Part shown: in pieces, positions 1 through 38,019 of the stretch
Numbering within the stretch: the stretch's first letter is position 1
Layout of the letters: every line of letters starts with the position of its first letter
Virus record (IMG/VR): IMGVR_UViG_3300029989_000084
Span: 1 to 38,019 of that record
DNA from: a virus
Direction: 5' to 3' (one strand)
DNA: 38,019 bases
Translations under genes and position numbers: made by a program
Notes under the pieces: model-generated
What the model was told of the DNA's origin: nothing
The model's database searches: none
Seen by the model: only the letters and a program-made list of their open reading frames with translations

Positions 1-81
1 CAGTAAAGCGTAACAAATTTTTCCAACTAACTAATGATACCCGATAAGAAATTGTTGGGTATTGTTGTTTTAATAAGCATT

Positions 82-339
82 ATGGAAGACTTATGGTACT
101 ACAGCGACTCCGAAGAGTTAGTGGTATTTGTACTAGACTATAAAGTGGAAGATTGCTTGGTTCCTATAGTGGGGAGTGAAAAGAGAACCTCTCTACCAAT
201 CAAGGAGGGAAACGTTGCTGATGTTCCCCTAGAGAGATGGGAGAGTATTGATGGACGAAGGTACCCCGAAGACCGATGCGCCCGTGCTAGTCTGACAGGA
301 CGAATTGTAGAGGTGTATGAGAAACTACCTACGGTGTAA
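82..339 (+). CDS. Small paralogous accessory protein 1
   Basis: Hypothetical protein of about 85 residues with no recognised function. The start at 82 is preferred because the reading then opens with MEDLWYY, matching the E-x-L-x-Y-Y opening of its relatives at 614, 12242 and 12473. An in-frame ATG at 34 would add 16 mostly hydrophobic residues. The C terminus (CARAS...EVYEKLPT) resembles the ends of the next genes and a degenerate A-[TS]-x-x-E-x-x-x-Y-x-K-L motif that I recall from many small Bacteroidota phage proteins. It is the first gene of a tightly packed + strand cluster; 17 bases separate it from the next start. That it is a gene is fairly secure; its job is unknown. Confidence 0.7.
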   Translation: MEDLWYYSDSEELVVFVLDYKVEDCLVPIVGSEKRTSLPIKEGNVADVPLERWESIDGRRYPEDRCARASLTGRIVEVYEKLPTV

Positions 340-356
340 CAGATAAAACATTCGCT

Positions 357-617
357 ATGATACAAACTTGGCACTTTAGAGATTCACAGTTCTATGTTAT
401 TTTCCAAGCCGAGGTAACCTCTGACTCTAAACTACAAGCGATTGCAGGTAGCATTATGGGGTGTCTCCGTGAAGACGTCCCAATGTCGGGAATAATAAAT
501 GTGCCCAGTGAGGACTTCCAGTACAATAATTGGATTAGCTTTGAACGGAGTAAATGCACACTGGTACATCCGGGCTCAATGGTCTGGGGTAAGTATGAAA
601 CACTAATAACTATATGA
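357..617 (+). CDS. Small paralogous accessory protein 2
   Basis: Hypothetical protein of 86 residues. It opens with a beta-rich stretch (FRDSQFYVIFQA) that lines up with LLYYRGK...VLFQY of the next gene and ends SKCTLVHPGS...KYETLITI, like the tail of gene 1. No catalytic motif, signal peptide or membrane segment is visible. Its stop overlaps the start of the next gene as ATGA, so the two are probably translationally coupled. I infer it belongs to a locally duplicated, rapidly diverging family. Function unknown. Confidence 0.75.
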   Translation: MIQTWHFRDSQFYVIFQAEVTSDSKLQAIAGSIMGCLREDVPMSGIINVPSEDFQYNNWISFERSKCTLVHPGSMVWGKYETLITI

Positions 618-901
618 CAGCGGAACAGATAAAAACAGTGGCAGAGGGTTCCCTACTATACTATCGAGGAAAAGTGTTTAGTGTGGCGGTGCTATTTCAG
701 TATAACTCGCAGAGTTGGGCTGATGAATCTATGATTAGGGCGATAGAAGGCAGTGTGTACCAACTTATAGATGAAAAACTTCCTCAAAATGCAGAGTCAT
801 GGGAGCTCTACGAAGACCAAGACCCTTACATACCTATTGATAACGTGGTAGTAGCATCCGCTTGGGATGAGTTACTTTATCAACAATTAAAGACAGTATG
901 A
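614..901 (+). CDS. Small paralogous accessory protein 3
   Basis: Hypothetical protein of 95 residues, acidic (many D and E). Residues 10-30 (AEGSLLYYRGK...AVLFQY) resemble the openings of the genes at 12242 and 12473 (AEGEVVCYYGG and YAEGELLLYD). The C terminus (VVVASAWDELLYQQLKT) fits the shared A-S-x-x-E-x-x-x-Y-x-x-L ending. It overlaps both neighbours by four bases (ATGA), indicating a single translational unit. No known domain is recognised; a role in modifying the host or blocking its defences is only a guess from position. Confidence 0.78.
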   Translation: MTAEQIKTVAEGSLLYYRGKVFSVAVLFQYNSQSWADESMIRAIEGSVYQLIDEKLPQNAESWELYEDQDPYIPIDNVVVASAWDELLYQQLKTV

Positions 902-1158
902 CTAAGGAAGATTTGGGAAAAATCCCTTTCGGACAGTTGCTCCGTTGGTCTCTTGGAAATGAGGTGTGGTTGTTTCAGTATTCTCAGTTTGATGGCGACG
1001 CCGTGTATGGGGAGCCAGGGGGTATTTGGCACAATGAACATCCTAAAAAAACTGGCCTCTGGGAGAGGAATGAAAACTATCACTGGTTCAGCCTCGCTGA
1101 GGTTACATTACCTAACGTTGGGGAGTCAACCATCTATATAGAATTAAATACGATATGA
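898..1158 (+). CDS. Small paralogous accessory protein 4
   Basis: Hypothetical protein of 86 residues, rich in aromatic residues (W, Y, F). The N-terminal LLRW...EVWLFQYSQF corresponds to the VLFQY region of its neighbours, and the ending SLAEVTLP...IYIELNTI is a degraded form of the same C-terminal motif. It overlaps the previous and next genes by four bases (ATGA). It is the fourth member of the tandem series; nothing in it points to an enzyme. Confidence 0.75.
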   Translation: MTKEDLGKIPFGQLLRWSLGNEVWLFQYSQFDGDAVYGEPGGIWHNEHPKKTGLWERNENYHWFSLAEVTLPNVGESTIYIELNTI

Positions 1159-1433
1159 GAAAAATAAACAATATTTGCGGTTGGCTAGATCATTTCTTTT
1201 GGCTAATTGGTGTTGCGGTGTGTGGACTTTTGCAGTTCCGAAGGGACTACTTCACAGAATCAGTAACGTTTTTAGTCATTCATCTGACCTACAGAGGAGG
1301 AATGCTGAAAAGTTCTCGAAAAATTCCCCTAAAAAGAAGAATAAGAACCAGTATAGAAATAATCATAGGAGTTGTAACTTGTTTCCTAATAGTGGGAGTA
1401 CCAGTATGGTTTCTAATAAAACTAATCAGATAA
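1155..1433 (+). CDS. Predicted two-pass membrane protein
   Basis: Protein of 92 residues with hydrophobic segments at about residues 12-27 (FFWLIGVAVCGLL) and 70-89 (IIIGVVTCFLIVGV), separated by a basic stretch (RRIRTS). This predicts an inner-membrane protein with two spans. Start and stop overlap the neighbouring genes (ATGA before, TAATG after), so it is part of the same operon. No family recognised. Phages often carry small membrane proteins that alter the host envelope, but nothing here shows which. Confidence 0.72.
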   Translation: MRKINNICGWLDHFFWLIGVAVCGLLQFRRDYFTESVTFLVIHLTYRGGMLKSSRKIPLKRRIRTSIEIIIGVVTCFLIVGVPVWFLIKLIR

Positions 1434-1738
1434 TGAAAGAATCAACTAAACAGGTTACTTTTCACACAATGATGTGGACAGTGATATTATGTGTAGGAGT
1501 AACCATTTTCTTTTCCTCTGCCAAAGAACCTCAAAAGGTTACCGCAGTAGTGACCGTTCCAAGAAAACCGGCAAGTACATTAGTGCAATGTTTCCATGAA
1601 AGTGTCGGCAGTGGTGTTGCGGGAGATATGACCAATTTCATAAGAGAGAATATCCCCAAAGGGTATCAAGTAAAGGCTATCACGGTAACAGCTTCAAATA
1701 GTTGCTGTGAGGGTATTGTAGTTATGGAGAAATACTAA
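1433..1738 (+). CDS. Predicted single-pass membrane protein, unknown function
   Basis: The reading frame stays open far upstream (to about 1175), but the start at 1433 is chosen because it overlaps the preceding stop as TAATG and avoids a long overlap. The 101-residue product has one hydrophobic segment (about residues 13-30, MMWTVILCVGVTIFF) followed by a soluble domain with three cysteines (one CC pair) and a C terminus EGIVVMEKY. It looks like a membrane-anchored protein with the domain outside the cytoplasm. No known family. Confidence 0.7.
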   Translation: MKESTKQVTFHTMMWTVILCVGVTIFFSSAKEPQKVTAVVTVPRKPASTLVQCFHESVGSGVAGDMTNFIRENIPKGYQVKAITVTASNSCCEGIVVMEKY

Positions 1739-1748
1739 AAACAATTAT

Positions 1749-2492
1749 ATGGAGAATTTAAAAATTTTGCAGCAATGTACAGTTGCAAACAACGTAGTAA
1801 AATTACCAGAGGGTCAACTTGACCGAAAGTTGTACCAAGAAGTTGCCAAAGCCCTTGAACTTATTGGAGGTAAATGGAAAGGGGGAAAAGTAATGGGTTT
1901 TGTATTCACTACTGACCCAACAGAGTCGCTTGGGCAAATTTCAGGAGGAGAAAAACGTAATCTGAAGAAAGAGTATCAGTTCTTTGGTACACAACCAGAG
2001 TTAGCCGATTACATTATCGACCTAGCAGGTATCTCCCCAAAACATTCTATCCTTGAACCAGAAGCCGGGCAAGGAGCCCTTATTGAAGCGGTTAGCCGGT
2101 CACTCGACAGTCACAAGATAGTTGATTACTTTGAGCTTATGCCTACTAATCAGACGATACTTGACCAGAAAGATTTGTGTGCTAAGTTCGTTGCGGGTGA
2201 CTTCCTTGAATATGAGGGACAGTATAAGTGGGACAGGATCATTGCAAATCCTCCTTTCTCGAAAAACCAAGACATCGACCATATACGAAAGATGTTCGAT
2301 GTGTGTAAAGAGAGAGGAAGAATTGTCACTGTAGCTTCTACTCACTGGAAGACTTGTGACAACAAAAAGGAAAAAGAGTTCAGAGAATGGTTGCTTGACA
2401 TCAACGCTTGGGTAACAGAAGTTCCCGCAGGAGTGTTTAAAAAATCCGGGACAATGGTAGAAACTTGTATTATTGTAATAAATAAAATGTAG
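1749..2492 (+). CDS. Orphan DNA adenine-type methyltransferase
   Basis: A 247-residue SAM-dependent methyltransferase. Residues 103-109 (EPEAGQG) form motif I, the AdoMet-binding loop, and residues 167-170 (NPPF) form motif IV, the catalytic loop of N6-adenine and related amino-methyltransferases. About 80 residues precede the catalytic domain and may help DNA contact. The order motif I then motif IV is that of gamma-like classes. No restriction endonuclease lies next to it, so it is an orphan enzyme of the kind phages use to protect their DNA from host restriction. A protein or RNA target cannot be excluded. The recognition site cannot be read from sequence. Confidence 0.88.
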   Translation: MENLKILQQCTVANNVVKLPEGQLDRKLYQEVAKALELIGGKWKGGKVMGFVFTTDPTESLGQISGGEKRNLKKEYQFFGTQPELADYIIDLAGISPKHSILEPEAGQGALIEAVSRSLDSHKIVDYFELMPTNQTILDQKDLCAKFVAGDFLEYEGQYKWDRIIANPPFSKNQDIDHIRKMFDVCKERGRIVTVASTHWKTCDNKKEKEFREWLLDINAWVTEVPAGVFKKSGTMVETCIIVINKM

Positions 2493-2496
2493 TGAT

Positions 2497-3402
2497 ATGA
2501 AAAAACGGTTTAAAGATGGTCATTTCGAACACCTAGCAGAACGGTGTGAAAGTAAAAATGAAGCATTCAGTTCATTCGAGGAGTTTGAAGAGTGGTTCTA
2601 CAGATTCCATTCGCATGTATTGGTAACTGAGTGGATGTGGAGGAGAAACTCCGCAGAACCTTACGTAATGGTAAACGTGGTTGGGGTGTTTGACAACTTG
2701 AATTTAATGAGCTTACGAATAATAGGCCTTATAAATTCCGTTGCTGAGGGTAAAAGTATCGAGATCGGTTCGGAGTATACTGATGGAGAACTTTGTATAA
2801 GTATGCCAAATGGTAGACGAGTACAGTGTGAGTTTGTTCCATTCAATAGAGTGGATGAGTACAACGTACATGAAGGGTGGAAGTTTGAAATTCCTCCGTT
2901 TACTGAAATAGGAATGGTACCACAAGAAATTTCGGTAGAGGACATATCTAAAATTATCGCTGATGTGGAGGCGGAGGAACCGTACGAAGTGATACCGCTT
3001 ACTCCAGAAGTGCAGAAGAGGTACCGATATGATTGTGATTCGTACTTCAAGTATCTGGAGGATGAGCGTCCTACAGGTAGAGTAGTAATGACGTTCGAGG
3101 AAAAATATGGCTATTATGCACGTCTTTCGGGGAGTGGTAATGAACTACGAAGAAAAGTTGTGCGACCTAAAATTCTTATCCCTAGTCCACCAGAGTTTGT
3201 ATGGATGGGTGGTAAAACCGCGTTACGGTTGGTAGACTCCAATGAGTATTACAGAGACGCGGGAATGTGGTCAGTTGGTTTCGAACAAAGAGGAACAGAA
3301 TTTTATTCTGTGTGCAAACAGATGGAGCAACTAAATGGAAAACTACTTACTCCTTGCACAGAGGATGAGTACAAAGAAGACAACAAAGGATACACAGAGT
3401 AA
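2497..3402 (+). CDS. Conserved-looking hypothetical protein
   Basis: Soluble 301-residue protein with no recognised catalytic motif. Residues 1-60 are rich in E, F and W; the middle is beta-rich with an acidic stretch; the last 110 residues contain NELRRK, a PSPPEF...MGGKT segment and the ending LLTPCTEDEYKEDNKGY. That ending resembles, from recall, hypothetical proteins in Bacteroides-type phages. It starts four bases after the methyltransferase stop, so they are co-transcribed. It could be a two-domain protein, with the break near residue 170 (PLTPEVQKRY). Function unknown. Confidence 0.75.
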   Translation: MKKRFKDGHFEHLAERCESKNEAFSSFEEFEEWFYRFHSHVLVTEWMWRRNSAEPYVMVNVVGVFDNLNLMSLRIIGLINSVAEGKSIEIGSEYTDGELCISMPNGRRVQCEFVPFNRVDEYNVHEGWKFEIPPFTEIGMVPQEISVEDISKIIADVEAEEPYEVIPLTPEVQKRYRYDCDSYFKYLEDERPTGRVVMTFEEKYGYYARLSGSGNELRRKVVRPKILIPSPPEFVWMGGKTALRLVDSNEYYRDAGMWSVGFEQRGTEFYSVCKQMEQLNGKLLTPCTEDEYKEDNKGYTE

Positions 3403-3439
3403 GTTCTGGGAGGACTATATAAAACCCAATTAGAAGTAT

Positions 3440-3946
3440 ATGAATTTTGGAGAAGCAATAACCGCGTTGAAACTCGGTAAAATGGTAGCCCGAAGTACTT
3501 GGGCAAATGAAACTTTTGTATTTATGCAAATCCCATCAGAGATAGGAGTGTTGCACGTAGTACCAAAGATGCAATCGTTACCAGACAGTGTAAAGGATGA
3601 GTTCACAAGGAGACTCCTTGAAAATAAAACCTCACAGACAATCCAGTATAAGGACCAACTTGCTAAAGTGTCCAACGAGAATACTGTTGTTGGTTGGAGT
3701 GCGGGTTCTGAAGATATTTTGGCGGAGGACTGGTGTGACTATAACAAAGGAATTCTTTCCTCAGTTCGGTCAGGTATGTACGGAGAATTACCTACTTTGA
3801 GCGTAGGAGAATTTGCAATCGCTCCAATGAGTAACCGACCAGGAGAAGACACCTTGTGGATAGAGAAAACCTCCGAAGAAGGTACGCAGGTATCTGTCAA
3901 GAGATTTGAAGAGTTCCTTAGTGACTTCTTTGACGAGGTAATGTAG
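3440..3946 (+). CDS. tad2: DUF2829 / Tad2-like anti-Thoeris protein with C-terminal extension
   Basis: Residues 1-105 match the DUF2829 family as I know it: MNFGEAITALKLGKMVAR...W at the start, a middle VVPKMQSLP...SVKDEF segment, and the closing W-x(6)-D-I-LAEDW. This is the family of Tad2, a phage protein that sequesters the signalling nucleotide made by Thoeris defence; some Tad2 proteins also bind other cyclic nucleotides. Tad2 proteins are usually about 90-100 residues, whereas this one is 168: about 60 residues follow the LAEDW box, containing LWIEKTSEEG and ending in an acidic FEEFLSDFFDEVM helix. That tail resembles, from recall, small stand-alone phage proteins, so this may be a fusion. 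Family membership is strong; ligand binding is inferred. Confidence 0.83.
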   Translation: MNFGEAITALKLGKMVARSTWANETFVFMQIPSEIGVLHVVPKMQSLPDSVKDEFTRRLLENKTSQTIQYKDQLAKVSNENTVVGWSAGSEDILAEDWCDYNKGILSSVRSGMYGELPTLSVGEFAIAPMSNRPGEDTLWIEKTSEEGTQVSVKRFEEFLSDFFDEVM

Positions 3947-3973
3947 TAATTTTAAACACAAAAAATCATTTAT

Positions 3974-4435
3974 ATGTTAGAAGATGAAATAAAAATCGCC
4001 ATTGAGAAAAACTTATCCGCGGAGGTAGGTAAAACTCTAAAAGTAGTACTAGAGAAAGCTGAAAAGGATGCTGAACAAGTAGGGCAACTGAGTAAACAAG
4101 TAGAAGCCTTGAAAAATACTCTATTAGAGAGCCAAGCAGAGCTGCGCAAACACGAACAGCTAGACTTACGCATGAAAAGCGTAGAAGATGCCGAGAAGAA
4201 AAACACGCAGGATGCTCTGAAGATAAAAACAGACACTCTTGAATACCAACTCGAAACAGAGAAAGACAAAACTAAGTTTGTCACTGGTGTAGCAATGGGA
4301 CTCGTACGTAATACTGAATTTCGGAGAAGTCTGTTTGATAATGCAGTAGACTTTAATGCGGCAGTGGATCAGTATGGTAATCATATACCGATAACAAGGA
4401 CACAGAACTCTACCGAGACTAACACTACGGAGTAA
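3974..4435 (+). CDS. Coiled-coil hypothetical protein
   Basis: A 153-residue, highly charged protein. Residues 1-25 (EIKIAIEKNLSAEVG) are followed by a long coiled coil to about residue 100 with regular leucines, then GVAMGLVRNTEFRRSLFD and a polar, threonine-rich tail. The sequence GLVRNTE[FY]RRSxFD after a coiled coil is, from recall, a recurring signature of an uncharacterised Bacteroidota phage family. It begins 28 bases after the Tad2-like gene. Oligomerisation is likely; the partner is unknown. Confidence 0.82.
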   Translation: MLEDEIKIAIEKNLSAEVGKTLKVVLEKAEKDAEQVGQLSKQVEALKNTLLESQAELRKHEQLDLRMKSVEDAEKKNTQDALKIKTDTLEYQLETEKDKTKFVTGVAMGLVRNTEFRRSLFDNAVDFNAAVDQYGNHIPITRTQNSTETNTTE

Positions 4436-4515
4436 TGAATGATAATTCGCAAGGAGATTGTAACGTTCTTACTCGTAATAAGGTAAAGAGTCTAATAAAA
4501 ATTCTCAATAACTAG
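4435..4515 (+). CDS. Possible 26-residue peptide
   Basis: A short frame whose ATG overlaps the preceding stop as TAATG, the same coupling seen elsewhere in this cluster. It encodes 26 polar residues with a basic middle (TRNKVKSLIK). Only its position and overlap support it; no homologue is recalled and chance occurrence is quite possible. Confidence 0.3.
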   Translation: MNDNSQGDCNVLTRNKVKSLIKILNN

Positions 4516-4552
4516 AATCTTCTCACTGGTATAGATAAAGTGGTAGTATATT

Positions 4553-4759
4553 ATGTCAGGATTACAAATGAAATACTTTGTACTTAAACCCAGTGGGAAC
4601 GATAAGTACGCAGAGGCGTCACGAAAAGCTATGAGAGCTTACGCTATGACAATTCAAAATGAAAACCCAGAACTCGCAGAGGACTTACGCAAGTGGTCTG
4701 ATAAGGAAATGGAGAAAACGGAGTCGTATAAGAAGTCTGCTGCTAAACTAGCACGGTAA
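4553..4759 (+). CDS. Conserved small phage protein
   Basis: A 68-residue soluble, helical protein beginning MSGLQMKYFVLKPSG and continuing ASRKAMRAYA...NENPELAEDLRKW. The KYFVLKP-x-G-ND-x-YA-x-ASR...AYA...ENPELA pattern recurs, from recall, in small proteins of many unrelated tailed phages, always without a known function. It is the last gene before the terminator at 4774, so it closes the first transcription unit. Confidence 0.85.
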   Translation: MSGLQMKYFVLKPSGNDKYAEASRKAMRAYAMTIQNENPELAEDLRKWSDKEMEKTESYKKSAAKLAR

Positions 4760-4773
4760 GTTGTATATAAAAA

Positions 4774-4804
4774 CCTCTATCAGGAAACTGGTAGGGGTAT
4801 TTTT
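4774..4804 (+). terminator. Strong intrinsic terminator
   Basis: A ten-base-pair stem (4774-4783 with 4788-4797, two G-U wobbles) closes a GAAA tetraloop and is followed directly by TATTTTT. It starts 14 bases after the stop of the gene ending at 4759. This is a textbook rho-independent terminator and marks the boundary between the first gene cluster and the 1.6 kb non-coding region. Confidence 0.9.
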
Positions 4805-4899
4805 GTGCCAAAAAAGCTCTATAACTAGGGGTAACCTATAAATTCTATTTTAAAACCACGTAAAAAAGCATCCAAAGAGAGTCTGTGTGTAGAAAAACT

Positions 4900-4915
4900 C
4901 TTTTTCGCGGGAAAG
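4900..4915. repeat. 16-base dyad-like repeat, copy 1
   Basis: CTTTTTCGCGGGAAAG occurs here and again, identical, at 5765-5780; a looser version (ACTTTTCGGCGGAAGT) is at 5879-5894. The element is itself an imperfect palindrome (six of eight positions pair), as expected for a protein-binding site. Confidence 0.7.
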
Positions 4916-5016
4916 TCCCAGTATAACAAGAACTATATAATAGTAGAGTAAGTAATAGAATGACCAATTACCCATGGTAACTAGTAGAATTTGGGGGTAA
5001 ATAGACGGTTATGTGT

Positions 5017-5030
5017 CTACACAGAGAGTA
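5017..5030 (+). repeat. 14-base repeat, copy 1
   Basis: CTACACAGAGAGTA here recurs identically at 5374-5387. Related partial copies (CTACGGAGAGTA near 5284, CTACACAGAG at 5821) show a degenerate family spread over the non-coding region. Confidence 0.65.
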
Positions 5031-5320
5031 AATGATTGAATGAGACTCCTAGAAGTAACCGTAAAAGAAATCGGGTTCGCGGAGTAAGTGTGTATGATAG
5101 TAAGTATATAAGTATAGTATAACAATGAATAGTAGTACAAGTGGGAGTTCTTATGTACGTGTAACTATACTGATGGGTAAGCGGGACGTGTAGCAGGAAT
5201 AGAAAAATAAATTAGAGCATAGCTGCGTAGGGAGTAAATGGCTGATTAGAGTAATTTGCAGCTAAAAAGTGCTAGTTAGGTGTCTACGGAGAGTAATTAG
5301 CTAGTTAGAGTGCTACGTGT

Positions 5321-5332
5321 AGCTAATTAGCT
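5321..5332. repeat. Perfect 12-base palindrome
   Basis: AGCTAATTAGCT is fully self-complementary. It lies in a part of the non-coding region where shorter pieces of the same word (TAATTAGCTAG at 5294, TTAGCTAC at 5370) are scattered. Possible binding site for a dimeric protein. Confidence 0.5.
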
Positions 5333-5373
5333 GTGTGCAGAGGGTAATTTTGTGGGAATTTTATTCTAGTTAG

Positions 5374-5387
5374 CTACACAGAGAGTA
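5374..5387 (+). repeat. 14-base repeat, copy 2
   Basis: Second exact copy of CTACACAGAGAGTA (first at 5017-5030), same orientation, 357 bases downstream. Confidence 0.65.
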
Positions 5388-5410
5388 TCACTAGAGATAA
5401 AACAAGTGAG

Positions 5411-5429
5411 ATAGTAATGCTATTACTAT
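5411..5429. repeat. Perfect 8-base inverted repeat with 3-base spacer
   Basis: ATAGTAAT, spacer GCT, ATTACTAT. The two arms are exactly complementary, giving either an operator-like dyad or a small hairpin. There is no T-run after it, so it is not a terminator. Confidence 0.55.
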
Positions 5430-5511
5430 GTACTTATGCCTATTAGAATACTATATCATGGGTAACAAACTAGTAACTGGCGAAATTTTCCATTCTTAGG
5501 CAGTTTCTCCG

Positions 5512-5648
5512 TGACAAAAAGATAGCTGTGTGGGGAAAATACGCTACTGGTAGCTTTTTTGTGACAAAATGATATTCAAATTTGAAGAAAAGAGGATTTA
5601 GTACGGAAATTTCCCGAGAAAGTACAAAACACAACTATCATTTTGTCA
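5512..5648. repeat. Three-copy 13-base element (possible iterons)
   Basis: TGACAAAATGATA occurs at 5562-5574, with a one-mismatch direct copy exactly 50 bases upstream (5512-5524) and an exact inverted copy at 5636-5648. The perfect palindrome TTCAAATTTGAA (5575-5586) abuts the middle copy. Repeated, oriented elements at fixed spacing next to dyads resemble binding arrays for a replication initiator or a repressor. Function is inferred. Confidence 0.65.
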
Positions 5649-5694
5649 ATTGGATAATAGTGGTGTAACTGCATGTGTAATTCTAACTAGAAAC

Positions 5695-5713
5695 TAGCGT
5701 AGCTAGATAGAAA
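5695..5713 (+). repeat. 19-base repeat, copy 1
   Basis: TAGCGTAGCTAGATAGAAA here pairs with a copy at 5988-6006 that differs at one base. Both are direct and followed by AT-rich sequence with a GCAT or ACAT word. Confidence 0.6.
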
Positions 5714-5764
5714 GTAATTGCATGCGTGTGCGTAGCAACTACCCGTAGGAGAAGTCTAAATAAC

Positions 5765-5780
5765 CTTTTTCGCGGGAAAG
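5765..5780. repeat. 16-base dyad-like repeat, copy 2
   Basis: Exact second copy of the element at 4900-4915, 865 bases downstream in the same orientation. Confidence 0.7.
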
Positions 5781-5987
5781 AATACTTTCTTATATACTAT
5801 AGGAGAGTAAGAGTAAATAACTACACAGAGTTTTCTCCAATTAGAAGTTCTCTGCGTAGGAAATTTTCTGGAAAGAAAACTTTTCGGCGGAAGTATTTTT
5901 ATTCTTATTAGAGTATAGTATGTAGTATGTAGTACATGAGGGGAAAGAAGTAATGAGAGATTTATTTTATTAGAACGGTACTACGCG

Positions 5988-6006
5988 TAGCGTAGCTAGA
6001 CAGAAA
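5988..6006 (+). repeat. 19-base repeat, copy 2
   Basis: Near-identical copy (18 of 19) of the repeat at 5695-5713. It lies just upstream of a change in base composition from AT-rich to G-rich. Confidence 0.6.
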
Positions 6007-6153
6007 TAACCACATGAAAAATCGGAGCTCAGCAGTTAGGCCCCCCATTAAATGAAGATTGCGTGTGGTGTAGCGACGGGTAGTTGATTTAGGTCGCAAG
6101 TAGGATTATGAAAGTCTGGGTACATTGTGTTAATAAAATTAGGGGGTAAACAT

Positions 6154-6209
6154 GTGGACGGTGGTGGGTGTGTTCGGTACGGTGGTAGTGGTGGAGGTTG
6201 GTGGTGGTA
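6154..6209 (+). other. G-rich tract, possible two-tier G-quadruplexes
   Basis: About a dozen GG or GGG runs separated by one to six bases occur on the + strand, with almost no C. The strand bias is unlike the rest of the region. Such sequence can form two-layer G-quadruplexes in single-stranded DNA or RNA. The short reading frame through it (28 codons) shows no sign of being a gene. Confidence 0.5.
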
Positions 6210-6335
6210 CAAAACAACTAAAAATGGTGGATCGTTAGTGTGTTTGAAGTGTGCCCGCCCAAGAGGTAATTTTGGGTGTTCCTACGTGCTACCAGTGTGC
6301 AAGTGACTGAAAAAACTTTGTATTTACTTGAAACT

Positions 6336-6392
6336 TTAACTATAATGTTATTGTTATTACAATAGAAATAACTACATTTGTGTATTGAAATT
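6336..6392 (+). promoter_or_regulatory. Promoter P1 with operator-like inverted repeat (twin of P2)
   Basis: Contains TTG at 6351-6353, a 19-base spacer and TACATTTG at 6373-6380, the Bacteroidota -33/-7 promoter form. The -33 TTG lies inside the inverted repeat TATTGT-TATT-ACAATA (6349-6364), a likely repressor site. The whole 57-base block matches the block at 7765-7821 at 49 positions, including downstream of the -7 element (GTGTATTGAAATT). It drives the genes from 6430 onward. Confidence 0.85.
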
Positions 6393-6429
6393 CTCGTTAT
6401 ACAAACAACACATTTAACAAGAAAGCATT

Positions 6430-6540
6430 ATGAAAGCAGAAATGATTATCCTAGTAGTAGCAGTTATCTCGGTAGTAGCCGTAGTAGTAACATTCGTATG
6501 GAATGAGTTTAAAAAAGCAAAACACCGTGGAAACAATTAA
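6430..6540 (+). CDS. Tiny single-pass membrane peptide
   Basis: 36-residue peptide: a short polar N terminus, a continuous hydrophobic run of about 20 residues (IILVVAVISVVAVVVTFVW), then a basic tail (FKKAKHRGNN). It is the first gene behind promoter P1, with an A-rich leader, so it is probably made early and in quantity. It overlaps the next gene by 38 bases in another frame. Function unknown. Confidence 0.7.
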   Translation: MKAEMIILVVAVISVVAVVVTFVWNEFKKAKHRGNN

Positions 6541-6742
6541 CGCACACAGCAGTTTCATAAAAGAGCTGCGGTACACGGAGGCGACTCAAACACTACGGGT
6601 ACAAATCGGAGAAACTTGGTATTACTACAAAGGAGTAACAAAGCAGAAGTTTGCACGGTTGAAAAAAGCCACCAGTAAGGGAAAGTATTATTGTGATAAG
6701 ATAAAAGGAAAATATCAAACAACTAAACGTAGAATAAAATGA
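6503..6742 (+). CDS. KTSC domain protein 1
   Basis: 79-residue basic protein with the features of the KTSC domain: an N-terminal S-S-F/N-I element (INAHSSFIKELRY), a TLRVQ...WYYYKGV strand pair, and the ASKGKYY-type C-terminal motif here TSKGKYYCDKIKGKY. KTSC domains are small, often stand-alone or fused to lysyl-tRNA synthetase or nucleases, and are thought to bind nucleic acid; biochemical function is unsettled. No later ATG exists, so the 38-base overlap with the upstream gene must be real. A second KTSC gene is at 17399. Confidence 0.83.
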   Translation: MSLKKQNTVETINAHSSFIKELRYTEATQTLRVQIGETWYYYKGVTKQKFARLKKATSKGKYYCDKIKGKYQTTKRRIK

Positions 6743-6957
6743 TTTTGAAGGAACTAACTAGCAACCAGTACTACAGAGGGCTGAATAATCGGTTCGATAA
6801 ACGGGTGGTAAAATTACAGAGAGCGGGTTGGGTTTATATGAAAACCCTCAACGCGTGGAGACATCCAAAGTATTTAGCAAGCAATGTAGGAAAACATATT
6901 CAAGCGGGTGTTATCATGCACTCAGACAAAAGACACTTTAATTCTCTAATACAATAA
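6739..6957 (+). CDS. Hypothetical small basic protein
   Basis: 72 residues, strongly basic (R, K, H), with no recognised motif. Overlaps the KTSC gene by four bases (ATGA), implying coupled expression. Basic charge would fit a DNA- or RNA-binding accessory protein, but that is only suggestive. Confidence 0.7.
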   Translation: MILKELTSNQYYRGLNNRFDKRVVKLQRAGWVYMKTLNAWRHPKYLASNVGKHIQAGVIMHSDKRHFNSLIQ

Positions 6958-6961
6958 GAAC

Positions 6962-7141
6962 ATGAAATATCAATTTACAATAGGGGACAGACCCTTGAAC
7001 TTCGACGCCACTGGAAAATCAAAAGCACAAGAAGCTGCAATTGCTTGGAGAGATAAAAACAAGCCGGGAGAGAAAGTGACGTTTGTAAAGAAAGTTCCTT
7101 GCAGACAAAGTAATTTATTTTTAGCTAATCTTAGAAAATAG
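6962..7141 (+). CDS. Hypothetical small protein
   Basis: 59-residue frame beginning MKYQFTIGDRPLNF and containing a short helix (SKAQEAAIAWRDK) and a basic C terminus (VKKVPCRQSN). It fills the space between its neighbours (4 bases before, 5 bases after) and starts with ATG after the A-rich leader used by other genes here. No family recognised. Confidence 0.65.
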   Translation: MKYQFTIGDRPLNFDATGKSKAQEAAIAWRDKNKPGEKVTFVKKVPCRQSNLFLANLRK

Positions 7142-7146
7142 AAACC

Positions 7147-7602
7147 ATGCCAACAAAAGTAGCCCGCAAGAAAACTCTTGCAAAAGAAAGAAAAGTTGTT
7201 ATTCTGAAAGACGACAGAGATTACGATAGCAAAGGAAGAGTTATCCGTTATGCAACATCGGATCGTGAAAAGGAAGTGGAGATAGTAGAACCATTTGACC
7301 CCGCATACTTGCAAGGCGGTGAGGACGAAGATTCAAATCCTTGTGTACTGGAAAACGGAGAAGTTCGTTTCATCACTAAAGTAGGAATACTGGAGAAAGC
7401 ATTGAAAGTGGCCCGGATAAAGTTCAGTTGGAACGGTGGAAGTTTTGTACTAAGCAAAATGAAAAAGGAATTTGAGTTCCACAGATATATTTGGGTAGAC
7501 AGGGACGATTATACATTCTGCTACGGAGGTGAGGACGGTTGCACGTTGGAGTCAACTAAAGTTAGAGACGTAATCGCGAAAGCACAAAACTTCTTGAAAT
7601 GA
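7147..7602 (+). CDS. Hypothetical protein
   Basis: 151-residue soluble protein. A basic N terminus (ARKKTLAKERK) is followed by an acidic middle (GGEDEDSNPC) and a beta-rich C-terminal half with aromatic residues (HRYIWVDRDDYTFCYGG) and a closing helix (VRDVIAKAQNFLK). No catalytic signature or known domain. It lies in the P1 operon and overlaps the next gene as ATGA. Confidence 0.72.
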   Translation: MPTKVARKKTLAKERKVVILKDDRDYDSKGRVIRYATSDREKEVEIVEPFDPAYLQGGEDEDSNPCVLENGEVRFITKVGILEKALKVARIKFSWNGGSFVLSKMKKEFEFHRYIWVDRDDYTFCYGGEDGCTLESTKVRDVIAKAQNFLK

Positions 7603-7745
7603 AAGCAGCAACACACAGACAGTTGGTCTACATTGGTAAAGTATTGGCGGGTGTGGTAGCCGTTACACTGGTAGTTTGGCTTACCTCGTTGGTGTTCGAC
7701 CTAGTCACTGGGTTTCTGAACTACACGGTATGGAATATAAAATAG
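7599..7745 (+). CDS. Tiny membrane peptide
   Basis: 48 residues: basic N terminus, hydrophobic span at about residues 11-33 (IGKVLAGVVAVTLVVWLTS), then a short polar tail. Start overlaps the previous stop (ATGA). It is the last gene before promoter P2. With the peptide at 6430 it brackets the P1 operon with single-span proteins. Function unknown. Confidence 0.65.
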   Translation: MKAATHRQLVYIGKVLAGVVAVTLVVWLTSLVFDLVTGFLNYTVWNIK

Positions 7746-7764
7746 TTGTAATCTTTAACAAACA

Positions 7765-7821
7765 TTAACTATATAGTTATTGCTATTACAATAAAAGTAA
7801 TTATCTTTGTGTATTGAAATT
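7765..7821 (+). promoter_or_regulatory. Promoter P2 with operator-like inverted repeat (twin of P1)
   Basis: TTG at 7780-7782, 19-base spacer, TATCTTTG at 7802-7809. The inverted repeat TATTGC-TATT-ACAATA (7778-7793) keeps five of six pairs seen in P1. Similarity to P1 extends from upstream of -33 to about a dozen bases past the -7 element, more than core promoter function requires, so both are probably controlled by the same protein. It drives the topoisomerase gene and those after it. Confidence 0.85.
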
Positions 7822-7836
7822 TTATACTAATAGATT

Positions 7837-8577
7837 ATGACACAGGTAGTTATATTTGGAACGGAGTACATGTTTTGCAGACCAATCGGGGCAAACAATG
7901 CTGACAGATTCAATCGCGTTACGAAACTAGCGAGTAAATTTGAAAAGCTGTCAAAGAAGTTTGATGGTATGATTAAAAGGGGAGGAAGTAGTTCCCGACA
8001 AGCACAACTCGCACTGGCTTGCAAGCTAATGATGTACACTGGTATAAGAGTTGGTAATGAAGGAAGCGCAGAGGGGTACGTTACGAAGCCCCACCCAAAC
8101 AGTAAAGCGGAACCAAAGTTCGTACAGACATACGGATTGACCACACTGAAAAAAGAACATGTGATATTGGCTCCACGGAGAGTATGCTTAAACTTCATTG
8201 GCAAAAAACAAGTAGAGAACAGTTTCGTTCTGAGTGGAGAGTTAGGCAAACAAGTCCGTTCCCTCTACAAAATTGCAGAAGAGACATTATTCGACATATC
8301 GGCAGAGGAGATTAGGAAGTTCATTAAAGTTTCGGTCGGAGACGTTTTTACTCCAAAGGACTTTCGTACAATGAGAGCTAATATGTATGCAATGGAAATG
8401 ATAACGGAAATATCCGAGAGAGAAACTCCAAATCGTAAATCGGAGTTCAACAAAGAAATTAAAGAGGTTGCAAGTTTCGTAGCCGAACAATTGAATAACA
8501 CAGCGGGAGTTTGTAAAGCATCCTACATAGACCCAATGGTTTGGGAGTATTTTGAAACTGTTAGATGCAACAATTAA
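7837..8577 (+). CDS. Type IB DNA topoisomerase (poxvirus/bacterial-like)
   Basis: 246 residues corresponding to the catalytic domain of topoisomerase IB, which relaxes supercoils by nicking and resealing one strand through a 3'-phosphotyrosine. Visible signature: TGIRVGNE (Arg71), GLTTLKKEHV, F-I-GKKQ (Lys123/124), FTPKDFRT (Arg177) and NTAGVCKASYIDP with the likely nucleophile Tyr230. The TGIRVGNE and GLTTL boxes separate it from tyrosine integrases, which share the fold. The protein is shorter than the roughly 310-residue poxvirus enzyme, so the N-terminal clamp domain is reduced or absent. First gene behind promoter P2; it probably manages superhelicity during replication or transcription. 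Confidence 0.92.
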   Translation: MTQVVIFGTEYMFCRPIGANNADRFNRVTKLASKFEKLSKKFDGMIKRGGSSSRQAQLALACKLMMYTGIRVGNEGSAEGYVTKPHPNSKAEPKFVQTYGLTTLKKEHVILAPRRVCLNFIGKKQVENSFVLSGELGKQVRSLYKIAEETLFDISAEEIRKFIKVSVGDVFTPKDFRTMRANMYAMEMITEISERETPNRKSEFNKEIKEVASFVAEQLNNTAGVCKASYIDPMVWEYFETVRCNN

Positions 8578-8578
8578 T

Positions 8579-9235
8579 ATGGAAGAACTAGACAGAGTGA
8601 AACTTCGGGAAATTAGAGAAACCCTTGCAAGTCACTTAAAAGAAATCGAAGAGAAGTTAGGGGTAACATTCTCAGTTGGATCAATCAGTTATGGAAGTAC
8701 CCACGCTAGTATCAAGTTGGATATGCAATTGGTTACTACAAGCGGAGAAAGAGTTTACAGTGAAACGGAGCACATGATGGCAGACCGTGCAATGGCAGAA
8801 AAGGGTATCAAAATGAATGGTCACGCTCTCGGTAGCATTTGGAGTAAGGCTGGAAAGACTCTAAAAATAATTGGATACAATCCTAGAAAACCAAAGTACT
8901 ATATGAAAATAACGGTAGACGGTATGACGGAGGCAAATGCCCCAGCCGCTTACTTCCTAGGAGCAGTTCAACAAACTCCATTTGAAAAACCCTCTTTCGA
9001 GGACTTCAAATTCTGGATTGATACTGACGGAGATGCTGACCACCTTACACCAAAGCAAGTAGATTTGTATGACCAAATAAACGAATGGGTTGCAAACAAG
9101 GTTGGTGACGATTTAGCAGAGTCCTTTTTCAACCTACTCAGTGAAGTTGAACTGGACGCAAAAGAGAAACGACAAATGCACTCATTTCTATGTGAGGGAA
9201 GAATAGATAACGCAATTGCACTAATAAACATATAA
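8579..9235 (+). CDS. Conserved phage hypothetical protein
   Basis: 218 residues from the ATG at 8579, which follows the topoisomerase stop by one base; an in-frame ATG at 8552 would overlap it by 26 bases and is less likely. The N terminus (LREIRETLASHLKEIEEKLGVTFSVGSISYG) resembles, from recall, a widespread uncharacterised phage family in which a helix is followed by LGVTFxVGxxSY. The middle is beta-rich; the C-terminal 70 residues are helical and acidic. Its place directly after topoisomerase suggests a link with DNA metabolism, but this is positional inference. Confidence 0.8.
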   Translation: MEELDRVKLREIRETLASHLKEIEEKLGVTFSVGSISYGSTHASIKLDMQLVTTSGERVYSETEHMMADRAMAEKGIKMNGHALGSIWSKAGKTLKIIGYNPRKPKYYMKITVDGMTEANAPAAYFLGAVQQTPFEKPSFEDFKFWIDTDGDADHLTPKQVDLYDQINEWVANKVGDDLAESFFNLLSEVELDAKEKRQMHSFLCEGRIDNAIALINI

Positions 9236-9237
9236 AA

Positions 9238-9471
9238 ATGGAAGAGATTATCAATAGTATTCGTATCGGATTTTGTCAACCGAAATTTTATAAACGTTCT
9301 GTATGGAACAAGGCATTGAAAGTAATGAATTGGCTAGTCAACAACACCAACGGAGAAGTATTTAAACAAGACTTCGGTTACGGTAAAGGAAAATTCGCTA
9401 CACAGAAAGACATTAATGACGCCACACTTAGAGAGTGGGCAACAAAATATAAACAAGCAATAAACATTTAA
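9238..9471 (+). CDS. Hypothetical small basic protein
   Basis: 77 residues, basic, no known domain. It starts two bases after the previous stop. It contains W and Y residues spaced through a predicted alpha/beta fold (KALKVMNWLVNN...FGYGKGKF). Part of the P2 operon. Confidence 0.7.
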   Translation: MEEIINSIRIGFCQPKFYKRSVWNKALKVMNWLVNNTNGEVFKQDFGYGKGKFATQKDINDATLREWATKYKQAINI

Positions 9472-9485
9472 TTCCCCCACACAAA

Positions 9486-10691
9486 ATGAAAAACGAAGCA
9501 ACAGCCCCAGTAGAAGTAATCAATGCAGTCAGTACCAATGGCAATGTGTATGAGATTGACCCAGTATCTAAAAAATGCAAGAAAGTAATGAAAGATTTTA
9601 AGGATATGAGTCTTGACGTTATCGCAGCAACTACCCAACCTTTGACAGCCTATCAACGGTACTTGAAAGACAAATTCCACGGTGAGGATGCCCCCATCAA
9701 AAAAGGCAAACTGCATTTCAGAGATTACCGAATTTTCTTTGACAGTGAGAATGGTTTTACGGTTGAGGACACCACGAAAAAATATGCGTTGGTTGAGACT
9801 GGTCTGGAGGGCATCCCTACTCCAAAAGAATTGGGAGACTTTTTCAAAAATCCTACAGTGGAGCACACACCAGAGGAACTTACTGCAGCAGCAGAACTTG
9901 GTAAGTTACTTGCGGATACTCGTTCTAAAAAATACGTGGAGGAAGAGGAAGTAACAACCGTAGAAGTCGACTACGAAAAATTGCGTAAGAAAGTTTTGCT
10001 AAAGGTAAACCAAATCAGAACCGGCGCGCAGACAACATTTGACCCAACTACATTTCCAGACATGATACCGTTCAAGAAATGGAAACGCAAAGCAAATGCA
10101 GTAGTGAAAGCCTGGAAGAGTAAACAAATAAGATACAAAAAATTCCTAGACGAAATCGAAGCCATAACAGTTGGAGAAACATTCGAAGTAGTGGAACAAA
10201 ATCACAGAACTTCTTTTGTTGGAACTCACTTGGTAGAGTTTGATGAAGTAACCGAGTTGAAAGGAAATAAAATATTGGTGGACGAAAAGTGGATTGATGC
10301 CGTCCCATTTATGCAGAACTACTTATTGTTTTACGAACCAAAAGCGATGCAGCAGTTAATGAGATTTGCTAACGGTGAAGTGGACGCTGTTACGTTATTG
10401 AAAAACCCACTACACAAAGACTGGAAAATTGAGTACAACAGTCGTGCATTGGAGAACACCGCAGAAAACGCTCAAATATTGGATGCTCTATTTGCAAGCT
10501 GCGGTTTAGTTTCCCCACAAGAATTAATCTACAAAGGACTCGAAGTCGGGCAAGAGATTTTAATCTGGAGATTTGACGAGTGGGTAAAGGATGTAATTAC
10601 CTCTACTGAAAAGGGAGTTGAAATGAGAAAACAAATTGGTTTATTGAAGTCGGACAAATGGATTGTACTACCTAAAAAAGAAGCAAAGTGA
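9486..10691 (+). CDS. Hypothetical protein, 401 residues
   Basis: The largest unassigned gene of the early region. Highly charged, with a short polar N terminus, an acidic segment near residues 150-165 (KYVEEEEVTTVEVDYEK), a basic stretch around residues 195-220 (FKKWKRKANAVVKAWKSK) and a C-terminal segment ending KSDKWIVLPKKEAK. No Walker, nuclease, helicase or zinc motif is apparent. The alternation of acidic and basic helices suggests a nucleic-acid- or protein-binding scaffold. Codon use is like its neighbours. Confidence 0.75.
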   Translation: MKNEATAPVEVINAVSTNGNVYEIDPVSKKCKKVMKDFKDMSLDVIAATTQPLTAYQRYLKDKFHGEDAPIKKGKLHFRDYRIFFDSENGFTVEDTTKKYALVETGLEGIPTPKELGDFFKNPTVEHTPEELTAAAELGKLLADTRSKKYVEEEEVTTVEVDYEKLRKKVLLKVNQIRTGAQTTFDPTTFPDMIPFKKWKRKANAVVKAWKSKQIRYKKFLDEIEAITVGETFEVVEQNHRTSFVGTHLVEFDEVTELKGNKILVDEKWIDAVPFMQNYLLFYEPKAMQQLMRFANGEVDAVTLLKNPLHKDWKIEYNSRALENTAENAQILDALFASCGLVSPQELIYKGLEVGQEILIWRFDEWVKDVITSTEKGVEMRKQIGLLKSDKWIVLPKKEAK

Positions 10692-10846
10692 AAAAATCAA
10701 ACATGATGTGGTGGCTAAGTCTGTCACCCGACACGAAAGACTCTCTAAGTTACTGGATGCAGTGTAACGTTCCTAAGTGGGAGGACTTGACTATTGAGCA
10801 GAGAATGAATATTTTGGTGAAGAATTTCGGGAACACTCTAAAGTAG
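10688..10846 (+). CDS. Small hypothetical protein with GTG start
   Basis: 52 residues. The GTG overlaps the preceding TGA (GTGA), the common coupling arrangement; an internal ATG-ATG pair at 10703 could be used instead. The product is rich in tryptophan (MMWWLSLSP, SYWMQ, KWEDL) and ends in a helix (IEQRMNILVKNFG). Its end lies five bases before the next start. No family recognised. Confidence 0.6.
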   Translation: MKKSNMMWWLSLSPDTKDSLSYWMQCNVPKWEDLTIEQRMNILVKNFGNTLK

Positions 10847-10851
10847 ATATT

Positions 10852-11097
10852 ATGAGTTACTGTTTATTTGGATTTTCAAAAGAGGGTTGCTTACGAGCTA
10901 CCGCAAGAGGTTACCCTATTAACCGCATTAGACAATTTGAAAAAGACGAACGTAACAAAGGCAACACTTGTATAGTTGCTACTGAGGATAAGTGGGAGTT
11001 AGTCCCGCAAAAATATAAAGATCACCTATACCATGTAAAGTCGAAAGACTGTGGAGACATGGAACGAATAAGAAAGCACTTAAAAATAGATTCATGA
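10852..11097 (+). CDS. Hypothetical small protein
   Basis: 81 residues, basic, with four cysteines (SYCLFG, EGCLR, NTCIV, KDCGD). The spacing does not form an obvious CxxC zinc knuckle. The C-terminal part reads VPQKYKDHLYHVKSKDCGD then a helical RIRKHLK. Overlaps the next gene as ATGA. Unknown function. Confidence 0.7.
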   Translation: MSYCLFGFSKEGCLRATARGYPINRIRQFEKDERNKGNTCIVATEDKWELVPQKYKDHLYHVKSKDCGDMERIRKHLKIDS

Positions 11098-11210
11098 TTA
11101 CAATTCAATGTATCGGATATTCCATTATAACTATCGCCACAGCGCGAGTTATATGGTATGTAATAAATTTAATAACCCCCAAAAATAAGAAAAATGGAAA
11201 CAAGAATTAA
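11094..11210 (+). CDS. Tiny membrane peptide
   Basis: 38 residues with one hydrophobic span (IQCIGYSIITIATARVIWYVINLI) followed by a basic tail (PKNKKNGNKN). Start overlaps the previous stop (ATGA) and its end overlaps the start of the next gene by 17 bases. Supported by position and composition only. Confidence 0.5.
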   Translation: MITIQCIGYSIITIATARVIWYVINLITPKNKKNGNKN

Positions 11211-11586
11211 AATGGGAGATACACTCACCCAAACAATAATGAGAATGTCAGAGGGAAATCCCGGAGCAGTACAAGCAATGGCGGTAATGATGCAGAATAG
11301 TGTAAAGATTGACCCCGAGTCAGCTCTAAAAGAGTTCAGTGGGATTGTCTCCCTAGATTCTTTCGGTATTTATGGTACTGCTATCTATGTATTGTGGAGT
11401 GACATTTGTGGAAAAGACATGCCTAAAATGTTGGCTGTCCTACGCTCTGTACAGTTAGGATTTTTCACCAGAGAGGTTTTGAGAGACGCTTGCAGTCGAC
11501 AAGACTATTCTGGAAGAGAGATGGTTCCAGTTGAAGAGCTATATGAAAAAGTGTATAACTACTTAGACAGATTCAACCGTGAATAG
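11194..11586 (+). CDS. Conserved phage hypothetical protein
   Basis: 130 residues, largely helical. The pattern GDTLTQTIMRMSEGNPGA...LDSFGIYG...MLAVLRSVQLGF matches, from recall, an uncharacterised protein seen in several large myoviruses (G-D-[TL]...MSEGNPGA...L-D-x-FGIYG). An A-rich leader with AATAAGAAAA precedes the ATG. No enzyme motif. Its recurrence in phage early regions suggests a conserved role, unknown. Confidence 0.82.
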   Translation: METRIKMGDTLTQTIMRMSEGNPGAVQAMAVMMQNSVKIDPESALKEFSGIVSLDSFGIYGTAIYVLWSDICGKDMPKMLAVLRSVQLGFFTREVLRDACSRQDYSGREMVPVEELYEKVYNYLDRFNRE

Positions 11587-12124
11587 CACAGAAGAAACAA
11601 ATACTCCCCAAGAGGAAGCACTTTCTCCATTGCAGTTAGCTGCTAAGATATTTACGAAAGTGCTACTCTCTGAGCTGGAAGGGGAGGATGAAGAGTTTAT
11701 ATACGTCCTATCTGATAAACTTGAAAGAGCTTTTATAGAGGGTGCTCGGTGGAAAGATACAACCCTTTCTATGGAAGAATTTCGAAGTAGGCTTTCTGAT
11801 AAAGGCATTGTGATACTAGGGTGTAACCCTCGAAGTGGGAGAACTCTCCACGCAGCCATAGAAGCGTTAGGCATAGGAGGAACGGCTGGATTTATCGGAG
11901 GTGTTCCCATGAACATGACTGCCAGAGATGAAATGGAAGATGTACTTTCCACTCTTGATAGGCACCCTAGTAAAGAGACCATGGCTAGTCGAGCAGAGTT
12001 TCTTATACAAGATTTGCATTCTTGTATGGAGGTTATCCCAGAGTTCAAGGAGAGAGCTTTCGTTCCTCGAAAGGAACTACCAAAGTTTAATAATTCAAAG
12101 AATAAGAAACGTAACCGCAAGTAG
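11579..12124 (+). CDS. Hypothetical protein with GTG start
   Basis: 181 residues. The start is a GTG overlapping the end of the previous gene by eight bases; no better ATG precedes the conserved-looking part. The product has an acidic N-terminal half (SELEGEDEEFIYV), a glycine-rich loop at about residues 98-106 (IGGTAGFIGGVP) after CNPRSGRT, and a very basic C terminus (KNKKRNRK). The loop is not a recognisable nucleotide-binding motif. Function unknown. Confidence 0.7.
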   Translation: MNSTEETNTPQEEALSPLQLAAKIFTKVLLSELEGEDEEFIYVLSDKLERAFIEGARWKDTTLSMEEFRSRLSDKGIVILGCNPRSGRTLHAAIEALGIGGTAGFIGGVPMNMTARDEMEDVLSTLDRHPSKETMASRAEFLIQDLHSCMEVIPEFKERAFVPRKELPKFNNSKNKKRNRK

Positions 12125-12127
12125 ATT

Positions 12128-12235
12128 ATGGGACTGGTAATATTTATTTTCGTGCTGCTCTTCCTAATGACCAAGAAGAAATTCTGGAAGATTTTATTCC
12201 TTATTGTAGGATTGTTCTTAGTGTTCTTTTGCTAG
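12128..12235 (+). CDS. Tiny two-pass membrane peptide
   Basis: 35 residues: hydrophobic run, central basic turn (TKKKFWK), second hydrophobic run ending FFC. This is a hairpin membrane topology in minimal form. It lies three bases after the previous stop and six before the next start. Such peptides are common in phage operons but rarely annotated. Function unknown. Confidence 0.6.
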   Translation: MGLVIFIFVLLFLMTKKKFWKILFLIVGLFLVFFC

Positions 12236-12241
12236 AGTGTT

Positions 12242-12451
12242 ATGGTATTCGCAGAAGGAGAGGTAGTTTGCTACTACGGAGGAAAACATAATATCTTGTT
12301 TCAGCTCAGCTACGATGCCGGGCAAAATCTTATTGTGGAATATGGTAGTATCATAGAAATAGGTGATGTCTATGATACTCCCTTAGAGGCTAATGAATTT
12401 CCAAAGAGTAAGTGTGTCCGTGCTGGAAGAGCCCAAAAGGAGAGGTATTAA
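12242..12451 (+). CDS. Small paralogous accessory protein 5
   Basis: 69 residues. The opening MVFAEGEVVCYYGG...ILFQLSY lines up with the gene at 614 (AEGSLLYYRGK...VLFQY) and with the broken gene directly downstream (YAEGELLLYD...YLFEV). The C terminus (KSKCVRAGRAQKERY) is the family motif in short form. This is a second cluster of the small paralogues, 11 kb from the first. Function unknown. Confidence 0.75.
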   Translation: MVFAEGEVVCYYGGKHNILFQLSYDAGQNLIVEYGSIIEIGDVYDTPLEANEFPKSKCVRAGRAQKERY

Positions 12452-12472
12452 AAATTTAAAACTATATAGAGT

Positions 12473-12728
12473 ATGTACGCAGAAGGAGAACTGTTACTAT
12501 ACGACTGTGGAGGGGTCAGGTGCTAAGTACCTATTCGAAGTAGACCGCTCGTCTGATATTACAGATATTGTTGTCCCACTAAAGGGTTCTATACTCTACT
12601 ATGACACTGGAAAATGGCAGTTTTCCTACGAGAACTATGCTGTCACGGCTATAGTACTACACGGTGCAAGATGCCGACCCGCTACTTGGGCAGAGACTGA
12701 ATTGTATTGTAAAACTAATGGAATTTAA
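12473..12728 (+). pseudogene. Frameshifted paralogue of the small accessory family
   Basis: Translation from ATG 12473 gives MYAEGELLLYDCGG, closely matching the neighbour's MVFAEGEVVCYYGG, but hits TAA at 12524. The continuation of the family (AKYLFEVDRSSDI ... RPATWAETELYCK) is in the +1-shifted frame and runs to 12728. That second frame can be followed back to an ATG at 12393, but this would overlap the preceding gene by 59 bases and its first 40 codons look nothing like the family. A single-base indel near 12505-12523 explains everything; a sequencing error or programmed shift are alternatives. Confidence 0.6.
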
Positions 12729-12729
12729 A

Positions 12730-13050
12730 ATGGAACTTAGAAGTTATAACGTAGAGAACATCTACAAGGAGTGTGTGATATGTACAATTAAAGACTCTAT
12801 TGGAGTCAATAAAGAGAAAATTTTGCAACACACTGAAGACATACGGAGTATGCTCCAACAATTACCGGAGTATAGAACACTTAATCTCTGCCACATAAGA
12901 ACTGATGGAGAAGTATGGACACCGTATCTTCAAATCGTAAAGATGCTGATACTGTTAGGAGAAAAAATCGGGGTAGTAAGTTTTGTGCCACCCCTAGTAG
13001 AAACAACATTAATTAAAATAGATACATTATGTGGAATAAATGCAAAGTAG
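12730..13050 (+). CDS. Conserved phage hypothetical protein
   Basis: 106 residues from ATG 12730, one base after the previous stop (in-frame ATGs also at 12718 and 12664). The pattern NKEKILQHTEDIRSMLQQLP...DGEVWTPYLQIVKMLILLG.KIG corresponds, from recall, to a very widespread phage protein with HKEEI..LL.ELP ... G.QWT..H..ME.L..LG.aIG. That family's function is not established. This copy is divergent and lacks the usual GGGWSFLN segment. Confidence 0.78.
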   Translation: MELRSYNVENIYKECVICTIKDSIGVNKEKILQHTEDIRSMLQQLPEYRTLNLCHIRTDGEVWTPYLQIVKMLILLGEKIGVVSFVPPLVETTLIKIDTLCGINAK

Positions 13051-13655
13051 AGTTACTCCCCAGTAAAGAGTTCTCCAATGTTCAACTAGATTTTAGTGAA
13101 AAGCTACACCTAGAAGATGGTAGCAGCATTGCACTAAAGGAGTACAAACATATTTATATAACCTCAGAGGAGGTAGTAAATTCAAATGACTGGGCGTATA
13201 ATGTTCTGTCTAAGACAGTCGTACAGTTCACTGAGGATTTCATTGCGTACTATGCACCAATGAAGGATTTTCCTATGGGTAATTATAAAAAAATAGTTGC
13301 TTCCACGGATGACTTATTGAAGTTTCTCGGAAAATCTACCCATGGGACCTCCACGTCAGACGTGTACAGTAAGTTTCCGAAGATACCCACCCGATTTATC
13401 GAAAGGTACGTCAGAGAGTATAACAAAGGTAACATTATCACTGTCGTTTTGGTGGAGTTTACTTATGACAACCCAGAGCCGTATAAAAATGTTCTCCAAC
13501 TTAAAGTAAATCCAGAAGATAATACTATCAACATTAAACCAATCAAAGAGAGTTGGAGTAAAGAAGAGCTAGTAGAGATATTGGGTGACTTCTTTAATGA
13601 CCATACTAATTGTCAAAATACTAATATCCCTAAATGGATTGAAGAAAACTTATAA
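13029..13655 (+). CDS. Conserved Bacteroidota-phage hypothetical protein
   Basis: 208 residues, soluble. Signature segments: KKIVASTDDLL, IPTRFIERYVREYNKGN followed by VLVEF, NTINIKPIKESWSKEELVEIL and the ending PKWIEENL. From recall this set (IPxSFIExYVxxYNKGNxI ... NTIxIKPxKxSWxREEV ... WIEENL) defines an uncharacterised family common in Bacteroides-type phages and prophages. It overlaps the previous gene by 22 bases. Function unknown. Confidence 0.83.
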   Translation: MWNKCKVELLPSKEFSNVQLDFSEKLHLEDGSSIALKEYKHIYITSEEVVNSNDWAYNVLSKTVVQFTEDFIAYYAPMKDFPMGNYKKIVASTDDLLKFLGKSTHGTSTSDVYSKFPKIPTRFIERYVREYNKGNIITVVLVEFTYDNPEPYKNVLQLKVNPEDNTINIKPIKESWSKEELVEILGDFFNDHTNCQNTNIPKWIEENL

Positions 13656-13658
13656 GCT

Positions 13659-13907
13659 ATGCAAATAGAGTCAAAGTATAATATCCACCAAAAGATATTT
13701 TGGATGGAGAGTAATAAAGTTCGGAGTGCAGTGGTCAAAGCTATACAGTTTCCCAGAGTTGAGTGGGAGAACAAGGCACCTAGAGCCGGTAGGACAATGT
13801 ATTTTGTCAGTAGCCGAATACGGTCAAGGTCTGTAAACTGGAATGGGGGTGGTTTATATGAAGAGGAAGTATTTGCTTCCAAAAAAGATTTACTAAAAAG
13901 TCTATAA
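13659..13907 (+). CDS. Small beta-rich hypothetical protein
   Basis: 82 residues beginning with ESKYNIHQKIFWMESNKV and ending EEEVFASKKDLLKSL. A K-Y-x-I-x-x-x-[IV]-[FY] opening with a [VI]FASKEELLxSL ending is recalled from small SH3-like proteins of many phages. Basic in the middle. It starts three bases after the previous stop. Possible protein or nucleic acid adaptor; not established. Confidence 0.75.
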   Translation: MQIESKYNIHQKIFWMESNKVRSAVVKAIQFPRVEWENKAPRAGRTMYFVSSRIRSRSVNWNGGGLYEEEVFASKKDLLKSL

Positions 13908-13910
13908 ATT

Positions 13911-14330
13911 ATGGGAAATTATTTTGAGGCAAGACTAGCACGGTATAAAAGAAATTCCGTAGCGATATTAGAACTTATAAAGTTGGTCATGGAGGCTGAC
14001 TCTGAAATAGAAGTTTACCTACACAGAGATTGTATTACGGGTTCTGATGTAGTGTCTAGCGTAACGTTCTTTAAAGGAGAACAGATAAATTCTATCTCTT
14101 TCCACGAGGTTCCCTATGGTTGGAGTGGCTGTGGTCATAAAGAGCATGGTGGTTACCATAAAGGAGGAGAAAATCATTCGCTACCGTTTGAGGTGGCTGA
14201 TGTACTCACTACTTTTAAACCAGTTACCAACATACTGAGCAGGCAACCCTCCGAGTTTTTCAAGACAAAGGAGGAGTACCTTAAATGGTGTTCGTGGTTG
14301 GTAAGATTTGAGGGAAATATTAATCAGTAA
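13911..14330 (+). CDS. Hypothetical protein
   Basis: 139 residues. A helical N terminus, a beta-rich centre with a histidine- and glycine-rich loop (GHKEHGGYHKGGENH, about residues 74-88) that could bind metal, and a C terminus rich in aromatic residues (EYLKWCSWLVRF). No recognised domain. Starts three bases after the previous stop. Confidence 0.7.
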   Translation: MGNYFEARLARYKRNSVAILELIKLVMEADSEIEVYLHRDCITGSDVVSSVTFFKGEQINSISFHEVPYGWSGCGHKEHGGYHKGGENHSLPFEVADVLTTFKPVTNILSRQPSEFFKTKEEYLKWCSWLVRFEGNINQ

Positions 14331-14339
14331 ATTTATAAT

Positions 14340-14612
14340 ATGCCAGAAAATTATGTTCCTTTCAGTGAGCTGCAAACGCGGCCAGAGCAAGTGTCTGTGG
14401 TTACAGACATAACAGAATATAAGCCCGGAAATTCTCTTCCGGCTGTTCAGAATTGTTACCCAGTTCTTACCCACTGCTACGTTTGCGGAACGGGATGGAA
14501 TTACGGTTATTGGAAACATTGCGGTTGCAATACTGTACCAGTAGGAGATGGAGGTTTACCTCTAGGAGTCCTAATCGTTGTGTATCTATTATGGAGATGG
14601 ACTAAAAAGTAA
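14340..14612 (+). CDS. Small zinc-ribbon-like protein with C-terminal membrane segment
   Basis: 90 residues. Cysteines in CYVCG and CGCN (about residues 46-62) form a plausible zinc knuckle. The last 20 residues (LPLGVLIVVYLLWRWTKK) are a tail anchor with a basic end. It would sit in the inner membrane facing the cytoplasm. It is followed closely by another small membrane protein. Role unknown. Confidence 0.68.
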   Translation: MPENYVPFSELQTRPEQVSVVTDITEYKPGNSLPAVQNCYPVLTHCYVCGTGWNYGYWKHCGCNTVPVGDGGLPLGVLIVVYLLWRWTKK

Positions 14613-14617
14613 CTACC

Positions 14618-14773
14618 GTGAAAAAGCTAAAACGTAAAAAGACATTCATGTTCTTATTCGGACTTATTGTACTCATTGGAGTACTGTTCTTCTCTGTGGC
14701 TGCGGTCAATGTGTTAGATATTAAATTACATAAACCAGATCGGGTCTATTATGAACCCGACGAAAACAAATAA
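14618..14773 (+). CDS. Small single-pass membrane protein with GTG start
   Basis: 51 residues: a very basic N terminus (KKLKRKK), one hydrophobic span (MFLFGLIVLIGVLFFSVAAV) and a polar tail (DRVYYEPDENK). The GTG lies six bases after the previous stop and the end is one base before the next start, so the operon is tightly packed around it. Function unknown. Confidence 0.62.
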   Translation: MKKLKRKKTFMFLFGLIVLIGVLFFSVAAVNVLDIKLHKPDRVYYEPDENK

Positions 14774-14774
14774 A

Positions 14775-15218
14775 ATGATACAAGAAAATTTGGTCTCGTT
14801 TGAGACTGCGAAACTTGCAAAGGAAAAAGGTTTCTTCATTAAAACAAGGTGCTACTATAACAGCGACAATCCTCTTTCCGCAAACATAGAACTGAAAGAA
14901 CACTCTACGTTTTCCAGTATTCCTTATGGGGAAGAGTACACCGAGAAACATGGTGACACAAAGTTTCTATCCTACCAGATTGAGACTATCAACAATGCCC
15001 CTACGCAGGCACTACTCCAAAAGTGGCTACGAGAAATTCATCATATCTATGTAACAGCCTTACCGAGTTACACAAGTAACTCAGATAATAAAAAACATTT
15101 CTTTGAGGTATCGGTTAAGGGTAGGACGATGCAATTTTTTGATAAGCATGACTACACTAAAACATACGAAGAGTCATTAGAAATCGGCTTACAAGAAGCC
15201 CTAAAATTAGTCAAGTAA
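14775..15218 (+). CDS. Conserved Bacteroidota-phage hypothetical protein
   Basis: 147 residues from ATG 14775 (one base after the previous stop); an ATG at 14751 would overlap the previous gene by 23 bases. The start LVSFETAKLAKEKGF, the centre PTQALLQKWLREIHHIYV and the ending YEESLEIGLQEALKLV match, from recall, a family of unknown function found all over Bacteroides phages and prophages. It overlaps the next gene by one base (TAATG). No catalytic residues known. Confidence 0.85.
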   Translation: MIQENLVSFETAKLAKEKGFFIKTRCYYNSDNPLSANIELKEHSTFSSIPYGEEYTEKHGDTKFLSYQIETINNAPTQALLQKWLREIHHIYVTALPSYTSNSDNKKHFFEVSVKGRTMQFFDKHDYTKTYEESLEIGLQEALKLVK

Positions 15219-15793
15219 TGAAAAAGATTTTACTTCTATTGTGTTTGTTACCCATAATGGCTACAGCGCAAAACTTTCTTTCCTTTGGTGGGGCTATTGT
15301 TGCTCCGAAAACAGATACCGGCAATGAGACTGGTGCTAGTCTATCAGCCTCGTTCAACCATATTTTTGGGCCCGTTGTAATTCAGCCGGTATTGGCGATC
15401 ACAATGATGTCGGGAATTGACAATGAGCTTAGACGTGCAAGGCAGTACTCCTATAATGTTGAAATGGCTTCTATTGGAGTAAATTTTCTGAGTACTGGAA
15501 AACTCTACGGTGTTATTGGAGTACATCTAAATGGGAATACTTTAAGCTCCCAGTTTAAAATAGCTCCTAATCAGTTTGATAGAACGTCGAACAATAATAT
15601 CTTTGCATCGGAATACTTTGGTATCGGGTATCGAACTACGGTAAACGTGGAATTCGGGTTGATGTGCACAAATTCTAATTACATGGAGGGTTACTGGCCA
15701 ATAACGTCCAAGCACAATGACATGTACTTACAGTTCAAGGTGTCTTACGATATTCCGCTAAATATTAAATGTCACTGTTTAAGAAACTACTAG
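15218..15793 (+). CDS. Secreted outer-membrane beta-barrel-like protein
   Basis: 191 residues with a clear signal peptide: basic start, hydrophobic core (ILLLLCLLPIM) and ATA-Q cleavage site at residue 17/18. The mature part alternates polar and hydrophobic residues in strands with glycines and aromatic residues, as in small outer-membrane barrels (for example MYLQFKVSYDIPL near the C terminus). The last residues (CHCLRNY) do not end in the typical terminal aromatic strand. Phage-encoded envelope proteins of this kind can block superinfection or change the cell surface. Barrel identity is inferred. Confidence 0.72.
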   Translation: MKKILLLLCLLPIMATAQNFLSFGGAIVAPKTDTGNETGASLSASFNHIFGPVVIQPVLAITMMSGIDNELRRARQYSYNVEMASIGVNFLSTGKLYGVIGVHLNGNTLSSQFKIAPNQFDRTSNNNIFASEYFGIGYRTTVNVEFGLMCTNSNYMEGYWPITSKHNDMYLQFKVSYDIPLNIKCHCLRNY

Positions 15794-15795
15794 GT

Positions 15796-16140
15796 ATGAG
15801 AACACTTATATTATTTGCACTTATAGTGCTTTGTGCATGTTCGGAGGAAGAACAACCAAGACTTATCACGACATCCCCAGTAACAAAGATTACCGCATAC
15901 TCCGCAGAGTCTGGAGGGAGTAACTTAATTGTGGGGTTTCTTGATGAAGCGGGTGTCGTATGGGCAGACCACAGAAGTCCCACTCTCCAAGACTACAAAA
16001 TAATGTCTGTGGACACCCCAAAAGATTTTGTGGCAAATCTATGTGACTTGCGGAGCAATACTACTTATTACATTAGGTCGTACATAATGAATAAGGGAAT
16101 TACAGTATACGGAAATGAATTGGTGTTTAAAACAAAATAG
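15796..16140 (+). CDS. Lipoprotein with fibronectin-like domain
   Basis: 114 residues from ATG 15796, two bases after the previous stop; ATG 15769 would add nine residues to the signal. Signal peptide ends in the lipobox LCAC with Cys15 as lipidated residue, followed by SEEEQ, similar to the acidic lipoprotein export signal of Bacteroidota that sends proteins to the cell surface. The rest (VTKITAYSAESGGSN ... TTYYIRSYIMNKG ... YGNELVFKT) matches the fibronectin type III-like repeat common in Bacteroidota surface proteins. With the upstream gene it forms an envelope-directed pair. Confidence 0.8.
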   Translation: MRTLILFALIVLCACSEEEQPRLITTSPVTKITAYSAESGGSNLIVGFLDEAGVVWADHRSPTLQDYKIMSVDTPKDFVANLCDLRSNTTYYIRSYIMNKGITVYGNELVFKTK

Positions 16141-16143
16141 GAA

Positions 16144-16449
16144 ATGAAAAAAGGAAAATCAATTGGGGTAAAACCCCTTGAGAATGGTAAGGTAACTATG
16201 GTTGTACTTAAACAAATGATAACCACTAGCATTGTAAACAAGTATGGGACAATTGAAGCGTTTACAAAAACTGCGGAGGGAGAAAAGTATGCCAAAAATT
16301 TACGGACGTATTTATACCCTAGCGCATCGGTGAGTTATCCAGTATTAAAACAACTTTGCGATATGTTTGGAATTGGTGTGCTGACGCGTAAAACGGTCGT
16401 AACACGGTCGATTGAATACATGTTAGTAACAAGTGAACCAAAACAGTAA
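16144..16449 (+). CDS. Hypothetical basic protein
   Basis: 101 residues, basic, starting MKKGKSIGVKPL. Segments SVSYPVLKQLCDMFGIGVLTRKTV and SIEYMLVTSEP suggest a small alpha/beta fold, and the helical segment could be a DNA-binding helix-turn-helix, though no clear motif fits. It follows the lipoprotein gene by three bases. Unknown. Confidence 0.68.
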   Translation: MKKGKSIGVKPLENGKVTMVVLKQMITTSIVNKYGTIEAFTKTAEGEKYAKNLRTYLYPSASVSYPVLKQLCDMFGIGVLTRKTVVTRSIEYMLVTSEPKQ

Positions 16450-16513
16450 AAAAGTCGCTTAAAACGGAGCAAAGTGAGTTAATTTAATAACCCTTTTAAA
16501 CCCCTTTATACGG

Positions 16514-17008
16514 ATGAATGTGTTTATGCCATACCCAAACATACTGGAGTCAGTGAAAAGTTTGGACACCCGAAGGCTTAATAAACAACAGATTGAGTGT
16601 GGGCAAATTCTAAAAGCCCTACTATCTGAAGGTGCTTGGAGTAACCACCCCACAACTAAAATGTGGGCAGTGAAGACTCATATTTTGAGTGACTATATTC
16701 GAATTGCAAAAGCGGAATTGTCTTTTCGTAGAGACAAAATTGAAATTCCAAAACGAATAATTAGTAGGTCACTACTACTGGAGCAAGAATTATCTGGGTG
16801 GTTACCTGAAAAGTTTTTCGTACAACACAGAAGGAGACTCTTCACGAAAGACCCTATATTTTATAGGAGTTTCAAACAGTGTGGAGAGTCTCTAGTGAAC
16901 TACTATTTCGTAGAGGGTAACATTTTGAGGTACAACACTGAGAACAATAAAAAGGAAACTCCGTTACCAGTCATCAGATTATCTATGCAGGTGTGTAGCA
17001 GTTTATAA
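16514..17008 (+). CDS. Pyrimidine-dimer glycosylase-like (Pyr_excise superfamily) protein
   Basis: 164 residues. The N terminus MNVFMPYPNILESVKSLD-RRLNKQQIE-QILKALL, followed by WSNHPTTKMW, matches the MN[TV]FxPYPD...A..LD.RRLGKQRVE..QIL pattern of the family related to T4 endonuclease V. A later FF-x-x-HRRRLFTKDPIFY also fits the HRSNLLRKDP box. Family members are annotated as UV-damage repair glycosylases, but catalysis by this branch is not well shown. It is the last gene before two promoters. A DNA repair role is inferred. Confidence 0.8.
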   Translation: MNVFMPYPNILESVKSLDTRRLNKQQIECGQILKALLSEGAWSNHPTTKMWAVKTHILSDYIRIAKAELSFRRDKIEIPKRIISRSLLLEQELSGWLPEKFFVQHRRRLFTKDPIFYRSFKQCGESLVNYYFVEGNILRYNTENNKKETPLPVIRLSMQVCSSL

Positions 17009-17025
17009 AAAATTAGCTATCTTTG
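16996..17025 (+). promoter_or_regulatory. Probable promoter (weak -33)
   Basis: TATCTTTG at 17018-17025 is a good -7 element in front of the gene at 17056, in a gap of 47 bases. The expected -33 position has no clear TTG. A short CCCC-AAA-GGGG dyad (17027-17037) lies at the expected start of the transcript. Confidence 0.6.
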
Positions 17026-17055
17026 CCCCCAAAGGGGTGTTATAAATAATCGTTT

Positions 17056-17292
17056 ATGAAAAGACATAAAGTAACTCGAAAAACTAAAGCAGGTAAGACC
17101 GTTACGTACATGCGAGGCAAAGGTTCCTGTGGTTCTACCGAGAAAAAAGGGAGTGGCGAGGAACTTTCTGAAAAGAGAGTGACCACTAAAAAGATTGAGG
17201 CTATTCGTACCAAACGTAGGTCTGGGTTTGAGTTGTCCCCAGAAGAACACAAACAGCTAGAGAGTTATGGGGGCGTAATAAAAGTCGGCTAA
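17056..17292 (+). CDS. Small very basic hypothetical protein
   Basis: 78 residues with about 20 lysines and arginines; TRKTKAGKTVTYMRGKGSCG is followed by a helix with KKIEAIRTKRR. The TGKTVTYxRG-like stretch suggests a small beta hairpin followed by a disordered basic arm, a layout seen in nucleic-acid-binding proteins. It has its own promoter just upstream and is followed by another promoter. No family recognised. Confidence 0.7.
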   Translation: MKRHKVTRKTKAGKTVTYMRGKGSCGSTEKKGSGEELSEKRVTTKKIEAIRTKRRSGFELSPEEHKQLESYGGVIKVG

Positions 17293-17314
17293 TCCCCTTT
17301 GAGAAAAAAGTAGA

Positions 17315-17346
17315 TTTTGTAATTAAATAAATTATTCCTACATTTG
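17315..17346 (+). promoter_or_regulatory. Promoter of the late (packaging) operon
   Basis: TTG at 17317-17319, 19-base spacer, TACATTTG at 17339-17346. It faces the KTSC, zinc-finger, QueD, TerL and portal genes, none of which is preceded by another promoter, so it probably transcribes at least to 21668. Immediately downstream is a terminator-like hairpin (17348-17380). Confidence 0.85.
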
Positions 17347-17347
17347 C

Positions 17348-17380
17348 GGGGAGCATCAGAAATGGTGTTCCCCTATTTTT
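17348..17380 (+). promoter_or_regulatory. Terminator-like leader hairpin (possible attenuator)
   Basis: Ten base pairs (17348-17357 with 17364-17373, three of them G-U) close a six-base loop and are followed by TATTTTT. It starts one base after the -7 element of the promoter, so it occupies the 5' end of the transcript, where a terminator would shut the operon off. It may be an attenuator, a 5' stabilising hairpin, or the end of the preceding gene's transcript. Confidence 0.65.
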
Positions 17381-17398
17381 GTACCCAATAGAAACATT

Positions 17399-17617
17399 AT
17401 GCAGCACATAGGTTCCTCAAATATTTTAAAAGCCGGACACGACAGAAAAACTCGTACCCTACAAATGGTTTTTATAAATAGACCAATGTGGTTGTACACT
17501 TACTCTAATGTGGACATAAAAGTTTGGGTAAAATTCCTACAGTCTACCAGTAAAGGGAAATACTTTTCCGATTTTATCAGAGATGTTTACCCTTACCAGA
17601 AATCCAATATAAAATGA
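17399..17617 (+). CDS. KTSC domain protein 2
   Basis: 72 residues. The domain hallmarks are an IGSSNILKAGHD opening, TLQMVF strand, YTYSNV strand and STSKGKYFSDFIRDVY ending. It is closer to the family consensus than the copy at 6503 and differs from it considerably, so the two are not a recent duplication. First gene behind the 17339 promoter; its stop overlaps the next start by four bases (ATGA). Probable nucleic-acid-associated role. Confidence 0.87.
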   Translation: MQHIGSSNILKAGHDRKTRTLQMVFINRPMWLYTYSNVDIKVWVKFLQSTSKGKYFSDFIRDVYPYQKSNIK

Positions 17618-17955
17618 GAACTATACTTTGTGACGAATGTAGAAAGGAATTGTTCACCACCGAGAGAACAAATAATGGAGGTATAGGTGCTGAAGCTCAG
17701 TCAAAAGGGTTTGTCTATAAACTCGCTGTTCTGTGGACAGACAAATACGACTCTTTGTTTTTCTGTACTAAGGAATGCCAGAGAGAGTTCTACAGAAAAA
17801 ATATCCCCACAAATCCCGAAGTATCTAAAGTTCTTGAAGAGCTTAGAAATGATATACCCAAAATGGCAAAAGAATGTAGTGAGGGTCTCGCCCGACTACA
17901 AAAAGGACTAATTACAGTAATGAATAATCGTAGAAAACATGGGAACAATTACTAG
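17614..17955 (+). CDS. Small zinc-finger-like protein
   Basis: 113 residues. CDEC at residues 6-9 and CTKEC at about residues 51-55 form a two-pair cysteine set typical of treble-clef or MYM-type zinc fingers (LFFCTKECQREFY). The C-terminal half is helical and charged. No enzymatic motif. It overlaps QueD by 17 bases. Role unknown; likely to bind nucleic acid or protein. Confidence 0.75.
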   Translation: MRTILCDECRKELFTTERTNNGGIGAEAQSKGFVYKLAVLWTDKYDSLFFCTKECQREFYRKNIPTNPEVSKVLEELRNDIPKMAKECSEGLARLQKGLITVMNNRRKHGNNY

Positions 17956-18469
17956 AAAATTTGAGTTTGACACCGCGCATAGAGTGATGTTTGAAAAGGT
18001 AAAATGCTTCAATCTTCATGGACATAGGTTTGTTGCTGAGGTAACATTTGATTACGCTGAAGTAAAAGCTATTGGATATGCGATTGACTTTAAAGAGTTG
18101 AAACGTGTACTGGGTGCTTACATTGATGAATGTTTAGATCATGGGTCAATGCTAAATCCTATGGATACTCCTCTTATTGAACTTTGCAAGAGTAATAAGT
18201 GGAAACTATGGTTGATGGGTCTTGGTAACGATGGAGATGTAAATCCCTCTGCAGAAAATATAGCTTCCGAGATTTTTTATCTCGCAGAAACTCTGTTCTC
18301 TTACGAGCTGGACGGTGTTAGGGTTATGAATGTCCGACTATATGAGACGCCTAACTGTTGGGTTGACTGTACGAGGGCTCGGTATCAAGGTACTGAAGAG
18401 TTTAAACGCGGTATTGAGCTGTGGAGAAAATATTTGGGAAACATGACTTACGATAGTAGGGAGGAATAA
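17939..18469 (+). CDS. queD: 6-carboxy-tetrahydropterin synthase (QueD)
   Basis: 176 residues with all hallmarks of the PTPS/QueD family: zinc ligands His14 (FDTAHR), His27 and His29 (NLHGHRF), Cys23 in KCFN, the DF pair at 50-51, LDH at 66-68, PSAEN at 103-107 and a late ET (136-137). It makes 6-carboxy-tetrahydropterin, the second step toward preQ0, used for queuosine and, in phages, for 7-deazaguanine DNA modification. No other pathway gene (folE, queE, queC, dpdA) is in this window. The stop overlaps a ribosome-binding site for TerL. Confidence 0.92.
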   Translation: MGTITRKFEFDTAHRVMFEKVKCFNLHGHRFVAEVTFDYAEVKAIGYAIDFKELKRVLGAYIDECLDHGSMLNPMDTPLIELCKSNKWKLWLMGLGNDGDVNPSAENIASEIFYLAETLFSYELDGVRVMNVRLYETPNCWVDCTRARYQGTEEFKRGIELWRKYLGNMTYDSREE

Positions 18470-18471
18470 AA

Positions 18472-20124
18472 ATGGCTAAAAAGTCTACACTTCCAAAAGA
18501 AGATGGGTTTGTATTCGAGACAACTGGTGGTAGTGTTGAGAGTATAAAAACCGAAGAGCTCTCTGGGAGAACTATGGAGTTTGATACTCATTTTGTGGTG
18601 AGTAAGATTATGGAGTTTGGCAAAGTTCTTACTGGACTTTCTTTGTATGGATACCAAGAGGAAATTGCATACTCAGTAATTCATTCCGTTATCACTTTTT
18701 CGGGGGACATTAAAACAGTACTTCTATCCAGACAATCTGGAAAATCGGAGGTAATGGCATTTATTATTGATACCCTTACTGTATTACTACCGGCACTGTC
18801 TAAAGTAATTCCAGAACTGGAACAATTTAAGTCCGGGTTTCGTATTGGACTTTTCGCCCCACAGTCGGACCAGGTAGTTACCACATATTCTAGGGCAATG
18901 ACTCGTTTGGATTCTGCGAACGCTGAAATGATATTGGCTGACCCAGACATTGCAGTATTCAGAGAAAGTGCTGCAAAACTTGTATTGAGTAATGGGTCGT
19001 ACCTTGCGGGGCAAGTTGCCAGTAAACAATCTAAGATTGAGTCTAAGACTTATGACCTTGTAATTGTCGAAGAAGCGCAAGATGTGGATGATTTTATTCT
19101 GTCCAAATCTATAGAGCCTATGGTCTCGGCCACTTCCGGCACAATTCTAAAAGTAGGGACAACCGGGCAAACTAAAAACCACTTTTGGTATGAGATACTC
19201 CGTAATCGAAATCTGGACAGAAAAATTGCAGATCAGCGGATACGTCACCACTTTGAATTTGATTATAAGAAAATTATTGCTGCAAGACGTGAACAGTACA
19301 ACAGAGACGGAGTACGTTTCCACTTGAACTACGAAGCGGATGTTTTGCGTAAAGAAGAACGTTGGGGAAAAGATTCCCAAGCGTTTAAACTTGCCTACGC
19401 TCTTATATGGGATTTGGAAAGTGGTATGCTTATCACTGATGCAGACTTCAATAATTTATTGAACCGCAAAAAAGGTTTCCAACCGTTACAGAACTCTGAT
19501 TACGTGGTAGCAGGTTTGGATATTGCAAAAAGTCCGGCAAGTACGGTGCTAACCATTGTAAAAGTGTACTACGGAGAGGATATATTTGAAAAACCATACA
19601 AAGAAATTCTCGGGTGGATTGACCTTGGAGGGCTAAATTATGAAAGTCAGCATCATACACTTATTGATTTTATTGCAGAGTTCAACATTTCTACTATCTT
19701 TGCAGACTATACTGGTGTTGGTAGAGCAGTAGTCGATAGGCTAACTTATGCTTGTGGTGAATACGTAAACGTAGAACCCTACACATTTACAGCACAAAGT
19801 AAATCGGATATGTGGTATAACCTTACTTCTGATATTCAGATGAAGAGGATAGTAGTACCGGCAAATAAAACTGTTCGTTCTACTACAGAGTTCCAAAAAT
19901 TCGAGGAACAAATGAAAAACTGTCAGAAGTATTTCAATGGACCATATTTAGTCTGCGAAAAATCTGATGGATACTTTGATGATTATGTTGATAGTTTAGG
20001 CCTCGCTTGTCTCGCTGCAAATCAAGAACAAGAAGTTGGTTACGAAATTGAGACCTCGGATAATCCTCTCTACGGAGCTGTTACGGATGCAGTAAGTTCA
20101 ATGAAAAGAAACTCTTTTAATTAA
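18472..20124 (+). CDS. terL: Terminase large subunit
   Basis: 550-residue packaging motor. ATPase domain: Walker A SRQSGKS (86-92), Walker B LVIVEEAQD (196-204) with catalytic Glu, coupling motif KVGTTG (227-232). Nuclease domain: acidic residues in GLDIAKS (348-354), ADYTGVG (411-417) and DDYVDSLGLA (from 503). Length is normal. It has a rare Shine-Dalgarno (GGGAGG at 18459-18464, seven bases before ATG). No small terminase subunit is obvious upstream; the basic protein at 17056 is a weak candidate. It pumps DNA into proheads through the portal encoded next. Confidence 0.97.
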   Translation: MAKKSTLPKEDGFVFETTGGSVESIKTEELSGRTMEFDTHFVVSKIMEFGKVLTGLSLYGYQEEIAYSVIHSVITFSGDIKTVLLSRQSGKSEVMAFIIDTLTVLLPALSKVIPELEQFKSGFRIGLFAPQSDQVVTTYSRAMTRLDSANAEMILADPDIAVFRESAAKLVLSNGSYLAGQVASKQSKIESKTYDLVIVEEAQDVDDFILSKSIEPMVSATSGTILKVGTTGQTKNHFWYEILRNRNLDRKIADQRIRHHFEFDYKKIIAARREQYNRDGVRFHLNYEADVLRKEERWGKDSQAFKLAYALIWDLESGMLITDADFNNLLNRKKGFQPLQNSDYVVAGLDIAKSPASTVLTIVKVYYGEDIFEKPYKEILGWIDLGGLNYESQHHTLIDFIAEFNISTIFADYTGVGRAVVDRLTYACGEYVNVEPYTFTAQSKSDMWYNLTSDIQMKRIVVPANKTVRSTTEFQKFEEQMKNCQKYFNGPYLVCEKSDGYFDDYVDSLGLACLAANQEQEVGYEIETSDNPLYGAVTDAVSSMKRNSFN

Positions 20125-20129
20125 ATAAT

Positions 20130-21668
20130 ATGGATAGTCAAAACATACCGGGCTCAAGTGCTACTGGTGTTGGTGGATACGGAGGTTACCCAGGTTCTAA
20201 ACACTGGAATGCGGATAGTCGTCCATTAAGTGAGGCAACAAATGTTTTAAGGTCCTTTGTCCTACAGAATATCGTTCAAGATAACCAGTGGGAGATTGAC
20301 CGCGTTACAAAGTATTATTTATACTGGAAATTCTATGATGGTCTACATTATAAGGATTTTAATGATGGGATGCTGTCATTCAACTACGTACGGGCGTTTA
20401 TCGACAAAGTAAACATGTTCCTACTCGGGGATGTGGGATTCACCTTTCACACCAAAAGTTTTTATTCTACACAAGTAGATAAAGAATTGGAAAAAGTTGT
20501 CGAAGAACTAATGATGTATCATTGGGGAAAATCTAAGAAGTGCGAGCTTGCTTATGAAATTCTACAAATGGGTAGTATCACTGGTGATGCTTGGCTAGGA
20601 GTAAACTGGTTGGATGATGAGGATGAAAAATTCTGTAAGGTGTCTATCTTTGATAGCCGTCAGTGTTTTCCTCGCTTTACTAATGGAGACTACAATAAAC
20701 TGGAGTCTTTCTTGGTTCGTCAACCACTTGACAAAACAGCTTCCCAACCTTATAGAATGTCGGTTATCAAGTACACGAAGGATAAAGTGGAGACTTGGAA
20801 GCAAAAAGATGTTGCTATTGACGAGAAAACTATCACTAAGTATGACCAAGACATCCAAGAAAACCCATACAATTTTATTCCAGTCGTACACGTAAAAAAC
20901 AAGCCAAATTCGGCCAGTTACTACGGAAAATCAGACTCAAATGATATTCTGAAAGTAAACAAGGTGTATAACGAGCTTATGCAACAGCTGAAATCAGTAA
21001 TAGATTACCACGTAACACCTACTACAGTAATCACTGGAGCTTCGGCGAAATCTTTGAAAAAAGGTCTTGGTCAAATATGGTCTGGGCTACCTCCAGAAGC
21101 AAACGTATTTAATCTTGGGCTTGATGTGGATTTATCCGCTACTACTAGCTTTATCAAAGATTTGAAAACTGCTATGCACGAGTTGTCGGATGTTCCAGAA
21201 AATGCTTTGGGGAAAATCCAAGCTATCAGTAATACCTCGGCTGCAGCGTTGCAGATTACCTACCACCCATTAATGCAACAAGCCAATATTAAGGCAATGA
21301 CTTACGGTGAGGGTATCACTACTATCAACACAATGATACTGAAGATACTCAAGATACAGGACCCTACGAATGTGCGACTTAAAAAAATCGAGAAGCTCTC
21401 CCCAGATTTTCTATCTGAAATGAGAGTTGAACCAGTATTTGCATTTGGGTTCCCTAAAGATAAAACGGATGAATTAAACCGGGCACAAATGGAAATCAAT
21501 ATGCACCTTTCTTCTCGTAAAGAAATCATGGAGCGTATGGGTAAGGAAAATATTCCAGAATTGCTTGAAGAGATTGATAAAGATATGCTACATGTAGGAC
21601 TTATTCAAGCAGAAGTAAACCAACTAACTGGTGGTAATGGAGACACTCCACCAGAGGGAGGACAGTAA
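20130..21668 (+). CDS. Portal protein
   Basis: 512 residues. Position after TerL and the pattern of an SPP1-gp6-like portal support the call: early QWEIDRVTKYYLYW...Y, a NYVRAFIDKVNMFLLGD segment, central ITGDAWLGV, FIPVVHVKN, a long helical stem with VNKVYNELMQQLKSVIDYH, and a late NTSAAALQITYHPLMQQANIK. Twelve copies would form the DNA channel at one head vertex. The disordered, glycine-rich N terminus (GVGGYGGYPG) and the acidic C terminus are usual. It starts five bases after TerL. Confidence 0.93.
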   Translation: MDSQNIPGSSATGVGGYGGYPGSKHWNADSRPLSEATNVLRSFVLQNIVQDNQWEIDRVTKYYLYWKFYDGLHYKDFNDGMLSFNYVRAFIDKVNMFLLGDVGFTFHTKSFYSTQVDKELEKVVEELMMYHWGKSKKCELAYEILQMGSITGDAWLGVNWLDDEDEKFCKVSIFDSRQCFPRFTNGDYNKLESFLVRQPLDKTASQPYRMSVIKYTKDKVETWKQKDVAIDEKTITKYDQDIQENPYNFIPVVHVKNKPNSASYYGKSDSNDILKVNKVYNELMQQLKSVIDYHVTPTTVITGASAKSLKKGLGQIWSGLPPEANVFNLGLDVDLSATTSFIKDLKTAMHELSDVPENALGKIQAISNTSAAALQITYHPLMQQANIKAMTYGEGITTINTMILKILKIQDPTNVRLKKIEKLSPDFLSEMRVEPVFAFGFPKDKTDELNRAQMEINMHLSSRKEIMERMGKENIPELLEEIDKDMLHVGLIQAEVNQLTGGNGDTPPEGGQ

Positions 21669-21704
21669 GAAATTTTAGTTATTTTCATAGAAAAGGCTTG
21701 ATTA

Positions 21705-21736
21705 TTTTGCTAGTTAGAAAAAATGCAGTATTTTTG
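21705..21736 (+). promoter_or_regulatory. Promoter of the head morphogenesis genes
   Basis: TTG at 21707-21709, 19-base spacer, TATTTTTG at 21729-21736, in the 119-base gap between portal and the small gene at 21788. It would allow high expression of scaffold and capsid independent of TerL and portal. Confidence 0.8.
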
Positions 21737-21787
21737 AGCCACTTCTTATACATTAATTAGTATTAATCATTTAAAACAACCCGCATT

Positions 21788-21970
21788 ATGGACAACAATC
21801 AAAATCCAGAAGCTCTGCATGACATCGGCCAAGACAAGGGCATGAAAGTCACAGAAAAATTCGTGAACCCTGGAACTCCAGAGGCTCCACTAGTTAGTAG
21901 AGACAACATGACTCAAGCCACTATCCGTGGTAATGGATCAGACGTTTTGAAAACGAACCTCATTAAGTAA
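21788..21970 (+). CDS. Small head-module protein
   Basis: 60 polar residues without predicted fold, containing VNPGTPEAPLVSRDN and TQATIRGNGSDVLKTNLIK. Located between portal and scaffold, directly behind a promoter with an A-rich leader. It could be a minor head component or a decoration or scaffold accessory protein. No family recognised. Confidence 0.72.
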   Translation: MDNNQNPEALHDIGQDKGMKVTEKFVNPGTPEAPLVSRDNMTQATIRGNGSDVLKTNLIK

Positions 21971-22002
21971 TAAATTCTTTCTAAAAAATCGTAGAAACCA
22001 CC

Positions 22003-22722
22003 ATGGCACATCCAGAAGAAAAGACCGTAGCAATCCCAGAAAGCATTGTACTAAATGGAGTTACTTACTCTGTAAAGGAAACTCCCGAATTATTGGGATT
22101 AATGCAAGCAGTCGCGAAACAAGAAAAAACCAAACTGTATGGACAGTTTGAAAGCCTCAAAAATCAAGTGCAGTTACTAAGCAATGTCAAGATTGAACCA
22201 TCTCAAACCCCTTTAGGTGCAACTCAATATGACCAACTGAAAGCTGCTATTGTACAGGAACTTTTACCAGAACTCAAAGATGCCGTTCGTGAAGTTGTTC
22301 AGCCTGTTTTGGATTCAACCGCCCAGTCAGCTCAAGAAACTCTTGACCAGTACCGCACAGCTCTCCTTGCGGAGAACAATGCTACGTGCATACCAGAATT
22401 AGTAAAAGGAAATACCAAAGAGGAACTTCGTGCTTCGCTTGCGGAAAGTATTCGCCTACGCGCAGCCTACCCTCCTCACCAATCTACCGAAAGAGTCACC
22501 GACCCATTACTCGCTTCTCAAGCAGCTGCTTTAGAAAGTCCAGTTGAGGTGGTTGCTCCAGTTGCTAGAGTGGTTGCTCCTACTATTCCGCAGGTACCAA
22601 GCATTCCCTCACCCGAAGTTGCACGCCCAGATAGCCCTAAGACTATGAGCATGACAGAGTTCTCACAACAACGAGACTCCATCTTGCAAACTCTGGAAGC
22701 TGAATACGGAGGAGGACAATAA
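22003..22722 (+). CDS. Probable prohead scaffold protein
   Basis: 239 residues, mostly helical and charged: coiled-coil-like segments at about residues 20-130 (QAVAKQEKTKLYGQFESLKNQ), then a proline/valine-rich linker (VEVVAPVARVVAP) and a helical end with SMTEFSQQRDSILQTLE. Position immediately before the major capsid gene and low complexity are typical of scaffolds. No protease motif is evident. The call rests on gene order and composition, not on homology. Confidence 0.72.
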   Translation: MAHPEEKTVAIPESIVLNGVTYSVKETPELLGLMQAVAKQEKTKLYGQFESLKNQVQLLSNVKIEPSQTPLGATQYDQLKAAIVQELLPELKDAVREVVQPVLDSTAQSAQETLDQYRTALLAENNATCIPELVKGNTKEELRASLAESIRLRAAYPPHQSTERVTDPLLASQAAALESPVEVVAPVARVVAPTIPQVPSIPSPEVARPDSPKTMSMTEFSQQRDSILQTLEAEYGGGQ

Positions 22723-22755
22723 AAAAAGTAATTACTAACAATTCAAAATCAAAAA

Positions 22756-23754
22756 ATGGAAACATTATTTTTCTTACTCATTTCAGCGTTACTGATGGTC
22801 AGTTCGGGACTGGCTTTCGGTGATACCACGGCGCAAGGAGCCAACAGTGGTGGTTACGTATCTATCCCGCAGGCAGTCAGAGATTTTTACTCTCGTGAAG
22901 TTCTCTTTCAAGCCCAACCACGATTAAGATTCTTGCAATTCGCTAAAGTAAAACGTGATTTACAAGCGGTTCGCGGAAAGTCTATCGTATTTGTAAAGTA
23001 TGGTAATCTTACCGGCGGTGGTTCTTTATCGGAGTCCGATGTGTTGACTCCAGAAGGAATGACTACTTCAGAGGTTGTAGTACACGTTTCAGAGCAAGCC
23101 AACTCGGTACAAGTTACAGAGTACTTATTGAGAACTTCTTTATTGGATGTACTCGGTGATGCTTCTAAATTGTTGGCTAATAACATGGCCGTTATCCTTG
23201 ATGGTCAGTTTAGAGACACAGTTCTTACCACTACTAATGTAGTTTTCGGAAATGGTGTAACAGCTATCGGAAGTTTTGCTTCTACTAGTGTGTTTAATAC
23301 CAAAACTGTAAAAGATGCTATTGAAACTCTGGCTACGCATAATGCTCCACGTATTAATGGAGACTACTATGTTTGTATCGCCCACCCTCACCAATTAAGA
23401 CAACTTCGTGATGACGCTGCTTGGATTAATGCCAACACTTATATGGGTCGTAGACAATTGTATATCGGTGAAGTAGGTATGTACGAAGGGTGTATCTTTA
23501 TTGAGTCAACTCAGATGCCTATCTTAAATTCAGCTTCTATTACCACAAAATATGGTACTGGATTCTCTGCTACTACCGGCTATGAAGCAGTTTTCTTCGG
23601 AGAAAATGCTTATGCATGGGGTGTTGCATTGGATGTAGAACTTCGTGATGATGGTGTTGTAGAACTTGGACGTAAGCATACTTTGGGATGGTACGGTATC
23701 TGGGGAACAGGTGTTATCGAAGAAAAAAATATCGTCAAAGCTCTTACTGCTTAA
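22756..23754 (+). CDS. Major capsid protein (N4-gp56-like, HK97 fold) with hydrophobic N terminus
   Basis: 332 residues. The body (YSREVLFQAQPRLRFLQFA ... GKSIVFVKYGNL ... LTPEGMTTSEV ... YYVCIAHPHQLRQLRDD ... GEVGMYEGCIFIEST) fits the N4-gp56 type of HK97-fold major capsid protein. Unusually, residues 1-23 (METLFFLLISALLMVSSGLAFGD) look like a signal peptide or membrane anchor. Start 22756 is supported by an A-rich leader; the only nearby alternative, ATG 22795, lacks one but would leave a normal capsid N terminus. Two alternative hairpins follow the gene. Confidence 0.93.
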   Translation: METLFFLLISALLMVSSGLAFGDTTAQGANSGGYVSIPQAVRDFYSREVLFQAQPRLRFLQFAKVKRDLQAVRGKSIVFVKYGNLTGGGSLSESDVLTPEGMTTSEVVVHVSEQANSVQVTEYLLRTSLLDVLGDASKLLANNMAVILDGQFRDTVLTTTNVVFGNGVTAIGSFASTSVFNTKTVKDAIETLATHNAPRINGDYYVCIAHPHQLRQLRDDAAWINANTYMGRRQLYIGEVGMYEGCIFIESTQMPILNSASITTKYGTGFSATTGYEAVFFGENAYAWGVALDVELRDDGVVELGRKHTLGWYGIWGTGVIEEKNIVKALTA

Positions 23755-23775
23755 TTGCAGTAAGGCTTTGCCTTA
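23743..23775 (+). promoter_or_regulatory. Two mutually exclusive hairpins after the capsid gene
   Basis: A perfect eight-pair hairpin (CTTACTGC 23743-23750 with GCAGTAAG 23757-23764, loop TTAATT) overlaps a second perfect hairpin (TAAGGC-TTT-GCCTTA, 23761-23775). Both cannot form at once. Neither is followed by a T-run, so this is more likely an mRNA-stabilising or processing structure for the abundant capsid message than a simple terminator. Confidence 0.55.
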
Positions 23776-23815
23776 TGAAAATCAATATCTTTAATTAATA
23801 AAATTCGTAGAAAGC

Positions 23816-24178
23816 ATGGCAAAAAAAGTTGAAGTTCCAGAAGCACCAGAGGTGTTAGATGGCGCAAATGAAGTAAACACAGGAGCAGCAAGTGAAGGTA
23901 CTGGTACAAACGATACCACAGCAAATGACGCCCCAGAAACAGATCAAAAACCGGAAGTAATCGAACCGGCGGCTAAACAACCAGAGGTAAAAACTCCAGT
24001 GGTGAAAGAAGCAGTCGCTAAACAAGCGGTTACCAAAAAAGTGAACATCCATACTACAGATGAAGTGGACTGCTACATTGGTGGAATTAATTACAAATTC
24101 GCCAAAAACAAAGACTTGGAAGTACCGGGTGATGTAGCTGCTATTCTCGTAAATGGTAAAAAAGCGTACAGAAACTAA
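23816..24178 (+). CDS. Head-associated protein with disordered N-terminal half
   Basis: 120 residues. Residues 1-75 are rich in A, E, T, P and V with repeats of KxPEV and VxKxAV, and are surely disordered; residues 76-120 (VNIHTTDEVDCYIGG...YKFAKNKDLEVPGDVAAILVNGKKAYRN) form a compact beta domain. The D-L-x-VP-x-[DE]-VA-x-IL pattern is common in small proteins just after capsid genes and is often assigned to head fibres or head-tail joining. Exact role unknown. Confidence 0.75.
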   Translation: MAKKVEVPEAPEVLDGANEVNTGAASEGTGTNDTTANDAPETDQKPEVIEPAAKQPEVKTPVVKEAVAKQAVTKKVNIHTTDEVDCYIGGINYKFAKNKDLEVPGDVAAILVNGKKAYRN

Positions 24179-24188
24179 GTAAACTAAC

Positions 24189-25136
24189 ATGTCACAAGGA
24201 CTAGTAACTTTGAACGAAATTATAACAGCGGTGCGAGAGTTGACTTTCGACCGCTTTATAATTCCCGCCTTTGCTTTAAAGCAGATTGCGGGTAAAACCA
24301 TATCAATCATTCCCAACACAAAAGACGTCAATGGAGTCGTAGTCTATGGGAGACTATCTATTGATACCGTGACACCCGCAGAACACGCAGTAGAACCTAT
24401 CGTATTCGACTTTTCAGAATTCCCAACCATGGAAAGTCTATTGAACGCACTAATTGAAGCCGACATAATCGTTGCATACACGTCATATTTTAAAGGGACT
24501 GAGCCGTCAGGTTCATTAGTAAAAGTTACAAATGTATCACTAGACACACCGTATACAGCGTTTAGGAGATATTTTTTCTCAGACACAGAAATAGTTGAAA
24601 AAATTGGTTGGTACTACTGGAAAGTTCTTGAACTTAGAAATGTAGATTTGACCAATGACACGCTCGTAAATTTATTACAAAGACCAGGTGAACAACACAT
24701 GGCAATTTGGGTAGCCTATTCCCTTGTTGAACGTAGGAGAATGTATGAAAATGCTTCTTTGAGTATTGGGCAATCATTTACGGACGGTTCGGATTACGTT
24801 GGTTCTAGTATGGCCACAGCACCAGTGTCTACCTCTGTACAAATTGGATCGGTTTTTTCTATTACAGAAAACGCTTCCGAAGGATACTTCCAAGAAGATT
24901 TTAATCGACTTGGCTCTGATAATGTTTGGGGAGACAGGTTCTCCTTTTGGTACAAGCTGATGCTTTACCTACGACAACTATTAGAGGAAACTTTCGGAGA
25001 TTACTCTCTACGTAAAGACAATGTAATGCAAGGACACGTCGAGCTTACTCGTGAGTTAGACTTCCGTAGCTACTATGATTCTTATCCGTTTACACTTTCC
25101 CCACTATCTAGGGGCATAATTTCAAAAACACCTTAA
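24189..25136 (+). CDS. Putative head-tail connector or neck protein
   Basis: 315 residues directly after the head genes. Mixed alpha/beta N-terminal half (ITAVRELTFDRFIIPAFALKQIAGK), a central tryptophan-rich helix (GWYYWKVLELRN), YSLVERRRMYENASL and a helical C-terminal part. No motif identifies it with certainty. In Bacteroidota myophages a protein of this size follows the capsid as adaptor. The call rests on gene order only. Confidence 0.65.
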   Translation: MSQGLVTLNEIITAVRELTFDRFIIPAFALKQIAGKTISIIPNTKDVNGVVVYGRLSIDTVTPAEHAVEPIVFDFSEFPTMESLLNALIEADIIVAYTSYFKGTEPSGSLVKVTNVSLDTPYTAFRRYFFSDTEIVEKIGWYYWKVLELRNVDLTNDTLVNLLQRPGEQHMAIWVAYSLVERRRMYENASLSIGQSFTDGSDYVGSSMATAPVSTSVQIGSVFSITENASEGYFQEDFNRLGSDNVWGDRFSFWYKLMLYLRQLLEETFGDYSLRKDNVMQGHVELTRELDFRSYYDSYPFTLSPLSRGIISKTP

Positions 25137-25142
25137 TAAGGT

Positions 25143-25577
25143 ATGATACTTACACTGGCTCAGTTTAAAAGGTACCAATCTATTTTCTATCGGAAAATTT
25201 TGGGTACTCCTTTTGAGGTTTCTCTTGAAGTGGTTCGGATTAATTCGGCTCCTACTGAGGAATTTTCAATTGACTCTTTTGTAGGGGATAGTCCCAGAGC
25301 TAGTAAGACCTATCCGTTTCGTGCGCTATATGAAAGGGAAATTCCCACAAGGACTAGGGATAAGTTCGGTCTGTCTAAAGAAGTAAATGGGGTGATTTAT
25401 ATTTCTCCATTACAACTAGCCCCAGTACTAGGTGACTTTAAACTTGACTGGAATAAAACAAAAGTACACTTCGCTGATAGGGTACAAGTTATTGAGAAGA
25501 TTGACTACTTGGAACCTCTATACGATAGCTGTATTGGACTTCAAATTTTTATTAAGGACGATTTAAAAGGAGGTTGA
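25143..25577 (+). CDS. Putative head-closure or stopper protein
   Basis: 144 residues, predicted beta-rich (VNGVIYISPLQLAPVLGDF ... LGLQIFIKDD-like ending). Size, fold and position between connector and tail-completion genes fit a head-closure protein. The last codons double as a Shine-Dalgarno for the next gene. No direct homology recognised. Confidence 0.6.
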   Translation: MILTLAQFKRYQSIFYRKILGTPFEVSLEVVRINSAPTEEFSIDSFVGDSPRASKTYPFRALYEREIPTRTRDKFGLSKEVNGVIYISPLQLAPVLGDFKLDWNKTKVHFADRVQVIEKIDYLEPLYDSCIGLQIFIKDDLKGG

Positions 25578-25579
25578 TT

Positions 25580-25795
25580 ATGTCAGATAAATACGACCAA
25601 AACAAATTACCAGATAATGCTAAGATTGTTATCCAAAGGTATCCTCCCTCTGCTATCCCGAGAGCTACTGAGGTTCCCATGAATTTTCGTGAAGAGAATG
25701 AGTCCGCATACGCTTCCCGAATGGGAGGAAAGGAACACGAGAACAACAGTACGTTCAAAGATGTTTATGAGTTCTATCAAAACAACGAGTACTAA
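25580..25795 (+). CDS. Small structural-region protein
   Basis: 71 residues, polar, containing IVIQRYPPSAIPRATEVPMNF. The ATG at 25580 is chosen because AAGGAGG (25567-25573) lies six bases upstream, an unusually good ribosome-binding site for this genome. Its stop is 11 bases before the next gene. No family recognised. Confidence 0.7.
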   Translation: MSDKYDQNKLPDNAKIVIQRYPPSAIPRATEVPMNFREENESAYASRMGGKEHENNSTFKDVYEFYQNNEY

Positions 25796-25806
25796 AAACT
25801 ACTACC

Positions 25807-25974
25807 ATGGCTAAAAAGGATACAGAACAACCAAAAGGTGACTCAAAATGTTGCCCAGAATTACAATCTTGGGGAATTGGTGAGGGTAGATTACCTATCA
25901 CCACTGACCCAGAAAACCCAATCAAATTCTTTGGTACTTATGCCAAGGATAAGGACGATGATGGTGACGAATGA
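25807..25974 (+). CDS. Small acidic hypothetical protein
   Basis: 55 residues: MAKKDTEQPKGD, a CC pair, a glycine-rich turn (WGIGEGRLP), PENPIKFFGTYAKD and an extremely acidic tail (DKDDDGDE). Starts after ACTACC and overlaps the next gene as ATGA. Likely a linker or chaperone-like accessory of the neck; unproven. Confidence 0.65.
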   Translation: MAKKDTEQPKGDSKCCPELQSWGIGEGRLPITTDPENPIKFFGTYAKDKDDDGDE

Positions 25975-26429
25975 TTTTCCCACGGATGCCAAAGAGTCTG
26001 CTAAAGACTCCACCAGGATTTAAAAAACCAAGAGTCGAAGATTTCAAAAGTGACATGGCCACTCTGGGAGAGGAAATCGCCGAAGATTTTAAAAACGAAA
26101 TAATCAATAACATTGAAACCAATAAGTTTGGGTTCTCACTAGCAGATAGTACTGTTAGGCAAAAAGGGAGTGATGTTCCTTTTGTTGGTGGAACTGGACA
26201 ACTTATTGATGCAATTTATAGAGAAGGAACTACCGTTTCAGTGGAGGACACCCCACGAGATGACAGTTCCTTGTCTAATTTACAGATAGCCATTGTACAA
26301 GAGTATGGTACAAAGGACAAGCATATTCCGGCCAGACCAGTATGGCGAAAAACATTCAAGGAGTTTAAGCCGGTTGCGAAAGAACGCATTAAATCCTTTA
26401 CAGAGAACCCTAAATTCAAGAAGAAATGA
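25971..26429 (+). CDS. HK97 gp10-like tail completion protein
   Basis: 152 residues. An N-terminal basic, proline-containing stretch and helix (MATLGEEIAEDFKNEIINNIETNKFG), a GGTGQLIDAI turn and the hallmark YGTKDKHIPARPVWRKTF near the end fit the HK97-gp10 / tail-completion family, whose members end with an IPARPFxR box. It joins the tail to the filled head. The start overlaps the previous stop (ATGA). Confidence 0.82.
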   Translation: MIFPRMPKSLLKTPPGFKKPRVEDFKSDMATLGEEIAEDFKNEIINNIETNKFGFSLADSTVRQKGSDVPFVGGTGQLIDAIYREGTTVSVEDTPRDDSSLSNLQIAIVQEYGTKDKHIPARPVWRKTFKEFKPVAKERIKSFTENPKFKKK

Positions 26430-26827
26430 GTAGTATATCAGTAAAAGGGTACAACCGAAAAAGTAAAAGTGGTAAAACCTTTGCAGTAAAAGGTCACACT
26501 AGGAATTACGTTATGCGGAGTCAGTACTACGAAAGTAGAGCCAAAGACCAAAAGTTTTCCAGAGTTTCTGCGGGAGATGAACTTCGTGATAAGAAGAACA
26601 GTCTCAACAGAGCCCAGGTTCTTGCTGCTGAAGCTACTCTTGGGTACGACCGACTACATGACTACGGTGATGGAACTACCAATGGTAAGGAAAAGGGAAG
26701 ACGTGTGAAAGAAGAAAGGCCTACGATGCCACTTCCTAAGAAAAAGGTAAGGTCTTTCTCCTCACTGGAGGATAGGATCGCTTCCTTTGTTGAAAAATCT
26801 GGACGTCAGTACAAACGAAAATTTTAA
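26426..26827 (+). CDS. Basic hypothetical structural-region protein
   Basis: 133 residues, strongly basic at both ends (KGYNRKSKSGKTF...KSGRQYKRKF), with the centre KGKEKGRRVKEERP. The S-[VI]-x-x-Y-x-R-x-x-x-x-GK-x-F-x-VKGHTRN opening is seen, from recall, in small proteins attached to phage structural and metalloprotease-like genes, but catalytic residues are not present. Overlaps both neighbours in the operon. Confidence 0.68.
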   Translation: MSSISVKGYNRKSKSGKTFAVKGHTRNYVMRSQYYESRAKDQKFSRVSAGDELRDKKNSLNRAQVLAAEATLGYDRLHDYGDGTTNGKEKGRRVKEERPTMPLPKKKVRSFSSLEDRIASFVEKSGRQYKRKF

Positions 26828-26831
26828 TAAG

Positions 26832-27425
26832 ATGCTAACCAGTATAGAGCAAGTAAATATAGAGTTTTTTAAGCTATTTCATGGGATAACCGTTCCAAAT
26901 TCGGAGGGGGAGGTAGTGGTTATAGAAGATAGGTATACCAAAAAGTCCAGTAAGGACTATGTGGAAGAAAATGCTAACCAGATTTACCCTTGTATCGCTA
27001 TAGCTGATGATATGCCCTCACTAAAGGAAGACTGGTGGGTTGATTTGCATGGGTACATTGAGGGATACGACACCGAAGGACTCACTGCGTATCTGTACCA
27101 AAATCCTTTATGGATGGAGTTTGTATACGATGTCAGCATTGCTTCTAAAGAGTATAAACAGTTTATTAAGATGAAAGACTATTTTCTCGCTAACTTTCTC
27201 TCTAAAAAAGCATTCCTATTTGATAAGAAGCTCACTGGCGAAGACTCTGTAGGAGACGTTGTTGGTTTTACCATTAGGTCTACTGATATTCCACGTACTG
27301 ATGGAGTATTTGAGACAAACTTTGAGTTCACACTATCCCCTTGGCTTCATGTAGGAACTCCAGAGGAAGTAGAACTTATCAGAGAGCTTGTAATTAATTC
27401 TGAGCCTACCGCAGGTGATTTTTAA
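26832..27425 (+). CDS. Putative tail terminator or neck protein
   Basis: 197 residues from ATG 26832, five bases after the previous stop (26787 would overlap it). A beta-strand-rich core with two tryptophans (LKEDWWVDLHGYIEGYDTEG), followed by FEFTLSPWLH near the end. In myophages the protein between gp10-like completion and the tail genes is often the tail terminator, which this may be. Followed by a promoter. Confidence 0.6.
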   Translation: MLTSIEQVNIEFFKLFHGITVPNSEGEVVVIEDRYTKKSSKDYVEENANQIYPCIAIADDMPSLKEDWWVDLHGYIEGYDTEGLTAYLYQNPLWMEFVYDVSIASKEYKQFIKMKDYFLANFLSKKAFLFDKKLTGEDSVGDVVGFTIRSTDIPRTDGVFETNFEFTLSPWLHVGTPEEVELIRELVINSEPTAGDF

Positions 27426-27431
27426 TTCCTT

Positions 27432-27463
27432 TTGCGTGAATAGTAGAAAATTTATTATCTTTG
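27432..27463 (+). promoter_or_regulatory. Promoter upstream of the fibre genes
   Basis: TTG at 27432-27434, 21-base spacer, TATCTTTG at 27456-27463, followed by an A-rich leader (AACAAAAATAAAAATAAAAA) and ATG 27486. It would drive the two small genes and the tail fibre. Confidence 0.8.
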
Positions 27464-27485
27464 AACAAAAATAAAAATAAAAAAC

Positions 27486-27668
27486 ATGGCAAAGCAAATC
27501 ATTATCGCTACCAAGGTAGCTAAAGAAGTCAGTGAGGTCAAAAACTATGGCCACTGCAAGATCGAAATTCGTGTAGGTGGTGAACTGAAGGTAATTCTTC
27601 CGGGTGAAAGTGTGGAAGTTCCTATGGATTTTCAGATTCCTAGTGGTGTAACCTTAGTAACAAAGTAA
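27486..27668 (+). CDS. Small tail-region protein
   Basis: 60 residues, beta-rich (CKIEIRVGGELKVILPGESVEVPMD), probably a single small barrel or sandwich. It lies behind its own promoter and one base before the next gene. The PGESVEVPxxFxIPSG pattern resembles capping or fibre-base proteins, but no family is certain. Confidence 0.7.
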   Translation: MAKQIIIATKVAKEVSEVKNYGHCKIEIRVGGELKVILPGESVEVPMDFQIPSGVTLVTK

Positions 27669-27669
27669 T

Positions 27670-28422
27670 ATGATAGTAGGGTTCATATTGGGAGATACTA
27701 CCGGCTTTGAAAAAGAAGCGGTCGCTTTTATCATGGAAGTGTGCTTCGTGGAAGATATTTCGGTGGCTAAAAGTATCGTAGCTGTTACCAAGCCCATTAA
27801 TGTATGGACCCGAAATATTACAGAGGATTTACTAAACGCTCAGCCTTTCGAGACCACGCCTATTTCCCTCGAAAATGGTAGCTTCATGGTTGTTTCCGCA
27901 GTAGATTTCCTCGTTGAGGTTTCTGATGCTTTCGGAATAACGAGGTTTAAACCCACTGAGTACCTCACTGGAAACCTTGAATATGCCACCAGATTCAGAA
28001 AACAAATAGAAATGGGCCTACTGGCTACTATTCCTACTATCGTATGGGATGACCCAACGCATGTGTACCCAGACTTAACAGACCCTATTGGTTATCGGAT
28101 ATTCTGGGGAGTTACAACAGAGTACATCAGTACGGCAGAGGAAATAATGGCGTTGCATACTGAGAGGATTTCCCATGGAGAAATTTATCAGTTACTCACT
28201 GGCATTGAGCATAAAGTGTTCAAAGTAGCCGTTCCCGAAAGATATACTATCGCTAGTATAATGGACTTGACTGTCATGGGTGTAGAGCTGCTTGAGCAGT
28301 TTGACCAGTCCTCCATTGACTTGATAGACTTGGATGGTACTCCAAACACGTTCACCGTGTACACCATGAGGAATGCTATAAATTATCAGATTACCCACGA
28401 ATTTAAAATCACTATCGCATGA
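27670..28422 (+). CDS. Putative fibre- or baseplate-associated protein
   Basis: 250 residues. The C-terminal 70 residues (ASIMDLTVMGVELLEQFD...TVYTMRNAIN) resemble, from recall, the terminal module of phage proteins that attach fibres, and the gene overlaps the tail fibre gene as ATGA. The central YATRFRKQIEMGLL helix lies between beta segments. A fibre-base or assembly role is inferred from position. Confidence 0.65.
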   Translation: MIVGFILGDTTGFEKEAVAFIMEVCFVEDISVAKSIVAVTKPINVWTRNITEDLLNAQPFETTPISLENGSFMVVSAVDFLVEVSDAFGITRFKPTEYLTGNLEYATRFRKQIEMGLLATIPTIVWDDPTHVYPDLTDPIGYRIFWGVTTEYISTAEEIMALHTERISHGEIYQLLTGIEHKVFKVAVPERYTIASIMDLTVMGVELLEQFDQSSIDLIDLDGTPNTFTVYTMRNAINYQITHEFKITIA

Positions 28423-31400
28423 ACTTAGAACTTCCTTTTGGAATAAGATTAGTAAATCCCGGGCTACTGGATGCGTGGGCCGGTCCTTACGTTTCCGTAG
28501 AGGAAGCTAACGCTATTATCCCAATCGAGGTACGTACGCAAACCAGACTTGTAGGGATTGTTAGTGCTTCTGGAGTTGGGAAACTGTACATGTATAAAGA
28601 CGGTGTTGCGGATACTGATTTGGTGGAAGTAACTGGAGGCAAGGATTTACTTCGTGTTGCCCAAGATTCTGACTTTGATAGGGTCGACTTAGCAAGTAAA
28701 GATTACACTACTCTCCCAGTTCTTGGATCGCTTACTGTTGCCAATGATATTGAGGACGGTGAGCTATTGTCAGTCACCCAAATTTTTACTACCTCGGAGC
28801 TTATTCTCAGTAGGTCAATTAATATTTCTACTCCGCAGGTATACCCCGCATGGAGGAGAATTTCTGTTGGTGCTGACGATAGAGAATACTGGAATGCAAA
28901 ACAAAACCCTCTCGGATTTACTCCCGAAGTTGCGGGTGTTGCTGCTTCCCTTATAACTGCCCTAAAAAATGGGGTTGTTACAGAGGGAGACACTCTGAAG
29001 AAACTCTACGACTTAATTATTAGTGGGTATAGTGAGGTTACTGTTGCTACTATCGCTGCAAGAAATGCCTATAATGTTACCAAACTCCCTACGAATGTAT
29101 TTGTACTAGACGATGGTGATGGTAAGTGGGCACTTTATAAGGCTATCACTACTGGAGTAAACGCTACTTACGTAAAAATTTCTGACCCAGATTTGCTGAA
29201 TAACGCGATGACAGCCAGTCAGATAAAGTCTGCTTACGAAAGTAACGCGGACACTAATGCGTTTACAGATGTCTTGTTATCCAAATTGACTGCCTTTACG
29301 GCGAATTTTACCAGTGCAATGAAGACTGCTTATGATGATGCAGTCACTAAGGCACACACACATACGAATAAAATTGTACTGGACGCTATCGAACAAGCGT
29401 TCACCACTGCACTGAAGACGTCCTATGATGCTCACTTGGCAGATACTACAAAGCATATAACTTCTGGAGAGAGGACTGCTTGGAACGCCAAACAACCGGC
29501 GTTACCTTTTCCGCAGACTCCAGTTGGATACTATTTGGGGGATGACGGAGTATTCCACTCAATTGTACAACAACACTCCCAGGCTACTCAGCCTAATGGG
29601 GTTCCTAACGTTCAGCATATTGACTCTACAAGTGAGAAAGCTACCATTGTGGACGCTGACTCAGTGGTTATCTGGAACTCTGTTACTGGTAAGGCTGAGA
29701 TGACTACTTTTGCACACTTGAAAACTACTCTGGCAAACACGTTCATTGTTACGGATGTAGGAAATGCGGGAAGCGCTACCAAACTACAGACTGCTAGGAA
29801 TATTAATGGAGTTGCTTTTGACGGAACTGCAAATATTACTGTTTACGACTCTACGAAAGAGCCTACAATTGATGTGGGCACAACTGCTCAGTACTGGAGA
29901 GGTGATAAATCTTGGCAAACTCTAAATAAAGCTGCAGTTGGTCTTGGAAGTGTTGATAACACGACAGACTCTGCAAAAAACGTTTTATCGGCCACAAAAC
30001 TCACTACTGCAAGGACTATAAACGGTGTTTCATTCGATGGATCGGCGAATATCACTGTAAATGCGGTGGATGCTACTGCTAGAATTGCCACTTCTCTTAT
30101 GGGAGTGGCTAATGGTGTGGCTACTCTTGACTCAAATGGGATAATCTTGACCTCCCAACTTCCTAGTTACGTGGATGACGTGTTGGAGTATACAAATTTG
30201 GCTTCATTCCCCGCTACTGGAGAAACCGGCAAAATATATGTCGCGAAGGATACTAACAAAACATACAGATGGGGGGGAAGTACCTATGTGTACATAACTT
30301 CTGGCGCAGTAGACTCAGTAAATGGATATACTGGAGTAGTTGTGCTTAGTAAATCAGATGTAGGACTCTCTAACGTGGTAAATTTTTTGCAGTGGCATGA
30401 TGGTAACCACCCAGTTACTGTAGGTGGGTATGGGCTTCCGGCTTACCCAACAACTTTGCCAGCAAGTGACGTTTACACTTGGGCAAAAGCTGCTACGAAA
30501 CCTAGCTACGCTTATGCAGAAATAACTAGTAAGCCAACTTACTTGAGCCAGTTTACAAATGACCTAGGAAACTATGGTGGTTGGATAACAGGCATTAACT
30601 CAGGGATGATTACTACTGCTTTAGGTTATACTCCACTACCGACTAGAACATTTGGTTCTGCAGCCAATAATAATACTGGAGATTTTTATTCAGCAGGTTC
30701 TACAGTTGCTAATTCTACTTTGTGGAATGGTCACGCTATTGGAGAAGTTCAAGCACCTCAGATGCATTTCCCATTAGTTTACTCATCTGTTACAGGTAGT
30801 TGGTGTTATGGTGTTGCATCACAATTTCAATCTTGGTTAGGTCTAGGTTCATCAGCTTATACTAATACTAATGACCACATATTAAATCAAAATAGTTCTG
30901 CGCAATCTGCAAATATGTGGATTAGTGGGAATGGACGGTTTGGAAACGATGTATCATTAAACGGGGGTGCAGGAATAAGAACGTTATCTATAGAAACTAA
31001 TACAAGTGGCAATCCAGTATTAGCTTTAACCGCAGCAGGCTCAGATGGCGGAAGTATTTATTATAACAGAAGTACATCTGAGTTAACTTTTTCTAATAGT
31101 TCTATTCCAGCGGCGTTGAAAATAGGTAATGCAGGCGCAGCAACATTTGCTTCTACCGTAAATGCAACTCAATTTAATGCTGCTGTTAGTTCAGATATAT
31201 TTACATTAAAACTGAATAATATTTGGGCTAATACAATTACTAAATTTAGTAATAATGGCTCAACTGGAGGTCAAAACATACAAGTTTCAGACCCTACTGA
31301 AAACGTAAAATTACCTTTACATTTACAACCTAGTGGAGGTATAGTTACTATTGGTGGACAATTACAATCAACAGTAACAACTGGAACTGCTCCATTTACT

Positions 31401-32693
31401 GTAAATTCTACTACTATGGTGGGGAATTTAAATGCTCAATATTTAAATCTTAATCAAGCAGATAGTAAAGGAGGACTTGGAACTTTTTGGGGAAATACGA
31501 TTCCAGTAATAAAAGCAGATGGTACTATAGATGTTGGAAAGTATATTGATTTTCATGAAGTATCTAATGATGGATTAGATTATATAAATAGACTTCAATC
31601 TAATGGTTCAAATTCTATTTTAATTAATGGAAGCTATAATATTTATCATTCAGGCAATCTAACAAATAATTTATCAACCAACTACATTCCTAAATGGAAT
31701 GGTAGTACTATGGTAAATAGTTTGATTAGTGATGATGGAGCTAGTACTATATATACAACTGCTGAAATTGATATTACTAATAATGCTCCACTTAGATTAG
31801 GTTCTACTCAAGGTGGGGGTGCAACTTTACTTTATAATAGTAATGGTAATTTAGATATTACTCCTAGAAGTGGTTATAATACTAATTTTAGAGGTGGAAG
31901 TGTTATTATTAGTTCAACAACCTCCTCAACCTCACCGACTACTGGAGCATTGGTTGTTGGTGGTGGTATTGGAGTTGGTGGAGATTTATATCTAGGTAAT
32001 AACACTAGAGATATGCTAATTAGACTTGGTGTACCTGGGGTTAATTGGGATATAACATCTAACGCTAGTCATAATTTGCATATAGCAAATGGAGATGGTC
32101 CTTTAATTACATTTGATAAAACCAATCAAAGTGTAAATATTGGTTATACTACTAACCAAGGCTATAAACTTGCAGTTAATGGTACTGGGTATTTTGGGGG
32201 TAACCTCCTAGTAGCTGACACCACAGAGGCAACAGTAGACCCAACACCAAATGGTAGCATAATATCACTAGGCGGGATAGTAGCTGCTAAAAAAATACAA
32301 GCTGGTGGAGAGATATTTTCGAAAAGTAACATTATTGCCGATGGAGATATGTCTTCTGGAGGTGCTATATCAGCTAATTACTTTTCAACCTATGAGTCGG
32401 GTGGTGAGATAGTTCCAACGTATCAAGATTATGCTACGTCTAGCGGTTCAACTAGTGGCAGTATGAGAGGTACCATGCCAGTTAGAACTGGGACTTATAA
32501 AAAGGTTATCCTATATATATCATCACTGAATGGGAAGGCTACATACACTTTTCCAGTTCCATTTACTACTATTAACGACTTTACGTTTATAAGCGTCGGA
32601 GGTGGTGGAGGTAGCTTAGCGCATTCTCTTACTGCTGCGACGTATACAGGTGCGGTAAATTGCTCGGGTATGGCGGTTATAGAGGGGTACTAG
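28419..32693 (+). CDS. Tail fibre / receptor-binding protein, mosaic
   Basis: 1,424 residues. N-terminal virion-attachment domain (FGIRLVNPGLLDAWAGPY). Shaft repeats typical of phage fibres: twice SATKL-x-TAR-x-INGV-x-FDG-[ST]-ANITV, AAVGLGSVDNTTDSAKN, ALGYTPL, IYHSGNL and SPTTGALVVGGGIGVGG. The glycine-rich tip is FTFISVGGGGGSLAH and ends GMAVIEGY. No chaperone-type protease domain is seen at the C terminus. Codons in roughly 30.6-32.17 kb are far richer in A/T than the flanks, indicating an exchanged module (residues about 730-1250). It determines host adsorption. Confidence 0.92.
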   Translation: MNLELPFGIRLVNPGLLDAWAGPYVSVEEANAIIPIEVRTQTRLVGIVSASGVGKLYMYKDGVADTDLVEVTGGKDLLRVAQDSDFDRVDLASKDYTTLPVLGSLTVANDIEDGELLSVTQIFTTSELILSRSINISTPQVYPAWRRISVGADDREYWNAKQNPLGFTPEVAGVAASLITALKNGVVTEGDTLKKLYDLIISGYSEVTVATIAARNAYNVTKLPTNVFVLDDGDGKWALYKAITTGVNATYVKISDPDLLNNAMTASQIKSAYESNADTNAFTDVLLSKLTAFTANFTSAMKTAYDDAVTKAHTHTNKIVLDAIEQAFTTALKTSYDAHLADTTKHITSGERTAWNAKQPALPFPQTPVGYYLGDDGVFHSIVQQHSQATQPNGVPNVQHIDSTSEKATIVDADSVVIWNSVTGKAEMTTFAHLKTTLANTFIVTDVGNAGSATKLQTARNINGVAFDGTANITVYDSTKEPTIDVGTTAQYWRGDKSWQTLNKAAVGLGSVDNTTDSAKNVLSATKLTTARTINGVSFDGSANITVNAVDATARIATSLMGVANGVATLDSNGIILTSQLPSYVDDVLEYTNLASFPATGETGKIYVAKDTNKTYRWGGSTYVYITSGAVDSVNGYTGVVVLSKSDVGLSNVVNFLQWHDGNHPVTVGGYGLPAYPTTLPASDVYTWAKAATKPSYAYAEITSKPTYLSQFTNDLGNYGGWITGINSGMITTALGYTPLPTRTFGSAANNNTGDFYSAGSTVANSTLWNGHAIGEVQAPQMHFPLVYSSVTGSWCYGVASQFQSWLGLGSSAYTNTNDHILNQNSSAQSANMWISGNGRFGNDVSLNGGAGIRTLSIETNTSGNPVLALTAAGSDGGSIYYNRSTSELTFSNSSIPAALKIGNAGAATFASTVNATQFNAAVSSDIFTLKLNNIWANTITKFSNNGSTGGQNIQVSDPTENVKLPLHLQPSGGIVTIGGQLQSTVTTGTAPFTVNSTTMVGNLNAQYLNLNQADSKGGLGTFWGNTIPVIKADGTIDVGKYIDFHEVSNDGLDYINRLQSNGSNSILINGSYNIYHSGNLTNNLSTNYIPKWNGSTMVNSLISDDGASTIYTTAEIDITNNAPLRLGSTQGGGATLLYNSNGNLDITPRSGYNTNFRGGSVIISSTTSSTSPTTGALVVGGGIGVGGDLYLGNNTRDMLIRLGVPGVNWDITSNASHNLHIANGDGPLITFDKTNQSVNIGYTTNQGYKLAVNGTGYFGGNLLVADTTEATVDPTPNGSIISLGGIVAAKKIQAGGEIFSKSNIIADGDMSSGGAISANYFSTYESGGEIVPTYQDYATSSGSTSGSMRGTMPVRTGTYKKVILYISSLNGKATYTFPVPFTTINDFTFISVGGGGGSLAHSLTAATYTGAVNCSGMAVIEGY

Positions 32694-32743
32694 TATTTTT
32701 CCAGAATATCAAGGAATTTTTTATACTTATTAGAAATAATTAT

Positions 32744-32751
32744 TATCTTTG
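32744..32751 (+). promoter_or_regulatory. Probable promoter of the lysis operon (-7 element only)
   Basis: TATCTTTG lies in the 86-base gap after the fibre gene, followed by a leader of 28 bases and ATG 32780. No clear TTG is at the -33 position (TTA at 32721-32723). The gap's AT-richness makes a chance match possible, but the position is where other promoters lie. Confidence 0.65.
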
Positions 32752-32779
32752 TGCGTACTAACATAAAAAGAACTCTACA

Positions 32780-33286
32780 ATGAAGACAAACAGAACATTA
32801 ATCGGACTTTTCAATGCACTAGGAACCCTAATTCACAAGGGGGACTTGAAAAACAAATTAGTAACTTTCGATAATATCAAAGTAATTGAGGGAGATGTTC
32901 TCCGCCTTACAAAAACCAAAGAGAACATTGAGGTACTTCTCAGTGACTACAACAAAAAAATCTCTGAGGTGTATAGTAAATTTGGGGATGCAATTGGTGA
33001 TGGAAGAATTGCCCTCCCAGGCAAATTCAATTCTGATGGATCGGAAAATAAAAAGTACGAAGAGTACAAAAAAGAGCTGTCAGCAATTACGGAGAATGCT
33101 GATAATATTTCACTGGTAGCCAATTACGAGAAACAGATAAAAGAGTATGAGACTCTACTGGATAAAGAAGTTACCAAAAAGTATAAATTCAAAGAAATTG
33201 CCGAGGAAAATTTTCCTAAAGACGCCAATGGTGACGAGGTAATGATGTGTATGGAATTCGAAATTTTGAAAGCAAAAAACTCCTAA
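32780..33286 (+). CDS. Hypothetical coiled-coil protein (possibly DUF1617-like)
   Basis: 168 residues, almost entirely helical and charged, with KIKVIEGDVLRLTKTKENIEVL-like heptads (given here only in part), a glycine-containing turn (FGDAIGDGR) and a C terminus that reads CMEFEILKAKNS. The layout (helices, then a G turn, then a short strand) resembles the DUF1617 phage family, often located next to holins. Its place as the first gene behind the lysis promoter supports a lysis or late-control role, unproven. Confidence 0.7.
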   Translation: MKTNRTLIGLFNALGTLIHKGDLKNKLVTFDNIKVIEGDVLRLTKTKENIEVLLSDYNKKISEVYSKFGDAIGDGRIALPGKFNSDGSENKKYEEYKKELSAITENADNISLVANYEKQIKEYETLLDKEVTKKYKFKEIAEENFPKDANGDEVMMCMEFEILKAKNS

Positions 33287-33291
33287 CATTT

Positions 33292-33825
33292 ATGAGTAAA
33301 ATAGACCCTATGAGTAAACTAGACATCGTTTTTGGAGTGGTTTCAGACCTTTGGTACAAGTTAAGGTTCGTTCTCGGAAGCGTTGTAGGTTGGGCTATGA
33401 TGTTTATGACCTACTCGTATAACGTGTTTGGGCCAAAAGCGGAGCTTATTCATTGGGTACTTATTGCTCTGTTGGTCGACCTAATATTCGGGATGGTCAG
33501 TGCTGCTAGAAGAAAACAGTTTCATATTAGTACGGCACTATGGAGTACGGCGTTTAAACTTGTGATGTATATTACGCTTTTTTATATGCCCATGATACTG
33601 GAGAAAATCGTACACGAGGACACTAGCTTTTGCACCATAGCCGTAACAGCATTACTGGTTAGTGCAGAGTTTTTCTCTTGTATAGCCCACATGCTAATCA
33701 TAAAACCTAACTTGTTGGGGGCAAAGTTAATCTTCAGATTGTTGTCTGGAGAGGTAGCAAAAAAACTTGACATGCCAGTTGCAGAGGTAGAGAAAATGTT
33801 TTTTCAGACACACTCAGGAGAGTAG
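33292..33825 (+). CDS. Holin (phage_holin_4 type)
   Basis: 177 residues from ATG 33292, six bases after the previous stop; 33247 would overlap it. Several membrane segments: residues about 18-45 (LRFVLGSVVGWAMMFMTYS), 52-70 (IHWVLIALLVDLIFGMV), 83-105 (FKLVMYITLFYMPMIL) and 112-135. The DLIFGMVSAARRKQ...IST after the second span is the diagnostic D-x-x-x-G-x-x-x-A motif of the holin family 4. It would permeabilise the inner membrane so the endolysin can act. Confidence 0.83.
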   Translation: MSKIDPMSKLDIVFGVVSDLWYKLRFVLGSVVGWAMMFMTYSYNVFGPKAELIHWVLIALLVDLIFGMVSAARRKQFHISTALWSTAFKLVMYITLFYMPMILEKIVHEDTSFCTIAVTALLVSAEFFSCIAHMLIIKPNLLGAKLIFRLLSGEVAKKLDMPVAEVEKMFFQTHSGE

Positions 33826-33844
33826 TAAACTAAATAATACCATT

Positions 33845-34045
33845 ATGAAGAAAAGTTGGAAAACAAATACCGTTGGGGTCGTAGGCATGTTGTACTTGCT
33901 TGGGGGCCTTTTTCTCGTTTATTTAGGTAAGGTTACCATAAGTGATTTTGGCAATACTTTGGGGTTTGTGGCTACTTTTTTGGGGGCGATGTTGGCTTTC
34001 AAGGCTAAAGATAGTGACGTCACTGGAGGGACTAGAGCCCAATGA
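33845..34045 (+). CDS. Second small membrane protein of the lysis cassette
   Basis: 66 residues with two hydrophobic spans (about 8-27, 33-53), a basic N terminus (MKKSWKTN) and a polar tail (KAKDSDVTGG). Located between holin and endolysin, it could be a second holin, an antiholin or a pinholin-like partner. It overlaps the endolysin by four bases (ATGA). Confidence 0.75.
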   Translation: MKKSWKTNTVGVVGMLYLLGGLFLVYLGKVTISDFGNTLGFVATFLGAMLAFKAKDSDVTGGTRAQ

Positions 34046-34608
34046 CCAATGAACTACTAGGTATAATAAAAAATGTCGCTGTAACCTTTGGGCTTTCTCC
34101 GGGCAATGTTGCTTCTTTCGTAGAGGTAGAAACCGGTGGTAAAGGTTTCAGCGTTGATGGTAAGATTACTATTCAGTTTGAGCCTGCTTGGTTTAAAAAA
34201 CAGGCTCCTTTCGCTCCGAGTGGATTGTGGTCTGTGAATAAGGTGGATGTTCAAGTGAAAGAGTGGACCGCATTTAATGACGCTTTTGCAAAAAATCCTA
34301 CCGCAGCTATGCTGAGCACCTCAATTGGTCTTGGGCAAATAATGGGCTTCCACTACAAACGACTTGGGTACAATACGGTTGGGGAAATGTGGGATGACGC
34401 TAAAAAAGGTCTTGATAGACAAATTTGGCAACTATGTAAATGCATCTCTACTGACATAAAACTGAAAAGCTGCTTACTTGCAGGTGACTGGGATGGTGTT
34501 GCTACCTTATTCAATGGTGCTGGATATAAAGCTCTCGCTGCTAAGTACGGTAGAGAACCATATAACATTTCAATGGCGAAAGCTGCTAAAAAATATGCAA
34601 CGTTATGA
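34042..34608 (+). CDS. Endolysin, N-acetylmuramidase domain
   Basis: 188 residues. FVEVETGGKGF near residues 26-36 contains the likely catalytic glutamate, followed by FEPAWFKKQ, FNDAFAKNPTAAMLSTSIGLGQIMGFHYKRLGY and a C-terminal FNGAGYK...AKYG box. This set defines the N-acetylmuramidase (PF11860, formerly DUF3380) family, which cuts the glycan chain of peptidoglycan. No signal peptide, so it depends on the holin. Overlaps both neighbours. Confidence 0.93.
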   Translation: MTNELLGIIKNVAVTFGLSPGNVASFVEVETGGKGFSVDGKITIQFEPAWFKKQAPFAPSGLWSVNKVDVQVKEWTAFNDAFAKNPTAAMLSTSIGLGQIMGFHYKRLGYNTVGEMWDDAKKGLDRQIWQLCKCISTDIKLKSCLLAGDWDGVATLFNGAGYKALAAKYGREPYNISMAKAAKKYATL

Positions 34609-35186
34609 CTATAGGATCACTTTTATGGAAATTTAAAACCCCGATAGCATTTTTTGTGCTACTTGGAGTTATTGGAGTTCTCCTTACACTGAATAAGTCA
34701 AAGGATACTCACATAGATAACCTCTCCACCTCAATGGCTTCAGCAGGGACTAACTATGAGAACCTAAAGCTGACCAATGGAGAGCTAAAGGATGAACTAA
34801 AAAAAGGCAAATCTGAGTACCGGGTTATTGACTCTCTGTTGAAAGTTGAGAAAGCAAAGCCCGGAAGAGTAAGTACTGTCTACGTTACGAAAACTAAAAT
34901 CCAGAACGGGGATACTGTCTATGTTACAGACACCACGTATCTAGATAGAAAGGGGTTAATAAAAGTACCATTTAAGGACTCTCGAAACTGCATAAGTATT
35001 GAGGGTTTTGTTATGAGTACAGACAGCTTTCCCAGTGTGGCGATTACTTCCCAACTGGCAGAAGTTGACACCTACGATGTCCTTATAAAGCGGAAATGCT
35101 TTCTGTTTTTTTGGCAGCCAAAGGAGAAAAGAATTACCTATACGAAATGCGGTAACATGCAGGTTATTCGTATGGAGAAGAAATAA
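34605..35186 (+). CDS. Spanin-like membrane-anchored coiled-coil protein
   Basis: 193 residues: hydrophobic span at about 9-28 (FKTPIAFFVLLGVIGVLLTL), then a long helical periplasmic part with heptads and an STVYVTKTKIQNGDTVYVTDTTY beta segment. The final part has cysteines (RNCIS, KRKCF, KCGN) and ends in basic residues. It fits inner-membrane spanins and resembles DUF6549 proteins of Bacteroidota phages. It would link the inner and outer membranes for the last step of lysis. Overlaps the endolysin by four bases. Confidence 0.75.
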   Translation: MTIGSLLWKFKTPIAFFVLLGVIGVLLTLNKSKDTHIDNLSTSMASAGTNYENLKLTNGELKDELKKGKSEYRVIDSLLKVEKAKPGRVSTVYVTKTKIQNGDTVYVTDTTYLDRKGLIKVPFKDSRNCISIEGFVMSTDSFPSVAITSQLAEVDTYDVLIKRKCFLFFWQPKEKRITYTKCGNMQVIRMEKK

Positions 35187-35189
35187 GTA

Positions 35190-35219
35190 TTGCGTTGTAT
35201 GTAATTATTCTTATATTTG
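35190..35219 (+). promoter_or_regulatory. Promoter of the tail sheath and tube genes
   Basis: TTG at 35190-35192, 19-base spacer, TATATTTG at 35212-35219. A perfect AGTATT-C-AATACT dyad (35226-35238) follows immediately and would be at the start of the transcript. The leader then becomes A-rich up to ATG 35279. Confidence 0.85.
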
Positions 35220-35278
35220 CAGCGAAGTATTCAATACTACAGAAACTAAAGGGGTTAAACAAATAATATAAACAAAAA

Positions 35279-36988
35279 ATGAATGACGTAGGTTTATCAG
35301 TAGTAGAGGGGGTTGCCAATGGTCAATCCGCTTTCAGAGAGCCTTCCAAGAGAAACATTGGTCTTTTGATGCAGTCTACCAGAGGTGTTCCTAACACAGC
35401 TACCAAGATTACGTCAGTTGAAGATTTCAATGTCATTTTTGGTGGGCAGAACCCGAATTTTTTCGGCCCTGCAATTGTCAAGAGTATTTTTGACGAGGCT
35501 GGAGATATTCCAGTTACTCTGTATTTATGTCGGGTTGCCGGCACTGGTGCAGTTGTAGCGAAAAATGAAACTACCATAACGTCCGTAGCGGTTACTATTC
35601 GTGCTGCTAGAAAAGGAATTGTAGACCCAGGTGTTTGGGGTAACACTTTGACGGCAGCTTTCTCTAGTAACGGATTAAAGAGTAAAGGAAATTTTGCCCT
35701 AGAGGTATTTAAATCCGGCTCTCTTGTGGAAACTTTTTACGGAGAAACAGTCGCTGCATTGCAAGCTAAAGTAAATAAAGCCAGTAATTATGTTACTGCT
35801 GATTTTGCTGCGGAGATTCCTAAGATGAATTACGGAGTACACGAAGGAACTATCTCTGTCACTAATACTGGTAATACTGTCTTGGGTGTTGGAACTCATT
35901 TCTTGAGTGATACAAGACCAGGAATAGTTCTGTATGATAGTGCAGGCACACATGCTGTTTTGGGAACTGTGTTGTCTATCCAAGATGATACGCACCTTAC
36001 TTTAAAGACTGCTGTTACTGTCTTTACAGATAAAACTTTTGCCACTAACTCACAGAGCACTTATTCGCTTCCTCTTACTGGAGGTGCTGATGGTACTGTT
36101 GTTGAGGCCGATTTTTATCCAGTGGAAAGCATGACCAACCCTACCGGGTTAGCTTGTTTTACGGGGAAAGATATTCAGATCATCGCTTGTACCGAGTTTC
36201 ACTCGTTGACGATGGCAAAAGTTTTGGATACCTACCTACGCGGACAAGAAGGTCCTCTTGGAGTTATTAATCTTCCATTAGGAGCTACCGAATTTGACGC
36301 AGAAGAATATGCTACTGAACTACAACTTAATGGTATCAGCTACATGGCGGGTGCTTATTTAGGTTGGGCTAAAGTCTCGGATTCTGTTGGTAATTCATTG
36401 CTTATTCCGGCTATTGGGCCCGTTCTTGGTGCTGCTTACTTGAGAACTCCTAACATCCAACGTGACTATATTCATATTCCCCCAGGTGGAACGGATTCTG
36501 TATTTAAGTACGTGTCGGATATGATTCCTCAGCAATTGTCTCAACCGCTTATCAATAAGTTGGTGAGAGATTTTAGCTGTAACGTGATAAACTTCTCTGA
36601 TTCTGTTGGATTCTTTGTTGGAAGTTCTCGGACTTACTCTACAGACCCTCTTTATCAGAGTATACACATTCGTCAACAAACCTCTTTCTACAAGAAATTG
36701 TTGGGCGTAAAAATGTTGTACGTGGAGCAAAAACCCAATACTCCAGAATTGAAACGTGAGGCCTTGATTGACCTAAGAACATTCTTCAAGACTGAGTATG
36801 ACAATGGGGCTTTGGAACGTAGTGTTCCTTTTGATACAGCTTACCAAGGTATCTGTGACAGAAGTAACAACCCGACCTCTCAAGATCGCAAGACCTTGAA
36901 CATTGATGCTTTATGGATTCCTACTGAATGTACGGAAGCCGTGAAAATATCATTGAAACGTAATGATGGAATACTAACTGTAAATTAA
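35279..36988 (+). CDS. Tail sheath protein
   Basis: 569 residues with a contractile sheath pattern: N-terminal FREPSKRNIGLLMQSTRG and SVEDFNVIFGG, GVWGNTLTAAF, a variable middle including GTISVTNTGNTVLGVGTHF, then LGATEFDAEEYA, AGAYLGWAKVSDS and the conserved C-terminal TSFYKKLLG...LREALIDLRTFFKTEYDNGAL region (shortened). It contracts to drive the tube through the envelope and is the main evidence that the phage is a myovirus. Length is typical for sheath proteins with an extra surface domain. Confidence 0.92.
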   Translation: MNDVGLSVVEGVANGQSAFREPSKRNIGLLMQSTRGVPNTATKITSVEDFNVIFGGQNPNFFGPAIVKSIFDEAGDIPVTLYLCRVAGTGAVVAKNETTITSVAVTIRAARKGIVDPGVWGNTLTAAFSSNGLKSKGNFALEVFKSGSLVETFYGETVAALQAKVNKASNYVTADFAAEIPKMNYGVHEGTISVTNTGNTVLGVGTHFLSDTRPGIVLYDSAGTHAVLGTVLSIQDDTHLTLKTAVTVFTDKTFATNSQSTYSLPLTGGADGTVVEADFYPVESMTNPTGLACFTGKDIQIIACTEFHSLTMAKVLDTYLRGQEGPLGVINLPLGATEFDAEEYATELQLNGISYMAGAYLGWAKVSDSVGNSLLIPAIGPVLGAAYLRTPNIQRDYIHIPPGGTDSVFKYVSDMIPQQLSQPLINKLVRDFSCNVINFSDSVGFFVGSSRTYSTDPLYQSIHIRQQTSFYKKLLGVKMLYVEQKPNTPELKREALIDLRTFFKTEYDNGALERSVPFDTAYQGICDRSNNPTSQDRKTLNIDALWIPTECTEAVKISLKRNDGILTVN

Positions 36989-36997
36989 TAAACTACT

Positions 36998-37459
36998 ATG
37001 GCACGACCAAAAAAACCACAAGACGCTTACGTTGTCAATGGATGGTATCTTTCGATACCAGTTCCGGGCATTATGAGCGATGGCTTGTTTGAGACACTCT
37101 CAGGCTTGCAAAAATCGTCTGGCGTAGTAGAAGTCGTTGACGCTGGAACCAATCGGAAGTATAAATTTACTGACCAGATGGTTGATTTCGGTGAAATGAC
37201 ACTTACACGGACGTATCAAGGAAACGTAACTGACCGAGCAATGGAAGTTCTTGTAAATACAATGATTGAAAATGGATTGAAACTACCAGTAACGGCTGTA
37301 AAAATGCACCAAGGTAGAGAAGTTCTTTCAATCGTGTTTGAGGGATTCGCTTTCCATGCTTCTAACTACCCAGAATTAAATGTTGCCGGCACTGACAAAT
37401 TTACTGTCAGCTATACCGCTTCATGTGATGGATGGGCGATTGTTCCCGTAGGAGCATAA
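36998..37459 (+). CDS. Tail tube protein
   Basis: 153 residues, beta-rich, located nine bases after the sheath gene. Features: VNGWYLSIPVPGI, LFETLSGLQKSSG, KFTDQMVDFGEMTLTRTYQGN and the closing SYTASCDGW. It fits the T4 gp19-like tube family, which stacks as hexamers inside the sheath. Followed by a terminator-like hairpin. Highly expressed in most myophages. Confidence 0.87.
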   Translation: MARPKKPQDAYVVNGWYLSIPVPGIMSDGLFETLSGLQKSSGVVEVVDAGTNRKYKFTDQMVDFGEMTLTRTYQGNVTDRAMEVLVNTMIENGLKLPVTAVKMHQGREVLSIVFEGFAFHASNYPELNVAGTDKFTVSYTASCDGWAIVPVGA

Positions 37460-37473
37460 ATTTCAAAAATGAC

Positions 37474-37517
37474 GGATGTTCTGCGAGGTGTAAAAGCCTT
37501 TCGGGACATCCTTTATT
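37474..37517 (+). terminator. Terminator-like hairpin after the tail tube gene
   Basis: Arms 37474-37488 and 37497-37511 pair over 15 positions with one mismatch and a few wobbles (GGATGT against ACATCC at the base), loop of eight bases, followed by TTTATT. Between tube and the next gene, it probably lowers downstream transcription so that tube and sheath exceed the chaperone. Confidence 0.8.
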
Positions 37518-37544
37518 ACACTAAGACACTAATAACAACGTATC

Positions 37545-38019
37545 ATGAAAGAATTATTTTTTGAACTACCAGTAGGGCTACACTTACACGGAGATGTTCA
37601 CAAGGAAGTAGAGTTAATGAAGACCAATGGTGTTGCGGAGAAAGTATTCGTAAAAAAACTTTCAGAAAAACCCTTTACGTGGCAAGGAAATGTTCTTTCT
37701 ATCGCCACAAAACGAATTGGAGATTTCGAAATCGGCTCTGAGTGCAGAGAAGAGTATTTGAAAGACGGTTCGGTAACCATACCTTTGGCAGTTAGGAAAC
37801 TGTCACTCGCAGATGTAAATACGATGCTTGTTGAGATTCACAGACGCTGTTGGGTGTCTTTTATCCCTAAACAAGAGGTTGTTTGCAAATACTGCACAAA
37901 AAAATTGGAGGCTGATATTAATCTTGATAAGATTGTGATGCTTCCAGAAGTCATTGAACGAATTGAGAACGTCCTTACTGACTACGAAAACATTATAGTC
38001 ACGTTAGAGGATGGTTTTC
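37545..38019 (+). CDS. Probable tail assembly chaperone, truncated by window end
   Basis: The first 158 residues are present; the frame is open at 38019. It starts MKELFFELPVGLHLHG, then alternating charged helices and strands, a CKYC pair near residue 115 and an acidic helical end. Position right after the tube suggests a tail assembly chaperone, which is often made in two forms by frameshifting; the shift site would lie beyond the window. The CxxC pair may bind zinc and is not usual for chaperones. Confidence 0.65.
   Translation, partial: MKELFFELPVGLHLHGDVHKEVELMKTNGVAEKVFVKKLSEKPFTWQGNVLSIATKRIGDFEIGSECREEYLKDGSVTIPLAVRKLSLADVNTMLVEIHRRCWVSFIPKQEVVCKYCTKKLEADINLDKIVMLPEVIERIENVLTDYENIIVTLEDGF

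Follow-up and report, generated by a model that had tools for sequence, protein, structure and literature searches.

Tad2 proteins assemble as homotetramers, and their gcADPR pockets are lined by the loop between strands b1 and b2, the loop b3-b4, strand b4, the loop b4-a3 and helix a3, while an insertion between b2 and b5 binds cyclic dinucleotides (review, PMC12043709). Among the solved members, the structure of SPO1 Tad2 was determined with gcADPR and that of ModTad2 of Myroides odoratus with His-ADPR. A further protein family, the phage RyR-domain proteins, was described in a 2026 preprint which does not mention Tad2; its members are reported to break down cyclic ADP-ribose signals or to sequester them (PMC13232231).

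The protein considered here is encoded in the window, the whole stretch of 38,019 bases of viral DNA that was analysed, by an ORF at positions 3440-3946 whose coordinates and start codon were correctly given in the initial annotation. We read the 168-aa product, with fair but not high confidence, as a Tad2-family phage signal sponge of the long-insert branch which carries a lineage-specific C-terminal domain. The ORF and its neighbours are composed as follows:

1749-2492, plus strand: N6-adenine-type DNA methyltransferase with an NPPF motif (PF02384, 22.5 bits versus a cut-off of 20.4; PADLOC methyltransferase models)
2497-3402, plus strand: neighbour of 301 aa, unmatched in Pfam and PADLOC as well as in phage records and IMG/VR
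3440-3736, plus strand: Tad2-like (DUF2829, PF11195) domain, residues 1-99 (Pfam E=1.2e-14; AlphaFold2 pLDDT mostly >90; VIA-align Z 11.6 to HgmTad2 8kbj)
3737-3790, plus strand: linker, residues 100-117 (AlphaFold2: helix 101-112, then a low-confidence stretch; relatives stop 1-9 residues from EDW)
3791-3943, plus strand: orphan C-terminal domain, residues 118-168 (AlphaFold2: beta-meander and C-terminal helix; no sequence homologue)
3974-4435, plus strand: neighbour of 153 aa, coiled coil-like by eye, no match above cut-off

The assignment of residues 1-99 to the Tad2 fold is settled, and the DUF2829 pattern noticed initially in the N-terminal part is borne out by both sequence and fold. The PF11195 match scores 55 bits (cut-off 25) and covers profile positions 1-71 of 73. 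SptTad2, HgmTad2 and AcrIIA7 are the nearest solved proteins by sequence, with E-values between 6e-10 and 1e-9; when a profile built from 47 relatives is used instead, these improve to 2.5e-23, 1.4e-20 and 2.2e-19, respectively. In the AlphaFold2 model the Tad2 part is confidently predicted, and its comparison by VIA-align places all ten solved Tad2 entries on top with Z-scores of 9.7-11.6, followed by the next unrelated row at Z 4.9; the superposition with the best match, HgmTad2, has an rmsd of 1.8 over 96 residues.

A long insert after b2 (residues ~33-66) can be aligned with that of SptTad2 and HgmTad2 and contains the S-L-P...K motif present in both of them. The branch invariants Q30, M44, Q45, S46, K52, Y70 and Q73 are likewise kept, and by its sequence the window protein is assigned to the long-insert branch together with HgmTad2, SptTad2 and AcrIIA7. 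In the pocket region W21, W86, D92, D97 and W98 are retained. The b1-b2 loop, usually WNGKG, reads WAN-ET, and Gly takes the place of the Ser normally found at position 89, so that the binding of a ligand may have changed or disappeared. Because of the degenerate NGKG loop the ligand of this Tad2 domain is uncertain, and gcADPR would be no more likely a candidate than a cyclic dinucleotide or another ADP-ribose signal. The change as such is not unusual, since a clear NGxG loop is likewise absent from a considerable part of the branch; applying a strict pattern, the standard loop is missing in up to 22 of the 91 distinct relative domains.

The C-terminal tail is coding, because the two parts of the gene have equal in-frame codon scores (0.138 and 0.139) and the other five frames score negative or zero. 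The segment LWIEKTSEEG...FEEFLSDFF, pointed out initially, indeed lies near the C-terminus. In the AlphaFold2 model of the full protein the tail comprises strands 120-122, 125-129, 138-145 and 148-155 and a helix 156-167 (pLDDT ~50-78); modelled alone, it forms a similar strand meander and helix with a mean pLDDT of 74. Both models are of moderate confidence only.

The tail was searched for relatives at several levels. Separate HMM searches, as had been suggested for the two parts, assigned the N-terminal part to PF11195 and found no match in Pfam or PHROGs for residues 106-168 alone; NCBIfam and PADLOC, scanned with the full protein, contributed nothing for the tail. A tblastn search of phages and plasmids with E-values up to 10 yielded chance matches only, e.g. 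Microvirus VP4 at E=0.8. IMG/VR, scanned both with the complete protein and with its tail, gave no confirmed relative, the pattern LWIE...EG...F occurred there in 15 stretches, none of them a plausible relative, and the three weak matches in 395 bacterial genomes of one class were not convincing. The tail does not match the crAss001_48 profile (PF21825) and is predicted to be beta-rich, not a helical hairpin. The initial annotation had proposed a resemblance to stand-alone small phage proteins, for which neither tblastn nor profiles, pattern scans or genomes provided a homologue. As judged from these sequence comparisons, this C-terminal tail appears to be a new, orphan sequence found in no surveyed relative.

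Fold comparisons gave a similar picture. The best Foldseek hit of the tail in the PDB has E 0.45, and the matches to the KhtT N-domain (Z 5.6), the PUR repeats of PURA (Z 4.7) and the PC4-like MoSub1 (Z 4.5) are all in the chance range; polo boxes are also returned (Z <=5.6). A small meander followed by a helix is a common arrangement, and the matches of the modelled tail would not justify any functional name. Weak fold matches to a few BFVD models of 75-90 aa (E 0.009 or worse) were also recorded. Two of them were followed into the genomes of Sinorhizobium phage ort11 and Actinomyces phage Av-1, where the proteins were selected by length; neither has sequence similarity to the tail, and both were discarded.

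For an overview of the family architecture, 113 loci with relatives were collected from viral contigs and bacterial genomes, giving 108 matches with a full domain, near-duplicates included. Counting extensions of >=30 residues, 45 relatives have none, 56 are extended N-terminally (an upper bound, as measured from the first in-frame Met) and 7 C-terminally; most relatives terminate 1-9 residues past the EDW motif. The tail of the window protein is present in 0 of the 108, which confirms the proposal that it is a true extra and not a normal feature of the family. The statement that it roughly doubles the usual size is valid in comparison to members of 90-110 aa, but more than half of the surveyed relatives are extended too, mostly N-terminally.

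The C-terminal extension found in relatives is the crAss001_48 hairpin (PF21825; L043, L047, L049, L050, L051, L053 and L055), recognised in three cases by Pfam scan and in the remaining four through alignments combined with a profile constructed for the survey. N-terminal examples include L002, L012, L045, L052, L065, L067, L110 and L123. Altogether, crAss001_48 and Tad2 are joined in both orders in Bacteroidota phages, ~40 times N-terminally and 7-8 times C-terminally in the sample, and this joining in both orders suggests a role of crAss001_48 linked to signal sequestration. Tad2 in Bacteroidota phages is thus often one module of a longer protein, and because such extended proteins are common there, a Tad2 fusion as such is not special.

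Two further relatives, L100 (2144-2806) and L164 (1504-2115), carry an RyR domain (PF02026, E ~2e-11 in both) N-terminal to Tad2. One of their Tad2 domains is of the long-insert kind and the other of the short kind, an indication that RyR and Tad2 were joined twice independently. When 48 loci in IMG/VR with relatives of the RyR domain of L100 were inspected, a single one, L164, had the fusion besides L100 itself. The carriers of both are phage or phage-like contigs. By analogy to the activities of the two families, a single RyR-Tad2 chain may possess two anti-Thoeris activities, and these fusions are better candidates for such a combination than the window protein. As a wider lead from the survey, multi-domain Tad2 proteins including RyR-Tad2 make the idea of two weapons in one chain directly testable.

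In the scenario we favour, a signal sponge with an added domain, family knowledge suggests that the Tad2 part would assemble as a homotetramer and sequester the nucleotide signal of Thoeris or CBASS during infection. The tail might serve as an accessory module tuning stability, oligomer geometry or partner binding, a role considered because both Tad2 ends tolerate added domains in relatives. The deposition of the solved AcrIIA7 members of the long-insert branch as anti-CRISPR proteins counts against a sponge. Together with the degenerate NGKG loop, the Ser89Gly exchange and the location of the Tad2-like gene of BS-TP2 among head-tail genes, it would fit a protein which has lost the binding of defence signals and has taken on another role, e.g. 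in the virion or as an inhibitor of the AcrIIA7 type. We regard such a change of role as very doubtful, since the loop is also degenerate elsewhere in the branch and the invariant residues of the insert are retained.

The other alternatives concern the tail. It might, as proposed in the initial annotation, constitute a second ligand-binding or second anti-defence domain of a two-headed counter-defence protein, since the RyR-Tad2 proteins offer a precedent within the family, with both domain families acting on ADP-ribose signals, and as the tail is predicted to fold as a compact unit. However, it has neither a homologue nor a significant fold match, comprises only 50-60 residues and, being a single sequence, does not permit conserved residues to be judged, so that we hold a two-headed protein to be unlikely. 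That the tail represents a small domain of a new type which binds nucleotides or blocks an effector, and by which one protein would disarm two signals, or a signal and a sensor, appears distinctly improbable. If the tail does add a function, sponge proteins would gain reach by acquiring small modules. Conversely, the loss of a stop codon might recently have joined a separate or non-coding sequence of little function to a normal Tad2 gene. Such a read-through would agree with the usual end of relatives shortly after EDW and with the orphan character of the tail; the closest relative (L098, 60% identity over the Tad2 part) ends with EDWCILD. Yet the codon usage of the tail is normal for the phage, the other frames are negative or zero, and a meander plus helix, as predicted here, is rarely given by random read-through. 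We therefore judge it quite improbable and retain the sponge with a lineage-specific C-terminal domain as the preferred reading.

The terminase and several structural-region genes of the window are in parts ~60-78% identical to those of Bacteroides phage BS162P1, whose host is Bacteroides salyersiae, and of the human faecal phage MT835482; from these relatives, the host of the window virus is probably a member of the Bacteroidales. The first 7 kb have almost nothing in common with the compared relatives except Tad2-like proteins. The methyltransferase, with phage homologues of up to 43% identity, is supported by a family match above the cut-off, and no restriction enzyme was recognised beside it. 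It is the sole recognisable neighbour, the others having no match above cut-off, and the proposed counter-defence island around 3440-3946 was not corroborated, possible as it is. As to the small paralogues reported initially, the four small tandem ORFs upstream, at 34-1158, resemble one another weakly at most (E 5e-4 to 0.08 when 18 proteins were compared) and are perhaps, judging from their sequences, very diverged paralogues.

Several observations concern the remainder of the window. The region 4760-6502, 1.7 kb without plausible genes, is possibly a control region or origin; scattered over it are short repeats, both direct and inverted (CTACACAGAGAGTA and GCTAGTTAG among them). A DNA topoisomerase IB-like protein (7837-8577; PF01028, E=2e-18) is annotated in BS162P1 too. 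Relatives of this topoisomerase and of the 301-aa neighbour were sought as a route to sister phages with the Tad2 gene, and none was confirmed. The 130-aa product of 11194-11586 is 42% identical to that of the gene directly upstream of a DUF2829 gene in Bacteroides phage BS-TP1; in the window it is located 7 kb away from the Tad2-like gene. The terminase gene (18472-20124) is uninterrupted, whereas the terminases of BS162P1 and MT835482 have an insertion of ~350 residues near residue 215, which in BS162P1 matches an intein with a LAGLIDADG endonuclease. No hits were obtained when the 38,019 bases were scanned with Rfam and for tRNAs.

Compared with the known systems, the window protein is closest to HgmTad2/AcrIIA7 (pdb-codes: 8kbi, 8kbj, 8kbk, 9kzr) and SptTad2 (8wjd, with cGG), with which it shares the fold (Z 11.6 and 11.4), the long insert and 32-33% and 34% sequence identity, respectively. 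In contrast to the window protein, HgmTad2/AcrIIA7 end just past EDW without a C-terminal domain, and SptTad2 has 101 residues and no tail; the NGKG loop is intact in all of them. AcrIIA7 (9kzr) has an N-terminal extension. SPO1 Tad2 (8smf) and ModTad2 (9eib) share the Tad2 fold (Z 9.7-10.2) but represent the short form devoid of both the long insert and the tail. Proteins composed of Tad2 and a C-terminal crAss001_48 domain of ~69 residues correspond to the window protein in domain order and are about equal in total length; their extension, however, is recognised by Pfam and forms a helical hairpin, whereas the tail described here is predicted to be beta-rich and has no match. The RyR-Tad2 proteins likewise join Tad2 to a second domain, which in their case is N-terminal and derives from a family reported to act on immune signals of the ADP-ribose type.
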